A stretch of DNA of 64,000 bases from Deltaproteobacteria bacterium (GTDB lineage: Bacteria > Myxococcota_C > UBA6777), in the NCBI GenBank assembly GCA_002731275.1, contig PCBK01000124.1:62001-126000 (forward strand), written 5' to 3'. The translations under genes and the position numbers were made by a program. Each line of letters starts with the position of its first letter. Within the stretch, counting starts at the first letter, position 1. The notes beneath the pieces were generated by a model. That model saw only the letters and a list, made by a program, of their open reading frames with translations. It did not search any database and had not been told where the DNA came from. Positions 1 through 64,000 of the stretch are shown piece after piece.

Positions 1-484
1 CGTTGGCGACTGTCGCAACAGTGACCCACCCTAAGTACACACTAAATGGCCAGTGGGTGAACCACTGCTCTCCCAAGGAATCCTGCTCTCGTGTACTGTC
101 CAGCGCCAGATAGATCCATATCAACGATATGAGCAGCCCAATCATGCAGACGAGACTGACCGGAAACCACTCTCTCTGCCAGACGACAATCCATGACATA
201 TTGAACACACAAGAGACCATGTAAGGGATGTCGATCTTTGCGATTGTTTCGTTCTCTTGTTGTGCTGGTAAGAGTTGGTAGACTGAGAAGGCCAGCAGCG
301 CCAGATAGATAAGGCCCCAGATGGAGAAGACGTATCCTGCCGGTGTGAAGTAGTTTTGGAATTGATCTGAGATGTTGCCGACGTTTTTTCCCGTGGGAGA
401 GAGCAGAGGAGCCATCCCATTGAGCGTGATTGTTGCGATCGTCATAAGTAAGACCGACCATTTGCGAAGCAGGCTTCGACGCAT
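1..484 (-). CDS. TspO/MBR-like tryptophan-rich membrane protein, partial
   Basis: This gene runs off the left edge, so only the first 161 codons are visible. Translation from the ATG at 484 begins MRRSLLRKWSV and contains several hydrophobic stretches rich in Trp and aromatic residues, including FTPAGYVFSIWGLIYL near residues 50-65. That motif is characteristic of TspO/MBR-related membrane proteins. A good AAGGAG ribosome site lies just upstream on the minus strand (about 490-495). Family members are small multi-helix membrane proteins linked to tetrapyrrole or stress responses, but the substrate here cannot be told. It is divergent from the kinase gene at 812. The family call rests on motif resemblance only. 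Confidence 0.6.
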   Translation of the reverse strand, partial: MRRSLLRKWSVLLMTIATITLNGMAPLLSPTGKNVGNISDQFQNYFTPAGYVFSIWGLIYLALLAFSVYQLLPAQQENETIAKIDIPYMVSCVFNMSWIVVWQREWFPVSLVCMIGLLISLIWIYLALDSTREQDSLGEQWFTHWPFSVYLGWVTVATVAN

Positions 485-811
485 TCGTTTTCTCCTTTTT
501 GGTGTGTTGTTTCGTTCTGCTCCTGAATATGGAGGTGACTCGCAATAGAGGCAAGTCATCTCCTGATCTGGGAAGCGCTCTGTGGACGGATATGTCTATT
601 GTTGGTCCATTCACCTGAGTGGCGTGTAAGAAAATGTATGTGTTGTGTGTAGATTCATTGACGTGGTGTGTAGTGTTGTATTCACTCTTTGACGTGACGT
701 TGTCTTGGATATGTCCATTCATGTGGTGATTCGTCGATCTATTTTTTGGTATGGATGTTGCTATCTGCTCTGTTGAAAGAATAGGGAGCAAGCCAACTAC
801 GGAGAGATTCG
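485..811. other. Divergent intergenic region with short direct repeats
   Basis: This is the shared upstream region of the TspO-like gene (minus) and the Ser/Thr kinase (plus). I see no gene in it. Two 8-bp direct repeats TTGACGTG lie at 658-665 and 689-696, exactly 31 bp apart (about three helical turns). TCCATTCA also occurs twice, at 606-613 and 714-721. These could be regulator sites or chance; no clear -10 box accompanies them. Confidence 0.3.
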
Positions 812-2893
812 ATGAGTAAAGAACGCAAGCGCCACCTCAGTCCAATGCAAACACCCCACCCTCAGACCATCATCGATCCTCTTGTGGGTCGGGTGGTGAT
901 GGGATTGACTTTGCAAAAGAAGCTTGACCAGGGTGGAATGGGCTCTGTATACGAAGCCAAAGGGGGAGCCTGGGGCTCGCGTTTTGCTGTCAAGATCTTA
1001 CACCCACAGTTTGCGTCTGATCCCGGTCTTGTCGAACGATTTCGCCGGGAGATTATGACGGTTGCGCAGCTCAACCATGAACACATCGTCTCCGTTGAGG
1101 GTTGTGGATGGGAGGAGGGGATCGGTATCTACCAGGTGATGGAGTTTTTGTGTGGGATGAACCTGGCACATATGATCGAAGAAAACCAGCCCTTCGACAA
1201 GCGTAGGATTCTCTCGATCACGCAGCAGATCCTCTCTGGACTCATTTACATGCACCGTCATCGTGTTGTGCACAGGGATTTGAAGCCCGAAAATATCTTT
1301 TTGTGTAACAAAGAAGAGGGTGAGAGCGTGAAGATCCTCGACTTTGGGCTCGCAAAGATCGTCTTGGAAGAGACCGATATGACCCTCACACAGGCGGACT
1401 CGATGATTGGTACACCGTCTTACATGTCACCAGAGTTGGCGATGAGACAATGGAAGCAGGTCGATCAACGCAGCGATATTTACTCATTAGGGGTGATCTT
1501 GTTCAGGTTGTTGACCGGTCACTTCCCAACGACAGCCAACGATACACAAGGGGTTGTCTACCAACACGCCAATGGCAAGTTGTTACCACTCACTCACTTC
1601 AGACCTGAGCTTGCAAACCAACCCATCGATAAAATCCTCTCGGCTATGCTCGCAAGGAATCCCAACAGTCGCCCTCAGAATGTTCGTGCGTTGTCAGAGC
1701 CATTGACCAATGCTCTACTCGCTCTTGATGACGAGACCATCTTTTCTGGGGTGGAGACGACGTTCCCGCCTCTTGAGTTGCCTGGAGATATTGGGACCGT
1801 TGACTTGGATGGAGCTGCGGAGCTTGGGATGTCTTTTGGAGACTTTGACAAGACACTCGAAGTCCCAAAGATCCACACTCCTGAGAAAATTGAAGTGCTC
1901 GATAGTCTGGAGTTTGACCTGCTCAGTGAGCTCGGTATCGAGCAATTGCCAGAGTTTCACCCTACGACCTCTGAGCGAGCTGTGATCTCTTATCCCAATA
2001 CATTTTCCCATGATGTACAAGACACGCCGGAGATGATCCCGCTCTCCTCCGAGAATCTACCCCAACTGATGGCTCCCTTGCAGCAAATTTGCGCGAGGCA
2101 GTTTGCTGCTGAGAAGTTGAAGGGTGATGTCTTGATCGGCTCGGCGGGCCAATTTATATCAGCAGGTGACACACTCTCCGAACGTTGGCAGCAGGCGATT
2201 CAGTTTTTGCCAGACTTGATCAAACAAGTGGATGGCGCGAGTCAACTTGGGGCATTTGAACACATGACCCTTGAGACAGATCAACATGTTCTTGGTTGTG
2301 TCCCCGAAGAGGACGGTTTTCGGGTCGGGTTGTTCCAAAAAACAGACACTTTCTCTTCGATGAAGATCTCCGAGAGCGCGGAGAGGGAAAACGATTCATC
2401 ATCTTCGATGGGATTGTGCCAACAGCTCACTTCTTTGTTACATGTCGAGCAGTTCTTGTGCTTTTCCCAAAAGGGGACGTTGCTCAAAGATTGCGCCAGT
2501 GACGAGGCGACACGCCGCGATCCAAATTACTTTTTGCCACTGATGCGCATCCTCAAACACTTCTATGTCCGCACATGTGGGATGAGCTTTGCCTTTGAAC
2601 ATGGACAGGTGTTCTTTTGGCAGATGTCGCAATGCAGTGTGTTTATCATGACAAACGCGGCGATGAACCAACGTCTATTGACCATGTTGATAGAAGAGCA
2701 TCTGGATGAAGTGAATACATGGGGAGAACGGGAAAGACCCATAGACGAAGACAGCCAAATCGAAGTGTTGCGCTTGCGAACAGCGAGACAAGAAGATCCA
2801 TTTACACGTTGGAAACGTTCACGTATGCAGACGCCTAGAGGATTTATCCTCTCACCTGGAAAGAAAACCAGTCGGCGACAAAAATTCCACTGA
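812..2893 (+). CDS. Hanks-type Ser/Thr protein kinase with long unassigned C-terminal half
   Basis: The first ~300 residues form a complete protein kinase domain. The glycine loop is DQGGMGSVY (40-47; the usual first Gly is replaced by Asp), the ATP lysine is K61 in FAVKIL, the catalytic loop is HRDLKPEN (154-161), DFG is at 177-179, and the APE motif is changed to SPE near 206. The protein is expected to phosphorylate Ser/Thr on unknown cytoplasmic targets. Residues ~320-693 contain no transmembrane segment, PASTA or TPR that I can recognise; this part is acidic in the middle and ends in a basic tail. GGAGAG at 801-806 supports the ATG start. The kinase call is secure, while the C-terminal half is of unknown function and may sense a ligand or partner. 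Confidence 0.93.
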   Translation: MSKERKRHLSPMQTPHPQTIIDPLVGRVVMGLTLQKKLDQGGMGSVYEAKGGAWGSRFAVKILHPQFASDPGLVERFRREIMTVAQLNHEHIVSVEGCGWEEGIGIYQVMEFLCGMNLAHMIEENQPFDKRRILSITQQILSGLIYMHRHRVVHRDLKPENIFLCNKEEGESVKILDFGLAKIVLEETDMTLTQADSMIGTPSYMSPELAMRQWKQVDQRSDIYSLGVILFRLLTGHFPTTANDTQGVVYQHANGKLLPLTHFRPELANQPIDKILSAMLARNPNSRPQNVRALSEPLTNALLALDDETIFSGVETTFPPLELPGDIGTVDLDGAAELGMSFGDFDKTLEVPKIHTPEKIEVLDSLEFDLLSELGIEQLPEFHPTTSERAVISYPNTFSHDVQDTPEMIPLSSENLPQLMAPLQQICARQFAAEKLKGDVLIGSAGQFISAGDTLSERWQQAIQFLPDLIKQVDGASQLGAFEHMTLETDQHVLGCVPEEDGFRVGLFQKTDTFSSMKISESAERENDSSSSMGLCQQLTSLLHVEQFLCFSQKGTLLKDCASDEATRRDPNYFLPLMRILKHFYVRTCGMSFAFEHGQVFFWQMSQCSVFIMTNAAMNQRLLTMLIEEHLDEVNTWGERERPIDEDSQIEVLRLRTARQEDPFTRWKRSRMQTPRGFILSPGKKTSRRQKFH

Positions 2894-3097
2894 GTTACTT
2901 TTCCCTCCTGACCGCCTCACGACGTAAGGAGCTCGTCTCCTTCTCCTCATATTCGCTTCTTTTTTCCAAGCACGATGCCCTCTGTTTCTCGTCTTGATGT
3001 GCGTCAATGACGTGTATCTTTGGATGTGGATGATGCCTGTCGATGACATTTGTCGTCATCTTCCATTTTTCCACTCTTTTGATACGGGGGAATTTGT

Positions 3098-5044
3098 ATG
3101 AACGCAAAGTCTGCGATCTTTTTGCTTTGTGGGTTGTTACTGGTAGGTCATGTCATGCCTGGTCTGGTGTGGGCTGAAGCAGCCTCCCGGCCTGTGACGC
3201 AACCGACAACAAGGCAAGTGAAACACATCGGGCGGCCCGCTCCCTCTGTTGCCGCTCTTCGAGCGTTCTTTTCCAAGGAAGTTCCTCGTGTGATGAAAAA
3301 GTTTCACATCGTGGGAGCGACGCTCTCTGTTGTATTAGATGGTGAGGTCGTCTTGTTGAAGGGATACGGCCACAAAGATCTGAAGAGAAAGCATAAGATC
3401 GATCCGAAGAAGACGCTCTTTCGGATTGGTTCAGTCTCCAAGTTGTTGACCTGGATGTCTGTCTTGCAACTCGTTGAGGAGGGCAAGATCGAGCTCAACA
3501 AGGACATTCGTACATATATCCCCAAAGTGACGTATTCTCGAAAGTATGGCTCGATCACAATGGCGCAGTTGATGACACATACACCGGGTTTTGAGGATGT
3601 CTTGATTGGCTTGTTTTCGCTCGACCCAAAGAAGGCGAGAACGTTGGAGCAGGTGCTCTTATCACGTCCACCCAAGAGAGTCCTGCCTCCAGGCCAGCAG
3701 ATCGCCTATTCGAATTATGGGACGTCGCTCGCTGGGTATGTTGTGCAGCAAGTCAGTGGGATGCCCTTTGAGGCGTATGTCGAACAAAAGATTCTCTCTC
3801 CTTTGCGTATGAAGTACGCGACCTTTCGTCAGCTTCCCAAACCTCTTGCGCCCTTCATGTCTGATGGATTTTCTTTCACAGGGACGGACAAAAAGCCGAC
3901 ATGGAAAAAGAAAGGGTTTGAGTATATCTGGTTGACGCCAGCAGGGGCATGTTCGGCGTCGGCAGGTGCGATGGCAAAGTTCATGCTCGCGACTTTGCAA
4001 AGAGGGCAGCTCCATGGTCAGCGTATCTTTGGTGAAAAGACCGCAAAGGCCATCCATCATACACATTTTCGGATGCATCCTGCGGCGGCTGGCTATGCTC
4101 ACGGGTTTATCGAGATCCAGCGCCAACAACCTCGTGTCCTTGGTCATTTCGGTGATACGATCTTTTTTCACAGCCTCTACATGTTGTTTCCTGCACAGAA
4201 GATGGGGGTCTTTTTTTCGACGAATACGGACACTGGGATGCGTGCGTATTGGGCTTTAAAGGTCGCGTTTATGAAGCGCTTCTTTCCTGGCAAGACAGGC
4301 AGGCAGCTCGCGACAAAGAAGCTCTCCGATGCACAATTGAAAGAGTATATTGGTCATTATTCGAGCAATCGTCGCTCGGCGTCTGACGCGACGAAGATCA
4401 TGGGATTGTTTACACGGACCGTCGTCACAAAGGGGAAGCAGTCAGGTGAGCTGAAGATCTTGGACTTCATGTCTTTTCGCATGATACCAGCCGTGATGGT
4501 CGCACCTGATGTCTTTCAGGATGCCAATGGGAGCTTGAGGTGGGTCTTTTTGCGGAACAAGCAGGGGCGTGTTTATGGTGTGTTTGGCAACGCATTTCCT
4601 GTGATGACCTTTGTGAGGACGCCTTGGTACGAATCCTTTACGTTGACGTTGGCGATTGTGATCTCATTTTTGATGTGTTTCTTGTTGGGGCTTGTGATCC
4701 GTCCGACGGGTCTGTTGATGTGGTTGTGGCGGGAGGAGCATCCCAGAGGTGAGTTCTTTTGGGCTTCGCTCTCTGGAGCTATCGTGTTGATCGGTTATCT
4801 CGTCTTGTTCACCGCGGTGTTCTTCTCAGGCTCTGAGGATTTCATTTTTACAGAGCCGAGTCCGTGGCTCTACCGTATCCCATTCATCTCATTGTTCGGT
4901 AGCGTGGGGATGTTGTTTTTTGCCTTCCGCTCTTGGTGGCTTGGTTGGTGGGGTTGGTTGCGAAGGGTGTTCTACACGCTCTTTACGATGTCATCCTTGG
5001 CCTTTCTTTGGTTACTTTCCTATTGGAAGGTGATGCTCTGGTAG
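3098..5044 (+). CDS. Beta-lactamase/PBP-like serine hydrolase with C-terminal membrane domain
   Basis: An N-terminal signal peptide (about residues 1-27, ending near VWAEA) is followed by a Ser/Thr/Pro/Arg-rich linker and a class C beta-lactamase/DD-peptidase fold. The SxxK motif is S112-V-S-K115, the YxN motif is Y204-S-N206, and the third motif is probably HFG (near residue 348) in place of KTG. The last ~130 residues hold four hydrophobic segments starting near FTLTLAIVISFLMCFLLGL, so the hydrolase is tethered to the membrane from its C-terminus. Such proteins act on D-amino-acid peptides or esters in the periplasm; the actual substrate is unknown. Plain soluble family members lack the membrane part. 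The ATG is preceded by a GGGGG-rich stretch instead of a strong ribosome site. Confidence 0.88.
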   Translation: MNAKSAIFLLCGLLLVGHVMPGLVWAEAASRPVTQPTTRQVKHIGRPAPSVAALRAFFSKEVPRVMKKFHIVGATLSVVLDGEVVLLKGYGHKDLKRKHKIDPKKTLFRIGSVSKLLTWMSVLQLVEEGKIELNKDIRTYIPKVTYSRKYGSITMAQLMTHTPGFEDVLIGLFSLDPKKARTLEQVLLSRPPKRVLPPGQQIAYSNYGTSLAGYVVQQVSGMPFEAYVEQKILSPLRMKYATFRQLPKPLAPFMSDGFSFTGTDKKPTWKKKGFEYIWLTPAGACSASAGAMAKFMLATLQRGQLHGQRIFGEKTAKAIHHTHFRMHPAAAGYAHGFIEIQRQQPRVLGHFGDTIFFHSLYMLFPAQKMGVFFSTNTDTGMRAYWALKVAFMKRFFPGKTGRQLATKKLSDAQLKEYIGHYSSNRRSASDATKIMGLFTRTVVTKGKQSGELKILDFMSFRMIPAVMVAPDVFQDANGSLRWVFLRNKQGRVYGVFGNAFPVMTFVRTPWYESFTLTLAIVISFLMCFLLGLVIRPTGLLMWLWREEHPRGEFFWASLSGAIVLIGYLVLFTAVFFSGSEDFIFTEPSPWLYRIPFISLFGSVGMLFFAFRSWWLGWWGWLRRVFYTLFTMSSLAFLWLLSYWKVMLW

Positions 5045-5123
5045 TGGCAGGGGATTGCGGTCACTGTAGGAGAAAGGTACACTTCCTAGGACACAACCAT
5101 GATCAACATAGAAAGGAAGTGAT

Positions 5124-6155
5124 ATGGACATGACAGGTTTGAAGGCGTTGGCTCCGCTTGATATACGTTCCCGAAGAAGTATCCGCTTTGATGGGAAAGG
5201 ATTTGAGCTGACAAAAGAAGATCTTGGGGAGAGAGACCTTCTCATTGTTCAGAAACTATACGAGGCACTCCAGACATTTTTGCAGCGCTTTTGTGGCGAG
5301 ACGTTCTCAGAGGAGGAGCTGAAGTCTTTTCTGGATGGGATCTCCGAAGATACTTTTTACAAAGAGATCACCTCGCTTGGATTGGAAACCTACGATCAGA
5401 AAACGATTACACCGATGATGAGGCAGGCCTTTCACGATCTGCGTGGTGGTGCGTTGACTGCGTTTTTGGGGTACGCCTCTTTGTTGTCTTCTGTTCCGCC
5501 TAAACAATCGACGATCGCCGAGATCATCAGGAAGATGGAGACCATCGCGAAAGATCACACCAAGATGATGAGGAGCATCCTTCCTTTTCTCGATCCCGTA
5601 CAGTGGGAGTACGACGAAGAGGAGCGTCTGCACCCTGTTGAGGGCTTTGTGACCAAGTGGCAGAACCTCTCTGTGCGCATTGGTGAACAGGAGATAGGTG
5701 TCCGCGTTAAGCTGAATGCTTCGGGATTTTTGACGAGTCGATGCCTGGAAACATCGGCAGTGGATCGAATCCTCTACAACTATATCAACAACGCAGCTCG
5801 CTTCTCTGCGGAAGATGAGATCGAGCTTGCTGTGTTCTTTGCCAACCCTGAGAGCCTACGATTTGTCGTCAGGAACGAGATCACCACGACACAGAAGGAG
5901 TGGTTGAGAGAAAACATTCCGTTGGACAAAAACGAGCGACTCAGTCCGTTGTTTGAAGGGGGTTATACTCGTGGTGGCAATGGCGTTGGACTCTCTGGTT
6001 GTGCGGCGATTGTCTCCGATAGTTTCGGTGTGATCGTTAAGAACGCGCTTGCAGAGGGGGTCTTAGGGGCTTGTGTCGACGAAGACTCATTTTACGCGTG
6101 GTTTCACTGGCCTGCCTGCCGAAAAGAAGATGTCGAGGAAGTCTGTGTCTGTTAG
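5124..6155 (+). CDS. Soluble histidine kinase-like protein without sensor domain
   Basis: The protein has an H-box-like motif FHDLRGGALTAF with the candidate phospho-acceptor H104. A degenerate N-box follows (RILYNYINNAARFS, about residue 215), then a glycine-rich GGNGVGLSG near residue 285 that matches the G2 box of HATPase domains. No transmembrane helix or known input domain is visible; the first ~95 residues are acidic and unassigned. No response regulator is adjacent. It may take input from a partner or be a pseudo-kinase, because the D-box (DxGxG) is not obvious. AAGGAAG precedes the ATG by 7 nt. The gene starts 79 nt after the beta-lactamase-like gene and could be co-transcribed with it. 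Confidence 0.7.
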   Translation: MDMTGLKALAPLDIRSRRSIRFDGKGFELTKEDLGERDLLIVQKLYEALQTFLQRFCGETFSEEELKSFLDGISEDTFYKEITSLGLETYDQKTITPMMRQAFHDLRGGALTAFLGYASLLSSVPPKQSTIAEIIRKMETIAKDHTKMMRSILPFLDPVQWEYDEEERLHPVEGFVTKWQNLSVRIGEQEIGVRVKLNASGFLTSRCLETSAVDRILYNYINNAARFSAEDEIELAVFFANPESLRFVVRNEITTTQKEWLRENIPLDKNERLSPLFEGGYTRGGNGVGLSGCAAIVSDSFGVIVKNALAEGVLGACVDEDSFYAWFHWPACRKEDVEEVCVC

Positions 6156-6612
6156 GCCGTTGGGGAAAAGTCGTTAAAAAAGTGGGGGGGGTGTGTCTTC
6201 TCTTGAAGTGTTTGTTTTTGAAAGATAAACATTTCCTTTTTGTGTGTTGTTTGATATCTTTTTTGGGGACTTCGCGATAAATCTTCGAATCACTCCAGAC
6301 TACTCAAACAGTGAGAAAGTTGGCCTGTCTGCGATGGGAGTTTTGCAGGGGGGCCAATCCTTTGTCCATTCGGCTGGGACAGCATTTTGACTGTTGAATA
6401 CATGTTGATTCACAGTGATAAGGCAAATGTGTCACGGCCCTGTTTTCTACACTCTATGTGTTGTCATTGGTCAATGCACGGAGCGACGACGCCTTTGAGG
6501 CGTCAGGCTCTATGTGTTCGTTCTATATGACTCATATTCATATATAGATTCGATTCTTTTTATTCATCATCTCTGATGGAGATGGACAACTGTATCTAAG
6601 AGAGGTCTACCT
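6156..6612. other. Intergenic region, 457 bp, with hairpin and AT-rich imperfect palindrome
   Basis: No gene is apparent. A 7-bp stem with a 3-nt loop (GACGCCT/AGGCGTC) lies at 6488-6504. It is followed by an AT-rich imperfect palindrome at 6522-6548, about 65 bp before the kelch lipoprotein start. This second element looks like an operator or promoter region (arms TCTATATGA and TCATATATAGA), but no clear -35/-10 pair can be assigned. Confidence 0.35.
6522..6548. promoter_or_regulatory. Imperfect AT-rich palindrome, possible operator
   Basis: The left arm TCTATATGA (6522-6530) is mirrored by TCATATATAGA (6538-6548), with two extra bases in the right arm. It lies upstream of the lipoprotein gene at 6613, where an operator would be expected. 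No regulator can be named. Confidence 0.3.
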
Positions 6613-8064
6613 ATGAAAACTCCCCGTTCGTTCTTTATGTTGTTGCTGTTTTCGCTATTATGTTCTGCTTGTACAGGTCCTGCGACGTCAACCGAGCAGA
6701 CAAAAGAGGTCGTGACTGAAGGTGTCTCCACCGAGGTTGAACAAGAGAACTTGAAGCCTGACGCGTCTGTCGTTGAAGAGGCCCCTGAGCCTGTGATCGA
6801 GAAGGCCGAACCTCTCGCGTGGTCTACGACCACTTTAGAGAAGACGTTGTCTGCAGGTGCTGTCCATCGCATCACATTGCCAGAGACCACTGGTGGCGAA
6901 GGTAAGATCTCGTTCTTCTTGAAGACAAAGCAGGTGATCGAGGGTGTAAGCATTGAGGAGAAAGAACTTGTCATTCGGTTTAGTTATAACGCGAGTGTGC
7001 AAGAGAGCTTTGAAGTGATTGCGGAGGACGAAAAGAAGCAGAGCGCTTCACTCTCCGTCAAGATAAACACAACGATCCCAGAGTGGACAAAGTTGTCATT
7101 TTTGGATGGTCCAAAGGGACGTGCGAACCCTGCGATGGCGCTCGCAGGAGATCGATTGTTGATGTTGGGAGGGTTTGTCGCAGCCGGAGGATCTAATGAA
7201 TTGTGGATGTACCAGCTCTCGAAAAAGAGCTGGACACTTGCCAAAGCGTCTGGTGACGTCATCCCTGAAGGGGGAGTCTTTCGTTGGGTCGTAACCTCCA
7301 TCGAAGAAGATGGAAACAAGGTCGAAGGGCTCGTTGTGCAGGGGATGAGCTCGTCACAGGCTCCGATCACCGGAACCTACCGCTTCGTAATCAATGGAAC
7401 AGACGTGGCCTGGACCAAGCTCCAGGAAGAAGGGACAGTCCCAACTTCGCGAGCCATTAGCGCCATCGGGTACTCCAGTAAAAAGAAAATGCTCGTGCTT
7501 TTTGGTGGGATTACGCTCTCCGGTAAGCCTGATAACATCACATATACCATGAAAATCAACGGTGACAAAGCTGTCTGGGAAACGCCGACATTGCAATTCA
7601 AGCCTCCTGCGCGATACGGTTCGCAATTTGGTGTTGATCCTGTTAATGGTCGCTTGTACGTCGTGAGTGGTTCTGCGGCAAACCAGAGTCCTTTGACTGA
7701 TACTTGGGTTCTTCATATGGACAGGGAGGAGGGCATGCTATGGCAAGAGATTAAGGCAAAGAACCCCATTCTTTGGAGACAAAATGGCGCGCTGTTCGTG
7801 GACGTCAAGCATCGCCGCCTCTTTGTATGGGGAGGTGCCAATGGAAAGGCCGCCTATGGTGATCTTGATGCACTCACTCTTGATGATAAAGAGCCTACAT
7901 GGGAGGCGATCGGCAATATGACCAATCCTCCTGCACGCACCTCCATTTACTCCGCCTGTAACCACGAGAACGGGAAATGCTACATCGGTGGAGGACGCGC
8001 CCCTACACTCCTCAGCGATCTTTGGTCTCTTGAGATCGCACCCACTCCCAAATCTGCTCCCTGA
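6613..8064 (+). CDS. Kelch-repeat lipoprotein
   Basis: The N-terminus MKTPRSFFMLLLFSLLCSAC is a lipoprotein signal with lipobox LCSAC, so the mature protein should be acylated at C20. An acidic linker (about 22-65) and a small beta-rich segment (65-150) follow. The C-terminal two thirds carries kelch-like blades with GG pairs and spaced aromatic residues: LMLGGFVAAGG, LVLFGGITLSG, LYVVSG, LFVWGGANG and CYIGGGRA. Five to six blades suggest a beta-propeller exposed at the cell surface or in the periplasm, probably for binding proteins or carbohydrates. No catalytic motif is seen. Confidence 0.85.
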   Translation: MKTPRSFFMLLLFSLLCSACTGPATSTEQTKEVVTEGVSTEVEQENLKPDASVVEEAPEPVIEKAEPLAWSTTTLEKTLSAGAVHRITLPETTGGEGKISFFLKTKQVIEGVSIEEKELVIRFSYNASVQESFEVIAEDEKKQSASLSVKINTTIPEWTKLSFLDGPKGRANPAMALAGDRLLMLGGFVAAGGSNELWMYQLSKKSWTLAKASGDVIPEGGVFRWVVTSIEEDGNKVEGLVVQGMSSSQAPITGTYRFVINGTDVAWTKLQEEGTVPTSRAISAIGYSSKKKMLVLFGGITLSGKPDNITYTMKINGDKAVWETPTLQFKPPARYGSQFGVDPVNGRLYVVSGSAANQSPLTDTWVLHMDREEGMLWQEIKAKNPILWRQNGALFVDVKHRRLFVWGGANGKAAYGDLDALTLDDKEPTWEAIGNMTNPPARTSIYSACNHENGKCYIGGGRAPTLLSDLWSLEIAPTPKSAP

Positions 8065-8268
8065 CACCTTTTCTTCCCCACCGTCTTGCTCAACTTCCAA
8101 CCAATCCTTCTACACGCTCGCTCTTCATGACCTGCAAACAGTGTATATGTTACGTTTGGTATACACGATCACGTTGTCATTGTGTGTACCATGTTGGGCA
8201 CCTTTGTTTTGCGATCATGTACATCTTCAAATGCTTTGAACCCGCTGGTACACAAGGAAGAGGGCCAT

Positions 8269-8289
8269 ACCTATTGAGGAGGAATAGGT
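8269..8289 (+). promoter_or_regulatory. Hairpin presenting a Shine-Dalgarno sequence in its loop
   Basis: The stem ACCTATT (8269-8275) pairs with AATAGGT (8283-8289), and the 7-nt loop is GAGGAGG (8276-8282), a near-ideal ribosome binding site. The 3' arm covers the first bases of the GTG start at 8288 of the short ORF described next. This layout could modulate initiation. Confidence 0.45.
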
Positions 8290-8377
8290 GCGTTCCTTGT
8301 TTTATCTATGTTGGCCCAATTTTTGCTTTGTGGAATTCCCGCAACGCCAAAGAAGAAGAGAGGTTCAGGCAACATGA
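8288..8377 (+). CDS. Probable 29-codon leader ORF, translationally coupled to next gene
   Basis: This short ORF begins with GTG five bases after a GAGGAGG ribosome site and encodes a 29-residue peptide starting MRSLFYLCWP, with a run of three Arg near its end. Its TGA at 8375-8377 overlaps the ATG at 8374 of the next gene as ATGA, the classic sign of translational coupling. The downstream gene has only a weak ribosome site of its own. The peptide has no recognised homology. It could be a leader peptide, a regulatory uORF or a chance ORF; the strong ribosome site and the exact overlap favour translation. Confidence 0.5.
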   Translation: MRSLFYLCWPNFCFVEFPQRQRRREVQAT

Positions 8378-8865
8378 TAAGAACACGTACAACACACACT
8401 CACAGGGTGATGGTCGCGCGCTTTCAGGCGGTTGACAGGCTATTGGAGCTGCAGATCTCCTTTGAGCCCAATGATGATGTTGATGCATCGGGGGAGCTTC
8501 GCCTTCCTCTTGATCTATTTGAGGATGATAGACAGCGAAAGGTGATGCTCGAAAGAATCAAGCGTGTTTCGGGTCTTCAACCTGCGAATGTGGCTACTTT
8601 CTCGCCTGAAGATTATAAACCAGAGACGAGACCTGAGCTCAGGCGCGTCAGAGACTTTCTCCGCCAAGAAACACCTTCTCTCGAAGAGAAAGAGACCTCG
8701 GAGTACCTTGAGCGTATCAAGAGACGAGCGATGCCTACCGGCTATGCTCGAAGAGATTCAAAGCCTACCCCGACACTGATTCGGCCAGAAGTCTTTCAGC
8801 AGGAAAACAAACAAGATCGCCCCCGAATTGTTCCCATCCCTTTAAAAAAAGCTCCCTCCAAGTGA
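8374..8865 (+). CDS. Hypothetical soluble protein, 163 aa
   Basis: I do not recognise this family. The start at 8374 (MIRTRTTHTHRVM) is preferred over an in-frame ATG at 8308, because it overlaps the stop of the upstream short ORF and the 8308 start has no ribosome site. The N-terminal ~80 residues could form a small beta-rich domain (VARFQAVDRLLELQISFEP), which faintly recalls PilZ-like or FHA-type beta sheets, but no diagnostic residues are present. The C-terminal half is charged and helical, with a Pro-rich end. There is no signal peptide or membrane segment. It is followed by a 200-bp gap before the TraB-like gene. Confidence 0.6.
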   Translation: MIRTRTTHTHRVMVARFQAVDRLLELQISFEPNDDVDASGELRLPLDLFEDDRQRKVMLERIKRVSGLQPANVATFSPEDYKPETRPELRRVRDFLRQETPSLEEKETSEYLERIKRRAMPTGYARRDSKPTPTLIRPEVFQQENKQDRPRIVPIPLKKAPSK

Positions 8866-9078
8866 TCACCTCATTTTCACCGCCTCTCTGACAACTTCAC
8901 TACACATCTGTTACGTCAGGTTATCAATATCTCCTCATCTCCTCTTTCACCTGATTCATATTCCATCACCGTTCGAAATAATCCAGGGAACCTTGTCTCG
9001 AATAAGTTGTTCTTGTATGTAAACTCGACTCAAACATTCTGAAGTTTGCGGTCTATTAATCCTTTGGAAGGAGTTTCT

Positions 9079-10521
9079 ATGTTTGTGCGTGTGGGTTCTT
9101 GGGTGTGTTTGTTTTGTGTCTTGGTGTGTTGTGGTTGTACCGGACAGCAAACCAGGACGGTCAAACGGACAGAGCGTATCTTTCTTTGGAAAGCCAATCA
9201 CCCCAAGACAGGCCATCAGTTCTATCTCTTTGGTACGATCCACGTCGGACGTGGAAAGGCTTTTCGTTTGGACCGTGCTGTTGTCAAAGCGCTCTCTGAG
9301 ACTGATGAGCTCGTCGTCGAAGTCGATACATCCGATCAAAAGAGCAAAAAACATCGCGATCGATACGCCAAAAAGTACGGGCTGCTTCCTCCTGGAACCA
9401 GTTTGCGCTCGTTACTCTCCAAGAAAGCGAACAAGCTGTTGACCAAAACCACACAGTCGATGGGGCTCGCCCCCAGTCTTGTGCTGAGGATGCGTCCCTG
9501 GATGGCCGCCTTGACACTCTCGGCTTTCCAGATGGGACTTGATGGTTTTCGCTCCAACGAAGGCAAAGAGTCGCAGTTGTTTCGCCTCGCCCAAAAGTAC
9601 AAGAAGCCGATCCGTTCGCTGGAGACTGTTGAGAGCCAGCTCAGCATTTTCTCCAGTCTGAAGCGCAAGTTGCAGATCGCTTTCCTCGTCCGAAGTATGC
9701 TCGAGATCACAAAGGCGCGACCTGGAAAAAGTACGCTTAGTGAGCTGGCACGAGCCTATCTTGGGGGACATCTGAAGGATATTGAACGCACAACGACCGC
9801 AGACCTTTCGTCGTATCCAGAGTTTAGGCCTCTCTTCGAGGCGCTACTCGATACACGAAATGTCCGGATGATCAAATCGATAAAGAAGCTCCTTACGCGC
9901 CAAAAGCGCTTGTTTGTCGCAGTTGGCGTTGGACATTTTCCTGGAAAAAAGGGGCTGCTCGCCTTGCTCAAAAAGGAAGGTTATACACTCCAAAGGAGCA
10001 AGGGACTTGGACCTATTGATACGCCTGTCGAGCGCTCAAAGCCAGGTGCGCAGTGGGTTTCATTGAATGATACATCGCGTGGCTTCTCCGTGCGCTTTCC
10101 CAAAACACCCAACAAAGTTCCACGTCTCGTTCGTTCACAGGCTGGACAGATCGCGATACTGACCTACGAGTCGAAAGATCTTGTCTTTCATCACTATGTG
10201 ACCGCGACACAATATCCACCACAGATGGAGGTCGCCATGATGAAGCCTGCAATTCAGGAGCGTGTCTTGTTAGGGACAATTGCGTTGTGGGTGCGTAATG
10301 CCCGTGGAAAACTGCTCAAGAGAGAGAAGGTCATGCTCGACGGACAACCTGCTTATTTTGTACGTGTAAAGAACGCCTCTACGCTTTTTGAGGGCTACGT
10401 TTTTTTCCATAAACGGCGGCTGTTTCAGTTCTTTGTGTTGTACATCGGTCGTATCGCCAAGGACGATCATAGAAAGAGACAGGCGAAGATGTTCTTTCGA
10501 TCATTTCGGTTTGCAAAGTGA
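9079..10521 (+). CDS. TraB/GumN-family lipoprotein
   Basis: Translation from the ATG at 9079, preceded by GGAAGGAG (9066-9073), gives a lipoprotein signal with lipobox VCCGC. The next ~300 residues match the TraB/GumN (TIKI-like) family. They show LFGTIHVGRG, ELVVEVD, an RMRPWMAAL segment, SLETVESQL and the C-terminal GVGHFPGKKGLLALL. Some members of this family are metalloproteases related to Tiki. A second domain of ~150 residues follows, opening with RGFSVRFPKTP, a motif common at the start of small beta-rich exported domains. The gene ends 9 bp before the convergent kinase-TPR gene. Confidence 0.85.
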   Translation: MFVRVGSWVCLFCVLVCCGCTGQQTRTVKRTERIFLWKANHPKTGHQFYLFGTIHVGRGKAFRLDRAVVKALSETDELVVEVDTSDQKSKKHRDRYAKKYGLLPPGTSLRSLLSKKANKLLTKTTQSMGLAPSLVLRMRPWMAALTLSAFQMGLDGFRSNEGKESQLFRLAQKYKKPIRSLETVESQLSIFSSLKRKLQIAFLVRSMLEITKARPGKSTLSELARAYLGGHLKDIERTTTADLSSYPEFRPLFEALLDTRNVRMIKSIKKLLTRQKRLFVAVGVGHFPGKKGLLALLKKEGYTLQRSKGLGPIDTPVERSKPGAQWVSLNDTSRGFSVRFPKTPNKVPRLVRSQAGQIAILTYESKDLVFHHYVTATQYPPQMEVAMMKPAIQERVLLGTIALWVRNARGKLLKREKVMLDGQPAYFVRVKNASTLFEGYVFFHKRRLFQFFVLYIGRIAKDDHRKRQAKMFFRSFRFAK

Positions 10522-10530
10522 GTGGAGTTG

Positions 10531-13020
10531 TCAGATTGTCGTTGTGAGGAGGGTTTGGGCGCGCGTCTCCATCTGAGAGAGGAGGGTCTTGTATGTTTCG
10601 TTTTCTTTGTATCGGTGGAAAACAGGGCAGGATTTGAGCCAGTTGAGATCTGTAAGGCCTGTCTCTAGAGCTTTGTTGATCAACGCAAAACACTGCTCAT
10701 CTCTATCAAAGTAAGCACATAATTCGGCACTCTGTTGATAGAACAAGACGGCGATTCGGCTGGGAACATCGTCGAGTGGGATGGCTGTGTCTTCGAGGAG
10801 ACTTTCCATACTGTTGCCTTCAGCGAGTGCCTGATAACGTTGAATCCCTGACGCGACGATCGGTCGTACAAATGTCTCAGGGGCCGGGAGTGGACGAAGC
10901 TCGCCCTTCCATAGTGAGAGGCGGTATTGTGTAAGTAACGTGATCTCTGGGTCCTGTCCTTCGAAGGTGTGAGACATGGCGAACGCCATCGCGTCCCATT
11001 CTTCGAGGAGGGCGTAAGCTCGGATCAGGTCCCACTTGGCGCTGGTGATATTGGGGTCAAGTGAGTACGCGAGCTTCAAGTGCTCAATAGCCTCTTTGAC
11101 ATCTCCCAACTCCTGTAAAATCCGCCCAAGTAAGTCATGTGCGTCTGCGTGAGTTGGCGAGACCTCGATGGCCTTTCGTAGCCATTTGAGCGCGTTTCCC
11201 TTTTTGTTTTCGAGGTGGCAGACCATACCGAGGGCGAAGAGAGCCTCACTGCGTTCTGGTGCGATGGCAAGAGCTTGCTCTGCGAGCACACGGGAAGATG
11301 CGATGATTTGTGGATCGTTGTCCCCATGATAAAATGCCTGCCTTGCGCGTGCGACCGACGCGCCTGAGAGGATCAGCGGGTCATTGGGAGCGCGCTCTCG
11401 TGCCTTGTCGAAGTATTCGACGGCGATACCGACATCGTGATGCCATTGTTCACGAAGGAGATGTTTGGCGCGAAAGTAGAGGTCGATCGCGACGGGGTCT
11501 TGTGTGTGGTATTGGTTTTGTGGTTCGGGTTGCTCCATGGCGAGCGCATCGCTCAAGCCGGCGGTGATATCATCGACCAAGTCAAAGAGCTCTGCGGTCG
11601 TACATTTGAAGCGTTTGCCCCACAGCTGGAATCCATCTGTACAAGAGGTGAGCCGGACGCGGAGCTGTACGCTCTCTCCCACCCGGCGAAATGAGCCCGT
11701 GATGATATACTGGACACCGAGCTGCTTACCGATCTCTTCAGGGGTGAGTTCTTCATGTTGAAGAGTGTGGACTTCACGCCATGAGCGAACTTTACAGGTC
11801 TCGATGGTGGAGAGTGTGTCGATGAGATCTTCACAGACACCTTCGATGAGATAGATATCGTCCTTGCAGCCTTCGTTGCGGAAGGGCAGGACGGCGATCA
11901 GGCGCTTTTGTGTGGGAGTGGGGGTGTTAATATGGTGTGGGAGATTGGGTGTCGTCCCGTGCAGTGGGGTGATCGGTGAGAGTGTAAAGTTGGCCGTGTC
12001 AGGATGTAATGTATGAAGCGCTTGTAAGAGCGCGTTGGCATCGGGATATCGATCGTGTGGGTCTTTGGCCATACAGCGTTGTAGCAGGCCGACGACGGCG
12101 ACATCGAGGTCTTTGCGGCGCTCTCTGGGATCGGGAGGTGGTGAAGTGATACGGGCGGTCGCGAGGACGAGGAGATTGTCACCAACCCATGCACGGCTTC
12201 CAGTGAACATCTCAAATAAGATCGCGCCGAGTGCATAGAGGTCCGCACGTGCGTCGATCTTTCCAGCGTTGGTAAATTGCTCTGGTGCCATGTAAGCAGG
12301 TGTCCCGACGAACGCGCCGGCTGCGGTTTTGAGGGCGTTGGTGCGCTTGGTCTGTCTGGCGATACCGAAGTCGGAGATGACGACGCGACCACCTTTTTCG
12401 ATCAGGATATTGTCTGGTTTGAGGTCTCGGTGGATCACGCCAGCTTCGTGGGCTGTTGCGAGCCCTTTACAGATCTGGCTACCGATGTCGACACATTCTT
12501 CGTGACGAAGGTGTCCGTGACGTGCGAGCAGATGGGAGAGGGATTCACCGTCGACAAACTCCATCGTGAGGTAGTAGGAGTCTCGACATTCGCCGAAGTC
12601 GAACGTGCGAGCGACGTGGCGGTCTGTGACTTTGTGGGCAAGTCTCACCTCTTGCTTGAAACGAGAGAGCGCTTCTTTATCTTCGATCAAAGAAGGCAAA
12701 AGCAGCTTGAGCGCGACGATCTCATCGAGCTTGTGGTCTTTGGCTCTGTACACAGTGCCCATCCCACCTTCTCCGACAACCTCCAGTAACTCATAGCGTT
12801 GGGCGATCCAGTCATCTTTACAGGGTTGTTTACTCGTGCTTGGAGGTTGTGTGACAGGAGGTTCAGTATACATCTGTGTCTTGCGTGGAGGGGTTTTATC
12901 GAGAGCTGATAGGACACTGGATGCTTCAGGTGTATCGCGTAGATGGCGTTCTTGATGTTTGAAGAGGGGAGGGGGACTGGTGATGATGGTCTCTGTGTCG
13001 TCGATCTTTACGTCACTCAT
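10531..13020 (-). CDS. Ser/Thr protein kinase fused to TolB/FlgO-like domain and TPR array
   Basis: The kinase domain spans residues ~75-340. It has glycine loop GEGGMGTVY (83-91), K105, catalytic HRDLKPDN (197-204), DFG 217-219 and an intact APE (245-247). After a Thr/Pro linker, residues ~372-500 open with RLIAVLPFRNEG and read like the TolB N-terminal/FlgO-like domain often fused to adenylate cyclases and kinases. Residues ~505-740 form TPR-type helical repeats (for example AIEHLKLAYSLDPN). There is no transmembrane segment, so it probably acts in the cytoplasm, with the TPR array recruiting substrates. The ribosome site is weak. This multidomain type is common in Myxococcota and Acidobacteriota. 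Confidence 0.92.
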   Translation of the reverse strand: MSDVKIDDTETIITSPPPLFKHQERHLRDTPEASSVLSALDKTPPRKTQMYTEPPVTQPPSTSKQPCKDDWIAQRYELLEVVGEGGMGTVYRAKDHKLDEIVALKLLLPSLIEDKEALSRFKQEVRLAHKVTDRHVARTFDFGECRDSYYLTMEFVDGESLSHLLARHGHLRHEECVDIGSQICKGLATAHEAGVIHRDLKPDNILIEKGGRVVISDFGIARQTKRTNALKTAAGAFVGTPAYMAPEQFTNAGKIDARADLYALGAILFEMFTGSRAWVGDNLLVLATARITSPPPDPRERRKDLDVAVVGLLQRCMAKDPHDRYPDANALLQALHTLHPDTANFTLSPITPLHGTTPNLPHHINTPTPTQKRLIAVLPFRNEGCKDDIYLIEGVCEDLIDTLSTIETCKVRSWREVHTLQHEELTPEEIGKQLGVQYIITGSFRRVGESVQLRVRLTSCTDGFQLWGKRFKCTTAELFDLVDDITAGLSDALAMEQPEPQNQYHTQDPVAIDLYFRAKHLLREQWHHDVGIAVEYFDKARERAPNDPLILSGASVARARQAFYHGDNDPQIIASSRVLAEQALAIAPERSEALFALGMVCHLENKKGNALKWLRKAIEVSPTHADAHDLLGRILQELGDVKEAIEHLKLAYSLDPNITSAKWDLIRAYALLEEWDAMAFAMSHTFEGQDPEITLLTQYRLSLWKGELRPLPAPETFVRPIVASGIQRYQALAEGNSMESLLEDTAIPLDDVPSRIAVLFYQQSAELCAYFDRDEQCFALINKALETGLTDLNWLKSCPVFHRYKENETYKTLLSQMETRAQTLLTTTI

Positions 13021-13240
13021 AACAGGCTCTTTTGCGGTCCGATGGGATGGTTGTTTGGTTGCTTCCTGAAGACGTCATGGTGTCCAGGTGCTCTTTGGTC
13101 TCTCCTTCGAGCAAAAACAATGTAATGATAAGTCGCCTTGCTGCAAGTGTCCAACGCTTTTCAGACGTTTTTTTGCTTATGAGTTGCTCATGCCGTCGTA
13201 TGCCAAAAAAGAATACGAAGGATGAGACGTCACAACGGCC

Positions 13241-14200
13241 TTATTTTTGTTTGCTGCGTTTATAGCGGCGTTTTTTGACCGCGAATGCGAGTCCCTGTCC
13301 ATTCAGCATGCAGTCGATGTCGAGCAACACACGCCAGGGATCGTCTTTGGCCACACCAAGTGATTGGAGCATCGTGTCAAAATGTTCACGAACTCTCTTG
13401 TAAAACAGGTCGTCCAGTTCTTCATCAGGGCGACCTGAGGTGTCGACCTCTTCGATCCATTCATCGAACATCGCGAGTTGTTTGCGCAGTGATGAGCCGA
13501 TCGCGTCGAGTGCGGTGACAGGGCCGTAATGTGTTGGATAGACTGTTGTTGCGCCTGTCGCGAGGATGTTGTCGACGCTGTCGATCGCCGCTTGTGCATC
13601 AAAGTCTGTCGGAGGTGTCGAAGGAAATGTAAACAACCCTTTGGACTGAAGCTGAGGGTAGACAATCCCGAAGCTGTCACCTGCAAAGACGGCGTTGAGA
13701 TGGGAGTCGTAAATGCTAAAGTGATGGTTCGCGTGTCCACGTGTGTAAAAGAAGCGGAGTGTGCGTTCGCCGAATGTCAGCACTTCACCATCTTCCATGA
13801 TCCTGACACGCTCTTCTGCGATAGGCTGAATCTCACCGTATAGCTCTTGAAAGGTTTCTTCTCCGTAGATATCCATCGCGCTGTTGACGAGTCTTGAAGG
13901 GTCGATCATGTGTGGCGCAGCTTTTGGATGGGCGAGGAGCGTTGCGTTGGGACACTGCGCGAGGAGGGCAGAGGCACCACCTGCGTGGTCGAGGTGGACG
14001 TGTGTGATGATGATCCACTTGACCTGTTCGGGTTGGACGTCTTCTTCTTGCAAGGCCTTCATGATGTGTGGGACGGCGTGTGTCGTGTTGGTCTCGATGA
14101 TTGCTGCGCTGTCTCCCTCCTTGAGGAGGAAGGCTGCGGCGACCTTCTCGCGACCTGTATACATACAATCGATAACCCGTAGAGACCGTTGCTTTGTCAT
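13241..14200 (-). CDS. MBL-fold metallo-hydrolase
   Basis: The metallo-beta-lactamase fold is shown by the metal-binding motif HVHLDHAGG, by RGHANHHFS, by FAGDSFG and by the final YPTHYGPV. These supply the histidines and aspartates for a two-metal site. The mature protein has no signal peptide and ends in a basic tail KKRRYKRSKQK. Glyoxalase II-like thioester hydrolases and lactonases share this fold; the local sequence does not fix the substrate. AAGGAG precedes the ATG. It is divergent from the DUF2071 gene, and the 242-bp gap between them carries promoters for both. Confidence 0.88.
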   Translation of the reverse strand: MTKQRSLRVIDCMYTGREKVAAAFLLKEGDSAAIIETNTTHAVPHIMKALQEEDVQPEQVKWIIITHVHLDHAGGASALLAQCPNATLLAHPKAAPHMIDPSRLVNSAMDIYGEETFQELYGEIQPIAEERVRIMEDGEVLTFGERTLRFFYTRGHANHHFSIYDSHLNAVFAGDSFGIVYPQLQSKGLFTFPSTPPTDFDAQAAIDSVDNILATGATTVYPTHYGPVTALDAIGSSLRKQLAMFDEWIEEVDTSGRPDEELDDLFYKRVREHFDTMLQSLGVAKDDPWRVLLDIDCMLNGQGLAFAVKKRRYKRSKQK

Positions 14201-14364
14201 ATTTTTCTCCTTTTGACTTGTGACCTGATGTGGCAGTGTTCCTCATCCGCGCTCCATCATAGAGGCGAAGCCTTTGTGACGCAAGGCTAGGACGGTCTAC
14301 CTCGCTATTTCGGATGGTTTTTGTACTGCATTCTCTGCTTTGGGTTGCGCTGTTGGAGTGTTCC

Positions 14365-14392
14365 TTCACAAGACGTCTCTTCGTGGTATGCT
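14365..14392 (+). promoter_or_regulatory. Putative sigma70 promoter for DUF2071 gene
   Basis: TTCACA (14365-14370, five of six consensus matches) and TATGCT (14387-14392, four of six) are separated by 16 bp. This would start transcription near 14399, about 44 nt before the ATG. Confidence 0.4.
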
Positions 14393-14442
14393 GTTTTGTG
14401 TACGCTTTTTGCCTCCAATCGCCCTACAAGGAGATATTTGCG

Positions 14443-15168
14443 ATGAGAATTCCTGTGATGCAAGGTGTTATTGATCGTCGTATTCTCGCCAACTATAGGA
14501 TTGACGCGGATGTCATGGCGAAGAACCTCCCTGCACCCTTTCGACCAAAACTCGTCGATGGATATGCTATCGGAGGTATTTGTCTGATCCGACTGCTTCG
14601 TGTGCGTCCTCGTTTTATCCCGCTGCCGTGGGGGATTCGTTCTGAAAATGCCGCTCACCGTATCGCCGTCGAATGGGACGATGAAGAGGGTACACAAGAG
14701 GGGGTTTATATCCCAAGGCGAGATACAGACTCGTGGATGAACGCAAAAGCCGGTGGAAATATCTTTCCAGGTGTTCACCATTACGCGACCTTTGAGGTTG
14801 ATGAGGACGGTGAGCGTTTCTCTGTGACGATGAACAGCAAAGATGGCAGCGCGAGTGTTCATGTTGTGGGGACGCGAACAGAGGCGATCCCTGATAGCTC
14901 TGTATTTTCTTCGTTGGAGGAGGTCTCTACATTTTTTGAACGGGGTTCTTTGGGATACTCGAATACACATCAATCAGGCCGATATGATGGTCTGGAGTTG
15001 CGCTGTGTTGATTGGAAAGCGGAGGCGCTTGCGGTAGAGGAGGTCACGTCGAGTTACTTTGAAGACACATCACACTTTCCCGAAGGCTCCGTGACGTTTG
15101 ATTGTGCGTTGTTGATGAGGGAGATCAAGCATGAGTGGCATGGTCGCAAAGACTTGTGTTGTACGTAG
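14443..15168 (+). CDS. DUF2071 / acetoacetate decarboxylase-fold protein
   Basis: From the ATG at 14443 (ribosome site AAGGAG at 14428-14433) the protein reads RRILANYRIDADVMAKNLPAP and then LVDGYAIGGICLIRL, both hallmarks of DUF2071 proteins related to the acetoacetate decarboxylase fold. The protein is 241 residues, soluble, with no signal peptide. The enzymatic role of the family is uncertain; members often sit beside redox or small-molecule detoxification genes. A longer reading frame upstream of this ATG has no ribosome site. It converges with the TolC-like gene across a repeat-rich intergenic region. Confidence 0.8.
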   Translation: MRIPVMQGVIDRRILANYRIDADVMAKNLPAPFRPKLVDGYAIGGICLIRLLRVRPRFIPLPWGIRSENAAHRIAVEWDDEEGTQEGVYIPRRDTDSWMNAKAGGNIFPGVHHYATFEVDEDGERFSVTMNSKDGSASVHVVGTRTEAIPDSSVFSSLEEVSTFFERGSLGYSNTHQSGRYDGLELRCVDWKAEALAVEEVTSSYFEDTSHFPEGSVTFDCALLMREIKHEWHGRKDLCCT

Positions 15169-15293
15169 TCACAACGAAAGAAATCCTCCCAGCCCGGCAA
15201 GCGGAGCGCGCCAGCAAGGGGCAAGCGAAGCGCGCCAGCAAGGGGCAAGCAGAGCGCGCCAGCAAGGGGCAAGCAGAGCGCGCCAGTAAGTAA

Positions 15294-15313
15294 GGGCGAG
15301 TGGCAACTCGCCC
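15294..15313. repeat. Intergenic palindromic hairpin, copy 1
   Basis: GGGCGAGT and ACTCGCCC form an 8-bp stem around a GGCA loop. The same palindrome recurs at 15471-15490 and 22324-22343, and in a variant form at 44906-44925 and 44940-44959. Confidence 0.8.
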
Positions 15314-15345
15314 TCTTTGAGACGGCAGCCCGGCAAGCGGAGCGC

Positions 15346-15491
15346 GGCAGTCGCGCTCGTAGAGCGCAAAACAGACGATGCGTGAGCATCGTGGGGTCTG
15401 GGGTGAAAACCCCAGGATGGTGTCGGCAAGCGGAGCGCGCCAGTAAGGGGCAAGCGGAGCGCGCCAGTAAGGGCGAGTGGCAACTCGCCCT
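15346..15491. repeat. Structured dispersed repeat, copy A
   Basis: The element has four consecutive hairpins. GCGCTC/GAGCGC is at 15353-15367. ACGATGC/GCATCGT with GTGA loop is at 15375-15392. CTGGGGT/ACCCCAG with GAAA loop is at 15398-15415. The 20-bp palindrome is at 15471-15490. A near-identical copy lies in opposite orientation at 22323-22444. The copies differ by one loop base, one G/A change in a unit, and an extra 24-bp unit in this copy. It may be a MITE, a REP-like element or a terminator-type structure. Confidence 0.75.
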
Positions 15492-15576
15492 CTTTGAGAC
15501 GGATGTATAGGCAAGCGGAGCGCGCCAGCAGAGACCGTGGCAACTTTGAGACCTACCATCGGGAGCAAGTGGGTGG

Positions 15577-17139
15577 TCAGCTACGTTTACGGATGGAGAA
15601 TCGTTTGAGGAGGCTACCCTCTTTCTCGTACAGTGAGATCAGGGCTTTGTGATAATCGACTTGGGCACGTAACTCAGCGAGTTCAGCTTGTGAGACATCT
15701 TGTTGGAAAAGCAACACCTGGAACAACGTACTACGACCGAGTTTGAATTTGGTTTTTTCTGCGCTCAATTTACGTTTCGCCCATGTGAGTGTCAGTTTTG
15801 CGGCGGCGATGCGCTTGAGAATCTGTTGTCCTTGTCCATGAAAGAGTTGCAGTTGGTTTTTCAGTTCACGTTGGAGTTGGGCGAGCATCAACCTTTGTTT
15901 CTGGACTTCGAGCTGTGAGCGTTCGACACGTTGGTTGACCTGACGACGATCGAGTGGGACTGAGAACGTCAATCCTGCGTAAGCGTTGTGTGAACGTGGG
16001 TCCACGAGCATCCCCAGGGAGCGCTGGACTGAGGACTCTGTGTCTGCGCCTGTGTTTCGTCCAAATCCCACGAGTTGGAAGCCTGCGACGAGATCGAGGT
16101 TGGGCAGTTGACCATTCTTGGCGACGAGGACGTCTTGTTTGAGTGCGCTGATTCGATGCTTGATGCTCTTCAGATTTGGGTTCTCTGTGATCATCCTGTC
16201 GAGTGCGCGTTGGAGTGAGGGGAGCGAACCTCCCGAAAGTGGCTCCTCTGTGGGGACAAAAGACACATCTTTGGACGTGTGAAGGACATCCCTCATTTGA
16301 ACCTGCACTTGGTTCATACGTTCGACAGCGGCGAGTAATTCTTGATGACGTTTGGCGACAGCTTCTTCGGCTTGGGCGAGCTCAATGGCTGCGAGTCGTC
16401 CTGATTGGATCAGGAGTTTGGTGTTGCTGCGCTGTTGGACTGCGAGTGTGTAAGCCTTCTGACGGAGCTTCAGGTCTCTCTGGTTGTACACAAGATCCCA
16501 GTATATACGGATGGTTTGGCCGATCTTTTCGAGGATCTGAGCGGCCACTTTTTGTTCGGCTGCTTCGGCCTGCGCTTCAGCTTTTTTGATCGGCGCCATC
16601 TGCACGGGCAACCACGCACCACGTAACAATGGCTGTGTGATTTGGAGACGCAACGAGTTCGAACCATCGTTGATCGTCTGGACTCTATCTGTGCTCTCGC
16701 CGAGCGCGTTAAAGCGGTCTTGTGTCCCCCAACCTTGCTTGAATTGAAGGGCGAGGGTTGTCCCGAGCGCGAGCTTCTTTTCCAGGGAGAGAGAGCCCTG
16801 CAATTGGACTTGTTGTAAGAACAAGTTGTTGCTCTCCTCATTCCAGAGGGAGGGGTTGAGCTGCATCCCTGCCGGGAGGTTGGAACGATCCACCTGCAAG
16901 TTGAGCTTAAGATCGAGGCCAAAGGCACCTTTGGCGAACGCAGTATCCGACTTTGACTGGACGAGTTCGAGGTGTTCTCGTGCGATATCAGGGTTTTGCT
17001 TGAGCAGCATCTTGAGCGCTGCTTCGAGAGTGAGGTGTTGGGTCGCCTTTGCTGCCTGTGCTTCGCCTACAAAGAGCAAGCCGAAAAGACCGAGGCATAC
17101 CGTCGCCAATGTGAACATATGTTTGAATGTCTTTTTCAT
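15577..17139 (-). CDS. TolC-family outer membrane efflux protein
   Basis: The start is set at 17139 (MKKTFKHMF), preceded by AAAGGAA. A signal peptide ends near EAQAA (residue ~28). The next ~490 residues are coiled-coil-rich with repeated helices such as LTLEAALKMLLKQNPDI and RSQLEVQKQRLMLAQLQRELKN, typical of the two OEP repeats of TolC-type channels. It should form the trimeric outer membrane exit duct for the adjacent ABC exporter. The gene is the last of a four-gene minus-strand operon (membrane-fusion protein, ATPase, permease, channel). The product is 520 aa. Confidence 0.9.
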   Translation of the reverse strand: MKKTFKHMFTLATVCLGLFGLLFVGEAQAAKATQHLTLEAALKMLLKQNPDIAREHLELVQSKSDTAFAKGAFGLDLKLNLQVDRSNLPAGMQLNPSLWNEESNNLFLQQVQLQGSLSLEKKLALGTTLALQFKQGWGTQDRFNALGESTDRVQTINDGSNSLRLQITQPLLRGAWLPVQMAPIKKAEAQAEAAEQKVAAQILEKIGQTIRIYWDLVYNQRDLKLRQKAYTLAVQQRSNTKLLIQSGRLAAIELAQAEEAVAKRHQELLAAVERMNQVQVQMRDVLHTSKDVSFVPTEEPLSGGSLPSLQRALDRMITENPNLKSIKHRISALKQDVLVAKNGQLPNLDLVAGFQLVGFGRNTGADTESSVQRSLGMLVDPRSHNAYAGLTFSVPLDRRQVNQRVERSQLEVQKQRLMLAQLQRELKNQLQLFHGQGQQILKRIAAAKLTLTWAKRKLSAEKTKFKLGRSTLFQVLLFQQDVSQAELAELRAQVDYHKALISLYEKEGSLLKRFSIRKRS

Positions 17140-17200
17140 CGCGTTGTTCCTTTCCGTTCCTTGGAGTGGTCTGTTGATTTTCAACGGTCTATGACCGGTC

Positions 17201-18409
17201 TTATTCGTAACGAAGAGCTTCGATTGGGTTGAGCATAGCAGCTCGTCTCGCCGGATAAATGCCAAAGAAAACTCCGACGAGAATGGCGAACAAGAAGGAC
17301 AATCCGATCGCCTGTAGAGAGAGAACTGTTTGCCAGGAGCCCATCTTGGAGATCAGCCAGGAAGCGCTCATTCCAAGAATCACCCCGATCAGGCCACCAA
17401 GGACACTCAGGACGACGGACTCCACGAGGAATTGCAACAAGATGTCTTTGTACGTCGCGCCCACTGCTTTGCGCACACCAATCTCTCTCGTGCGCTCGGT
17501 GACGGAGACGAGCATGATGTTCATGATCCCGATCCCGCCGACGAGCATCGAGATGGCGGCGATCGACGCGAGCAGCATGGTGAAGGTTCCTGTGACAGCG
17601 CTCATCGTCTCGAGGATCTCCTTCTGGTTGCGGATGTTGAAGTCCGGCTGTGCACCGGGCTGGATGCGGTGTCGTTTGCGCAAGAGTCGCGTGACATCCC
17701 ACTGCACAGCGTCCATCTTTGAAGCGGCGGCGACCTGTATGGTGATCGAGCGCAGGTAACGAATTCCAAAGAGTCTTCTTTGTGCGATATGGAGAGGAAT
17801 CACGACCTGATCGTCTGGATCTCTGTAACCCGATTGTCCTTTGGCTTTCAGCGTGCCGATAACCTGAAAGTTGATCCCGCCGATTTTGACGTCTTCACCG
17901 AGGGGATTTTGACCGGGGAACAACGCCTTGACGACTGTCGCGCCGAGGACGACCACTTTGCGGTTGGCGTGGACGTCGTTGATGTCGAAGAAGCGTCCCT
18001 GGTCGAGCTGAAAGTTGTTGACCGCAGGATAGGTGCTCGTCGCGCCGAGGACATTTGTGCTGGCGTTGCGGTTGAAGTACTTCAACTGCATCGATTTACT
18101 GACCTCTGGGGAGATGTATCGGATATCCGGGATCATTCGCTTGATCGCGTCGGCGTCTTTGTCACTGAGAGTGGTCACGCTCCCTGAACGGACAAAGCGC
18201 GAGCGGCGTGTCCCCGGGCGGACGATCAGCAGATTGCTGCCGAGACTATGGATGCGTTTCGAGACCTGGGCCTTGGCACCATCTCCCACGCTGACCATCG
18301 CGATGACCGCCGCGACGCCGATGATGATCCCGAGCATGGTGAGCAGTGAACGCATCTTGTTTGCGCGCAAACTTTGAAAGGCTATCTTTATCAACATCCA
18401 TGTTCTCAT
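17201..18409 (-). CDS. MacB-type ABC exporter permease (FtsX family)
   Basis: The protein has the MacB/FtsX layout. A first membrane helix (RSLLTMLGIIIGVAAVIAMVSVG) is followed by a large periplasmic domain (about 50-270) and three C-terminal helices. The conserved MLVGGIGIMNIMLVSVTERTREIGVRKAVGA marks the family cytoplasmic motif. ATPase and permease are separate genes here, whereas classical MacB fuses them. It lies 61 bp upstream of the TolC-like gene. The likely role is mechanotransmission-type export of a drug, peptide or lipid substrate through the TolC-like duct. Confidence 0.92.
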   Translation of the reverse strand: MRTWMLIKIAFQSLRANKMRSLLTMLGIIIGVAAVIAMVSVGDGAKAQVSKRIHSLGSNLLIVRPGTRRSRFVRSGSVTTLSDKDADAIKRMIPDIRYISPEVSKSMQLKYFNRNASTNVLGATSTYPAVNNFQLDQGRFFDINDVHANRKVVVLGATVVKALFPGQNPLGEDVKIGGINFQVIGTLKAKGQSGYRDPDDQVVIPLHIAQRRLFGIRYLRSITIQVAAASKMDAVQWDVTRLLRKRHRIQPGAQPDFNIRNQKEILETMSAVTGTFTMLLASIAAISMLVGGIGIMNIMLVSVTERTREIGVRKAVGATYKDILLQFLVESVVLSVLGGLIGVILGMSASWLISKMGSWQTVLSLQAIGLSFLFAILVGVFFGIYPARRAAMLNPIEALRYE

Positions 18410-18436
18410 TGGTCTATCCTTTCCTTACGTTGCGGC

Positions 18437-19123
18437 TCAGGCCGCGAGCGCCTTTTGTGTGAATGTATCTCGTTCGATGATGCCGTCTCTAAGAAAGAGG
18501 ACACGTTGTGCGCGTTCGGCGATCTCAGGTTCGTGTGTGACGAGGATGATCGTGGTCCCGCTGTGATGGAGGTCGTCGAAGATCTCCATGATCTCGTCAC
18601 CAGTGCGTGTGTCGAGGTTTCCGGTGGGTTCGTCGGCGAACAGCACAGGAGGTTGCATCACGATGGCCCGGGCGATGGCGACACGTTGTCGTTGTCCGCC
18701 GGACATTTGAGAAGGTCTGTGGCACATCCTGTCGCCGAGTCCAACGCGCTCAAGAGCGTATTCAGCGCGTTGTTTTCCGTCTGCGACACCAGCGTAGAGG
18801 AGGGGGAGCGCGACGTTATCGAGGGCCGTATTTTTGGCCAGCAAGTTAAAGCTCTGGAAGACAAAGCCGAGTTTTTGGTTTCTGATGCCTGCGAGAGATG
18901 GGTCATCAAGTGTGGAGACGAGGTCTCCGTCGAGCCAGTAATCACCAGAGAAAGGGCGGTCGAGGCAGCCAAGGATGTTCATCATCGTCGACTTCCCGCT
19001 CCCTGAAGGGCCTGTGACAGCGACAAATTGTCCGGCTGGGATGTGCAGGTTGACTTCTTTGAGGACTGTCAGCTCGCTGTGTCCCATGGTGTATTTTTGA
19101 ACGATGTCTTCGAGTCGGATCAT
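18437..19123 (-). CDS. ABC transporter ATP-binding protein (MacB/LolD type)
   Basis: Walker A is GPSGSGKST, the signature motif is [14 protein letters not shown], Walker B is [10 protein letters not shown], and the H-loop histidine is in ILVTHE. The sequence falls in the MacB/LolD subfamily, which energises FtsX-type permeases. AAGGAG precedes the ATG. It sits between the membrane-fusion protein and the permease in the efflux operon. Confidence 0.94.
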
Positions 19124-19168
19124 GGTCTTGCTCCTTTGTATGACTGGATGGATGTGTGTTTGTGGTTG

Positions 19169-20365
19169 CTATCTCATCATCCGACGCATGTTTCTCATGG
19201 ACATGCCTTTGCGGTTCTTTCCGCGTCGACTTCTGCGTTTGGACTTGCTGTTGCCACGGGAGGAGACGACGATCGACTCGTGCGCTTTGAGGCCTTCTTT
19301 GATGATGGTCTGCATCCCATTGGACATACCGAGCTTGACACGTCGCCTGCTGGCCTGACCATCTGCGAAGACGAGGACTCTCGCGCCACGTCGGCTCTGT
19401 CGGACAGCCATGGAGGGGACGAGCAGGACATCTTTGTGTTGTGCGACGACGATCTTGAGGTTGGTGCTCATGTTGAGCTTCATGACCTTGGTGGCTTTGG
19501 GTCCGAGCTTGACAAGGATCTCAAAGACGGTCACGTTGTTTTCGTTTTTCCCCTCGGGGTTGATGCGGTGGATGTTGCCTGCGAACACCTGCTGTGGCAG
19601 CGCATCTGCTGTGATATTGACGGGCATGCCTTCTTTGATTCGTGCGACGTCTGCTTCATCGACATCGCCGCGAATGTAAAGGTCATCGAGGTCCGCCATT
19701 CTGAGCAGGATGGTCCCGCCTGAAGCGGAGTTGGTCCCCGAAGAGATGATCTGTCCGGGTTGAACGAAGCGTTGTAGTATGACGCCGTCATTGGGGGCGA
19801 CGATACGCGTCTCTTTCAGTCGCTCTTGGGCCTCTTTGAGGGTCTCTTTGGCGCGTCTGATCTGTGCATATCGCAGACTGCGCTCGGCCCTTTGAAGAGA
19901 GAATGTATTGGCTGTCTTTTCGGCCTCTTCTTTTGAGATGAGGCCTTTTTGGAGCAGCATTTGCAGTCGTTTGTTGGAGGTCTGTGCGTAGAGGTAGCTG
20001 CTCTTCGCTTTGTTGTAGTTGGCGTATGCGATGAGCAGGTCGGCTTTTGCCTGATTGACACGTCGTTGTTCAATTTTGGGATCGAGCTCAAGGAGTGTCT
20101 GTCCTTTTTTGACCTTCATCCCCACCTCGACGTGGATCGCTTTGATCTCACCAGAGGCCATTGAGCGGATCTCTGTGACGGCTTTGGGTTCGACGATACC
20201 TGTGGCTGAGATAGACCAAATGAAGTCACCTTTTTGGACGTTGGCGAGTTGGTAAGAGGGTTTGTTTTGCCCTGCAAAGGAGGTAGAACGAATCATATAG
20301 AGTGAACCGGCTACCAGGAGGGCGAGGCTGACCAAAGAAAGGGTTATCTTGATGATGTTTCGCAT
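19169..20365 (-). CDS. MacA/HlyD-type periplasmic membrane-fusion protein
   Basis: The start MRNIIKITLSLVSLALLVAGSLYMI is an inner-membrane anchor; a GGAG nine bases upstream favours 20365 over the in-frame ATG at 20380. The lipoyl half-motif GEIKAIHVEVGMKVKKGQTLLELD appears near residue 70. A helical hairpin (about 95-185) and the second lipoyl half (APNDGVILQRFVQPGQ) follow, then a beta-barrel domain. The C-terminus is Arg/Lys/Met-rich. It should bridge the ABC permease to the TolC-like channel. It is the first gene of the operon and is divergent from the ECF sigma operon. Confidence 0.92.
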   Translation of the reverse strand: MRNIIKITLSLVSLALLVAGSLYMIRSTSFAGQNKPSYQLANVQKGDFIWSISATGIVEPKAVTEIRSMASGEIKAIHVEVGMKVKKGQTLLELDPKIEQRRVNQAKADLLIAYANYNKAKSSYLYAQTSNKRLQMLLQKGLISKEEAEKTANTFSLQRAERSLRYAQIRRAKETLKEAQERLKETRIVAPNDGVILQRFVQPGQIISSGTNSASGGTILLRMADLDDLYIRGDVDEADVARIKEGMPVNITADALPQQVFAGNIHRINPEGKNENNVTVFEILVKLGPKATKVMKLNMSTNLKIVVAQHKDVLLVPSMAVRQSRRGARVLVFADGQASRRRVKLGMSNGMQTIIKEGLKAHESIVVSSRGNSKSKRRSRRGKNRKGMSMRNMRRMMR

Positions 20366-20632
20366 GATATTTGACTCCATTGTGAAAAAACCGGAACATT
20401 TGCTTTCCTTGCCCCCTGTGACGAATGGCCTTCCGTTTTTCTTCCATTTTTTTTCCCCTTACTTTTCAGGGGGTTTTGCTTTTTGTCAGAAAAAAGTGCG
20501 TGGGGAGAAAAAAGTTGGAAGAAAAAAAGGAGTGATGTCGTCACACAAGCAGGCCTTGATGAAGGAATGCCACAGACACCTGATCGGTTATCGGTAAGTG
20601 GACTTCCCACAACACATGTGAGGAACATGTTT

Positions 20633-21211
20633 ATGGAAGCGTTGATTCGCGAAGCGGTAGAAGGCAACACGAAGGCATTTGGTGCCCTGATTGAGGCACA
20701 TCAGGATGTCGTGTTTCGTGTGGCGTACCGGGTACTCGGCTCGCAAGATGACGCAGAAGAAGCGACACAAGAAGCTTTTCTTCGCGCGTGGAAGAAGCTG
20801 TCCCGGTTTCGTTTCCAGTCAACCTTTAAGACGTGGGTGTGCCAGATCGCGATGAACACATCCATTGATCTGTTGCGAAAGAGAAAACGCGAGCGCTTCT
20901 TTAAACCCCAAAGGGAGGACAAGGAGCGAGAGACGTGGTTGTCTCAATTCCCTTCATCAGAACCTGGCCCTGAGCAGCAATTGGCGACGCAGCAAGAGTT
21001 GAAACGCATTCAGGAGGTCCTGGACGCGATGAAGCCTAAGCATCGGGTTGTCTTTTGTTTACGTGAGATCGATGGTCTCTCCTACGAAGAGATCGCGGAG
21101 ACATTGGGTATCGCACCTGGTACTGTTGAGTCTCGGCTACATCGTGCTCGCAAAGACTTTCAACATCGACTCAATAAACTCGCCAGTAAGGCGGGTTCAC
21201 ACGGAGGGTGA
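20633..21211 (+). CDS. ECF-type RNA polymerase sigma factor
   Basis: The start is placed at 20633 (MEALIREAVEGNTKAF), eight bases after GAGGA; the longer reading frame upstream lacks a ribosome site. Sigma region 2 is seen as DVVFRVAYRVLGSQDDAEEATQEAFLRAW. Region 4 is the helix-turn-helix VVFCLREIDGLSYEEIAETLGIAPGTVESRLHRAR. The product is 192 aa. The next gene starts 4 nt after the stop and encodes a zinc-finger anti-sigma factor, so the pair should form a signal-controlled switch. Possible targets include its own operon and the divergent efflux genes. Confidence 0.92.
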   Translation: MEALIREAVEGNTKAFGALIEAHQDVVFRVAYRVLGSQDDAEEATQEAFLRAWKKLSRFRFQSTFKTWVCQIAMNTSIDLLRKRKRERFFKPQREDKERETWLSQFPSSEPGPEQQLATQQELKRIQEVLDAMKPKHRVVFCLREIDGLSYEEIAETLGIAPGTVESRLHRARKDFQHRLNKLASKAGSHGG

Positions 21212-21215
21212 GCTT

Positions 21216-21665
21216 ATGTCCTGCCAAACACCACATCCCCATCTGTTTTTGTATCTCGATGAGCAGCTTGGCCAGCGTGAGATTCACGAGTTTGAGCTTC
21301 ATCTCAAGACGTGTGAATGCTGCCGTGATGCACTCGAAGAGTGGAAGCGACAACGTGAAGTTCTCTCCAAATTTCCCACCCCTAAGGCTCCCGCCGCGAT
21401 GTCCGCACGTATTCTCGCACAAGTCGAAGCATATGAGTCCGAGAAGGTCGGGTTTTTGGAGGGCCTGTTGCCCACATTGAAGTTCGCTGCCCCTGCGATG
21501 GCTGTGTTTGCCGTATGTCTATGGGGTGCACAAACCCTGTATACCCCATCGCAATCGACACAGACAAAAGTCTCCTCAGCGTACAACGCACGATCGATGT
21601 TGATGGGGGACGACACACGCGAGACCGAAGATGCTGATACTCAAATGTTCTTTGGAGGAGAGTAA
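21216..21665 (+). CDS. Zinc-finger (ZAS/zf-HC2) anti-sigma factor, membrane-anchored
   Basis: The ATG at 21216 follows GGAGGG. The N-terminal ZAS motif is C3 with H29-x3-C33-x2-C36, which in the family binds zinc and holds the ECF sigma factor inactive. A single membrane helix (FAAPAMAVFAVCLWGAQTLY, about 85-105) puts a short C-terminal tail in the periplasm. The product is 149 aa. Sigma stop and anti-sigma start are 4 nt apart, so the two are co-translated. Confidence 0.88.
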   Translation: MSCQTPHPHLFLYLDEQLGQREIHEFELHLKTCECCRDALEEWKRQREVLSKFPTPKAPAAMSARILAQVEAYESEKVGFLEGLLPTLKFAAPAMAVFAVCLWGAQTLYTPSQSTQTKVSSAYNARSMLMGDDTRETEDADTQMFFGGE

Positions 21666-21668
21666 GTC

Positions 21669-22073
21669 ATGGCCGCAAAAAAGAAAACTGCGCTCGCTCT
21701 GTTTCTGTTGTTGGTGGTGTTTGGTGGCGGGTTTGTCTCGGGAATCGTCGCGTACCAATGGATGCAAGTCTCCGCTCCCCGTCGACCCAAGCGCATGGGA
21801 TTCCTCAAACGCCTGAAAATCCGACTCGACCTGTCCGAACAACAATTTGTCTCGGTCAAGAAAGTGCTCAAGTCGTTTCGTCCCAAATACCGCACCATGC
21901 GCAAAGAAAATCGTAAGCGCCTTCGTACACTGCGCGAACAGATGAGAGCCGATATCCAAACACTCCTCAATGATTCCCAAAAGGCCGAATTCAAAATCAT
22001 GATCGATGCCTACAAAAAACGCAAAGCTGACCGCCGCAAACGACGACGCCAACGTCGTAAGCGTCGTCGTTAG
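21669..22073 (+). CDS. Spy/CpxP-like periplasmic protein with membrane anchor
   Basis: An N-terminal hydrophobic helix (TALALFLLLVVFGGGFVSGIVAY) is followed by a helical segment LDLSEQQFVSVKKVLKSF with LTxxQ-like spacing, then more helices and an extremely basic tail (RRKRRRQRRKRRR). This resembles the Spy/CpxP/heavy-metal-sensor family of envelope chaperones and regulators. It starts 3 nt after the anti-sigma stop with a strong GGAGGAG, so it is the third gene of the sigma operon. It may report envelope or metal stress to the anti-sigma factor. The 134-aa length fits the family. Confidence 0.72.
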   Translation: MAAKKKTALALFLLLVVFGGGFVSGIVAYQWMQVSAPRRPKRMGFLKRLKIRLDLSEQQFVSVKKVLKSFRPKYRTMRKENRKRLRTLREQMRADIQTLLNDSQKAEFKIMIDAYKKRKADRRKRRRQRRKRRR

Positions 22074-22159
22074 TGAACTTTTTTGACGGATGGTCTTATT
22101 TGGACATGTTGCCACGGACTGTTCGATGAGTCGCTGTGCTCGCTAGGAGGGGGAGAGGC

Positions 22160-22334
22160 CATAGTACAGAGGAGGGCGAGTTGCCATAGTGCAGAGGAGG
22201 GCGAGTGGGCATAGTACAGAGGAGAGCGAGTGGGCATAGTACAGAGGAGGAGGAGTGGGCATAGTACAGAGGAGGACGAGTTGCCATAGTACAGAGGAGG
22301 GCGAGTTGCCATAGTACAGAGGAGGGCGAGTTGC
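22160..22334. repeat. Tandem repeat array, seven 25-bp units
   Basis: Units begin at 22160, 22185, 22210, 22235, 22260, 22285 and 22310, and differ at only a few positions. The 3' half of each unit (GGGCGAGTTGC) equals the left arm of the adjacent palindrome. The array therefore seems to have grown by repeated duplication of one arm. Confidence 0.9.
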
Positions 22335-22444
22335 CACTCGCCCTTACTGGCGCGCTTCGCTTGCCGACACCATCCTGGGGTTTTCACCCCAGACCCCACG
22401 ATGCTCACGCATCGTCTGTTTTGCGCTCTTCGAGCGCGACTGCC
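22323..22444. repeat. Structured dispersed repeat, copy B (inverted relative to copy A)
   Basis: This is the reverse complement of 15346-15491, lacking one 24-bp unit. It includes the GAAA-loop hairpin, the GTGA-loop hairpin, the GCGCTC stem and the 20-bp palindrome (22324-22343). The first-stem loop is TTC on this strand, against TAC for the reverse complement of copy A, while the stem bases are unchanged. Confidence 0.8.
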
Positions 22445-22574
22445 AGTCTTTTTGGGCGATTGATCCAGGTCAAACATCTCGTTGATATATCCAACCTTTT
22501 TTCTCACAAGTGTCGTATGATGGAGAATACGATTCCTGCACATACCAAATATGCTCACTTGGGAGAGAGTGAAG

Positions 22575-23369
22575 ATGACGAACTGGCGAGCGCTGGCTGA
22601 GCGCCTATCATTTCGAGATACAGGTCATGGATATGATGTCTTTGGCCTCAAGCCACAATGGGTTGGACACAGCGTCGAAGTCCTCCGACATGTCTATGAA
22701 AAGTGGTTCAGAGTAACCTCTCACGATGCACACCATGTCCCCACTGAAGGCGCTGGTATCCTCGCCTCTAATCACAGTGGGACGCTCCCTGTCGATGGCG
22801 TGATGATCTATCTGGATGTCCTAAAACACACGGAACCTCCACGAATCGCACGTCCTATCGCCGATCACTTTGTCTCCATGTTACCCTTCATCGGGACGTA
22901 CTACGCGCGTGTCGGTGTTGTCGGTGGGAGCCGAGGAAACTTTCGACAACTCCTCGAACAAGGGGAGCTCTTGATGGTCTTCCCTGAAGGTGTCCCTGGC
23001 ATCAGCAAACCCTTCTCTGAACGCTACAAGCTGCGCAAGTGGCGTGTCGGACATGTCGAGCTGGCCATTCGTTATCAAGTACCTGTTATCCCTGTGGCTG
23101 TGATCGGTGCCGAGGAACAAATGCCTCAATTTGCGCGTCTGCCCATTCGTATGTTCGGTGCACCATTTCTACCGCTCTTCTTTCCTCCTATCCCGCTCCC
23201 CGTCCATTATCATATCTATTACGGTGAACCGATCGCCTTCCACGAACGCTATGCACCAGAGCAAGCTGATGAACCTGATATCCTGCGCCTCGCTGCTGAT
23301 GAAGTCCAGGCGGCTGTCCAGGCTTTGATCGAGCGCGGCCTCTCCGAACGAGAGGGGGTCTTTCGATGA
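22575..23369 (+). CDS. PlsC-type lysophospholipid acyltransferase family protein
   Basis: The start at 22575 (MTNWRALAE) follows GGAGAG by seven bases. The acyltransferase block I is SNHSGTLPVDG and block III is MVFPEGVPG, with a further VPVIPVAVIGAEE. These are the catalytic His/Asp and phosphate-binding motifs of the PlsC/LPLAT superfamily, with the spacing seen in the subfamily that reads NHSG-x-LP-x-D. It probably acylates a glycerolipid or similar acceptor at the inner membrane. Its TGA overlaps the ATG of the next gene by ATGA. Confidence 0.87.
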   Translation: MTNWRALAERLSFRDTGHGYDVFGLKPQWVGHSVEVLRHVYEKWFRVTSHDAHHVPTEGAGILASNHSGTLPVDGVMIYLDVLKHTEPPRIARPIADHFVSMLPFIGTYYARVGVVGGSRGNFRQLLEQGELLMVFPEGVPGISKPFSERYKLRKWRVGHVELAIRYQVPVIPVAVIGAEEQMPQFARLPIRMFGAPFLPLFFPPIPLPVHYHIYYGEPIAFHERYAPEQADEPDILRLAADEVQAAVQALIERGLSEREGVFR

Positions 23370-24367
23370 ATCAGCCCAAGCAATCCACTGAGACAAAAGA
23401 AGCTCTCTTCAAGCGGGTTCTTGTAACGGGCGCGACCGCTCCACTTGGACGTCTGTTGATCGACGAACTCCTCCAAGATCCGCGCATTGATGTGATCCTG
23501 GCTGTCGGTGCTGAGGCCAAAGAGGCGTTGTATGGCCTCCCTTCGGATCCGAGGTTCCAATATGAACAAGTCGATTTGACGCGGTTTCGGCGTCTACGAA
23601 GGCTGCTCTTTGGTGCCGCCAAGACACTTGAGATCGACGCGATCATCCACACAGCACAACATCGTCGCGCCTCGGACACAAAGACAAAGGCACACATTCT
23701 CAATGTCGAGTCCACGAGAGCGCTGCTTCATCTCTCCGAGCGACATCCTACGATACGTCGCTTTGTCTACAGGAGTTATGGGGAGATGTATAAAATCAGT
23801 GCAGATCTCCCCGGTCTGATCGAGGAAGATCATCCACTCTCGTTGAGTGAACATACGCCACAATGGCTACGTGACAGGATCGAAGCCGATCTGACAGTGT
23901 GTTCGCATATGGGCTTGGCGGAGCTGGAGATTGTCGTCTTGCGCTGTGCTGAGTGTCTGTCCCTTGGGACAGGAAGTCAGCTTTGTGATTATCTCGGCTC
24001 TCGCGTGTGTTTTCGTCCGATGGGGTTTGACCCTATGCTCAATGTCCTCAGCCTCGAAGATCTCTCCAAGAGCCTTTTACTCGCCTTGCAACACCATGCA
24101 CAGGGGATTTTTAACATTCCAGGCAAAGACACATTGCCTTTGTCCCTCGCGATCAAGAAGGCTGGTCGCGCTGAGATCGCTGTCCCCGAAGCTTTTTTGC
24201 CAACGCTGTATTGGGCTCGTCGACTCACTCGTGGCTATGACTTTCGTTACGACATGAACCGCTGGCGTTTTCATTTCAACGGCGTTCTTGACGGAAGACG
24301 TGCGCGCGAGGTCTTTGGCTATGTCCCTGATACACCAGTTGATTGGTTCACTGTTGGGGTGTGCTGA
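23366..24367 (+). CDS. NAD-dependent epimerase/dehydratase (extended SDR) family protein
   Basis: The Rossmann nucleotide-binding motif is RVLVTGATAPLGRLL (GATxxxGR, residues ~17-31), followed by DAIIHTAQ and VESTRALLHLSE as in SDR-type epimerases. The canonical catalytic YxxxK is not obvious (the region reads YRSYGEMYKIS), so activity may differ. The 4-nt overlap with the acyltransferase suggests a joint role in lipid or surface-glycolipid modification. The product is 333 aa with no signal peptide. In several Proteobacteria a similar acyltransferase-epimerase pair is found, but the product is unknown. Confidence 0.8.
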   Translation: MNQPKQSTETKEALFKRVLVTGATAPLGRLLIDELLQDPRIDVILAVGAEAKEALYGLPSDPRFQYEQVDLTRFRRLRRLLFGAAKTLEIDAIIHTAQHRRASDTKTKAHILNVESTRALLHLSERHPTIRRFVYRSYGEMYKISADLPGLIEEDHPLSLSEHTPQWLRDRIEADLTVCSHMGLAELEIVVLRCAECLSLGTGSQLCDYLGSRVCFRPMGFDPMLNVLSLEDLSKSLLLALQHHAQGIFNIPGKDTLPLSLAIKKAGRAEIAVPEAFLPTLYWARRLTRGYDFRYDMNRWRFHFNGVLDGRRAREVFGYVPDTPVDWFTVGVC

Positions 24368-24423
24368 GAGGAGAACTTGTGACGTCGATAGATCATTTGC
24401 TCTGGGGGGGCGTGTAAAGCTGT

Positions 24424-24563
24424 AGAGGTTGATGTCATGAGCGTCGAAAAGTGTGTTTCTCCTCGGCTGGAGGATGTTGACTGGCGTATCATCAGAAGCG
24501 TCCAAAGGCCACACTCCCGTTTGGTTGCTCCTTTCTCTGCATGACATCAACCTCTCTTTTTTT
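24424..24563 (+). ncRNA. Candidate structured non-coding RNA with own terminator
   Basis: AGAGGTTGATGTCATG (24424-24439) pairs perfectly with 24540-24555. It closes a ~100-nt interior with a nested AGTGTG/CACACT helix (24450-24455/24510-24515) and a TCCTC/GAGGA hairpin (24460-24474). The closing stem is followed by CTTTTTTT (24556-24563), as in an intrinsic terminator. It matches no RNA family that I can name: the SRP RNA loop motif and tRNA/tmRNA features are absent. It could also be an invertible or MITE-like element. Confidence 0.4.
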
Positions 24564-24638
24564 GAGAGGGATTGGTTTGGGGACTTTGGGGGACAAGAGC
24601 TTCCCTCTTTTTGCTGTCTATTTGTTCTGTCTTGTGTC

Positions 24639-24667
24639 TTGACTTCCCACCTGTTCTCCTCTACTGT
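24639..24667 (+). promoter_or_regulatory. Possible sigma70 promoter for TerB-like gene
   Basis: TTGACT (24639-24644) and TACTGT (24662-24667) are 17 bp apart. The -35 matches well and the -10 is weak. The 5' untranslated region would be about 93 nt. Confidence 0.3.
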
Positions 24668-24766
24668 GACAGCTCTTATGTCATTTATGTTGATTCTGTT
24701 TTTGGCCTTTTGTGTGCCTGCAAAACAAAAGTCTTCCTATCCAGGGGGACATCCAAGGAGGTCTTG

Positions 24767-25195
24767 ATGAGCTTTTTGAACAAACTGGGCAAAATGTTTG
24801 CTGCTGATACCGAGTTGACACCTCGTGTGGCGCTTGGTCTTGCATGTCTTTCCATGATCGCAGCAGACGGAATCATCGAAGAAGAAGAGATCGGTGTGCT
24901 GGCCTCCGTACATGTCCTCGATGGTGATACTCTCAATCAGGCGATCCGTCGATTCCGTCAATTTGGTGGTGTCGCTGGTGACTGTGTTGCGCCTGTTGCA
25001 GAAGCGCTCAATATTGAGCAGCAACAAACTTGTCTCGCGATCTTGTTCGACATCGCGATGGCAGACGGTCGCCTCGCTGGCGACGAAAAACGCCTCCTTG
25101 AGCAATACATCGACCACTTCAGCGTCGAAACAGCCGCACTTGAGACCATCGGTGAAGTCATCGCACTCAAAAACCGCCCCGTCTTCCCTCGATAA
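24767..25195 (+). CDS. TerB-like domain protein
   Basis: The ATG at 24767 is preceded by AAGGAGG (24755-24761); the longer upstream extension is rejected. The protein is 142 aa, acidic and helical, with two internal copies of the TerB signature: LACLSMIAADGIIEEEEI and LFDIAMADGRLAGDEKRLLEQY. The Asp/Glu pairs bind metal in characterised TerB-fold proteins. The fold is linked to tellurite resistance and membrane-associated stress complexes, but no other ter gene is nearby. It is followed after 33 bp by the leucine-rich repeat gene. Confidence 0.82.
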   Translation: MSFLNKLGKMFAADTELTPRVALGLACLSMIAADGIIEEEEIGVLASVHVLDGDTLNQAIRRFRQFGGVAGDCVAPVAEALNIEQQQTCLAILFDIAMADGRLAGDEKRLLEQYIDHFSVETAALETIGEVIALKNRPVFPR

Positions 25196-25228
25196 GCCAC
25201 GCAAAACAGTGCCCCTTCGGAGCTCTTG

Positions 25229-26506
25229 ATGAATCGAGACGAACGCTTTGCGCTCCTTCGCAGCTATCTCTCACATCCCTCTTCAGAGAGCTGGGAGCAG
25301 CTGCTCTCGCTTTTTACGGAGTGGGCACACGATGACCAACGGATGATGGCCCTCCAATATGCTGAGGGTCATCTCCAACATTGGCCGCACCTCCTACGCA
25401 CAATCTCTCGCAAACACTGGGACCTGTGGTCTGTTCAGACCGATGATTGGCCACTCTTTCGCCTCGTCCAATCACTCGATCTCTCCGCCTATCGCGGAGA
25501 CGGACGAATCACACAGCGGCTTGGACAAATCGACAGCCTCGCAAACCTTCGTCATCTGTCTCTGTCCTCGACAAAGCTCGGAAATGAAGGCATCCAAGAG
25601 TTAGCTGACATCCCCCACTTGCAGCAGCTCACCTCGCTCGCCCTCAAATCCAACGGCATCGAAGAAGAAGGTCTCGTGACACTCGCACAATCGGCCTCCT
25701 TCAAACATCTGCAGTGCCTTGAACTCAGCACCAACAAGTTTGGCCATGAGGGACTCGAACACCTTGTACAATCCCCTCACCTCACAGACCTGCGCGAGCT
25801 CTACCTGATGGGCAATCAACTCGAAGCCCGATCACTGAGTTTGCTCGGACACTCACCGACTTTCTCGAAACTGCGTGTCTTACATCTACACAGGAACGCG
25901 ATCGTAGGGGAGGAGCTTGAGAAGTTTGTCTACGCCGAGCACCTTAGTCAACTCGAAGAGTTACGCTTGGGTGGCAACAAGCTCGGCGATGAAGGCGCTG
26001 ACGTCCTCGCGCACACGAAATGTCTGGCCAATCTTCGTGAGCTAGACATACAGGACAACAAGATCGCCAACTTTGGTGTGAAGACGCTGGCCAAATCTAC
26101 CTGTTTGCCACAGTTGACGAAACTCAATCTCGAATACAATAACATCACAGATGAAGGCGCCGTCGCCTTCGCGAAGTCCACACAGTTTGCACAGCTTCAG
26201 ACGTTGATCTTGGGTTCCAATGAGCTGGGGGATGGTAGCGCCAAAGCCTTCAGTGAGGCACAAGGATTTCCCTCACTGACACAACTCCACTTGGATTACA
26301 ACTCCGTTCAAATCGATGGTTACCGTGCGCTGGCCTACGGACAAACACTCCACAAAGATCTGCGTCGAACATTTCTCGATGATTACACCCGCCATCTCGA
26401 AGGTCGCAATCTCAACTCCTTGCGACGACATGCCGAAAAGTTGGCGATCAAAGGTGCGCCAGAGATGGATCGAAGAGCGCTTATCGAAGCGATCCTTGCC
26501 CTTTGA
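25229..26506 (+). CDS. Leucine-rich repeat protein
   Basis: The ATG at 25229 follows GGAG (25219-25222). About nine leucine-rich repeats of the ribonuclease-inhibitor type occupy residues ~85-385 (LRHLSLSSTKLGNEGIQELA, LTSLALKSNGIEEEGLVTLA, and so on; period ~24-28). An N-terminal helical cap (about 1-80, with SSESWEQLLSLFTEWA) and a helical C-terminal cap flank the repeats. No signal peptide is seen, so the protein is probably cytoplasmic and binds another protein. Similar proteins are frequent in Myxococcota and Planctomycetota, often with an N-terminal cap domain of this kind. Confidence 0.88.
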   Translation: MNRDERFALLRSYLSHPSSESWEQLLSLFTEWAHDDQRMMALQYAEGHLQHWPHLLRTISRKHWDLWSVQTDDWPLFRLVQSLDLSAYRGDGRITQRLGQIDSLANLRHLSLSSTKLGNEGIQELADIPHLQQLTSLALKSNGIEEEGLVTLAQSASFKHLQCLELSTNKFGHEGLEHLVQSPHLTDLRELYLMGNQLEARSLSLLGHSPTFSKLRVLHLHRNAIVGEELEKFVYAEHLSQLEELRLGGNKLGDEGADVLAHTKCLANLRELDIQDNKIANFGVKTLAKSTCLPQLTKLNLEYNNITDEGAVAFAKSTQFAQLQTLILGSNELGDGSAKAFSEAQGFPSLTQLHLDYNSVQIDGYRALAYGQTLHKDLRRTFLDDYTRHLEGRNLNSLRRHAEKLAIKGAPEMDRRALIEAILAL

Positions 26507-26569
26507 TCGCCCTGATTGTCCCTTTACTGTAGCCCCTCCCACTCCCTACTCATAACGAAGGAGGTCCCA

Positions 26570-27556
26570 ATGAGTGTTTTCATGTCCCAAAAGGGTCAAT
26601 GGTTTTTGATGATCGCTTTGGTCGGTACGCTCGCGTCTCTCTCTCCATCTGTTGAAGCTGCAGAGAAAGTCCTGCCAGACAAACAACAAACAAAGCTGCT
26701 CAAGCAATTTCGCACATGGCTCAAGAGCATTAAGACTTACTCTGTTGCGGTCGATGCCATCATTAAGGTTGGCAATCACAAGAAGAAACTTGTGGGGATG
26801 AGCAAGCTCTCAGGTATCACTGACAAACGTATGCGTATCGAGATGACGATGCCTTTTCCAAAGCGGGTTCATCACAGTGTATACACACATCGCATGTTGA
26901 CGATCATTTATGGGAAGCGTTGGCAGTGGGTTGTGACAGGAATGTATGCGGGAAAAGTCGCAAAAACACAACGGTGTATGAAACTCGATCGAAAAAAACT
27001 CGCACCACCCAATGAACCCTTTCAGGCGATGTACACCGTACGAGGCGCGGGAGTGAGTGCGGGCCGCGACTTTCCCGGTACATTTCGAGAACTCTTGCAG
27101 ATCTATCCTGTGGAGAGTGTTACGCTTGCGAAGAGCGCAAAAGGAGACGTCTACAAACTTCGTGGAAAGCTCGATCCACAAGCCGCATATACTTATCTGG
27201 AGAAGATCTCCCCTTGGATGAAGCCGACGATGATCAAGATGAAAATAAAGATGCTCAAGCGTATGGCCGATATTGCGATGATACATCTCGACGCTAAGAC
27301 ACTCCATCCTGTCGAACTGACACAGTTGTCGAGCAAGAAAGGGACGCGCAATATGAGCACTACAATGCGCTACAAAGACCTCCACACCAACATCGCGCTG
27401 TCACCAAAGATGTTTACGTATACACCCAAGAAGGGGATGGCTGTTCGCGATATTACCTCAATGTTGTTGCAGCGAAAGGCCATGCTCAGTCGCTCCGCAC
27501 CCCAAAAGACAACGCCCTCCAAAGCGCCTTCGACACGTCCGATACCCCGTCGTTAA
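26570..27556 (+). CDS. Exported LolA-like/DUF2092-type protein
   Basis: The ATG at 26570 has a strong AAGGAGG (26558-26564). A signal peptide ends near PSVEAAE (residue ~30). The mature part resembles the LolA/LppX half-barrel fold: a helix LKQFRTWLKSIKTYSVAVDAII, then strands with KRMRIEMTMPFPKRVHHSVYTH and TIIYGKRWQWVV, and a late HPVELTQLSSKKG strand. Such proteins bind lipids or outer membrane components in the periplasm. The C-terminus is a Ser/Thr/Pro/Arg tail (APSTRPIPRR). Assignment is by fold pattern and is moderately certain. Confidence 0.62.
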   Translation: MSVFMSQKGQWFLMIALVGTLASLSPSVEAAEKVLPDKQQTKLLKQFRTWLKSIKTYSVAVDAIIKVGNHKKKLVGMSKLSGITDKRMRIEMTMPFPKRVHHSVYTHRMLTIIYGKRWQWVVTGMYAGKVAKTQRCMKLDRKKLAPPNEPFQAMYTVRGAGVSAGRDFPGTFRELLQIYPVESVTLAKSAKGDVYKLRGKLDPQAAYTYLEKISPWMKPTMIKMKIKMLKRMADIAMIHLDAKTLHPVELTQLSSKKGTRNMSTTMRYKDLHTNIALSPKMFTYTPKKGMAVRDITSMLLQRKAMLSRSAPQKTTPSKAPSTRPIPRR

Positions 27557-27699
27557 TCCCTACAAGATCTATTCTCTAGACACCTAACTGGTCCTCTGGC
27601 GAAGTAAGCGGATGAGCATGATGTTGCATTTTTCCCGTAGGGTCGGGCCTTGTGTCCGACCTCTATGTTGTATGTCTTTTTCGAGAGAGGACCACTAAC

Positions 27700-29268
27700 T
27701 CAAGAAGCATCCCAAAGTGTTTGGAGTGTTCTACGTTTGACTTTTCCCGAAGTTGTACGTGGGAGCGACATGACAAACACATACTCCCTCGGGCATTTGT
27801 ACGTTGCGAGTGTCTTCTGTGCCCACTCTTGAAGCACAATCCTCTCTAAATGGGTATCACCGTGAGGCACGATGAACGCCGTAATCACAGAGACATCTTC
27901 TCTCACGTGTATCTCTGTCACGGCGACTTCACGGACATCTGGATGTGTCTCCAGCGCCTTCTCGACTTCGCGAGGGGAGACGCGGTACCCAAAGGCATTC
28001 ATCAACTCGTCATTGCGACCGTGAAACCATATATATCCGTCTTCATCGAGATGAGCGAGGTCGCCTCCGACAAACCACTCCCCTCGAAAGACGAGCTTCT
28101 CTTCTTCTGGACGCTTCCAATATCCGACCATCAACCCTGGATCTGTCCGATGAATCGCCAAACAACCGATCTCACCTTGAGGAAGTGGCGTTGTTCCACC
28201 TTCTTGAGGGAGGATGGTGATGGTCCGTCCTCTCTGGGGGCGACCTGGAGAACCCGGTCTTACAGGGATGGAGGGGCTGCTTGAGATGTACGTCGAACAC
28301 TCACTCATCCCAAGAGCTTCGTAAAGCATCGTCCCTGTGCGCTCTTTCCAGGTGGACAGCAGTGTCGGACTTAAAGCCTCGCCTGCGGTCAACCCGTGCC
28401 GCAGGCTCGCGAGGGATTCTTGTAAGCTCTCATTGTACTTCAGGAGCTGCCTATATACAGAGGGGACGGCGGCGAACATCGTCACATTGTGTTGTTGGAT
28501 AAGATGTGGCCAGACCTTCGGGTCTTTGGGACCGTTGTAGAGGATGGAGGAGGCTCCGACAGACCACGGGTCGAGCAGCCCTACACCCATTGTGTACGTC
28601 CAGTTGAGCTGTCCGGCGTGGAGCATCACGTCATCTTCTCGAAGGTCGGTCCAACCATCTCTCATTGGACGTCTTCCCCATACGCTGCGGTGGGCATGAA
28701 GGACGCCTTTGGGTTGTCCTGTTGTCCCCGACGTATAGACCATGTACGCGGGCTGTGAGGCCATTGTCTTGACGATCTCCGCGGGAGGATAGAGCTCTGC
28801 TTGCTCTGGCCATTGACTGAGATCGAGGGTGTGGCAGTCTTCTGGCAGCGAGGTGGGGAGAGACATGTGCTGTGTGGTGCAGAGGAGGCGTGCCTGTGTG
28901 TCTTCGAGGAGGAAGGCGAGCTCGTCTGTTGTGAGCTGTGGAGAGGCGGGGATGGCGATCATGCCAGAGGCTGCAGCCGCGAGGAATCCAAAGGCAAACA
29001 TCGCAGTGTTGGGCAAGCGAAGGAGCACACGATCACCTGCCTGGCCGTATTGACGCATCACCCCAGAGAGAGACATGACGATGTGGTTGGCCTGTGAGAA
29101 TGTATAACAAGTCGTCTCTTGTTCACCGACGATGGTGAGCGCGGTTTTGTCGCCTCTTGTGAGGGTGTTTTGTGAGAGACAATACTCGACGAGATTGAAC
29201 ATCTCTGGAGGGGCGGAAGGGGGGATGGTTTGTTCGGTCATGTCGTGATTCTTGCGGGTTGGGGCCAT
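27700..29268 (-). CDS. AMP-dependent acyl/aryl-CoA ligase (benzoate-CoA ligase-like)
   Basis: The adenylation motifs are present: A3/P-loop MVYTSGTTGQPKGV, A5 LYEALGMSECST, A7 GGDLAHLDEDGYIWFHGRNDELM and a final TSGKVKRRTL with the catalytic lysine. The overall order matches class I acyl-CoA ligases, and the NAFGYRVSPREVEKAL segment favours aryl or short-chain acid substrates. The start is set at 29268; AAGGAG is 11 nt upstream, and an in-frame TTG at 29274 is an alternative. The product is 522 aa and cytoplasmic. It is divergent from the SGNH lipoprotein. No beta-oxidation genes are adjacent. Confidence 0.9.
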   Translation of the reverse strand: MAPTRKNHDMTEQTIPPSAPPEMFNLVEYCLSQNTLTRGDKTALTIVGEQETTCYTFSQANHIVMSLSGVMRQYGQAGDRVLLRLPNTAMFAFGFLAAAASGMIAIPASPQLTTDELAFLLEDTQARLLCTTQHMSLPTSLPEDCHTLDLSQWPEQAELYPPAEIVKTMASQPAYMVYTSGTTGQPKGVLHAHRSVWGRRPMRDGWTDLREDDVMLHAGQLNWTYTMGVGLLDPWSVGASSILYNGPKDPKVWPHLIQQHNVTMFAAVPSVYRQLLKYNESLQESLASLRHGLTAGEALSPTLLSTWKERTGTMLYEALGMSECSTYISSSPSIPVRPGSPGRPQRGRTITILPQEGGTTPLPQGEIGCLAIHRTDPGLMVGYWKRPEEEKLVFRGEWFVGGDLAHLDEDGYIWFHGRNDELMNAFGYRVSPREVEKALETHPDVREVAVTEIHVREDVSVITAFIVPHGDTHLERIVLQEWAQKTLATYKCPREYVFVMSLPRTTSGKVKRRTLQTLWDAS

Positions 29269-29420
29269 TGACAATTCTGCTCCTTTGGGGAACCATCTAC
29301 GAGATGGGGTGGCGCTGATGAGCGGCCTTTCGTGTGCGAAATTGTACACTATCCATCCCGCCCCTGTAAACGTCCACGCGAGGGTTTGGCTTCGGGTTTG
29401 TATTGTGAGGTGAGAGAATC

Positions 29421-31205
29421 ATGCGACGTGTAATCATTTCTTGGATGGTGGCCGGCCTTTGCCTGCTTGTGTTGATCGATTGTACCGCGCCTGCGACATT
29501 ATGTGACGACCAGATCGCCTGCTCTCCTGGATTTGTATGTCAGTCCGGTTTTTGTGTGGCGATCCAGGAAGAACCCTCCAGTGAACCTGCACCAGAGCCT
29601 ACCAAGCCCGAACCTATCAAGTCCGAACCTCAGCCAGAACCAACGAAGCCAGAACCTCGACCAGAGCCTTCTGTCGAGCCTGTTGTGGAGCCTATAGCGG
29701 AGAAAAAAGACGAGCCGACACGAGACGTCCGTGATGCTGGTGAGCCGGGGAAGCCTGATTTTTCAGAAGCTGTTGTGGACACATTTACGGAGTCAGCCCA
29801 AGAATCGACTCCCGATACATCGACAGAGCCACTTCCTGAGAAGGCAACGGAAAGTGTCCCCGAACAGGTCGCTGAGAAGACCCCTGACGTCGCGCCTTTG
29901 CCCCAACTGCCGACGTGGAGTGATAACCCTTGTCAAGTCCTGAATGGTGTCTCGCCTGGCTACGGTGGTGTCGTCTCGAAGTGGCAGGCACAGGACAAGT
30001 TGGCGCCTGCGAGAAAGGATAGCCTGCTCGTGATTGGGAGCTCGAGTATTCGGTTGTGGAGGACGTTGCAAAAAGAACTTGCGGCTTGGCCGATTATTCA
30101 TCGTGGTTTTGGGGGATCACGTCTTTTGGATGTGGCTGCCCACGCTGAAAAGATCGTGCTTCCTTACAAACCCAAAGCGATCTTGATATACGCTGGGACC
30201 AACGACATCGCAGCCGGAAAGTCACCGACGGTCGTGTATGACGTCTATCGATGTTTGATTGAGAAGGTCAAAAAGGGCATCGGCGATATCCCCATCATGT
30301 TTATCGGTGTGACACCGAACCCTGCGCGGTGGGCCAAGTGGAGCGATTCGGTGAAGCTCAACGGTGCGGTCCGTCAATTGTCTGCTGCGTGGTCAGGGTT
30401 GACGTACATCGATATCCCGGCGACCTTCTTGAAGATGGGCCAACCCCCCTCCGCGAGTTTGTTTGTGTCCGATCGTCTTCATCTTAATGTCGTCGGTTAT
30501 ACGGTCTGGAACATGGTCATCAAACCTGTTGTACAGGCTGTTGTCTCGACCACACCGTATACTGTTCCTTCATCACAACCAGCATCGAAGAGTCAGGTCT
30601 TGATCGACTTTGGGCCAGGGGATACAGACGATGGCAATCCAACAAAGAGCCCTGACAGCTACAATCGCTATTGGAATAACTGGCACAAAGTGAATGGTGG
30701 GGCCGGGCTGTTGCCTGGAGAGACACTCGCTTTGCACACGACGACCAACCAAAAGACGCCCTGGCGGGTGACGTTGGCAGGGGCGATGACGACCAACGGG
30801 ATTAAGAACGGTGGTTTGTTAGCGCCAAAGACTTCGTTACTTGGTAAGTACGCGATCGCGACCGCGACACAGGACTTCTTTTACGCAGGTGCAGCTGGTA
30901 GTGGTCTCGTGGTCACAGGACTTGACCCTTCAAAGACATATACATTGACGTTGTTTGGCAGTCGTGATTGGGGCAGTGAGACACGGGTTACACGCTATGA
31001 AGTGTCTGGTGCAAAGACGACTTCGGCTTCTTTGACGACATCCGGCAAGGGGATTGGTGCCAACGGGACCTACAGCGGAAACGAGAAGAGTCTCGCAGTT
31101 GTCAAGAGCGTAAAACCCGACCAGTGGGGGAAATTGCATATCGAGTTGGTGACGGAGAAGGGGAGTTTTTCGTATCTTTCATTGTTGTCATTAGAAGTTG
31201 ATTGA
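29421..31205 (+). CDS. SGNH/GDSL-hydrolase lipoprotein with Pro/Glu-rich linker
   Basis: A lipoprotein signal (lipobox VLIDC) leads into a small Cys-rich knot (CDDQIACSPGFVCQSGFCV) and then a ~100-residue linker of Glu-Pro-Lys repeats (EPTKPEPIKSEPQPEP). The catalytic domain (about 165-370) has SGNH blocks I (VIGSSSIRLW), II (GFGGSRLLD), III (YAGTNDIA) and V (SDRLHLN). These give the Ser, Gly, Asn and Asp/His set of the family, whose members deacylate carbohydrates or lipids. A C-terminal ~190-residue beta-rich domain (KSQVLIDFGPGDTDDG) may bind the substrate. It is probably anchored in the outer membrane. Confidence 0.88.
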   Translation: MRRVIISWMVAGLCLLVLIDCTAPATLCDDQIACSPGFVCQSGFCVAIQEEPSSEPAPEPTKPEPIKSEPQPEPTKPEPRPEPSVEPVVEPIAEKKDEPTRDVRDAGEPGKPDFSEAVVDTFTESAQESTPDTSTEPLPEKATESVPEQVAEKTPDVAPLPQLPTWSDNPCQVLNGVSPGYGGVVSKWQAQDKLAPARKDSLLVIGSSSIRLWRTLQKELAAWPIIHRGFGGSRLLDVAAHAEKIVLPYKPKAILIYAGTNDIAAGKSPTVVYDVYRCLIEKVKKGIGDIPIMFIGVTPNPARWAKWSDSVKLNGAVRQLSAAWSGLTYIDIPATFLKMGQPPSASLFVSDRLHLNVVGYTVWNMVIKPVVQAVVSTTPYTVPSSQPASKSQVLIDFGPGDTDDGNPTKSPDSYNRYWNNWHKVNGGAGLLPGETLALHTTTNQKTPWRVTLAGAMTTNGIKNGGLLAPKTSLLGKYAIATATQDFFYAGAAGSGLVVTGLDPSKTYTLTLFGSRDWGSETRVTRYEVSGAKTTSASLTTSGKGIGANGTYSGNEKSLAVVKSVKPDQWGKLHIELVTEKGSFSYLSLLSLEVD

Positions 31206-31226
31206 GCCGATGGCTCAGGGCGGAGT

Positions 31227-32378
31227 ATGATGTCGAAGCAGACGAGTGTTGAAGTATTGATCGTGGGTGGAGGATTAGCGGGTTATGGACTCGCGGAGGC
31301 TTTGGTTCGTCAAGGGATGGAGGCCGAAGGGATATGTTTGCTAGAGGCTTCCCATCCTGGCGCTGGCTCATCGGGGAATGTTGGTGCGATGTTGAATCCA
31401 TTGCCAGGGCGTTCATTGTATCCAAAGCCTGGGTACCCAGAGGCGTTTGTGTATGTACGTGATTGGATTGCCGCACAGCAAGCACAGACGGATACGCGAT
31501 TTACGTTGCGTTATCCTGTGGTGCGTCCGTTGATTGAGGAGTTGGGGGCCGAACAGATGCGTCGTTCCTTTGCGCGGGGGAAGGAGGTCTTGGATTTTTT
31601 GGAGGCGAGAGAGCTGAGCGCAGCAGAGGTCGCCACACAATATCCTTTGTTGGCACCGACAGAGGGGGCGATAGAGCTTCGTCCAGGTGTCGCTGTTGAG
31701 TTTGGTTTGTTGGTGCGTGATTTAGCCGAGCGGCTTCGTGAGGCAGGTGTTGTGTGGAGCGCGGAGGGGCCTGTGACACAGCTTGAGTGGACAGGTCAAG
31801 AGTGGTTATGTCGGACTGAGCATGAGGAGCGAAGGGCGAAGCGTGTGGTGTTGGCAGTGGGAGCGGATTTGGATGAGTGGTTTCCGGCGTTGCCGATGCA
31901 GATGACAGGTGGTGAGTTAGCGGTATTCTCGCCTCCTGAGGGGATGGCGTTGAATTGTATGGTCAGCGCGGCTGGATATGTGACGACTCGCTGTGACGGG
32001 AATTGGGCTGTTGGTGCGACATTCTGGCATGGCCAAAAGCACTCGGATTTTTCGCAGGAGGAGATCTTCGAGAGATTGCGTGGTAAAGCGAAGAGATTAA
32101 TTCCCTGTATCGTCGACGCGAAGCCTGTGTCAACGTGGTTTGGTGTGCGCGCGATTTTCCGAACGGACAGGCAGCCGATTGTTGGAGTGGTTCCAACGAT
32201 GCCGTCGTGCTATTTGATGGGCGCGTTTGCCTCGAAGGGCTTGCTGTGGATCCCCTGGATGGCGGAGTCTCTTGCCAAGACGATGTTGCAAAAGGAAGAT
32301 CACATTCACCCTGCCGCGTCGATTCTTCGTCTCAAAGAGAAGAACTTTGTCCCTGCACCTTCCAGAGTGTTGTTGTAA
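31227..32378 (+). CDS. FAD-dependent oxidoreductase, DAO/MnmC-C-like
   Basis: The dinucleotide-binding motif VLIVGGGLAGYGLAEALV lies at the N-terminus and is followed by GNVGAMLNPLPGR and FGVRAIFRTDRQPIVGVVP, both reminiscent of the FAD domain of MnmC and glycine/sarcosine oxidases. The product is 383 aa with no methyltransferase half. Either it is an MnmC-like enzyme split from its partner or another amine oxidase. Two in-frame ATGs (31227, 31230) follow GGAG closely. It starts only 21 bp after the SGNH gene and is likely co-transcribed. Confidence 0.84.
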   Translation: MMSKQTSVEVLIVGGGLAGYGLAEALVRQGMEAEGICLLEASHPGAGSSGNVGAMLNPLPGRSLYPKPGYPEAFVYVRDWIAAQQAQTDTRFTLRYPVVRPLIEELGAEQMRRSFARGKEVLDFLEARELSAAEVATQYPLLAPTEGAIELRPGVAVEFGLLVRDLAERLREAGVVWSAEGPVTQLEWTGQEWLCRTEHEERRAKRVVLAVGADLDEWFPALPMQMTGGELAVFSPPEGMALNCMVSAAGYVTTRCDGNWAVGATFWHGQKHSDFSQEEIFERLRGKAKRLIPCIVDAKPVSTWFGVRAIFRTDRQPIVGVVPTMPSCYLMGAFASKGLLWIPWMAESLAKTMLQKEDHIHPAASILRLKEKNFVPAPSRVLL

Positions 32379-32449
32379 ATTCCTATGATATTTCAGCTGC
32401 TCGCCCGTTTATATGGGGGCAATGTCTCCAGAGAGAATTGGTAATGGTG

Positions 32450-33652
32450 TTACAGCTTGAGGGTTGTGTGGAGGAAGCGTTCGATGGCGTAGAGGCTGAG
32501 TTGTCCGCATGGTCCTGTTGCGATGACATCGCAGCCATGTGTGGCCCAGGGGAGCTCTAGCAGGACATGTTTGATGCGTGCTTTGGAGAGTGTTGAAGAC
32601 AACATTTTGCCGTGTTTGGGGGACACGAGAGGGTCGCGTGTTCCAAAGATCAGGAGAGAAGGGGGGGTGCGTTGATCGACCCATTTGATGGGGGAGGCAT
32701 CGTCGAACGCTTTTTTGGCTTGTTTCGGTGAGCCACCGAGGAAGTCACCCAAAACCTTTCTCGAGTCGATCACTTTGGGGTTGGATGGATGTGCCCAACC
32801 CCAATGTAGATCGATGGGACCATAAAAATTGATAACCCCCTTGATGCCTGGAACCACATGGCGATAGCCTGCGAGTGTCGCGAGATGACCACCTGCGCTG
32901 CGACCCATCAGGACAATCCTCGTTGGATCGATATTGTGTTTGGCGGCGTTCTTGCGTAGCCATTTGAGCGAGGTGGTGACATCATCGAGCTGTGTTGGGA
33001 ACTTGTACTTGGGCGCGAAGCGATACGAGATGGCAGCGACTTTGACCCCGCGAGCGGCGAGGTAACGGTGCATACTGTTGCCAATACGAGGTGTCCCTTT
33101 GCGCCATGCGCCGCCGTGAATGTGGACGAGTAGAGGCTCTTTTCCGGTCCCTTTGCGTTTGTAGAGATCGAGGAGCAATGCCTTTCCAGGGACGTCAATG
33201 TGTGTACTGGTGCGTGTGACACCGGGGGCAGAGAGTCCAAGAATGCGTTGAGGCATCAAAGGAGATGTTTGTCCTGGCGCTTGTGGTCCGGACATGCCTT
33301 TTGATGAAAATTGTTCGCTGATGTTAAGCTCCAGGCCGGAGGACAGTGAGAAGGCTTGGGGCCAGGGACTGAGTAGGGCACCGATCACGATGAGTCCCAC
33401 GATGAGCAGGGGTTGGCCGGACCAGTGTTGTCTGTCCGCACATAAGCATCCGAGGGCGACGATGATGGAGAGATAGACTCCGGCTTCTGTGATGAGGACG
33501 GAGGCGAGCCAGAGCGCGTTGTTGGGAGGCGGAAAGAAGAGCAATGTGGAGAGCAATGCACTCGGGAGGATGAGGAAGAGAGAGAGCCAGGGACGTCCTT
33601 TTTGCCAGCGTGTTTTTGTCGTGTCTTTCGCTTGTTGTGAAGCGTCGCTCAT
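32450..33652 (-). CDS. Membrane-anchored alpha/beta hydrolase (HSL/esterase type)
   Basis: Three hydrophobic segments in the first ~100 residues anchor the protein. The catalytic domain has the oxyanion motif HIHGGAWR, nucleophile elbow GRSAGG, acid in IFGTRDPLV and catalytic His in WATHGCD. This is the pattern of the hormone-sensitive-lipase family of carboxylesterases acting on short acyl esters. The membrane anchor is unusual for that family and suggests a lipid or extracellular ester substrate. It is 42 bp downstream of the MopE/fibrinogen-like gene's stop on the other side and is transcribed in the same direction. Confidence 0.88.
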   Translation of the reverse strand: MSDASQQAKDTTKTRWQKGRPWLSLFLILPSALLSTLLFFPPPNNALWLASVLITEAGVYLSIIVALGCLCADRQHWSGQPLLIVGLIVIGALLSPWPQAFSLSSGLELNISEQFSSKGMSGPQAPGQTSPLMPQRILGLSAPGVTRTSTHIDVPGKALLLDLYKRKGTGKEPLLVHIHGGAWRKGTPRIGNSMHRYLAARGVKVAAISYRFAPKYKFPTQLDDVTTSLKWLRKNAAKHNIDPTRIVLMGRSAGGHLATLAGYRHVVPGIKGVINFYGPIDLHWGWAHPSNPKVIDSRKVLGDFLGGSPKQAKKAFDDASPIKWVDQRTPPSLLIFGTRDPLVSPKHGKMLSSTLSKARIKHVLLELPWATHGCDVIATGPCGQLSLYAIERFLHTTLKL

Positions 33653-33694
33653 AGGTCTTCCTTTGTGTCTTGGTGTGCAAGAAGAGGGTTGTAC

Positions 33695-35587
33695 TCAGCG
33701 GATATAGACGAAGGCGAAGGTTGCCGTTTTTTGATCGCCATTGCTGCTTCCGTATTTGGAGAGATTGCCAGCAGTTGGTTCTGTGTTGGATTCGTTTTGT
33801 GTGCCACCCACGCCAATGTAAGAATCGGGTGTACTACAATCGTTTTGTTCGTTGCCGACAATGCCAATCCGTACACCCTCTGTGCTTGTATTGGGGCGTA
33901 CGTTGATACCTTCTCGGTTGCAGTTTGCTTGGAGGGAGGCGGTGACGCCTTTGAGGATGTTGAGCGCGCCAAACCAGCCGCTCCTACCGACAGGTGTGTC
34001 AAAGGCTTTGTAGTTGTTTGTGCTGATTACGCTGTGCATTGAGGAGGCAGTCAGACCAAAGGTTACTTTGCCGTAAGAGGAATATGTTGGTAGATCACGG
34101 AAGTAAACCATCACCTCTTTGAAGCTGACGTGCATAAAGGCGTCGTTTTTGGCTTCTTCAAGGTTGAGTGAGAATGAGGTCGGGTTGAGGGTTTTACCAT
34201 CCGTCCAGATGGGTTTGTTGTACTGGAAGGTTGATTTGCTTCCGTCTACTTTGAGGATGAGTGTCCAACCACCACCATCAATATTTATGCGACATTGTGA
34301 TCGGAATGTCTTCCCATTGGCGGTGATCCAATACGCCCCATTCTGTGTTGCTTTGGGGTATCCAGCTTTGCCGTCGAGGTATTCTTTGCAGGAGCTGGCA
34401 GAGGTTCCATCACTGTAGCGTGTCGCGTTTTGGAAGAGAACAAGGGTGACATTGGAGACACATTTGTTCTGTTGACAGGTTTCGTTTGCTTGGCAATCAC
34501 TATCGACCTGACAGTCGATACATTGGCATGTGCCGCTGGAGCATGAACAATTGCAATTGGGGACATTGTCGACGGTCCCATCACAGTCGTCGTCTTTGTT
34601 ATTGCACGTCTCGGTCTGTGGGAGCTGTTCCCCTTGGCAAGTCCCCCATTTTCCGGCGGAGCACGTTTGGGTTCCGACGCCACAAGGTGTGTTGCAGTTG
34701 TAGCTTCCACTTGTATCCTTTGTGCAGCCGACTGTGCCTGTGTAACATTGTTGTTGTTGGTTGATCTGGCACTCACATGGGGGATTTTCGTCGACACGCC
34801 CATCACAGTTGTCGTCTTTGCCGTTGCACACTTCGGCTTGTGGTTTGATCTCTCCTTGGCAATCTCCCCACTTGAAGTTCGTACAGGTCATGGTCCCTTG
34901 TTGGCAAATCCCTTCATTGCTCCCACAACGTTGGGTTTGACCATTGGTGCATTCGCAACCTGCGATTTCATCAACTTTGCCATCACAGTTGTCATCTTTG
35001 CCGTTACAGGTCTCGGTTTGTGGTGTGACTTCTCCCTCACAGGTGCCGCTCCACTCGCCGTCTGTACACTTGCCTTTGGTTGGATCACAGCAGGATTCGG
35101 TGCCTGAACGACAGGGGGCAGTACAAGCGTAGCTTTGATTTTGTGCTTTGCAGCCGCCACTGCCGGTATAACAACCTCGAAGATCACCGACTTTACATGT
35201 GCACTGTTTGTGTTCGTCGACTTGGCCGTCGCAGTTGTTGTCAATGCCATCACATATCTCTGGTGAGAGGCTGTTGTTGGAGATACAGACAATCGCTCCA
35301 AAGCGGCAGATTTGTGTTCCTTTGTTGCAAGGCGGTTTCTTGCCTTCGAGGGTACACTCTTTGTTAACCTCTTCGGCCGGGCATTCCTGTATGATCTCAC
35401 ACACGCCAAACCGACAAGTCAATCCATCAGCGCAGTCGCTGTTGAGCTGACAGAACGTCACGCCGTTTTCTGAGAGAGTCGGCCCTGAGCACGCAGGGAA
35501 AAGTAAAAAAAGCCCTAGAAGTACAAAGGAAACCCTTGCGTATGCTGTGTAGGTTTCTCGGAGAGGGGGTGTTGATTGGTGAAACAT
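33695..35587 (-). CDS. MopE-type repeat lipoprotein with fibrinogen-like C-terminal domain
   Basis: The ATG at 35587 has CAGGAG nine bases upstream. The signal sequence ends in a lipobox FPAC. Four repeats of the MopE/cysteine-rich type follow: ICDGIDNNCDGQVDE, TCNGKDDNCDGKVDE, VCNGKDDNCDGRVDE and TCNNKDDDCDGTVDN. Each has an EF-hand-like DxNxDG calcium loop between cysteines. The last ~240 residues contain SCKEYLDG and CRINIDGGGWTLILKV, matching the start of fibrinogen-related/intelectin-like domains (GGGWTL). Both parts point to a surface adhesin that binds calcium and probably glycans. The product is 630 aa. No protease-sorting tail is visible. Confidence 0.85.
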   Translation of the reverse strand: MFHQSTPPLRETYTAYARVSFVLLGLFLLFPACSGPTLSENGVTFCQLNSDCADGLTCRFGVCEIIQECPAEEVNKECTLEGKKPPCNKGTQICRFGAIVCISNNSLSPEICDGIDNNCDGQVDEHKQCTCKVGDLRGCYTGSGGCKAQNQSYACTAPCRSGTESCCDPTKGKCTDGEWSGTCEGEVTPQTETCNGKDDNCDGKVDEIAGCECTNGQTQRCGSNEGICQQGTMTCTNFKWGDCQGEIKPQAEVCNGKDDNCDGRVDENPPCECQINQQQQCYTGTVGCTKDTSGSYNCNTPCGVGTQTCSAGKWGTCQGEQLPQTETCNNKDDDCDGTVDNVPNCNCSCSSGTCQCIDCQVDSDCQANETCQQNKCVSNVTLVLFQNATRYSDGTSASSCKEYLDGKAGYPKATQNGAYWITANGKTFRSQCRINIDGGGWTLILKVDGSKSTFQYNKPIWTDGKTLNPTSFSLNLEEAKNDAFMHVSFKEVMVYFRDLPTYSSYGKVTFGLTASSMHSVISTNNYKAFDTPVGRSGWFGALNILKGVTASLQANCNREGINVRPNTSTEGVRIGIVGNEQNDCSTPDSYIGVGGTQNESNTEPTAGNLSKYGSSNGDQKTATFAFVYIR

Positions 35588-35765
35588 ACGTGGAAACTCC
35601 TGCAAAAGACGCGAACATCAGATCTCCATCTTCCATGATTGAATCTGATATCTTTTCACACAAACCGGTTGTCGGGAATGTAAACAATCAAGAGCGAAAG
35701 TACAAGGATGGATGTAAGGGAAAGTTCTTTTTCAGGCGGAAAGGAGGGGGGAGCTTGCTCCTTCG

Positions 35766-37172
35766 TTACTTATTGGGGAGCGTAAAGCTGAAGGTGGCTC
35801 CTGTGTCTTTGCCTTCGCTTTTTAACCATAGACGCCCACCGTGAAGTTCGACCAATCGCTTTGTGAGGGACAATCCCAGCCCAGTCCCTCCGAACCTCCG
35901 GTTGTATGCGGAGTCTATTTGTCGGAATGTTTCGAAGATCTCGGCTTGGTGTTGTTTGCCCACGCCAATACCGTCATCGATGACGGAGATGACCGTCGTT
36001 GTCTCTTGTGAGGATACCTCTAAGGAAACATTGCCTTTCTCTGGTGTGAATTTGATGGCGTTGGACAACAAGTTATAGAGGATTTGGTTCAGTTTTCGTC
36101 GATCTGCTTGTACGGATTGTTTCTTTTCTTCTAGCTGGAAACGAAATGATAACTCGATATCTTTGGAGCTGGCGAGTCCTTCAGCCAACTCAATTGCTTG
36201 CTTACATACTTCGTGAAGGTCGATGTCTTTGAGCGTCAGCTCAAGTTTTCCGCTCTCCACTTTTGAAAGGTCGAGGATGTCGTTGATCAATGTGAGCAGA
36301 TGATGTCCACTTTGGTGAATATGTCGGACCTGTCGTTGTTGTCTTGCATTGACGATGCCTGCGTGTTCGTCGATGAGCAGCTCCGAAAATCCGATAATTG
36401 CGTTGAGAGGAGTTCGGAGTTCGTGACTGACACTGGCGAGGAATGCGCTCTTGGCGCGGTTGGCTTTTTCAGCTTCCTCCTTGGCGTAGCGAAGAGATTC
36501 GTGGACTTCGCTTAGATGCAGTTCGTTCGAACGGATTTTTCGGATGTATCCATTAAATCGTAGAAAGAGCCATGTCCAAAACATCGCCAACAACAACGCA
36601 GCGAAGCCCGCAAGCCATGTGCTCATCGTGAGTGCTTGTGAGTGGGTCATGAGCTGCGTTGAGATATGTTGCTGTAGGGCTTGCTTTGCCTGGTGCATTT
36701 GCTGTGCGTAGATTTGTTTCCACCTGATGTAGGCCGTGCTCTTGAGAAGACCGGAAGCCCTCTTTTTTTTGCCTTGTTGGACCAGTTGGAGTGCGGATTG
36801 TTCAAGTTGAAGGAGTTTGCGGTTGGCGGTGTCTATTCGCGAAATCGCCTGTTTGTATTGAAGACTTCCCAGCTGTGTGCTCTTTTTTAGAGCTTGATCC
36901 AGCTTGCTTTTTGCTCGCTTATAAACGCGAACCCACTTTGTGTCTCCACTTGTGGCTGCGAGGTGGGCAGACATCGTCAGGGTTGTATCCCAATACGCGA
37001 TCTTTTCTGTGAGTGTGGCGTAGTGAAGCTTTTGCTCGACAAGGAAGCGCGAGGAGCGATTGCTTGTCCAAGCCGTGTAGCTACAAAACCCAATGGTCGA
37101 AAAGGTCAGGATGAGCCCCATCCAAAAGGTGAGCACTGGATATTCTTGTTGATTTTGTGTTTCCATCGCCAT
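35766..37172 (-). CDS. Membrane sensor histidine kinase
   Basis: Two membrane helices (about 16-36 and 190-215) bound a ~150-residue helical periplasmic domain of four-helix-bundle character. The transmitter has H-box [22 protein letters not shown]-box [14 protein letters not shown]1 DDGIGVG and G2 GGTGLGLSL. No receiver domain or adjacent response regulator is present. The start codon region (ATG at 37172 or 37166) lies inside a 25-bp inverted-repeat arm (37162-37186), and no ribosome site precedes it in the present orientation. This makes its expression interesting. Confidence 0.93.
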
Positions 37173-37186
37173 GTGTAAGAAAACAT
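37162..37186. repeat. Left arm of perfect 25-bp inverted repeat (candidate invertible segment)
   Basis: This arm is the exact reverse complement of 37320-37344 and contains the start codons of the histidine kinase. The arms are 133 bp apart. Identity stops at both ends of the arms. A chance occurrence at this distance is very unlikely. Confidence 0.9.
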
Positions 37187-37208
37187 CTAGTGATACAAAA
37201 GATAAAGG

Positions 37209-37238
37209 TTGACACTATGAACAGTCGGTTTCTGTATC
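37209..37238 (+). promoter_or_regulatory. TTGACA promoter inside the inverted-repeat-bounded segment
   Basis: A perfect -35 TTGACA (37209-37214) is followed after 17-18 bp by CTGTAT/TGTATC (37232-37238), a weak -10. It points toward the glyoxalase-like gene now, and would point toward the kinase if the segment were inverted. Confidence 0.35.
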
Positions 37239-37319
37239 GAGCAGTGTAGTGCCAATTGATTGAATTGAGATGTTCCAATGTTTGAGCAAGGGTTTATTTT
37301 GTTTGCAGGAGTATGGGAA

Positions 37320-37344
37320 ATGTTTTCTTACACATGGCGATGGA
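37320..37344. repeat. Right arm of perfect 25-bp inverted repeat
   Basis: This arm mirrors 37162-37186. It reads on the plus strand into a 26-codon ORF (37313-37393, MGNVFLHMAMDD start). The MAM in the arm copies the kinase start MAME. This suggests a duplicated 5' end or a recombination site. Confidence 0.9.
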
Positions 37345-37507
37345 CGATGTGCTGGTGAGTTGTTTTTTCAGTTTGTGTGGGTTTTTGTGGTAATGACAAG
37401 TGCCTTGAAAAGTTTTGTCTGTTGAAGTGTATGTGTGTTGGCCGCTCTTGTTTGACCATCGTCGCATGTGGCACGTGGAAGTCGGTCATGTGTTGTTTGG
37501 AGGTGTC

Positions 37508-38161
37508 ATGGAACTCGATCATATTTTTCTCTTCGTGGAGAATGCCGACAGGGCAATGTTGTCGGCTGGAGACTTTGGTCTTGTCGAGACGTATCGACGG
37601 GTTCATCCGGGCCAGGGAACGGCGAATATCTGCTATGCGTTTGAGAACGCGTTCTTGGAGTTGATTTGGTTGACGAACCGTGAGGAGGCGGAGAGCGCAG
37701 CGATTCGTCGTACAAGGCTCGCTGAACGTGCGGATTGGCATCGGGCTGGGACCTGTCCTTTTGGGATCGCGTGGCGAGGTCAGGAGGGGGAGCAGGAGCT
37801 CGTTGAGACGTGGCCATATACGCCTCCCTACCTCCCCGAGGGGATGTCGATTCCAGTCGCGACGATCAGCGAAGATCCATCACTGCCTATGTTCTTTCAG
37901 TCACCAGGTCGTTTCGCGCCAAGGGATTGGCCTGATGAGCGCAAAGGGCAACTTCAGTCGGCGTTGGGATATACAACGATTGAAGATATCGAGCTACAGG
38001 TGCCAAGAGGCCAAGGGATACCTGATGAGCTGAAGGTGTTGTCTGGGACCGGGTTGTTTTCGTTGGGACGAGCCGAGAGTTGGGAGGTGAAGTTGATGAT
38101 TGGGAAAGAGGACGGTACACGAGCAACATTGTCGTTACCTTTTTGGGAGTTGGATGACTGA
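37508..38161 (+). CDS. Glyoxalase-like domain protein
   Basis: The ATG at 37508 is preceded closely by GGAGGT. The opening MELDHIFLFVENADRA and the later pattern GTANICYAFENAFLELIWL match the Glyoxalase_3-like vicinal oxygen chelate fold, which carries a metal-binding His at H5 (DH) and Glu in LELIW. It is 217 aa and soluble. Members are involved in small-molecule modification or resistance, and the substrate here is unknown. It lies next to the candidate invertible promoter segment, which points toward it in the present orientation. Confidence 0.8.
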   Translation: MELDHIFLFVENADRAMLSAGDFGLVETYRRVHPGQGTANICYAFENAFLELIWLTNREEAESAAIRRTRLAERADWHRAGTCPFGIAWRGQEGEQELVETWPYTPPYLPEGMSIPVATISEDPSLPMFFQSPGRFAPRDWPDERKGQLQSALGYTTIEDIELQVPRGQGIPDELKVLSGTGLFSLGRAESWEVKLMIGKEDGTRATLSLPFWELDD

Positions 38162-38174
38162 GTGTGTCCGACCA

Positions 38175-39884
38175 CTAGGGCTGGGCTTTTCTTTTCTCAA
38201 CGACGATATCCCTGATCTTGAACTTCTGGATCTTCCCGGTCACAGTCATCGGAAATGTCTCTACAAACTCAATGTAGCGAGGGATTTTAAAGTGAGCCAT
38301 GTGCTCCTTGCCAAACGCCCTGAATGCCTCCTCTGTCATAGACTCACCTTCCACACATTTGACCCACGCACCAACCTCTTCACCGAGTCTCTTATCGGGG
38401 ATACCGAACACTGCGATATCGCTGATTGCCGGATGTTTGTGGTAGCAAGCTTCGATCTCCGCTGGATAGACATTCTCTCCACCCCGGATGATCATATCTT
38501 TGAGGCGACCTGTCACTTTGACGTATCCCTCCTCATCCATCACACCCAAGTCGCCTGAATGAAGCCAGCCTGCATCATCGATCGTCTTGTTCGTCGCTTC
38601 AGGCATACCAACATACTCACGCATCACGTGGTAGCCACGAAAGCAGATCTCGCCCTGTTCGTGGATGGGCATCAATCGTTTTGTCACTGGGTCGATAATC
38701 TTGACCTCTTGGTGGGGCAAATTTACACCCACCGTGCCCACTCTCCTCTCGAAGCTGTCGTCTGGATGTGTGAGATGTGTCACTGGTGAAGCCTCCGTTT
38801 GACCGTAAGCGATCAAGATCTCTTTGCATCCTAAGTCTTCGATGACACGGGTCATAACATCTGGTGGGCATGGGGCACCTGCCATGATCCCTGTTCGCAA
38901 TGATGGCAGTGGGCGGGGGTGTTTGTCGTACTGTTCGAGCATCGCGATAAACATCGTCGGCACACCATGAGCTGCTGTGCATTGTTCTTCTTCAATGGTT
39001 TGGAGTGTGGCGATGGGGTCGAAGTGTTCGGCCGGGATGACCAATGTTGCCCCCGAGAGAAGACACAGCAAGTTGGAGATCACCATTCCAAAGCAATGGT
39101 AAAAGGGGACCGAGATACACAGCTTCTCTTTGGGGCCAAACTTCATCGTCTTTCCGACAAAGTAAGCGTTATTGAGTAATCCATGATGGGTTAACAAAAC
39201 AGCCTTGGGAAGTCCTGTCGTTCCCGACGTAAATTGTATATTGATCGGGTCATCAAATTGTAAGGCTTGTCCGGCCTCTGCAAGTGTCTCTTCGTCCACT
39301 TGCTCTCCCATCGACAGGATCTCAGAGAGGAGGGAGACACCTTTGGCAAAGCGTTCTGTTTGTTCGGGAGTGATAGGATCGTATGTCACCACCCATTTGA
39401 GGGCGGGGAGTGTCTCACTCGCCAGTAAACCAGGGGTTTGTTCGTGTAGCTCTGGACACAGTGACAGTATCATATCCGCGTATTGGGAGGAGCGAAAAGA
39501 GGGGATGAGGAACAGCGCTTTGACGTCGACCTGTTTGAGCGCGTGTTTGCACTCTTCGGCTTTGTAGGCGGGGTTGATGTTGACGAGGATCGCGCCCATC
39601 CTCGCCGTCGCCATCTGAAGTGTCAGCCATTCGACATTATTTGTCGACCAGATCCCGACACAGTCGCCTTTTGTGAGCCCCATTGCGAGCAGCCCTTTTG
39701 CCAGAGCGTCGACGTGTTGATCCAGTTCCTTGTATGTCCATCTGTGGCCTTGATGTCGTGAGACGACGGCTTCTTCGTCGGGATAGGCCCGAACAATCTT
39801 GCGAAAAAATGTGTCGACAGCCTCACCAATCAGTGGTTGCTCTCCACCTTTGTGCATGTACGAATGTGTCCGTTGGAATGTCAT
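38175..39884 (-). CDS. Fatty-acyl-CoA synthetase (AMP-binding, ACSF2-like)
   Basis: The start MTFQRTHSYM at 39884 is nine bases after GAAGGAG. The core motifs are IQFTSGTTGLPKAV, IAYGQTEASPV, HSGDLGVMDEEGYVKVTGRLKDMI and the C-terminal VTGKIQKFKIRD with the catalytic lysine. The sequence reads like the medium/long-chain acyl-CoA synthetases of the ACSF2/FadD type. The product is 569 aa, cytoplasmic. It converges with the glyoxalase-like gene with a 13-bp gap. Confidence 0.94.
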   Translation of the reverse strand: MTFQRTHSYMHKGGEQPLIGEAVDTFFRKIVRAYPDEEAVVSRHQGHRWTYKELDQHVDALAKGLLAMGLTKGDCVGIWSTNNVEWLTLQMATARMGAILVNINPAYKAEECKHALKQVDVKALFLIPSFRSSQYADMILSLCPELHEQTPGLLASETLPALKWVVTYDPITPEQTERFAKGVSLLSEILSMGEQVDEETLAEAGQALQFDDPINIQFTSGTTGLPKAVLLTHHGLLNNAYFVGKTMKFGPKEKLCISVPFYHCFGMVISNLLCLLSGATLVIPAEHFDPIATLQTIEEEQCTAAHGVPTMFIAMLEQYDKHPRPLPSLRTGIMAGAPCPPDVMTRVIEDLGCKEILIAYGQTEASPVTHLTHPDDSFERRVGTVGVNLPHQEVKIIDPVTKRLMPIHEQGEICFRGYHVMREYVGMPEATNKTIDDAGWLHSGDLGVMDEEGYVKVTGRLKDMIIRGGENVYPAEIEACYHKHPAISDIAVFGIPDKRLGEEVGAWVKCVEGESMTEEAFRAFGKEHMAHFKIPRYIEFVETFPMTVTGKIQKFKIRDIVVEKRKAQP

Positions 39885-40010
39885 ATCCAAATACTCCTTC
39901 ATTGAAGGTCAGTCTTGGAACAATAGACCGACCTGACCTTGTATGTGCACCGGTATAATGGATGGAGCTGGATGAAGGGATGCCAATATCAACAAATCTC
40001 TTGATGTGTA

Positions 40011-41045
40011 TCAATCGCGAGTGGAGGAGGGGAGGTGTTTGTGAAAGAAGTCGAGCCAGTTTCGACGTGCGAAGCCTGCGAGGTCTTGGTCTGACCAACC
40101 TCTTGCTCTGAGTCCTTCCTGGAGTGCGGGGTAGTCTTTGGGGGCGTTGATGTGCTCGGGGAGCTCTGTTGTGTTGAAGCCACCGTCCATATCACTGCCG
40201 AGGGCGATGCGATCGTTGCGTCCCATGATCTCACAGATGTGTTCGATGTGGGCGATCGTTTCCTCGATGCTCGCGCGGCGTTTTTGTGTCGGAGGGATGA
40301 GAAAGCGGCTGAGCAAATTGATTCCGATGACGCCGTCACGTTGTCCAATGGCGCTGATCTGAGCGTCTGTGAGGTGTCGTTCTTGTCCACTCTCGACGAG
40401 GCTCTGACAATTGGAATGGCTTGCGATGACAGGGCCTTTTGTGTGGGATAAGACATCCCAAAAGGCTTGCTCGGAGAGATGGGAGAGGTCGTGGGTCACG
40501 CCAAGTGTGTCGAGTGCCTGGAGGCATGCGATGCCTTGTTGGGTGAGTGGGCCTTTGGCGTAATTGCCGCCAGCGTATTGTGAACCCATCGCCCAAGAGA
40601 GGCCAACGACACGAAGACCTTGTTCAAACCACCATTGACACTCTTGTGGTGAACGGATGGGGTCTGCGCCTTCCATCAGGAGGAGGACTTTTAGCGGTGT
40701 GTGTTCGGCATCTGCGTAGACTGAAGGGTAAAGGTCATCTGGCTCTTTGACGATCTGAATGTGCCGCGCCTGCTCCCATTGTTGGTATTGTTGGAGCTGT
40801 GCGAGACCGGCTTGGTGAGCGGCTTCGATGTCGTGTCGTGGATAACCGAAGGCTTGCTGAAAACCTGCGGCGGTAAAGATGGTCCCCATACAGTAGGTGA
40901 CCTGTCCTTCTTGCAGGCTGGGGAAGCTGACACCAGAGGGGTGAGGGCCACCAGTGACCTCGGAGAGTGGGCGTGAGAGGTCACGACCTTCGATGGCGAG
41001 ACAAGCGAGATCGAGGTGTCCATCAAACCATGTGTGTTGTCTCAA
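40011..41045 (-). CDS. Peptidase M19 (membrane/renal dipeptidase family)
   Basis: Metal ligands of the M19 family are visible: H10 and D12 in FDGHLD, the bridging Glu in LLMEGADP, His in THDLSHLSE and in VIASHSNC, and the final Asp in GSDMDGG. The start is TTG at 41045, because it overlaps the TGA of the upstream gene as TTGA and is preceded by AGGAAGG. There is no signal peptide, so this is probably a cytoplasmic dipeptidase. The family hydrolyses L-D or D-containing dipeptides. Length (344 aa) is usual. Confidence 0.93.
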   Translation of the reverse strand: MRQHTWFDGHLDLACLAIEGRDLSRPLSEVTGGPHPSGVSFPSLQEGQVTYCMGTIFTAAGFQQAFGYPRHDIEAAHQAGLAQLQQYQQWEQARHIQIVKEPDDLYPSVYADAEHTPLKVLLLMEGADPIRSPQECQWWFEQGLRVVGLSWAMGSQYAGGNYAKGPLTQQGIACLQALDTLGVTHDLSHLSEQAFWDVLSHTKGPVIASHSNCQSLVESGQERHLTDAQISAIGQRDGVIGINLLSRFLIPPTQKRRASIEETIAHIEHICEIMGRNDRIALGSDMDGGFNTTELPEHINAPKDYPALQEGLRARGWSDQDLAGFARRNWLDFFHKHLPSSTRD

Positions 41046-41380
41046 GCGTCAAAACCTTCCTGGTAAAGTGGTGGCCAGGGGAGCAATGTGGCTTGCTCGA
41101 TCCCTTTGCGAAGAGCTTTTCCCAGACGCTCAAACAATGGAGCTTCGTGGACTTCGTGATATTCACTGTGTGGGTTGAAGGGGGTTTCGGTGGACGAGGG
41201 ACGAAGTTGTTGTACCTTATCTCGGATTTGCTTTGCTTCTTCGAGGGTTGTCGCTGCGATGAAGGCCTCAAGTCCTTTGGATGTCAGGATGGTTTTTAAC
41301 TCGTCCCATCGTTCTCCGTGCATGGTCTTGAGGACGGTGGCGACCATGATCTCTGTTCGGTTTGATTTTTTGACGGGCAT
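41042..41380 (-). CDS. Hypothetical small helical protein, coupled to the M19 dipeptidase
   Basis: The start at 41380 (MPVKKSNRTEIMVATVLK) follows a GGAGGAAG ribosome site; the longer upstream frame would antisense-overlap other genes. The product is 112 aa, helical, with the segment TSKGLEAFIAATTLEEAKQIRDKV and no membrane helix or known motif. The stop overlaps the TTG start of the dipeptidase, so the two are translationally coupled. The function is unknown. Confidence 0.65.
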   Translation of the reverse strand: MPVKKSNRTEIMVATVLKTMHGERWDELKTILTSKGLEAFIAATTLEEAKQIRDKVQQLRPSSTETPFNPHSEYHEVHEAPLFERLGKALRKGIEQATLLPWPPLYQEGFDA

Positions 41381-41484
41381 AGCGACTTCCTCCATTGGCA
41401 GTGATCCAGAGAGAAGCACCTTCAGGTGCGCCTGTATGCGTGTACTCAAAAATGTAGTGTGCCATAAAAGGGAAAGCAATTTGG

Positions 41485-41775
41485 TCAGCGCTTTTTTTTC
41501 TTCTTCTTTTTCTTTCCGGTGGAGCGTTGAGGCTTCTTTGGAGGCGGTCGTCTGGGCGGCTCTTCGAGGTGTTGTGTCGTCGTGGAGGGGGCATTTTTTT
41601 CGCGTTGCTGTCTCATCAGGTAGATACTGTGTACCATGAATGTCCCGATGAGCAGGACACACACGACCCAGATGATGTACAGCAGACCACCTCGTTGGAA
41701 GGCGATACCGCGAAAGAAAAAAGAGACATTCAGCGCGATCGCGCCGATAAAAAATCGTAAGGTTCCTCGTCCCAC
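41485..41775 (-). CDS. Small membrane protein with poly-lysine tail
   Basis: This is a 96-aa protein with a GTG start at 41775 five bases after AAAAGGAG. Two hydrophobic segments (GAIALNVSFFFRGIAF and LLYIIWVVCVLLIGTFMVH) are followed by a cytoplasmic Pro/Lys-rich tail ending in eight consecutive lysines and Arg. The A-rich tract that encodes the tail could slip during replication. I do not recognise the family. Confidence 0.6.
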   Translation of the reverse strand: MGRGTLRFFIGAIALNVSFFFRGIAFQRGGLLYIIWVVCVLLIGTFMVHSIYLMRQQREKNAPSTTTQHLEEPPRRPPPKKPQRSTGKKKKKKKKR

Positions 41776-41904
41776 ATCGACTCCTTTTGTGTGAGCGCTG
41801 TCTTTGTTGTCTCCATCAGGGTACTGTGTTCAGGCGGAATAGACAAGCACATGGTGACGTTGTGTCTGTATCGCCGATTCCAGCCAACATGTACAGGAGT
41901 GTCT

Positions 41905-42759
41905 ATGCGTCTGTTGTTTTTTGTCCTGTTTGCAGGCTCTCTCAACCTGTTCTCCGTCGTCTACGTCGAAGCGAAGAGGACACTGTTGTGGAAACCCATC
42001 CAGAAGGGGATTCGCTACACACGTGTACGTATCCCCGGAGCCAAAAACACTAAGGATCCATATCTACACGTTGTGCGCGTGGAGCCCAATCAAGTCGATT
42101 TTCACATTCACCGCGCACATCTCAGCACAAAGCGTTTGCTGACCGCGAAGCAATGGGCGAAAAGATTGGGTGTCCCTGTGGTCGTCAATATGGGCATGTA
42201 TCAGCGAGACCTTCGCTCTCATGTGGGCTATCTGCGACGTGGCAAGAAGGTCTACCAAAGGCGTTGGCGGAAGACTTATCTGTCTGTTTTTGCCTTTGGT
42301 CCGCGCAAAAAGGGCATCCCCGCTGCGACGATCCTGGACCTTGACCAAAAGGGGACCAAACAGAAGCTCAAGCTGTACCACACGGTCATCCAGAATCTGC
42401 GTTTGATCAAGGCCTCGAAGGGCAGAGGTGTTGGTGTGTGGAGTCAAAAGAAGCGACGTCATTGGAGTGAAGCTGCCTTGGGGCTTGATAAAAAGGGTCG
42501 GCTGCTCATCTTGTTCTCCCATGTGATGATGAATATGTGGCGATGGAATCGCTTTGTGCTCTCTCTTCCTCTAGGTGTGTTAAGAGCGATGCATCTAGAC
42601 GGAGGGCCCCCTGCAAGTGTCACCATCTCGACGTCATCTTTTCAATACCATGGACATGGTGGAGGTGCTGGGATCTTTTCGCGTTATCCGCGTTTTCGAC
42701 AGGTCCCTATCCCCAACGTGATTGGGATCTCTGCCAAACGCACAAAAGGGAGCCTGTAA
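41905..42759 (+). CDS. Phosphodiester glycosidase family protein (NAGPA domain)
   Basis: The ATG at 41905 (MRLLFFVLFAG, signal peptide) follows AGGAG. The NAGPA pattern is seen in DFHIHRAHLS, VVVNMGMYQRD, GVGVWSQKK, ALGLDKKGRLLILFS and the C-terminal AMHLDGGPPASVTIS. NAGPA domains resemble the uncovering enzyme that removes GlcNAc from phosphodiesters, and in bacteria they often act on exopolysaccharides or teichoic-type polymers. The mature enzyme should be exported. Its stop is one base before the next gene's ATG, so it is co-translated with the cupin. Confidence 0.84.
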   Translation: MRLLFFVLFAGSLNLFSVVYVEAKRTLLWKPIQKGIRYTRVRIPGAKNTKDPYLHVVRVEPNQVDFHIHRAHLSTKRLLTAKQWAKRLGVPVVVNMGMYQRDLRSHVGYLRRGKKVYQRRWRKTYLSVFAFGPRKKGIPAATILDLDQKGTKQKLKLYHTVIQNLRLIKASKGRGVGVWSQKKRRHWSEAALGLDKKGRLLILFSHVMMNMWRWNRFVLSLPLGVLRAMHLDGGPPASVTISTSSFQYHGHGGGAGIFSRYPRFRQVPIPNVIGISAKRTKGSL

Positions 42760-42760
42760 G

Positions 42761-43240
42761 ATGGACCGATATGTCATCAAAAAAGCCGAGATTGAAGCGA
42801 TGGAAGGGACTGCTAAGCAGCACTTTATGAATGAAAATGCCCAGCGGACCAATAAGTCACTTGGTGATCTGACAGGGTTGACGGGGATTGGGTTTCACAT
42901 TGTCGAGGTGCCACCTGGAAGGGAGAGCACAGAGTATCACGTCCACTACTACGAAGATGAATGTGTGTACATTCTCGCGGGTCGTGGGAGAGTCACGATT
43001 GGTGAGGAGATGTTTGAGGTTGAGGAGGGGGATTTTATCGGTTATCGTGCAGGTGGGCTTCCCCACACGATGGAGAATGTTGGTGAGGAGACGTTGAAGT
43101 GTATCGTCACAGGACAACGTCTTCCCCACGATGTTGGAGATTATCCTCGCCACAATAAGCGCCTATTCCGGCAAGAAGGTCTTCCCTGGCAGCTTGTTGA
43201 TATCGATGGCATTCAACATCCCAAGGGTGGGAAAAAGTGA
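42761..43240 (+). CDS. Cupin-domain protein
   Basis: The start at 42761 (MDRYVIKKAEIEAME) follows AAGGGAG. The cupin motif 1 is GRESTEYHVHYYEDECVYILAGRG and motif 2 is GDFIGYRAGGLPHTMENVGEE, giving His/Glu ligands for a metal. The protein is 159 aa. Such single cupins catalyse isomerisation or binding of small molecules or sugars. It lies one nucleotide after the NAGPA gene and may modify the same carbohydrate. Confidence 0.85.
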   Translation: MDRYVIKKAEIEAMEGTAKQHFMNENAQRTNKSLGDLTGLTGIGFHIVEVPPGRESTEYHVHYYEDECVYILAGRGRVTIGEEMFEVEEGDFIGYRAGGLPHTMENVGEETLKCIVTGQRLPHDVGDYPRHNKRLFRQEGLPWQLVDIDGIQHPKGGKK

Positions 43241-43275
43241 GCCGTATCAAGTCACCGAAAGAAAGGTAAAGAACA

Positions 43276-43521
43276 TTGATATACGAAGTGATTGGTTGGT
43301 TGGGGGCGTTGTTGTTGTTGATCGGTTTTATCAGCGCGTTGGTGTTGCCTCATGTGACGACAAAGCCCTGGTATCTGATCACCAATATCTTTGGTGCGAT
43401 CGGTATTATCGTTAACACCTATCACGCTGGAGCTTACCCTGCGGCGGTCTTCAACATGATCTGGGTGACCGCTGCGTTTATCCGTCTTGTCATCGTCCTA
43501 AAGCCTTCACAGAAAACATAG
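43276..43521 (+). CDS. Small three-helix membrane protein (CBU_0592-like)
   Basis: The product is 81 aa and almost entirely hydrophobic: VIGWLGALLLLIGFISALVL, WYLITNIFGAIGIIVNTY and AAVFNMIWVTAAFIRLVIVL. This resembles the CBU_0592 family of uncharacterised membrane proteins. The start codon is TTG at 43276, with AAAGG nine bases upstream; no ATG is available. It sits between the cupin and the acyltransferase in one direction, so it is probably in the same transcript. Confidence 0.65.
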   Translation: MIYEVIGWLGALLLLIGFISALVLPHVTTKPWYLITNIFGAIGIIVNTYHAGAYPAAVFNMIWVTAAFIRLVIVLKPSQKT

Positions 43522-43548
43522 ATGTCATATATGGGGAGGTCGATGTCC

Positions 43549-44880
43549 ATGCAGAATCAAGAGCGTAGGTTGGGGCCACAAGAGTATTTGTATTGGTTGA
43601 TGGACCACTTTTCACGTACCAACTTTGTCGTTATCGCGACATGTGAAGGGACATTGACAAAAGGTCTTGTTGAAGAGGCGCTTTCTTGTCTGCAAGCTGT
43701 GAGGCCTCCACTGCGTACGCGGATTGTCGTCGAAGAGCAGGGCGTGTTTTTTCGAGCATGTGAACAACCCGCTCCCATTCCTTTGCGATGGATTGAGGGA
43801 GACGCGGCTGATTGGTGCGCTCACGCTGAGGCCGAACAAATACGGCGCTTTGAGACCGATGTGGGGCCACTCATGCGATGTACCTGTCTCTCCAAAGGTT
43901 CGCTCTCGACATTGCTGTTCACGTTCCATCACGCGATCGCCGATGCGACTTCTGCAATGCACCTAGCATATGAATGCTTTCAGTCCATCGCGACAGTGTC
44001 AGGTGGCCCGAATACACAATTGACGCCGTACGTTGCTCCGGTTCCATTAGATGTGCATATCCCTCGTGCTTTTCGTGGGATGGGTGGGTTGTATAAGCTC
44101 TGGATGCAGGGGAACAGGCAGTTACTTCGGTTTATGCGTGTTGGTTTACCATCAATGGAAGTTGTCGATGAGGTGGTCTTTCCTGATGAACGGCGTGATC
44201 GTTTTGTTCCAATGTCATTGACTCGTGAGGAGACGAAGGCACTCGTCGGTACAGCGCGCGCAAAGGGAGTGACAGTGCACAGTCTACTGTGTGCTGCGCA
44301 GATGATGTCACTTCATGCTCAATACCCAGCACAGAAGGCGCAAGGAATGGGCCAGCTTTCTCTCGTCAATATGAGACAGCAGGTCCATGCATCTCTCCCA
44401 CCAACGATGCTTGGGCCGTTGATCTCTTTCTTGACGACCTTCCATTCCATCTCTGAGCTTTCTGATGTGTGGGAGGTTGCACGTGATGTTCGTGCGCAGC
44501 TCCTTTTGCAATTGCGTCACCATGATCCCTACCTGACCTTGCCCTTTCTCGCGAGGTATGTGCAAAAAAAGTCAATGCATTTGATACATAAGCAATCCAA
44601 AGCACGCAATCTTTTCCGGAATATCGAAAGGTTAGGACCAAAGGTCTCGCTGGTGAGCAACGCAGGGCGTTTTCTATACGGTGGTGAACTTGGGCCACTG
44701 AAGCTCCACGCTCTCCATTTTTTGTTTGCCTTGTCGAGCAGTGGCCGGTTTGGTAGCGCTGTCACGACTTTTGATGATACACTTTTCTGGAACGTCACCT
44801 ACGCAGCTCCGACCTTTACACGCGAGCGTGCTGAGCAAGTCGGTTCTCATGCCAAGGAGCTTTTGCTCAGTAGCCTCTGA
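43549..44880 (+). CDS. Condensation-fold acyltransferase (PapA/WS-DGAT-like)
   Basis: The start at 43549 (MQNQERRLGPQEYLYW) is nine bases after GGGGAGG. The catalytic motif is HHAIADA (H127, H128, D132; HHxxxD). The LGPQEYLYWLMDH opening and the hinge-like segments resemble polyketide-associated PapA, alcohol acetyltransferases and WS/DGAT enzymes. It should transfer an acyl group from CoA or a carrier to an alcohol. No NRPS or PKS gene is in the window, so the substrate may be a lipid or the glycan handled by the upstream NAGPA gene. Confidence 0.82.
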   Translation: MQNQERRLGPQEYLYWLMDHFSRTNFVVIATCEGTLTKGLVEEALSCLQAVRPPLRTRIVVEEQGVFFRACEQPAPIPLRWIEGDAADWCAHAEAEQIRRFETDVGPLMRCTCLSKGSLSTLLFTFHHAIADATSAMHLAYECFQSIATVSGGPNTQLTPYVAPVPLDVHIPRAFRGMGGLYKLWMQGNRQLLRFMRVGLPSMEVVDEVVFPDERRDRFVPMSLTREETKALVGTARAKGVTVHSLLCAAQMMSLHAQYPAQKAQGMGQLSLVNMRQQVHASLPPTMLGPLISFLTTFHSISELSDVWEVARDVRAQLLLQLRHHDPYLTLPFLARYVQKKSMHLIHKQSKARNLFRNIERLGPKVSLVSNAGRFLYGGELGPLKLHALHFLFALSSSGRFGSAVTTFDDTLFWNVTYAAPTFTRERAEQVGSHAKELLLSSL

Positions 44881-44888
44881 CTGCCATT

Positions 44889-44964
44889 CTACTGTCGGGC
44901 AAGTCGGGCAAGTTGCCACTTGCCCTTACTGTTATTGTCGGGCAAGTTGCCACTTGCCCTTATC
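44889..44964. repeat. Two hairpins of the dispersed palindrome family (AT-variant)
   Basis: GGGCAAGT/ACTTGCCC hairpins with a TGCC loop lie at 44906-44925 and 44940-44959 between two convergent genes. Relative to the copies near 15 and 22 kb the stem has a G to A change on one arm and the matching C to T change on the other. This is a compensatory substitution. Confidence 0.8.
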
Positions 44965-46158
44965 TTATCTGGAGGGGACACTGGTGGGTTTTGAGGTGGG
45001 ACGATATCGTTTGGCCATGCGTTGGAACCGGCGTATTTGTCCTCTATATTCGCTGTGGCTGCTTTTGGGAGCGTGTTGGATGGCCCACTGTTCGAGCTTG
45101 ATGGCGCGTGCAAATTGGCCGTTACGTGCGGCCGCCTCTGCGAGTGTGTCGGCGATGTGGTGGACTTGTTTTTGTTTGAATGCGCGCTCTGCGAGAGGAA
45201 GGGCTTTTGGATAATCTCTGAAGAGCGTGTCACGTGCGCGGCATAGGAGCCAGGCGTAGTCGTTGAGCCATTCTGCGTTATTAGGGGCGAGCGCGAGCGC
45301 CTTTTCAAAGAAGGCTATCGCATACGCATATTTTCGAGAGCGATAGTGTGCTTCTGCCAGTCGCGCCCACATCCTCGCTCGCTGTGCGGGACTGTATTTC
45401 TTGCTTCGTCTGAATCTTTTTCTGTATCGACGACGTTGTTGATAGAGGTACTTTTCTGGGCGAATCCAGCGTATCCATCGCCTCACATAGCGGTCTTTTT
45501 CGCGCATCTTCTCTCTGTCGTAGTAGATGGGGAGAGGATCTGTTGAGACGCCAAGAGCCCCGAAGATCGCGTTAGACACTTTGTATCGGCTTTTCATGAT
45601 CGGTTCGTAGTAAGAAGCACCAAACCACAACCCAATGAGGACGCCAAACAAGAGCAGTGCGGAGAAGAGCCAGATTGGTGTCGTGGCGCTTTGTACGGTG
45701 GATTTGTGTGTTTGCACCCGTTTGGTCTTGTGGGAAGGGCGAGGTGATGGAGAGGATGTGTGGTTCTTTTTTGGGGCTTCTGTGGCGTTGGGACTTTGAG
45801 GGGGCGTTGGGGTTTGGGAGGGGACTTCTGTCTCTGGCGTAGGCTCTTTTGGGTGCCATTGTGTGGTCCACTTTTCTCGCGTCTCAAGGGGGATGTCTGC
45901 GGCGTATGTGTGGGCACGTTTCAATGGCTCAATCGCCTCTTTCCAACGTTCTTCTGCGAGTCCATCAGCTGTGTAGCGGGTAGACTGATAGGTTTCGAGA
46001 AGCTGTTGTTGCTCTTCTTTGGAGAGCAATCCCAACTCGACGAGTTGGGAGATATACTCCGCCAGCGTCATCGAGTGTGGACGCGCGAGAGATAGAGCGT
46101 CAAATGTTTTGAGCTCTTCGAGTAGTTCTTCTCGACACTGTGCACGAGTCAGGGACAT
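44965..46158 (-). CDS. TPR protein with single membrane helix
   Basis: The start is set at 46158 (MSLTRAQCREEL), nine bases after AAAGG; longer frames run into the AraC gene's upstream region. The N-terminal ~90 residues are helical and acidic, with a Pro/Ser/Thr linker. A membrane helix (WLFSALLLFGVLIGLWFGASYY) is at about residues 167-188, and the C-terminal part is basic with TPR motifs (ARLAEAHYRSRKYAYAIAFFEKALALAPNNAEWLNDYAWLLCRA). The C-terminus is Ser/Thr/Pro/Arg-rich (PTSKPTSVPSR). It may scaffold an envelope complex. The product is 397 aa. Confidence 0.75.
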   Translation of the reverse strand: MSLTRAQCREELLEELKTFDALSLARPHSMTLAEYISQLVELGLLSKEEQQQLLETYQSTRYTADGLAEERWKEAIEPLKRAHTYAADIPLETREKWTTQWHPKEPTPETEVPSQTPTPPQSPNATEAPKKNHTSSPSPRPSHKTKRVQTHKSTVQSATTPIWLFSALLLFGVLIGLWFGASYYEPIMKSRYKVSNAIFGALGVSTDPLPIYYDREKMREKDRYVRRWIRWIRPEKYLYQQRRRYRKRFRRSKKYSPAQRARMWARLAEAHYRSRKYAYAIAFFEKALALAPNNAEWLNDYAWLLCRARDTLFRDYPKALPLAERAFKQKQVHHIADTLAEAAARNGQFARAIKLEQWAIQHAPKSSHSEYRGQIRRFQRMAKRYRPTSKPTSVPSR

Positions 46159-46364
46159 GCGCCAAACCTTTCTTTGTAGGGATGCAACAGAATCGTTGCG
46201 TTGTAGTCGTGATGGTAGCAAATCGACCCCAAAGAGACAAGCCTGGAAAATGTTGGCGTGATTGGATGACTTGTTGTCGTGATCTGATGGTGACAGTTCG
46301 ATAATGGGGTGGTATAGATCGTATATGTTTTTGAATGTTCTCTGTGCAGATAAGGGAGAGTACG

Positions 46365-47363
46365 ATGACGCAGCAGACGTTTTCGATGGACAACGCTTGG
46401 CGTTTGATGTTGGTGGATATGGGAATCGATGCAGATGAGTTGTTGCGTCGGGCGGAGCTGCCGAGGGATTTGTTTTCGAGAGAGGCTGTGAAGTTGCCTG
46501 CTCCCTCGTTCTTTCGGCTATGGGATGCGTTGGCGGAGATGTTTGACGATCCTGAGTTGGCCTTAAAGATCGGTCAGGCGTTGTCAACGGAGCATTTTAG
46601 TCCACCGATCTTTGCGGCGCTCTGTAGTCCGTGTTTGTCTATGGCGGCTTCGCGCCTGAGTGCGTTTAAGCGTCTCGTGGGACCGATGCGTTTGATCATC
46701 GAAGAGACCGATGATTTGTTCTGTGTTGCATATGAGTTTTTACAGCCGACAGTGACTCCTTCACCGACCTTTATTGAGTTTGAGCTCGTCTTTTTGGTGC
46801 GCCTTGCGCGTATCGCGTTACGCGAAGATATTCAGCCTGTGCGAGTGGTCTCTACGTTCGCGCCATTTCACTCTGGTTTTACGGACTTCTTTGGGGTGGT
46901 ACCGGAGAAAGGGGAGCGAGAGATGTTGTTCTTCTCAAGAGAAGATGCATCCAAACCTTTTCTGACGGCCAATGAGAGCATGTGGGACTTCTTTGAGCCT
47001 ACTTTGCGCAAGCGTCTCTCCGAGCTCGATGGCTCCGAGAGCACCGCAGATCGTGTGATGAGTTGTTTGTATGAGCAACTACCCGGAGGGCAAACGTCGA
47101 TTCGAGAGGTCGCGCGAAGTCTTGGGATGAGCACACGCACTTTACAAAGGCGACTCAAGCAAGAGGAGACGAGTTTCCAAGAGCTGCTCAGTCAGTGCCG
47201 TGAACAGCTCGCGCGGCATTATCTGCAGCACTCTACGATGTCTGGTGCTGAGATCTCCTTTCTACTCGGCTTTGATGAACCCAACTCTTTTTTTCGTGCC
47301 TTCCATGCCTGGACAGGTCAAACGCCTGAACGTGTGAGGGCCGCGTATCAACATCCCAATTGA
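46365..47363 (+). CDS. AraC-family transcriptional regulator (OruR/ArgR type)
   Basis: The ATG at 46365 has AAGGGAG upstream. Residues 1-200 form the Arabinose_bd-type domain used by OruR/QseD-like AraC regulators (WRLMLVDMGIDADELLRRAELP). The C-terminal ~90 residues are the AraC helix-turn-helix pair (TSIREVARSLGMSTRTLQRRLKQEETSFQELL and MSGAEISFLLGFDEPNSFFRAFHAWTGQTPERVRA). It lies 266 bp upstream of the desaturase gene in the same direction and may activate it. The effector is unknown. Confidence 0.92.
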   Translation: MTQQTFSMDNAWRLMLVDMGIDADELLRRAELPRDLFSREAVKLPAPSFFRLWDALAEMFDDPELALKIGQALSTEHFSPPIFAALCSPCLSMAASRLSAFKRLVGPMRLIIEETDDLFCVAYEFLQPTVTPSPTFIEFELVFLVRLARIALREDIQPVRVVSTFAPFHSGFTDFFGVVPEKGEREMLFFSREDASKPFLTANESMWDFFEPTLRKRLSELDGSESTADRVMSCLYEQLPGGQTSIREVARSLGMSTRTLQRRLKQEETSFQELLSQCREQLARHYLQHSTMSGAEISFLLGFDEPNSFFRAFHAWTGQTPERVRAAYQHPN

Positions 47364-47629
47364 TGTGAGTCCATTGGGGCGAAAGGTGAAAATGAGTCTT
47401 TCGATCGTCGGATTATGGGGGCATTGAAGACAAGCATAGGGTATATTTTACAAATCATTTACATTGCGCAAGTGCCAGATTATAGAGGGATATTTTTATT
47501 TGTATGTGGAGGGGGACAGTGTCTATGTGTGTCCTGCTTGACTCCTTTTGTGTTCCGGGGTGAAACAAAGAAGGTGTGTCTTTTTGCGCGCACATCATTT
47601 TCATTTGTTCTGACACGAAGGTGACACCG

Positions 47630-48481
47630 ATGCAATTGTTCCGTTACACAGAAGATCGACTTCCTGTTGCGATCTTTACTGCTTACTTCGCGCTTGACGT
47701 GATCTTGTTTTTCACGGTCCAATCTTTTTGGGTTTTGTTATTGTGGTTGGTCTTGGGGATCATCCCCAAAGCGTGTATTTCCGCGTGGAATCACCATCAC
47801 CAACATGTGATGACATTCAAGCAGCCGCTCCTCAACCGTTTGCTCGAGATCGTTTACACATTTCACACAGGGATCACTGGCAACGCCTGGGTTCTACACC
47901 ATGTGGTGGGACATCACCTTCACTATCTCGATCAGGAGAAAGACGAATCGCGTTGGAAGCGACTCGATGGGACCAAGATGGGGGAGCAAGAGTACAGCTT
48001 AAACGTCGCGATGACTGCGTACCCAAGAGCCTACCAGGTTGGACTGAAGTTTAAGAAACACATGAAGATCTTTTTGTGGATGTGTTTGCTCTCATTGACA
48101 TTGCTCTCTTTGGCATTTTGGTACAATTGGCGCAACGCGTTGATGGTCTTCTTGTTGCCCATGTTGATCTCTTTGTATCTGACCGCGAAGACGACATACA
48201 AGCACCACAGTGGACTCGACACCGACGATGAATTTGCGGCGTCCACTAACATCCTCAATCATGTTTACAACATCTGTACGGGAAATTTGGGCTACCACAC
48301 CGCGCATCATGTTAAGATGGGAATTCATTGGTCTCGTCTTCCCGAATACCACGCGACAATTGCACACAAAATCCCCCAACATTGTTATCTTGAGCCTGGT
48401 TTTCCCTGGAACATTTTCCCTGCACACGCTCCTGCCATCCAGCCTGCCGTCGCACCTCAAAAGCAACCCGTCGAAGGTTGA
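47630..48481 (+). CDS. Fatty acid desaturase family protein
   Basis: The ATG at 47630 follows GAAGG. The three histidine boxes are N54-H55-H56-H57-x-H59 (WNHHHQH), H90-H91-x3-H95-H96-x-H98, and GYHTAHH in the C-terminal third. Four hydrophobic segments pair around them. It is a membrane-bound di-iron desaturase or hydroxylase-type enzyme that introduces double bonds into acyl lipids using electrons from a ferredoxin or cytochrome b5. The preceding AraC gene suggests regulation by lipid or temperature signals. Confidence 0.9.
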   Translation: MQLFRYTEDRLPVAIFTAYFALDVILFFTVQSFWVLLLWLVLGIIPKACISAWNHHHQHVMTFKQPLLNRLLEIVYTFHTGITGNAWVLHHVVGHHLHYLDQEKDESRWKRLDGTKMGEQEYSLNVAMTAYPRAYQVGLKFKKHMKIFLWMCLLSLTLLSLAFWYNWRNALMVFLLPMLISLYLTAKTTYKHHSGLDTDDEFAASTNILNHVYNICTGNLGYHTAHHVKMGIHWSRLPEYHATIAHKIPQHCYLEPGFPWNIFPAHAPAIQPAVAPQKQPVEG

Positions 48482-48572
48482 ACTCCTCTTTGTTTTCCAT
48501 TGCTTGTAAAAAAGTTGAAAATATTTTGTCAGATTCTTTGTGTGGTGACTGCTTACTAGACAAAGGCCACGG

Positions 48573-48601
48573 GGTTGACTTTTGAGTGTCATGAGTCAAC
48601 C
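48573..48601. promoter_or_regulatory. Inverted repeat upstream of second ECF sigma gene
   Basis: GGTTGACT (48573-48580) and AGTCAACC (48594-48601) are separated by 13 nt, 60 bp before the sigma gene. It may be a regulator site or the desaturase terminator. No T-run follows. Confidence 0.35.
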
Positions 48602-48660
48602 TCACAACGATGAGTGATGCGTGTGGCCTGTAGATTCGTTGTCCAAACAGGAAAAGGCAG

Positions 48661-49182
48661 ATGAACCAGACAAAAGGAACATGGACATTGTGGGTCGATG
48701 AGCACTACGAGGTGTTGTTATCTCGTGCGACAGTCCTGTTCCGTGGACAAACGGAGCTCGCTTCAGATTTTCTTCACGATGTATTGTTAGAGCTACGAAG
48801 GAAGTGGGATCATATCGAACATCCACTTGGGTGGATCTCGACGACGATGCGCTATCGAGTCGTTGACTATTTGAAAACACAAAAAGCTCAGCCCGAAGCT
48901 GAGCCCGAGCGTTTTCAAGCACCTAACGATCTCTCTTTACAAGTGGATATTATGGACATCGAGGCGGCGATTCGCCGCCTGCCCAACAAACTCCAAGTCG
49001 TGATGACCTTGTTTTTGGAGGGCAACAGTATCGGTGACATCGCGTCCAAGACAGGCCTGTCTCCTGACGCTGTCTACCAGCGATTGAGCCGGGCACGAAA
49101 ACGGTTGAAGGCTGCGACCGCGACAAAGGGCAGCGAGACCAAACGTCCCTCTGGGCAAGAAGTCTCATGTGCTTTGATATGA
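48661..49182 (+). CDS. ECF-type RNA polymerase sigma factor
   Basis: Sigma-70 region 2 is seen around RATVLFRGQTELASDFLHDVLLELRRKWDHIEHPLGWISTTMRYRVVDYL and region 4 as LPNKLQVVMTLFLEGNSIGDIASKTGLSPDAVYQRLSRARKRL. The 173-aa length is typical for ECF sigma factors. AGGAAAAGG precedes the ATG. The next gene, 407 bp away, encodes a ZAS-type zinc-finger membrane protein that is the probable anti-sigma factor. The lengthy gap contains the candidate structured RNA. Confidence 0.88.
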   Translation: MNQTKGTWTLWVDEHYEVLLSRATVLFRGQTELASDFLHDVLLELRRKWDHIEHPLGWISTTMRYRVVDYLKTQKAQPEAEPERFQAPNDLSLQVDIMDIEAAIRRLPNKLQVVMTLFLEGNSIGDIASKTGLSPDAVYQRLSRARKRLKAATATKGSETKRPSGQEVSCALI

Positions 49183-49589
49183 AGCAGTCTGAGCTTGTCA
49201 ATCGCCTCATGTTTTAGGCCGTTGGATGGAAAAAAGCGTACGTAAGAGGGTCGGTGATGGAGTCTCAGGCAAGGCATGAGAAGGCGCAATAGCAGTGCTA
49301 TTGCAACGACGAATAACGATGCTTGGGGCTTCAGCAACAACCTCTGCGGACGTTTCTTTTTCTGTATCCTTTTTTCCATCCGATGGCCTGAAGTGCTGCA
49401 TCCTATTGAACTCTGGAGTGGTGTATTCTCTCCTGTCATATGGATACGCATTGCCATGCGTGCAGTCGAAGGGTGTTCTTCACTCCGAGACCTAAAGCTG
49501 TCGGACGTTTTTATATGTTAGATGTCCTTTCTTTTATGTACACTTTTTCGTAGCGTACAGATTCACTGAGCGCTCAGGAGGCAGGAGTA
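49183..49589. other. Intergenic region, 407 bp, containing a candidate structured RNA or MITE
   Basis: No protein gene is credible. The region holds the 174-bp element at 49216-49389, described separately. ORFs reported by simple six-frame reading here have no ribosome site. GAGCGCTC, a perfect palindrome, lies at 49569-49576, shortly before the next start. Confidence 0.6.
49216..49389 (+). ncRNA. Candidate structured RNA (or MITE): 21-bp terminal helix with nested hairpins
   Basis: The arm at 49216-49236 (AGGCCGTTGGATGGAAAAAAG) pairs along all 21 positions with 49369-49389, using two G-U pairs that are possible only for plus-strand RNA. Nested inside are ACGT/ACGT and AGAGG/CCTCT helices (49240-49249/49341-49353) and a GCAATAGC/GCTATTGC hairpin (49286-49304). 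The rod shape and length (174 nt) recall 6S-like RNA, but no family match is claimed. No T-run follows the right arm. Confidence 0.4.
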
Positions 49590-52046
49590 ATGAGACAAAC
49601 CTGCAAAGAGATGCAACTCAAGATCTTGCTCTCACAATTCGATGAAGACGTCCTTAAGCATATCTCCGAATGTCAATCATGCTGGGAAACATTTATGAAC
49701 CTCGGTTTGGATGACCAGCCCCAACCTGAAACGACAATTCAGCAAAAGCGGCGGTTGTTCTCTGTGGCAACTGACCCTGCACGCGAAGGAGACCATAGAA
49801 TGGAACAGTTTCAGCTCTTGTCATCCCTCGAACTGACATCTTACGCCAAAAAGGTGTTCCTCGATTACTTCTCGAAGATCGAACAAAAACGCTCCACCAC
49901 CCAAAAGAATTGGAAGCTCATCCTCGTCCAACTTGAAGACGCTGTCTACTCGCGCTTACAGAAGCGTAGACAAGAGTCATCATATCCCACTAAGCCGATC
50001 AACGCTGAGGTCATGATGTCCGTGCTTGATGAGCTTGGTGACCCCTCGACATTTTTGTACAGCGAGCCCGCACCTGTCACTGAGAAGACCCCTCTTCGTC
50101 GGCTCTATCGCTCCGAGCAAGAGCGCATGGTTGGCGGTGTGTGTGGTGGGATCGCTGAGTACTTTCGCATTGACCCCGTCTTTGTCAGAGTGCTCTTCGT
50201 CGCCTTCACATTCTTAGGCGGCTGGAGTATTCCTGTTTACTTGTTGCTGTTCTTTATCCTCCCAACGCGCTCAAAGCTTCAACCTATCTTTGATGTCAAC
50301 GATCCCAAAGGCTCAATCGAGTCCATCAAAGAAGAACTTGAGACGGAGAAGCTCAAGGAGAAGATGGCGTCTCTCCGGGAAGATGTTGACTCCACAAGTC
50401 AGTCCCTTCGTGAGGCTGTCGACTCCATCAAGTCGCAACTCAAATCCGATAAAAACGAAGAGGTCTCTGCACCCAAGCAGCAAGCAGCGCCCCCCAAAAA
50501 GAAGAAGTCGGGCTTCTTTTTGTTTCGGATGATACGTGGTCTGTTCTTGTTCATCTTCGTGTCGATCCTATTTTGGGGGTTGTATATCCCAATCCTCGGT
50601 GCTCTTGGTGGACTGTCTCTTGCAAGTGCGGCGTTCATCTTTTACCCCATCTTCGAGAATGAGCCTGGCTTCTTTTTCCACGCAATGAGCCTCGAACAAC
50701 TCGGCGTTCCTGGTATCGTCGCGGGAAGTTCGATGTCTTTGTTGTTCTTCTCCGTGTTTATGTTGATCCTCGCGTTTGTTTTCAAGCTGCACTTCAAGAA
50801 GGTCTTGCTTGGCAAAAACTTCCAGGCCATCTTCGTCGTCTTTGTGGTGATGAGTTTGTTCACAACGATCGGCAGCGCCGGTGTGATCTTTAGCCAGAAT
50901 AAAGAAGTCGCGAAAGTCTCGATGTCCAAAACATTCTCGCTGCCAAAAGATGGTCAGACACTGCATCTCAACAAGACGTACTTTGCGGGACTCAAGAAGA
51001 ACCCCATCCCACTCAAGAAGTTGTCTGTTGTGACGGACAAAGCCGCTAAAAAGATGAGCGTCAAAATCACTCTCTTTGCGCGAGGAAAGACAACTGGACG
51101 CGCTCGTAAGCAACTTAAATACGTTCAAGTGAATTGGTCCGATAAACCGACCGCGTACTTCCCAAGTATGTACAAGACGGAGGGGAGTTTTCACTTTGAG
51201 TATGCAAATGTCGCGCTCATCGTCCCCAAAGGGATCTCTGTGGACCTCGAAGGGATCCCCGTCGAGACCTCCCTTCAGGGGGAATTTGGTGAGTCCATCG
51301 TCATCCACAACAACAAAAAAGTCTCCCTTGAAAAAGTAAAGGCGACCTTGATTCGACTGCAAAATAACCAGGCTTCTGTTCGGTTAAGTGACGTCCACGC
51401 AAAGCGCGCTTTGATCCACAACCGTTACGGACATATCGAAGGTTCACTGACGAGTGACAAGTTTGAGCTGCGCAACTTATACGGTCACGCAACACTGGAG
51501 CTCAATGGATTGTCCGCAAAGAGACATCTCCTGCACAACCTGCACGGTTTTGTCGACCTCTCCTTGCCTGTCCAGAACTTGCCAAAGATCGACGCGATTC
51601 GCATGCACAGCGCGATCAACGATGGAGAGCTCGACTTCTTGAAGACTTCGACGACGACATGGCTGATGCTCGATACAGAAGGTGGGGCGATCAAGCTGCG
51701 CTCCTGGAATCCATTGCTCAGCCGCAGTGTGAGTATGCCGGAGAACAGAGCCGTCGCCAAAAAGAACATTGAGAAGGTCGTGGACACAACACAAAAGAAG
51801 GCCACAATGCCCGAAGTCGGAACACCGCAGCAAGCACCTAAGAAGGTGGTCGCAAAGCCCACGCCCAAGAGTGTCCAGCCTGTCACGACAAAGCCTGCTA
51901 TGAAGGTCGAGGAAAAACCTGCGGTGAAAGTCGTCCCAAAACCCAAGACAAAGAGCGACACAAAGACACCCTCGTCACGACCCGTCAAACGCCTCCCTGT
52001 GTTGAATCTCCCCCTCATCCCAACATCACGCCCTGCGACTCGCTAA
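49590..52046 (+). CDS. ZAS zinc-finger/PspC/DUF4097-like membrane protein, probable anti-sigma
   Basis: The N-terminus has the ZAS motif C5 with H24-x3-C28-x2-C31, as in anti-sigma factors. A helical segment follows (about 80-155, ending VLDELGDPSTF, like HAAS/DUF1700 regions), then a PspC domain (170-229: VGGVCGGIAEYFRIDPVFVRVL). There are further membrane helices to ~440, and a beta-rich exported domain (about 540-700: GISVDLEGIPVETSLQG, ALIHNRYGHIEGSL) resembling DUF4097/LiaX-type adhesin-like sheets. The last ~80 residues are a Lys/Pro/Thr tail ending TSRPATR. It probably sequesters the upstream ECF sigma and senses envelope damage; that link is inferred. Confidence 0.82.
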   Translation: MRQTCKEMQLKILLSQFDEDVLKHISECQSCWETFMNLGLDDQPQPETTIQQKRRLFSVATDPAREGDHRMEQFQLLSSLELTSYAKKVFLDYFSKIEQKRSTTQKNWKLILVQLEDAVYSRLQKRRQESSYPTKPINAEVMMSVLDELGDPSTFLYSEPAPVTEKTPLRRLYRSEQERMVGGVCGGIAEYFRIDPVFVRVLFVAFTFLGGWSIPVYLLLFFILPTRSKLQPIFDVNDPKGSIESIKEELETEKLKEKMASLREDVDSTSQSLREAVDSIKSQLKSDKNEEVSAPKQQAAPPKKKKSGFFLFRMIRGLFLFIFVSILFWGLYIPILGALGGLSLASAAFIFYPIFENEPGFFFHAMSLEQLGVPGIVAGSSMSLLFFSVFMLILAFVFKLHFKKVLLGKNFQAIFVVFVVMSLFTTIGSAGVIFSQNKEVAKVSMSKTFSLPKDGQTLHLNKTYFAGLKKNPIPLKKLSVVTDKAAKKMSVKITLFARGKTTGRARKQLKYVQVNWSDKPTAYFPSMYKTEGSFHFEYANVALIVPKGISVDLEGIPVETSLQGEFGESIVIHNNKKVSLEKVKATLIRLQNNQASVRLSDVHAKRALIHNRYGHIEGSLTSDKFELRNLYGHATLELNGLSAKRHLLHNLHGFVDLSLPVQNLPKIDAIRMHSAINDGELDFLKTSTTTWLMLDTEGGAIKLRSWNPLLSRSVSMPENRAVAKKNIEKVVDTTQKKATMPEVGTPQQAPKKVVAKPTPKSVQPVTTKPAMKVEEKPAVKVVPKPKTKSDTKTPSSRPVKRLPVLNLPLIPTSRPATR

Positions 52047-53509
52047 TCCTCCTCTACGACCAACGACTCGAATTGGAGTGATGGATCATCGAAGTCACTC
52101 CATTTGAACGAGAAGGCATCCAGAAAGACATTCTGGTACATACGCCAAGGGGCTTGTGATCCTTGTGATGGGAACTTACTCTCTCCTCGTTTGATGTACC
52201 CCGCCTTGAGATCGAGCAGCGGTTGTGTCTCGATGTCTTCTTGTTGCACTGTTGGTGTGCATGTCGAAAATTGCTTACGTTTCATATAAGAGCGAAGTCG
52301 CCCGATGTATTCGCAGGCCATGTTGGCTTTCAGTGTCCAAGACGCGTTGGTGTAACCAAACACGAAGGCGAGATTGGGGACACCACTGAGCATCACACCG
52401 CGGTAGCTGAGTGTCTGTGAGATATCGATAGGCTCTTCGTCGTATGTAAATGTCATCCCACCAAACGCCAACAAGTCGAGCCCTGTCGCAGTCACAATGA
52501 TGTCTGCTTGTAGATGTTTTCCCGAGCGAAGTTGGATCCCATCCTCTGTCACTCTTTCGATATGATCGGTCTCAACGGATGCTGTCCCAGCGTTGATTGC
52601 GTGGAACAGATCGGCGTCGGGGATGAGGCAAACTCGTTGGTCCCACGGATTGTAAGCTGGCGTAAAGTGTTTCTCTATATCGAAGTCCGGTCCAAGGTGG
52701 GTTTTGAGTTGTCTATGAATGTGTCGTTTTACACGCTCTGGTCGCTTCTTTGAGAGTTGGTAGAAGAGGGTGTGTAGCGCGGCGTTTTTGAACCGTGTGA
52801 GGTGGTACACCCATTTGTTGGGGAGCCACTTTCCAAAGAAGTTTGCGAACAGATCGAGGCGGGGACGAGAGATGACGTACGTCGGTGAACGTTGGAGCAT
52901 CGTCACGTGTTCGGCAGTTTGAGCGAGCGCTGGGACGAGCGTCATCGCTGTCGCGCCGCTCCCGATGACGACGATGCGTTTGCCTTTTGTCTCTGTGTCT
53001 TGAGGCCAATGTTGAGGGTGGAGCTTTAACCCTTTGAAGGTCTCCATTCCTGGAATTTTCGGTGTATAGCCATGTTCATAGCGGTAATACCCTGTACACA
53101 GAAGGAGAAACTGACAAGTGTATGTGAGCTGTTCATCGTTTGCGTGCACTGTGAGTGTCCATAGAGCTTGTTGACTATCCCAAGAGGCCTCCATCACGCG
53201 GTGTCGAAAAGAGATCTTCTTCGTGATGTCAAACGTGTCAGCTGTGTCGACGATATACTGGAGTATTTCAGGACCCTCAGCGATTCCATGTGTCTTCTGC
53301 CACGGGCGGAAAGGGTAGCCTAGTGTAAACATATCCGAGTCTGAGCGGATCCCTGGGTAGCGAAAAAGATCCCACGTTCCGCCGATATTGTCGCGTGCTT
53401 CGAGGATAATATATTCGCTGTCGGAGCCACTCTTTTGTAAGTGATATCCCGCACAAATTCCAGAGAGACCGGCGCCTACGATAATCGTTTCGATGTGTTT
53501 TGTCGCCAT
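52043..53509 (-). CDS. Baeyer-Villiger-type flavin monooxygenase
   Basis: From the ATG at 53509 (MATKHIETIIVGAGLSG) the FAD motif is GAGLSG (12-17), the BVMO fingerprint is FKGLKLHPQHWP (F158-x-G160-x3-H164-x3-W168-P169), and the NADPH motif is GSGATA (183-188). The enzyme inserts oxygen into ketones or oxidises heteroatoms using NADPH and O2. The product is 488 aa. The start codon lies 5 nt after the stop of the upstream DUF1254 gene with no clear ribosome site, so coupling is likely. Its stop overlaps the end of the PspC-type gene by 4 bp in the convergent direction. Confidence 0.93.
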   Translation of the reverse strand: MATKHIETIIVGAGLSGICAGYHLQKSGSDSEYIILEARDNIGGTWDLFRYPGIRSDSDMFTLGYPFRPWQKTHGIAEGPEILQYIVDTADTFDITKKISFRHRVMEASWDSQQALWTLTVHANDEQLTYTCQFLLLCTGYYRYEHGYTPKIPGMETFKGLKLHPQHWPQDTETKGKRIVVIGSGATAMTLVPALAQTAEHVTMLQRSPTYVISRPRLDLFANFFGKWLPNKWVYHLTRFKNAALHTLFYQLSKKRPERVKRHIHRQLKTHLGPDFDIEKHFTPAYNPWDQRVCLIPDADLFHAINAGTASVETDHIERVTEDGIQLRSGKHLQADIIVTATGLDLLAFGGMTFTYDEEPIDISQTLSYRGVMLSGVPNLAFVFGYTNASWTLKANMACEYIGRLRSYMKRKQFSTCTPTVQQEDIETQPLLDLKAGYIKRGESKFPSQGSQAPWRMYQNVFLDAFSFKWSDFDDPSLQFESLVVEED

Positions 53510-53514
53510 CTTGT

Positions 53515-54912
53515 TCACGCGTTTGTTGTGTGGGGGAGCATCTTGACCTCTGGGACTTGCCATTGACCCGAGATAATCTCCTGTTTGGGAAGATATGTAC
53601 GAAAGATCATCTGGAAGGCTCCCGCTGGTGTGGGGAGCCATACGAGTGTCGGATCGTCTGGACGGTGTGGTTGGATGGCGAGAAGAATGTCGCCATTCTC
53701 CTGGTATGTCAGGTCTTGGCTCGCTGAGTTGATCGCATATCGATCGATCTCGTTTTCGTAGAAGTAGAGGCGCTTTGTCTCGTCAGGTTTATACATGCTT
53801 AGAGACCAGAAGGCATCGACAGGGACGCCTTCTGCAGGGATACGCATGCGATAGGTTTGTTGCCCGTCGAGAGGACGTCCTTGGTGATCTGTCATTGCCC
53901 GAAAGTACATCGCTTCGTCAACAGTGAGTGCCCCAAAACCGATCAGAGAGACAGCGGCTCGGATGTCATCTTGTGTGCCGTATTGGCCGAGGATTGGAGG
54001 TGGAGTCATCCAACCTGCTTGTGCGGACTGTTGTGCGTCGATGCGTTTGACAATCAGCCGCTCTACATGTGCGGTCAGCAAGGACCAGGCGAGTCGGGTG
54101 AGGAGGGGGAGAGTGTCAAAGGCGTTTACATTGCCAGGCTGGATTCCGAACGCGCTCCATTGGGTAGCTCTTTGACTATGGCCTGTTTGTGGGGAGCGGG
54201 CGAGGAGCTCGTTGATGACCGCGAGGACGTTTTTTGGGTCACGTGCGGAGGTGGCTTTGGTTTGGAAGGGGACGCCTTTATTGGATGGATCGAGTGGACA
54301 GACTCGTATTTGGCGTTGAAGCTCTCTTGCGGCGTCGAGGTCGCTAGTGCCTGAGACAAATACACGCGCGAGCATCCACAAGTCATTCACTGGAAAGTCG
54401 ATGCGTTGGACACCTTCTGATGGTGAGGCTTGTTGTCCTGGCCCGACAAGCCAGTACACCCCGCCTTTTCCTTTGGTAGCTCTTGTTCCGATGTATGCGA
54501 TTTGATCGTTAAACATGTCCATAAAGGCCACAGAGAGATAACGCTCCGTTGCATCAGGGACGATCAACTCGACTGGACCTGTGGATAGATCGAGAATTGC
54601 TGAGGTGTAGAGTGTGTCGTTATTGGGGGCGGTGACAGCTCGTGAGCTCGGTGTGCTCAATTTTGTGAGATGGATGTGGCGGTTGAGAAACGGCTCACCA
54701 GACCACGTTGGGTACTGTTTGTGGACGTCCTCTTTGTCGATCAACCCCTCTTTTCGGAGCTGTCCTGATAGGATCTGTATAGAACGTGCAAATTCGTAGA
54801 GTCCGTATGCGTAAAGCAACGGCGCTTTGAGTGTGCGTACTCTGTGGAGAAAGAGTCCCACAAAAACAACGAGCACAAGACCAACTGCGAGCCATATGTA
54901 TACAGATAACAA
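53515..54912 (-). CDS. DUF1254/DUF1214-domain protein, membrane-anchored
   Basis: The start is TTG at 54912 (MLSVYIWLAVGLVLVVFV), six bases after AAAGGAG; a longer frame has no ribosome site. An N-terminal membrane helix precedes a DUF1254 region (PNNDTLYTSAILDLSTGPVELIVPD, VAFMDMFNDQIAYIGTRAT) and a DUF1214 region (FWSLSMYKPDETKRLYFYENEIDRYAI). The function of this pair is unknown; it is frequently near oxidoreductases or transporters. It is followed by the BVMO at 5-nt spacing, so both may act on one xenobiotic or lipid. Confidence 0.85.
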   Translation of the reverse strand: MLSVYIWLAVGLVLVVFVGLFLHRVRTLKAPLLYAYGLYEFARSIQILSGQLRKEGLIDKEDVHKQYPTWSGEPFLNRHIHLTKLSTPSSRAVTAPNNDTLYTSAILDLSTGPVELIVPDATERYLSVAFMDMFNDQIAYIGTRATKGKGGVYWLVGPGQQASPSEGVQRIDFPVNDLWMLARVFVSGTSDLDAARELQRQIRVCPLDPSNKGVPFQTKATSARDPKNVLAVINELLARSPQTGHSQRATQWSAFGIQPGNVNAFDTLPLLTRLAWSLLTAHVERLIVKRIDAQQSAQAGWMTPPPILGQYGTQDDIRAAVSLIGFGALTVDEAMYFRAMTDHQGRPLDGQQTYRMRIPAEGVPVDAFWSLSMYKPDETKRLYFYENEIDRYAINSASQDLTYQENGDILLAIQPHRPDDPTLVWLPTPAGAFQMIFRTYLPKQEIISGQWQVPEVKMLPHTTNA

Positions 54913-55004
54913 AGTGATCTCCTTTGAAGAGCGCCAAAAGACAAGACAAATCGTCGCTACATGTTCTGTATACAAAGGAATTGTTGAAGGAATGTTGAGC
55001 GAGT

Positions 55005-55688
55005 CTATTCGACTGTGATGGTGGCCTTTTCGATGGTGATGGTTTTGGACGTCGCGCCTTCTGATGAGCCAAGCGACTCGATCGATGAGAGGGTGTCAAA
55101 GCCATCTTTGACTTCGCCAAAGATCGTATGGGCGTTGTCCAGCCAAGGGGTCTCGGTAAATGTGATGAAGAATTGGCTCCCGTCTGTGCCTGGTCCTGCG
55201 TTGGCCATGCTTAAGAGTCCCTTTCTGTCGTGGCGGACGTCCGGTGAGAACTCACCACCATATGTGTAGGCTGGGCCACCGCTCCCATTCCCGAGAGGGT
55301 CGCCACCTTGGGCCATAAAGCCGGGAATGACGCGGTGGAAGATCAGGCTGTCGTAAAAACCAAGCAGGGTAAGATACACAGTGCTGGAGACGTGCATCGG
55401 CGCGACGTCCGGCATCAACTGGATCTTGATGGTGCCTTCACTCGTCTGAAGGACCCAGAAGTACTTCTTCCCTTCTTCAAAACGAATCTTTGGGGGTTTG
55501 GGGACATTGGTTCGCCAGCTCTCACCTGTCGTCTTGATGCTTTTGTCAGCGATAAACTTCTTCATCGCCGCAATCGGTTCGCCAGTGTACTCTGTTGAAT
55601 ACTCTGTTTGGTCGATAGGAAGGGGCTGTTTTGACATACATCCCACAAAGAAAAAACAACAAAAACATATCATCCAACAATATCGCAC
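55005..55688 (-). CDS. Cyclophilin-type peptidyl-prolyl isomerase lipoprotein
   Basis: A GTG start at 55688 is used, six bases after CGGAG. The N-terminus is a lipoprotein signal with lipobox FVGC. The cyclophilin domain (about 75-225) has [41 protein letters not shown] and [12 protein letters not shown], giving the PPIase active-site residues. It should catalyse prolyl isomerisation on envelope proteins from the outer membrane side. The gene is downstream of the DUF1254 gene in the opposite transcriptional order (both minus), separated by 92 bp. Confidence 0.93.
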
Positions 55689-55924
55689 AGAATTCTCCGT
55701 TTCTTGGTTTGTATTGACAACATGGGATTGTCTTCCTTTTTGGAGGAAGTGTAAAGGACTTGATGTAGGGCAAGGTTTTGTAAGGCCTTGTGTGAATAAT
55801 GAGTGATGAGCGAGTCACCACATCGATGCGTTGTGTTGTTGTGTGGATGATCGATTTGTGTCGCGATACAGTGCGGTCTTGGGCCGTGTGTTTTCTTCGG
55901 CCTTCAGGCCGCTTGGAGTTGGTT

Positions 55925-56644
55925 ATGGAACAAACAGAGCATACACAAGAGAAGCCTCATCAGGTGGCGAATTTTTGGCCAAAGATCATCTTTGGTGTTC
56001 CTTTCACGATCGCCTTCTTTTGGGGCTATATGTGGCTTGGTGGTGGTGTTCGTTGGTGGCAGGGGTGGTTGATGTTGGGGGTGATGTTTGTCGGTGAGAC
56101 ATTGCGTGCTGTGTACGTCTCGCGCAAGCAGCCTGAGATGTTTAAGCGCCGTGGTGAGTTTGGTGAAGGCACACAGTCCTGGGACAAGGCGTGGTTGACG
56201 GTCTTTGGTCTTGTCTTGACCGTGATGTTTGTGATCGGGCCGCTCGACGGAGGACGCTATCTTTGGGCGCCGCTCCCAGTGTGGACGATCCCGATCGGGA
56301 TCGTGTTGTACATCTTGTATTTGGTCTTTTTCGGTTGGGCAATGTCTGTCAATCCGCACTTTGAGAAGACTGTGCGTCTACAAGAAGACCGGGGTCACAA
56401 GGTGATCACGACGGGACCATACGCGTACATTCGGCACCCCGGTTACATTGGAAGTATCCTTGGCTTTGGGATCGCACCTCCTTTGATGATGTGTTCGGCC
56501 TGGGCGCTTGTTCCCGGACTTTTGTTGATTCCCTGTTTTATGGTGCGGACCGCGTGGGAGGATGCATTTTTACAACGTGAACTCGATGGATACGCTGCGT
56601 ACGCCCAAAAGGTGAAGTACAAGTTGTTTCCCGGTCTCTGGTAG
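55925..56644 (+). CDS. Isoprenylcysteine carboxyl methyltransferase-like membrane methyltransferase
   Basis: The ATG at 55925 (MEQTEHTQEKPHQV) follows GGAG; the longer upstream frame is rejected. Five to six membrane helices and the conserved C-terminal block GPYAYIRHPGYIGSILG with a later E (RTAWEDAFLQREL) match the ICMT/PEMT family, which uses SAM to methylate lipids or carboxyl groups. The product is 239 aa. The family is wide, so the acceptor could be a phospholipid, sterol-like lipid or isoprenoid. A GGCC-TTCA-GGCC hairpin lies just upstream (about 55899-55912). Confidence 0.85.
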   Translation: MEQTEHTQEKPHQVANFWPKIIFGVPFTIAFFWGYMWLGGGVRWWQGWLMLGVMFVGETLRAVYVSRKQPEMFKRRGEFGEGTQSWDKAWLTVFGLVLTVMFVIGPLDGGRYLWAPLPVWTIPIGIVLYILYLVFFGWAMSVNPHFEKTVRLQEDRGHKVITTGPYAYIRHPGYIGSILGFGIAPPLMMCSAWALVPGLLLIPCFMVRTAWEDAFLQRELDGYAAYAQKVKYKLFPGLW

Positions 56645-56686
56645 GATCGTTGCCATGCCCCTGGGCATAGGAAAGAGGAGAGAGCA

Positions 56687-57379
56687 TTGAAAGTTGCTGC
56701 TGAATGTAGAGATATATACCGGATCTTCAATCCAGGTGAGTTTGAAGTGCGGGCGCTTGATGGTGTCACTTTGTCCCTTCATGAGGGCGAGATGGTCGCT
56801 GTTGTGGGGCCCTCTGGATCTGGTAAGTCAACACTGTTGAATATGATCGGGTGTCTGGACACGCCAACCTCCGGTACGATTTTGATCGATGGGGAAGAAG
56901 TCACAGGCGCAAGCCCCGGCCAATTGGCCTACGTACGAAGCCAAAAGATCGGTTTTATTTTCCAATCATTCCATTTGATTCCCGTCTTCACAGCGTACGA
57001 GAATGTCGAATTTGCCCTTCAAATCAAGGGTGGATACACGCCAAAAGAACGCAAAGAGCTGATCTTGCCTCTGCTCGAATCGCTGGGAATTGGTCAGCTC
57101 GCAGATCGGCGGCCTGGTCAGATGAGTGGTGGGCAGCAGCAACGTGTCGCGATCGCCCGCGCGCTCGTCAAAAAGCCTACACTTATCCTGGCTGATGAAC
57201 CCACCGCCAATCTCGACTCCAAGACTTCCATGTCGATCATCGAGCTGATGGTGCGTCTCAATGAGGAAGAGGGGACGACGTTTGTCCTCTCGACACACGA
57301 TCCGATGTTGATGGAGGAGATCCCTCGCTCTATTCGTATTGTCGATGGGAAGATCGTCAACGACGGGACAGGAGCGTGA
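56687..57379 (+). CDS. ABC transporter ATP-binding protein (LolD-like)
   Basis: The TTG start at 56687 follows GAGGAG by six bases. Walker A is GPSGSGKST, the signature is [14 protein letters not shown] and Walker B is LILADEPTANLD, as in LolD/MacB-family ATPases. It is the first gene of an operon with two FtsX-type permeases, so together they resemble LolCDE, which releases lipoproteins from the inner membrane. The window has many lipoproteins, in line with this role, but MacB-type export is also possible. Confidence 0.92.
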   Translation: MKVAAECRDIYRIFNPGEFEVRALDGVTLSLHEGEMVAVVGPSGSGKSTLLNMIGCLDTPTSGTILIDGEEVTGASPGQLAYVRSQKIGFIFQSFHLIPVFTAYENVEFALQIKGGYTPKERKELILPLLESLGIGQLADRRPGQMSGGQQQRVAIARALVKKPTLILADEPTANLDSKTSMSIIELMVRLNEEEGTTFVLSTHDPMLMEEIPRSIRIVDGKIVNDGTGA

Positions 57380-57382
57380 GCG

Positions 57383-58618
57383 ATGCTTTTGAAGATGGCG
57401 TTCCGAAATGTGTTTCGAAATAAGAAACGCTCCTTTTTATCGATGTTGACGGTGATTGTTGGCGTGATGGGGATGATCTCTGCGTATGGACTGGCTCGTG
57501 GTGTCGAGGACACGATTATCCGCGTCGATGTGGATACGGACTTTGGTCACCTGCGCGTGATGCACAAGGCGTACAACAAGGATAAGGCCAATTTTCCTCT
57601 TGAGCTACAAGTCCAAAAGCCAAAACAGGTGATACAGGCGATCAAAAAGAAGTTCCCTAAAGCGGTGGCGTTTGAGCGGATCTTGTTCGCCGTAGATCTT
57701 GGTGATGGGCTGCACTCTGTGCGATGTCGTGGTATCGCGTTGCCAGCCAAAGCTGCTGAAAAGGCCTACAGTTTCAAACAGTACACACAGAAAAAGCGTC
57801 TGCTCGTCGATGGAGAAAACTCGATCTATCTGGGCGCAGAGCTCGCGAAGTTGTTTGAGAAGAAGGTCGGTGAAGCGGTGACGTTGTTGGTGCGTACACG
57901 CAATGGTTCGCTCAACGCGCTCGACTTTACGATTCGCGATATCATCCGGACAGGAAACCTGTTGGTCGACTCCAATACATTATATATGTCACTGAAGACG
58001 GGGCGTGATCTGCTGCAAATGCCGAAAGGCTCGACAGATGTGATCGTGAGATTGCCCAAAGAGACACAATCGGTCGCGGCAGCGGCTGCAGTTTCTGGGA
58101 TCTCATCGGACAATTTTGCGCGGACGTGGCAGCACAAGATGCAAGAGATCATCGAGCTGCAGAAGATCGACCGACAATTCTACAACTTTTTGATCGCGTT
58201 GATTATGTTTGTGGCGGCGATCGGGATCGCCAACACGATGTTGATGAGTGGATATGAACGTCACGGTGAGATCGGGATGATGATGGCGCAGGGGATGAGG
58301 AGCGCGGCGATCATGAAGATGTTCGCGATCGAGGCGTTTTTTCTCGGTTTGTTTGGGAGCCTGATTGGAGGCGCCATTGGGTCCTCGATCGCGCTGTATT
58401 TCCAGGCGTACGGGATGCCTCTTCCTGGAGGCAATGAGATCGCAGAAGGCGCGAGTATGACGATCTCGACGACGATCTACTTTTCTGTCAGCGCGCAGCT
58501 GATCATCATGTCCTTCGTGATTGGTGTGGTGATCTCCGTACTCGGTTCGCTGTGGCCGGCGTGGCGCTTTACGCGCATGAAACCTCTCGAAGTCATGACA
58601 GGGAGCGAAACACCATGA
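57383..58618 (+). CDS. FtsX-type ABC permease (LolC/LolE-like), first
   Basis: A first membrane helix (FLSMLTVIVGVMGMISAYGLARG) is followed by a ~230-residue periplasmic domain and three C-terminal helices. The C-terminal FtsX motif LIALIMFVAAIGIANTMLMSGYERHGEIGMMMAQGM is present. The product is 411 aa. It starts 4 nt after the ATPase stop and overlaps the next permease as ATGA. The two permeases would form a heterodimer like LolC-LolE. Confidence 0.9.
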   Translation: MLLKMAFRNVFRNKKRSFLSMLTVIVGVMGMISAYGLARGVEDTIIRVDVDTDFGHLRVMHKAYNKDKANFPLELQVQKPKQVIQAIKKKFPKAVAFERILFAVDLGDGLHSVRCRGIALPAKAAEKAYSFKQYTQKKRLLVDGENSIYLGAELAKLFEKKVGEAVTLLVRTRNGSLNALDFTIRDIIRTGNLLVDSNTLYMSLKTGRDLLQMPKGSTDVIVRLPKETQSVAAAAAVSGISSDNFARTWQHKMQEIIELQKIDRQFYNFLIALIMFVAAIGIANTMLMSGYERHGEIGMMMAQGMRSAAIMKMFAIEAFFLGLFGSLIGGAIGSSIALYFQAYGMPLPGGNEIAEGASMTISTTIYFSVSAQLIIMSFVIGVVISVLGSLWPAWRFTRMKPLEVMTGSETP

Positions 58619-59853
58619 TGTTGTTATTCAGGATGGGGTTGAAAAACATCGGACGGAAGAAGAGCCGCTCGGTCTTGACGATCTCGGCGGTTGTGTTGTG
58701 TTCGATGGGGATCATGCTCTTTGTCGTTTTGATGGACGGTACAGTCGATATGATGATGTCTGGGATCGTCGAACAATTTGGTCACGTGCGGCTTGTCCAC
58801 GAGAAGATCGTGAAGAAGCCGCGACTCTACGCGGGCTCATACTTTGTCGGTGATGCCCATCAATTGATGAAGAATATCAAGAAAGTACCGGGTGTCGTGG
58901 GCGTCGTTCCACGTATCGAGCTTGGTGCGTATCTGGATCACAAGGGAATACAGGCTTCAGCGGGGGGTTTTGGACTCGATCCCAAGGCTGAAGTACATGC
59001 GATGGAGCTGCGCAAAAAGATCAAGAAGGGGAAGATATTCCAGCCCCGTAAAAAAGGCAGCAAGGTCCACGAGGTCGTGCTCGGTTGGCGACTCGCGCGG
59101 CGACTGAAAGTAAAGGTTGGTGGGACCGTCCTATTACTCGGTCAGACTGTCGATGATTCTGTCTCTGCAATCAAAGGTAAGGTCGTTGGGATTACTTATA
59201 CAGGGACTGGAATGTTGGACAAGATGTTTTACATGTCGATCCCAAGCGCGCAATATTTCCTCGATATACCGGATAAGGTCTCGTCTATGTTGATCTATGG
59301 TCGCAATATTCACCAGAGCAGAAAGTTGTTACCTCAAATCGAAGCGATCAAGCGGCCTAAGGGGATCGCTGTGCAGAATTGGGAGAGTTCATCGTATTTT
59401 GCGAAGATGATCCCTATCGTCGATTTGTACGTGTACTTTCTGGGGGGATTGATCGTGTTTATCGCGGGGATTGGTCTGATGAACACGATGACGATGTCCG
59501 TGATGGAGCGCAAAGGAGAGGTCGGTGTGATGATGGCGCTGGGCTTTACAAGGGCCAAAGTCGCGATCGTCTTCCTCGTCGAAGGGCTCTTTCTAGGGAT
59601 TATTGGTGCGATCCTTGGCGTGATCATCGGCAGCTTGCTGTCCATACCGCTCGTCACCATCGGGCTGACCATCCAGGCTGATGTGATGGCTGATTTTCCC
59701 ATCGCGATGGAGAGCACATTTCGCGGAAGTTACACCCTCTCAAGTGTCATTCTCGGCCTCCTCGTCGGGATCTTTTCTACACTCGCTGGGACCATGTGGC
59801 CGGCTATCCAGGCTTCTCGCATGGCCCCTGTTGACGCGCTCCGTGACGAATAA
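58615..59853 (+). CDS. FtsX-type ABC permease (LolC/LolE-like), second
   Basis: The start at 58615 overlaps the upstream stop (ATGA). The layout is the same as that of the first permease: an N-terminal helix (SVLTISAVVLCSMGIMLFVVLMDG), a periplasmic region rich in Lys, and the C-terminal motif GGLIVFIAGIGLMNTMTMSVMERKGEVGVMMALGFTRAK followed by two helices. The product is 412 aa. The two permeases are clearly paralogous but not identical, pointing to an asymmetric complex. Confidence 0.9.
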   Translation: MMLLFRMGLKNIGRKKSRSVLTISAVVLCSMGIMLFVVLMDGTVDMMMSGIVEQFGHVRLVHEKIVKKPRLYAGSYFVGDAHQLMKNIKKVPGVVGVVPRIELGAYLDHKGIQASAGGFGLDPKAEVHAMELRKKIKKGKIFQPRKKGSKVHEVVLGWRLARRLKVKVGGTVLLLGQTVDDSVSAIKGKVVGITYTGTGMLDKMFYMSIPSAQYFLDIPDKVSSMLIYGRNIHQSRKLLPQIEAIKRPKGIAVQNWESSSYFAKMIPIVDLYVYFLGGLIVFIAGIGLMNTMTMSVMERKGEVGVMMALGFTRAKVAIVFLVEGLFLGIIGAILGVIIGSLLSIPLVTIGLTIQADVMADFPIAMESTFRGSYTLSSVILGLLVGIFSTLAGTMWPAIQASRMAPVDALRDE

Positions 59854-59951
59854 ATCTATGGGGAAGGGTGCTTTTCTCCGAAAAGAGAGACGCAAAAGAC
59901 ACGAACACGTTGAGGGGCAAGAAAAACTTTGAGATCAAAGGAAAAAAGTGA

Positions 59952-59979
59952 TTGCAAAATTCATTTTCTTTGCTATCAT
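59952..59979 (+). promoter_or_regulatory. Promoter for RRM protein gene
   Basis: TTGCAA (59952-59957) and an extended -10 TGCTATCAT (59971-59979) are 16 bp apart. The transcript would start near 59986 and have a ~158-nt leader, common for cold-shock RNA-binding proteins. Confidence 0.5.
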
Positions 59980-60098
59980 CACGAATGAGAAGTAATCATT
60001 CGGATTACACACAGAGAAGAAAGCCCTCATTTCCACGCGTCTTGTCTCGTACATTCCGTTAAAAATGAATATTTTCTGATTTGTGCCTTTCAAAGATT

Positions 60099-60123
60099 TA
60101 CACGGATCGCTGTATACCGTGTA
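60099..60123 (+). promoter_or_regulatory. 5' UTR hairpin before the RRM gene
   Basis: TACACGG (60099-60105) pairs with CCGTGTA (60117-60123) around an 11-nt loop, 8 nt before the CGGAG ribosome site at 60131-60135. It may control translation with temperature or by binding of the protein itself. Confidence 0.4.
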
Positions 60124-60144
60124 CCAGTTCGGAGTTATGTTTCC

Positions 60145-60504
60145 ATGAGTAAGAAACTTTTTGTTGGCGGTTTGGCTTGGGCGACTACTGAAGACACCCT
60201 TCGCGACACATTTGCTGAGCACGGAGAAGTCCAAGAAGTCAAGATCATCACTGATCGTGAAACAGGCCGTTCCCGTGGCTTTGGGTTTGTCACTTTCGCC
60301 AACGAGACTGACGCAAACAACGCAATCGATGCACTGAACGGAACACAGCTTGATGGCAGAAGCCTCAACGTGAACGAAGCTCGTGAGCGTGCACCTCGTC
60401 GTGACAACCGCGGTGGTGGCGGTGGTTACGGTGGTGGCGGCTACGGTGGTGGCGGCTACGGTGGTGGCGGATACGGTGGTGGCGGCGGCGGAAACCGCTG
60501 GTAA
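60145..60504 (+). CDS. RRM RNA-binding protein with glycine-rich tail
   Basis: An RNA recognition motif covers residues ~1-80: RNP2 is LFVGGL and RNP1 is RGFGFVTF. The last ~35 residues consist of an RGG-like linker and YGGGG repeats. The protein is like bacterial/cyanobacterial RRM proteins and plant GRPs that act as cold-induced RNA chaperones. The tail is encoded by a 15-bp tandem repeat (about 60410-60490) that can lengthen or shorten in frame. The ribosome site CGGAG is nine bases upstream. Confidence 0.95.
   Translation: MSKKLFVGGLAWATTEDTLRDTFAEHGEVQEVKIITDRETGRSRGFGFVTFANETDANNAIDALNGTQLDGRSLNVNEARERAPRRDNRGGGGGYGGGGYGGGGYGGGGYGGGGGGNRW
60410..60490 (+). repeat. In-frame 15-bp tandem repeat encoding YGGGG units
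   Basis: The DNA unit GGTGGTGGCGGCTAC repeats about four times within the RRM gene. Copy number may vary among strains without a frame shift. Confidence 0.8.
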
Positions 60505-60519
60505 GCTCCCTCTCCGTTT

Positions 60520-60537
60520 GATCGTCTTAAGTCGATC
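60520..60537. terminator. Possible weak terminator between convergent genes
   Basis: GATCG (60520-60524) and CGATC (60533-60537) form a 5-bp stem followed by TTTA, downstream of the RRM gene. The stem is short, so function is uncertain. Confidence 0.3.
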
Positions 60538-60620
60538 TTTACTTGCTCACCCCCTCTCTTCCCATACTTCCTGACCTTCTCTACATATCATCATTCCACA
60601 CACAAAATGGTTATCCACAA

Positions 60621-62588
60621 TCAACGGATACGTTTACGCTCTTGTGCTGTGAGTGAACCTCCGAGTGATTGGATCGCAAGCAATTGATCTTTTGATAAGT
60701 AGCCCTTGTAGACTTGACGTAGTCGTTTGGCGACCTGTCTTCTCTGTCCCTTGGGCACCACGCGCTTCAATTCATCGAGCAATACCAGTGTCGCAAAGCC
60801 GATCGAGGCTTCTTGTTTCATCAAAGAGAGCCACGCCTCGAGCTCTTTTGCCTTGGCCATGTAAACATGTCTTTTCGACCACATGCGCTTGATTTTCACT
60901 GCACGTTGGACGATCTGCAGTAGTGTTTTGTTGTACTTTTCCTTCAGCTTGTTGGGCTGGAGCTTTGACAATGTGCGGCTGATATCTGGCGAAGCGACAA
61001 CAATACACGCCGTGAAGATGTGGGAGTTGCTCTGTGTATAAGCGTACTTTTTGATCGCAGATAAGATAAGTCGACGTCTTTTTTTCGGAAACGCAAAGGC
61101 CTTTGTTGCATAGAGTAGAAACAATTGACCTCTATCATAAGCGCGAAGAGGCGCAGTCAGGAGTTTTTTGCTCGCAATAGACAGCGACGAAGCGGTTTGC
61201 TCGCGGATCAAAACGCCCACACATTCGTTGAGAATGTATGGTGAAGAGTGATAGGTGGAGCACAGCTTGCGTGCGATTCGTGTTAGCGTGGGGTTTTTGG
61301 GCGGCAGCATACGACCAAGTTGTTTGAGCGCAGATGCGCGGTCGTACGTTCTCATCCGACCATGTACAATTTTCTTGTACACAGCGGCGAGGGACGACTT
61401 ACTCTTTTCGCGGAGGAGATAAGTGTGAAACAATCGCATCGAGTGGGCAGGGCTGCGTTTGTACAATGACAAAAAGCGGGTGTGTGCCTGTTTGTTGGGA
61501 AAGCGCAGAAAGTGATCTCTGAGGGCCTGAAAGACACCACTTGTCAGGCCTTTGTCTTTGAGCAACCCAACGAGCAATGAACGCGCAGGTTTGTCGACAT
61601 TGTATTTTGTAAGTGCCCGGATCATCAGCTCGCGGCTGGAGGCAAACGTATTGCGAAGAGGGTCCATGATCCCACGCGGTGAACGACCTCTTAGACTTGA
61701 CGTGGGGAGGGCGTTCAGCAGGTGTGGGACGATCTTCTTGCTTGGGAATGTACCAAAGATGATCGTGCGGATGGCTTCTGATTGGGCGTATCCAGACTTT
61801 GCTTTGAGCAGATGCAGCAAGAGTGGGAGGGCGTCCTTTTTGTTGGTTGCTGTTCGCAACGCAACAGCCGCTGCGTGTTGTAAGCTCATATCATTGCCCT
61901 TGGCTGCGCACGCGATCGTTTTGTCTTTTGGGGCTTTTCCGTAGCGACCTTGTGCCCAAAGCAGCCAGTACAAAGCTCTGTTGTCATCAGGTAATTTGCT
62001 CTTCAGGGCTTTTTGGCAAGCTTGTTCGTTGAGCGCTTGTTTGAGTCTTTGGAGTGCTTTTTTTGGGGATTGACCGGCCTTGTGTTGAATGTAGCCTTCG
62101 ATCAGATCCAGGACAAGCGTCGCATCTGCACCAGGCTTAAAGTGTGGGTAACTCGTCCTGTACCAGTCTCCGTGTAACTTGCCTTTCTTGATCCTGTAAT
62201 CACCTGTCGAGGGGGTTGGGACGTACCAGATCCAGGAGGTGCTGGTTTTTCCTGCTTTGTCCTTCTTGGAGATGCTCTGTTTTCGCAAGAAGAGCAACAG
62301 CTTCTCGCCTTTTTGTAGGCTCTCTTTTTGGACCGCGTGTGCTGGCCAATGTCGATTGTTAAACCCTGTCACGGTAAATGTCGTTGTGGGCTGTTTGCCT
62401 TTGAGTACACGTAGCGGTTTGAGTGTCGCCTTCCATGCTCCGCCTTTGGTGACCTGTCCCACGACGATCAGATCGGACTGCTTCACCATCTTCGTGAAGT
62501 CTGGATCGACCCAGATACTCGCTTGTGCTGGTGTGATGGACAAGAGCAATAGGTTGAGTGATGAACAGAATGTAAACAGCTTCTTCAT
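60621..62588 (-). CDS. Large exported protein with HEAT-like helical repeats
   Basis: The start at 62588 (MKKLFTFCSSLNLLLLSITPAQA) has a signal peptide and a GAAAGG ribosome site. Residues ~25-130 form a beta-rich domain (SDLIVVGQVTKGGAWKATLKPLRVLKGKQPTTTFTVTG). The rest is alpha-helical with alternating hydrophobic and Lys-rich segments (AVALRTATNKKDALPLLLHLLKAKSG), resembling HEAT-type repeats. I do not recognise a specific family. It is secreted, 655 aa, and likely a binding scaffold. No catalytic motif is seen. Confidence 0.7.
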   Translation of the reverse strand: MKKLFTFCSSLNLLLLSITPAQASIWVDPDFTKMVKQSDLIVVGQVTKGGAWKATLKPLRVLKGKQPTTTFTVTGFNNRHWPAHAVQKESLQKGEKLLLFLRKQSISKKDKAGKTSTSWIWYVPTPSTGDYRIKKGKLHGDWYRTSYPHFKPGADATLVLDLIEGYIQHKAGQSPKKALQRLKQALNEQACQKALKSKLPDDNRALYWLLWAQGRYGKAPKDKTIACAAKGNDMSLQHAAAVALRTATNKKDALPLLLHLLKAKSGYAQSEAIRTIIFGTFPSKKIVPHLLNALPTSSLRGRSPRGIMDPLRNTFASSRELMIRALTKYNVDKPARSLLVGLLKDKGLTSGVFQALRDHFLRFPNKQAHTRFLSLYKRSPAHSMRLFHTYLLREKSKSSLAAVYKKIVHGRMRTYDRASALKQLGRMLPPKNPTLTRIARKLCSTYHSSPYILNECVGVLIREQTASSLSIASKKLLTAPLRAYDRGQLFLLYATKAFAFPKKRRRLILSAIKKYAYTQSNSHIFTACIVVASPDISRTLSKLQPNKLKEKYNKTLLQIVQRAVKIKRMWSKRHVYMAKAKELEAWLSLMKQEASIGFATLVLLDELKRVVPKGQRRQVAKRLRQVYKGYLSKDQLLAIQSLGGSLTAQERKRIR

Positions 62589-62773
62589 GAAAAAGACCTT
62601 TCGTTGTGGATGTACGTACATGTTCACGTTACCATTGAACGAAGCTCGTGGGGATAGGTGCTTGCTTTTTTTCCACTTGAGACTTAACTCATCTGAAAGA
62701 TTGTGTAGAAGGCCACAAGAGGAGACAATGGTGTACTCTTCAGGTCGTGTCAAAGCTGCCAAAAGGAGGTGTG

Positions 62774-63301
62774 ATGTCCGATTCATTTCGCGGTTGCCAA
62801 ACCCCACTCGACTGGAGACCCAAAGAGGGGGAGTACCCTGTGATGGGCGACGAATCTATCATGTCACCCAAAGCACATGGGACGTCGACAGTCCCTGTTC
62901 AGGAAGATCTGCGGTATGGATGTGACAGAGAGCTCGCCGATCGTATCTGTAACTTCAATCGTCATTATGCAGAACATGCGGGATACTTTATGACGACCGA
63001 CTGGTTAGATCAAATCGATACCAGCGGTGAGCCGACCACGTATTACGATCCGAACAGCGGTAAACCTCTATTTCAAGCGCCGATAGGACGGAGTTTTGAT
63101 GCATTCTTGCGTGAGTCCAAAGCGCATGGATGGCCCAGCTTTCGGGATGAAGAGGTGAATTGGAACTTTGTCCGTGTGTTACCTGATGGCGAGTGTGTGT
63201 CTGTGGATGGAACACACCTCGGACACAACATCCCCGATCGCAGTGGCAATCGTTATTGTATCAACCTCGTGTCGATCGCTGGAAATCCGGTGAAAGAATA
63301 A
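62774..63301 (+). CDS. MsrB-like protein (peptide-methionine-R-sulfoxide reductase fold)
   Basis: The ATG at 62774 follows a very strong AAAAGGAGGT. The C-terminal half holds the MsrB signature in order: GWPSF (119-123), THLGH (147-151) and RYCIN (160-164) with the catalytic cysteine C162. The zinc CxxC pairs of many MsrB enzymes are not visible, and the resolving cysteine position is unclear. The N-terminal ~90 residues, with FNRHYAEHAGYFM, are unlike standard MsrB. It may reduce oxidised methionine or be a divergent relative. The product is 175 aa, with no signal peptide. Confidence 0.78.
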   Translation: MSDSFRGCQTPLDWRPKEGEYPVMGDESIMSPKAHGTSTVPVQEDLRYGCDRELADRICNFNRHYAEHAGYFMTTDWLDQIDTSGEPTTYYDPNSGKPLFQAPIGRSFDAFLRESKAHGWPSFRDEEVNWNFVRVLPDGECVSVDGTHLGHNIPDRSGNRYCINLVSIAGNPVKE

Positions 63302-63365
63302 CAGAGGATATGTGGGGAGTGTTGGTTTTGCCAGGAAAAGAGGCCCCTATTTTGGGGTTCTCGGG

Positions 63366-63389
63366 GACTCGCTCTTTAAGAGGCGAGTC
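63366..63389. terminator. Bidirectional hairpin terminator between convergent genes
   Basis: An 11-bp stem with one bulge (GACTCGCTCTT with AAGAGGCGAGTC) is followed by TTGTTC on the plus strand. It lies between the stops of the MsrB-like gene and the minus-strand metallopeptidase. A second short GC hairpin precedes it near 63344-63355. Confidence 0.45.
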
Positions 63390-63393
63390 TTGT

Positions 63394-64000
63394 TCACTTG
63401 GGGCAGGTCTTGTGTGGGATACAGAAACCAAAGCGTGCCCAGTATTCGTAAGATTCGGCTGTGCGAGACCAGGTCTTGAGGCTTTTGGGGAAGGATTTAC
63501 TGCGGCTTGAGTAGCAGGAGCTAAAGTACACTTTGTCGTTGGCACCTGATTTGTGAGCAAGCTCGTGTACGATGACTGCCGCGCGGTAATCTTGTCTGTT
63601 ACAAGAGAAATAACCATCGCAAAAACGAACGCCTGTGCCGACAAAGGCGACAGTGTGAGCGTTCGCACCTTTGCACATACCTTTGTTGCCTTTGCAGGTG
63701 AAGCGTACACGTCTGTTGAGCTTGCGAATGATGGCGTTGATCCAGCGCTTGACTCGTTTGAGTTGTCTCATTGTCTTTTTGCCGTGTTTTTTACGCAGCT
63801 CACGTTCTACACCGCTACGAATGCGAAGCGCACGAGATTTGGCGCTACGATAATCTGACTTGAGCTTGGAGATCTGCGCTGAGCTGCACTTTCTGGTTTT
63901 CATCTGGTTGCGACTGCTGCCGTTGTTGACGCCGCATGACTTGGACTTGATCAACTTCCATACACGCTTGATACACTTGAGTCGTTTGCGTTTGACGCAC
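63394..64000 (-). CDS. M35/LysMEP-type zinc metallopeptidase domain, partial at right edge
   Basis: The frame is open to the last base, so the 5' end lies beyond the window; the first visible residues are CVKRKRLKCIKRVWK. A Lys/Arg-rich region (about 150 codons) precedes the catalytic domain. The HExxH motif is HELAHKSGAND, the downstream metal ligand is the Asp in GAND, and TAESYEYWARF matches the conserved Asn/Asp-Ser-Tyr region of deuterolysin/lysine-specific metalloendopeptidases. Seven to eight cysteines suggest disulfides and secretion. The basic region could be a propeptide or binding segment. The call rests on motifs and is fairly strong. Confidence 0.75.
   Translation of the reverse strand, partial: CVKRKRLKCIKRVWKLIKSKSCGVNNGSSRNQMKTRKCSSAQISKLKSDYRSAKSRALRIRSGVERELRKKHGKKTMRQLKRVKRWINAIIRKLNRRVRFTCKGNKGMCKGANAHTVAFVGTGVRFCDGYFSCNRQDYRAAVIVHELAHKSGANDKVYFSSCYSSRSKSFPKSLKTWSRTAESYEYWARFGFCIPHKTCPK

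Follow-up and report, generated by a model that had tools for sequence, protein, structure and literature searches.

Published invertons have arms of 10-40 nt (PMC11892184). As far as the available accounts characterise them, intergenic invertons (Jiang et al. 2019, cited in PMC11868660; PMC11892184) combine arms of 10-40 bp with a short, AT-rich intergenic segment that adjoins a gene for a membrane protein, and intragenic or partly intragenic invertons (Chanin et al. 2024, cited in PMC11868660) have one arm within coding sequence. A different process, template switching, has been described in yeast, where it makes the arms of short inverted repeats identical and can invert the spacers between them (PMC8604942). 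We analysed a 64,000-nucleotide stretch of DNA (the window) from the draft genome of a Deltaproteobacteria bacterium, in which a short inverted repeat overlaps the start of a membrane sensor histidine kinase gene, and compared this locus with each of these systems.

The locus resembles the intergenic invertons, as these accounts present them, in its arm length, its short AT-rich intergenic segment and the adjoining membrane-protein gene. It differs from them in that its candidate promoter does not rise above chance, one arm overlaps a gene start, no invertase lies nearby and the site has no second copy. With the intragenic invertons, so far as they are outlined in the citing source, it shares the arm placed within coding sequence, whereas here the identical arms leave the kinase frame from its ATG unaltered by inversion. 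Like the template-switch (quasi-palindrome) repeats, it has perfect short inverted arms of a kind that needs no recombinase, but in the yeast cases the arms are shorter and the spacers much shorter, and by that measure 133 bp is long (PMC8604942).

The inverted repeat and its surroundings

The first-pass annotation had described a perfect 25-bp inverted repeat enclosing 133 bp, with the start codon of the kinase in its left arm. Both features were recovered exactly: the arms are complementary at 25 of 25 nucleotides (100%) across a gap of 133 nt, and the kinase ATG (37172, minus strand) lies inside the left arm (Table 1). The coding sequence of the kinase, intact at 468 aa, has its opening 11 bases in this arm, and the right arm is covered by short open frames only, of 12 to 26 codons. 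Similarity between the arms stops sharply at both ends of both arms. Allowing up to 3 mismatches, each arm has its sole occurrence in the 10.75-Mb genome at this locus, and the assembly of the source genome carries the loop in one orientation only.

Table 1 Features of the inverted repeat and the adjoining genes (positions in the window).
Feature	Position	Strand	Description
Membrane sensor histidine kinase	35766..37172	-	468 aa; HisKA, HATPase_c
Left arm	37162..37186	-	25 bp; spans -14 to +11 of the kinase
Loop between arms	37187..37319	.	133 bp, 38% GC, single copy in genome
TTGACA	37209..37214	+	best -10 partner TGTATC at 18 nt, 9/12
AGGAG	37307..37311	+	1 nt before ATG 37313, 8 nt before ATG 37320
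Right arm	37320..37344	+	intergenic; perfect reverse complement of left arm
Glyoxalase-like gene (Glyoxalase_3)	37508..38161	+	right of repeat; ATG 37508; own GGAGG

With spacing limited to less than 5 kb, this is the longest inverted repeat in the window, the runner-up being 16 bp. We also took a census of perfect inverted repeats with loops of 40-1000 bp across 2.75 Mb of the source genome, where the tail expected by chance ends at about 16-17 bp. Besides the repeat in the window, nearly all census repeats of at least 17 bp belong to repeat families or local clusters whose arms are present in at least three copies, and the lone other repeat of this length with single-copy arms is one 19-bp pair. 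The 25-bp repeat is genuine in the assembly and lies far beyond chance.

Several known classes of element were considered and rejected. A MITE or transposon with terminal inverted repeats was set aside because arms and loop have a single genomic copy and because the sequences flanking the repeat, TTTGTGTT and CGATGTGC, differ and so show no target-site duplication. The arms are no more similar to the E. coli Xer dif site than shuffled arms are, and the window contains no Rfam element. A phage or plasmid origin was rejected as well: no similar DNA was found, and the arm has no exact match in viral and other genome collections, which may omit records that lie very close to that of the window. 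Five genomes of the phylum, all from one family, were available for comparison. In the four besides the source, we found no orthologous locus, and both the kinase N-terminus and the glyoxalase-like gene are absent from all four; a search of genome contigs with the kinase N-terminus also returned no relative.

Several other repeats were recorded in the window and genome. One hairpin element, about 162 bp long, occurs in genome G000 at C83:17345-17506 and 17646-17807 (L116), C100:7958-8119, C135:67409-67570, C4:64343-64505 and C142:8834-8995, with weaker matches in one related genome, G001. Its flanks and its loop (GGCTATCCTGGTTGCGCCAGCTGC) are conserved, and in four copies (both on C83 and those on C100 and C135) the stems of about 28 bp vary between copies, yet in every one of these the two sides of the stem are complementary, perfectly or nearly so; the structure is kept by covariation. 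A MITE-like hairpin family with arms GGCCGTCGGATGGAAAAAA is found in the window at 49224-49381 and at L045:16353-16526, with 27 arm copies in 2.75 Mb (up to 3 mismatches). The similar loop length of this repeat had made it a candidate sister inverton, which we rejected because it belongs to an unrelated multi-copy family. A second MITE-like family, with arms GCCTAAGTGGTCCTCTCGCGAA in at least 21 copies, lies at L059:524-644, L093:3238-3355 and L112:6844-6955. On C107, iterated AAACATGTTTTT palindromes and GCGTTCCG repeats are clustered in intergenic DNA (L157:10010-10420) that adjoins a 1074-codon frame; a 24-bp repeat on C107 belongs to a local cluster of iterated repeats and was rejected as a comparable case. 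The window itself also contains short tandem and interspersed direct repeats of 21-37 bp at 15190-15530 and 22158-22344.

Proposed origin of the right arm

The best reading of the repeat, which we put forward tentatively, is that the 5′ end of the kinase gene recently underwent a templated inverted duplication. On this account, 25 bp spanning the translation start (-14 to +11) would have been copied in reverse complement 133 bp upstream, into intergenic DNA, most likely when replication or repair folded back or switched template a single time. Since the coding sequence sits in the left arm, we take that arm as the probable original and the right arm as its copy, which would be either recent or held identical through further switching.

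We favour templated duplication because coding function is confined to the left arm, the arm sequence has no further match in the genome and we see no sign of switch machinery. Further points on its side are that there is no similarity past the arm ends, that no invertase-type recombinase was found, that inversion brings a gain of neither promoter nor ribosome site and that read-through RNA folds strongly, as detailed below, and that template switching is a published route to identical short arms (PMC8604942). We found no evidence for a dedicated switch. Against duplication, the spacer is long for template switching, a selected recombination site would also show perfect identity over 25 bp at a gene start, and we infer the event from the present repeat rather than from an ancestral sequence lacking the right arm.

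Possible inversion of the loop

Alternatively, a site-specific recombinase encoded elsewhere in the genome may flip the 133-bp loop, giving the kinase a different 5′ leader and hence altered expression. We regard this as a serious rival, though somewhat less probable than templated duplication. The arm length, the loop length and the AT-rich intergenic loop beside a membrane-protein gene all match invertons, the 25/25 bp arms and 133-bp loop agreeing with the described pattern, in which a short segment is bounded by inverted repeats of about 10-40 bp (PMC11892184). The perfect, single-copy arms are far past chance, and the genome encodes six recombinases. Of the phase-variable promoter layout proposed in the first-pass annotation, the arrangement of arms and loop therefore stands, within the ranges of invertons, but the support expected from a promoter and a ribosome site does not, and a dedicated invertase was not found.

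The proposed promoter was based on a perfect TTGACA box, which is present on the plus strand but lacks a good -10 partner; the 9/12 score that it reaches with TGTATC was also attained in 303 of 500 shuffled versions of the segment. A consensus promoter scan of 37000-37600 passed no site. By these tests, all of which used the sigma-70 consensus only, the candidate promoter in the loop does not outperform shuffled sequence.

The ribosome-site argument is right about the reading frame but fails on spacing. Counted over 959 long ORFs, Shine-Dalgarno 4-mers in this genome are most frequent 5-10 nt ahead of the ATG. The AGGAG that a flip was proposed to place before the kinase is present, as is the ATG at 37313, which is in frame with the kinase, but after a flip the two would be separated by 1 nt instead of the usual 5-10 nt, with the kinase ATG 22 nt away. 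Inversion would therefore still leave the kinase without a normal ribosome site. At 8 nt from the ATG at 37320, the same AGGAG would be placed to serve an out-of-frame ORF of 26 codons. In the present orientation no Shine-Dalgarno 4-mer precedes the kinase start, in agreement with the earlier description, yet about 41% of long ORFs in the genome likewise have none by the same test, and the missing site is not unusual here. Because the arms are identical, a flip leaves the kinase start as it is, and the coding sequence is the same in both loop orientations.

A search for tyrosine and serine recombinases across the genome detected five of the former (XerC, XerD, an integron integrase and two phage-type integrases) and one of the latter, which is Ccr-like. 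The integron integrase (TIGR02249, 451 bits) is located on a 9.3-kb contig (G000 C77, L014). None of the six is on the kinase contig, bearing out the statement that the window has no invertase gene, and no protein of the Hin, Fim, Mpi or Piv type scored over its curated cut-off in this genome, which is about 95% complete; nor was an IS110/Piv-type protein found. The absent invertase weakens the inversion reading, and only weakens it, because of the level of genome completeness and because some invertases act at a distance. The unclassified integrases of this genome could act on the arms. The site is, however, not reused at other genomic loci, which also counts against inversion.

Stated in full, the inversion reading would be an inverton driven by a recombinase, in a phylum of large genomes that is thinly sampled. 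Its recombination site would lie across the kinase start codon, and a flip would swap the 5′ leader while leaving the sensor histidine kinase protein unchanged. We consider this version doubtful. The leader swap that it entails would include a well-placed ribosome site for the short out-of-frame ORF.

Predicted RNA structure at the kinase start and significance of the repeat

The one predictable effect of the repeat would be at the RNA level, as a 27-bp hairpin over the kinase start. In a minus-strand RNA begun upstream of 37344, this stem would enclose the kinase start codon; in one begun inside the loop, the codon would stay free of it. Read-through RNA is predicted to fold at -58.5 kcal/mol, compared with -30.0 ± 3.8 for shuffles (z -7.5), and RNAs begun inside the loop fold like shuffles. 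The RNA fold is not independent evidence of function, because the stem follows from the repeat itself.

Some insertion sequences shield their transposase gene with read-through hairpins. The repeat is like these in its long stem, which would bury a start codon in RNA arriving from outside, and differs from them in lying outside any transposon and having no copies. It may have been kept as an RNA switch or insulator, selected because transcripts arriving from upstream would have the kinase start concealed by the long stem, an explanation that we judge improbable. The position of the arm, with the start codon at its centre, and the strong stem in read-through RNA, with none when RNA begins in the loop, would suit such a role; but any perfect inverted repeat gives a stem of this kind automatically, and the loop has no recognised promoter from which a free transcript could begin.

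Very unlikely is an assembly or amplification artefact in which the right arm is absent from the living genome: the draft comprises 200 contigs with 5.5% estimated contamination, but unique sequence flanks both arms on either side and the inverted match is just 25 bp, whereas fold-back chimaeras usually carry long inverted stretches.

If the loop does flip, the locus would represent a phase-variable sensor kinase with a repeat arm on its start codon, in a phylum represented by five genomes of one family. If it does not, it would offer a clean case in which a perfect inverted repeat together with a TTGACA box is insufficient for an inverton call.
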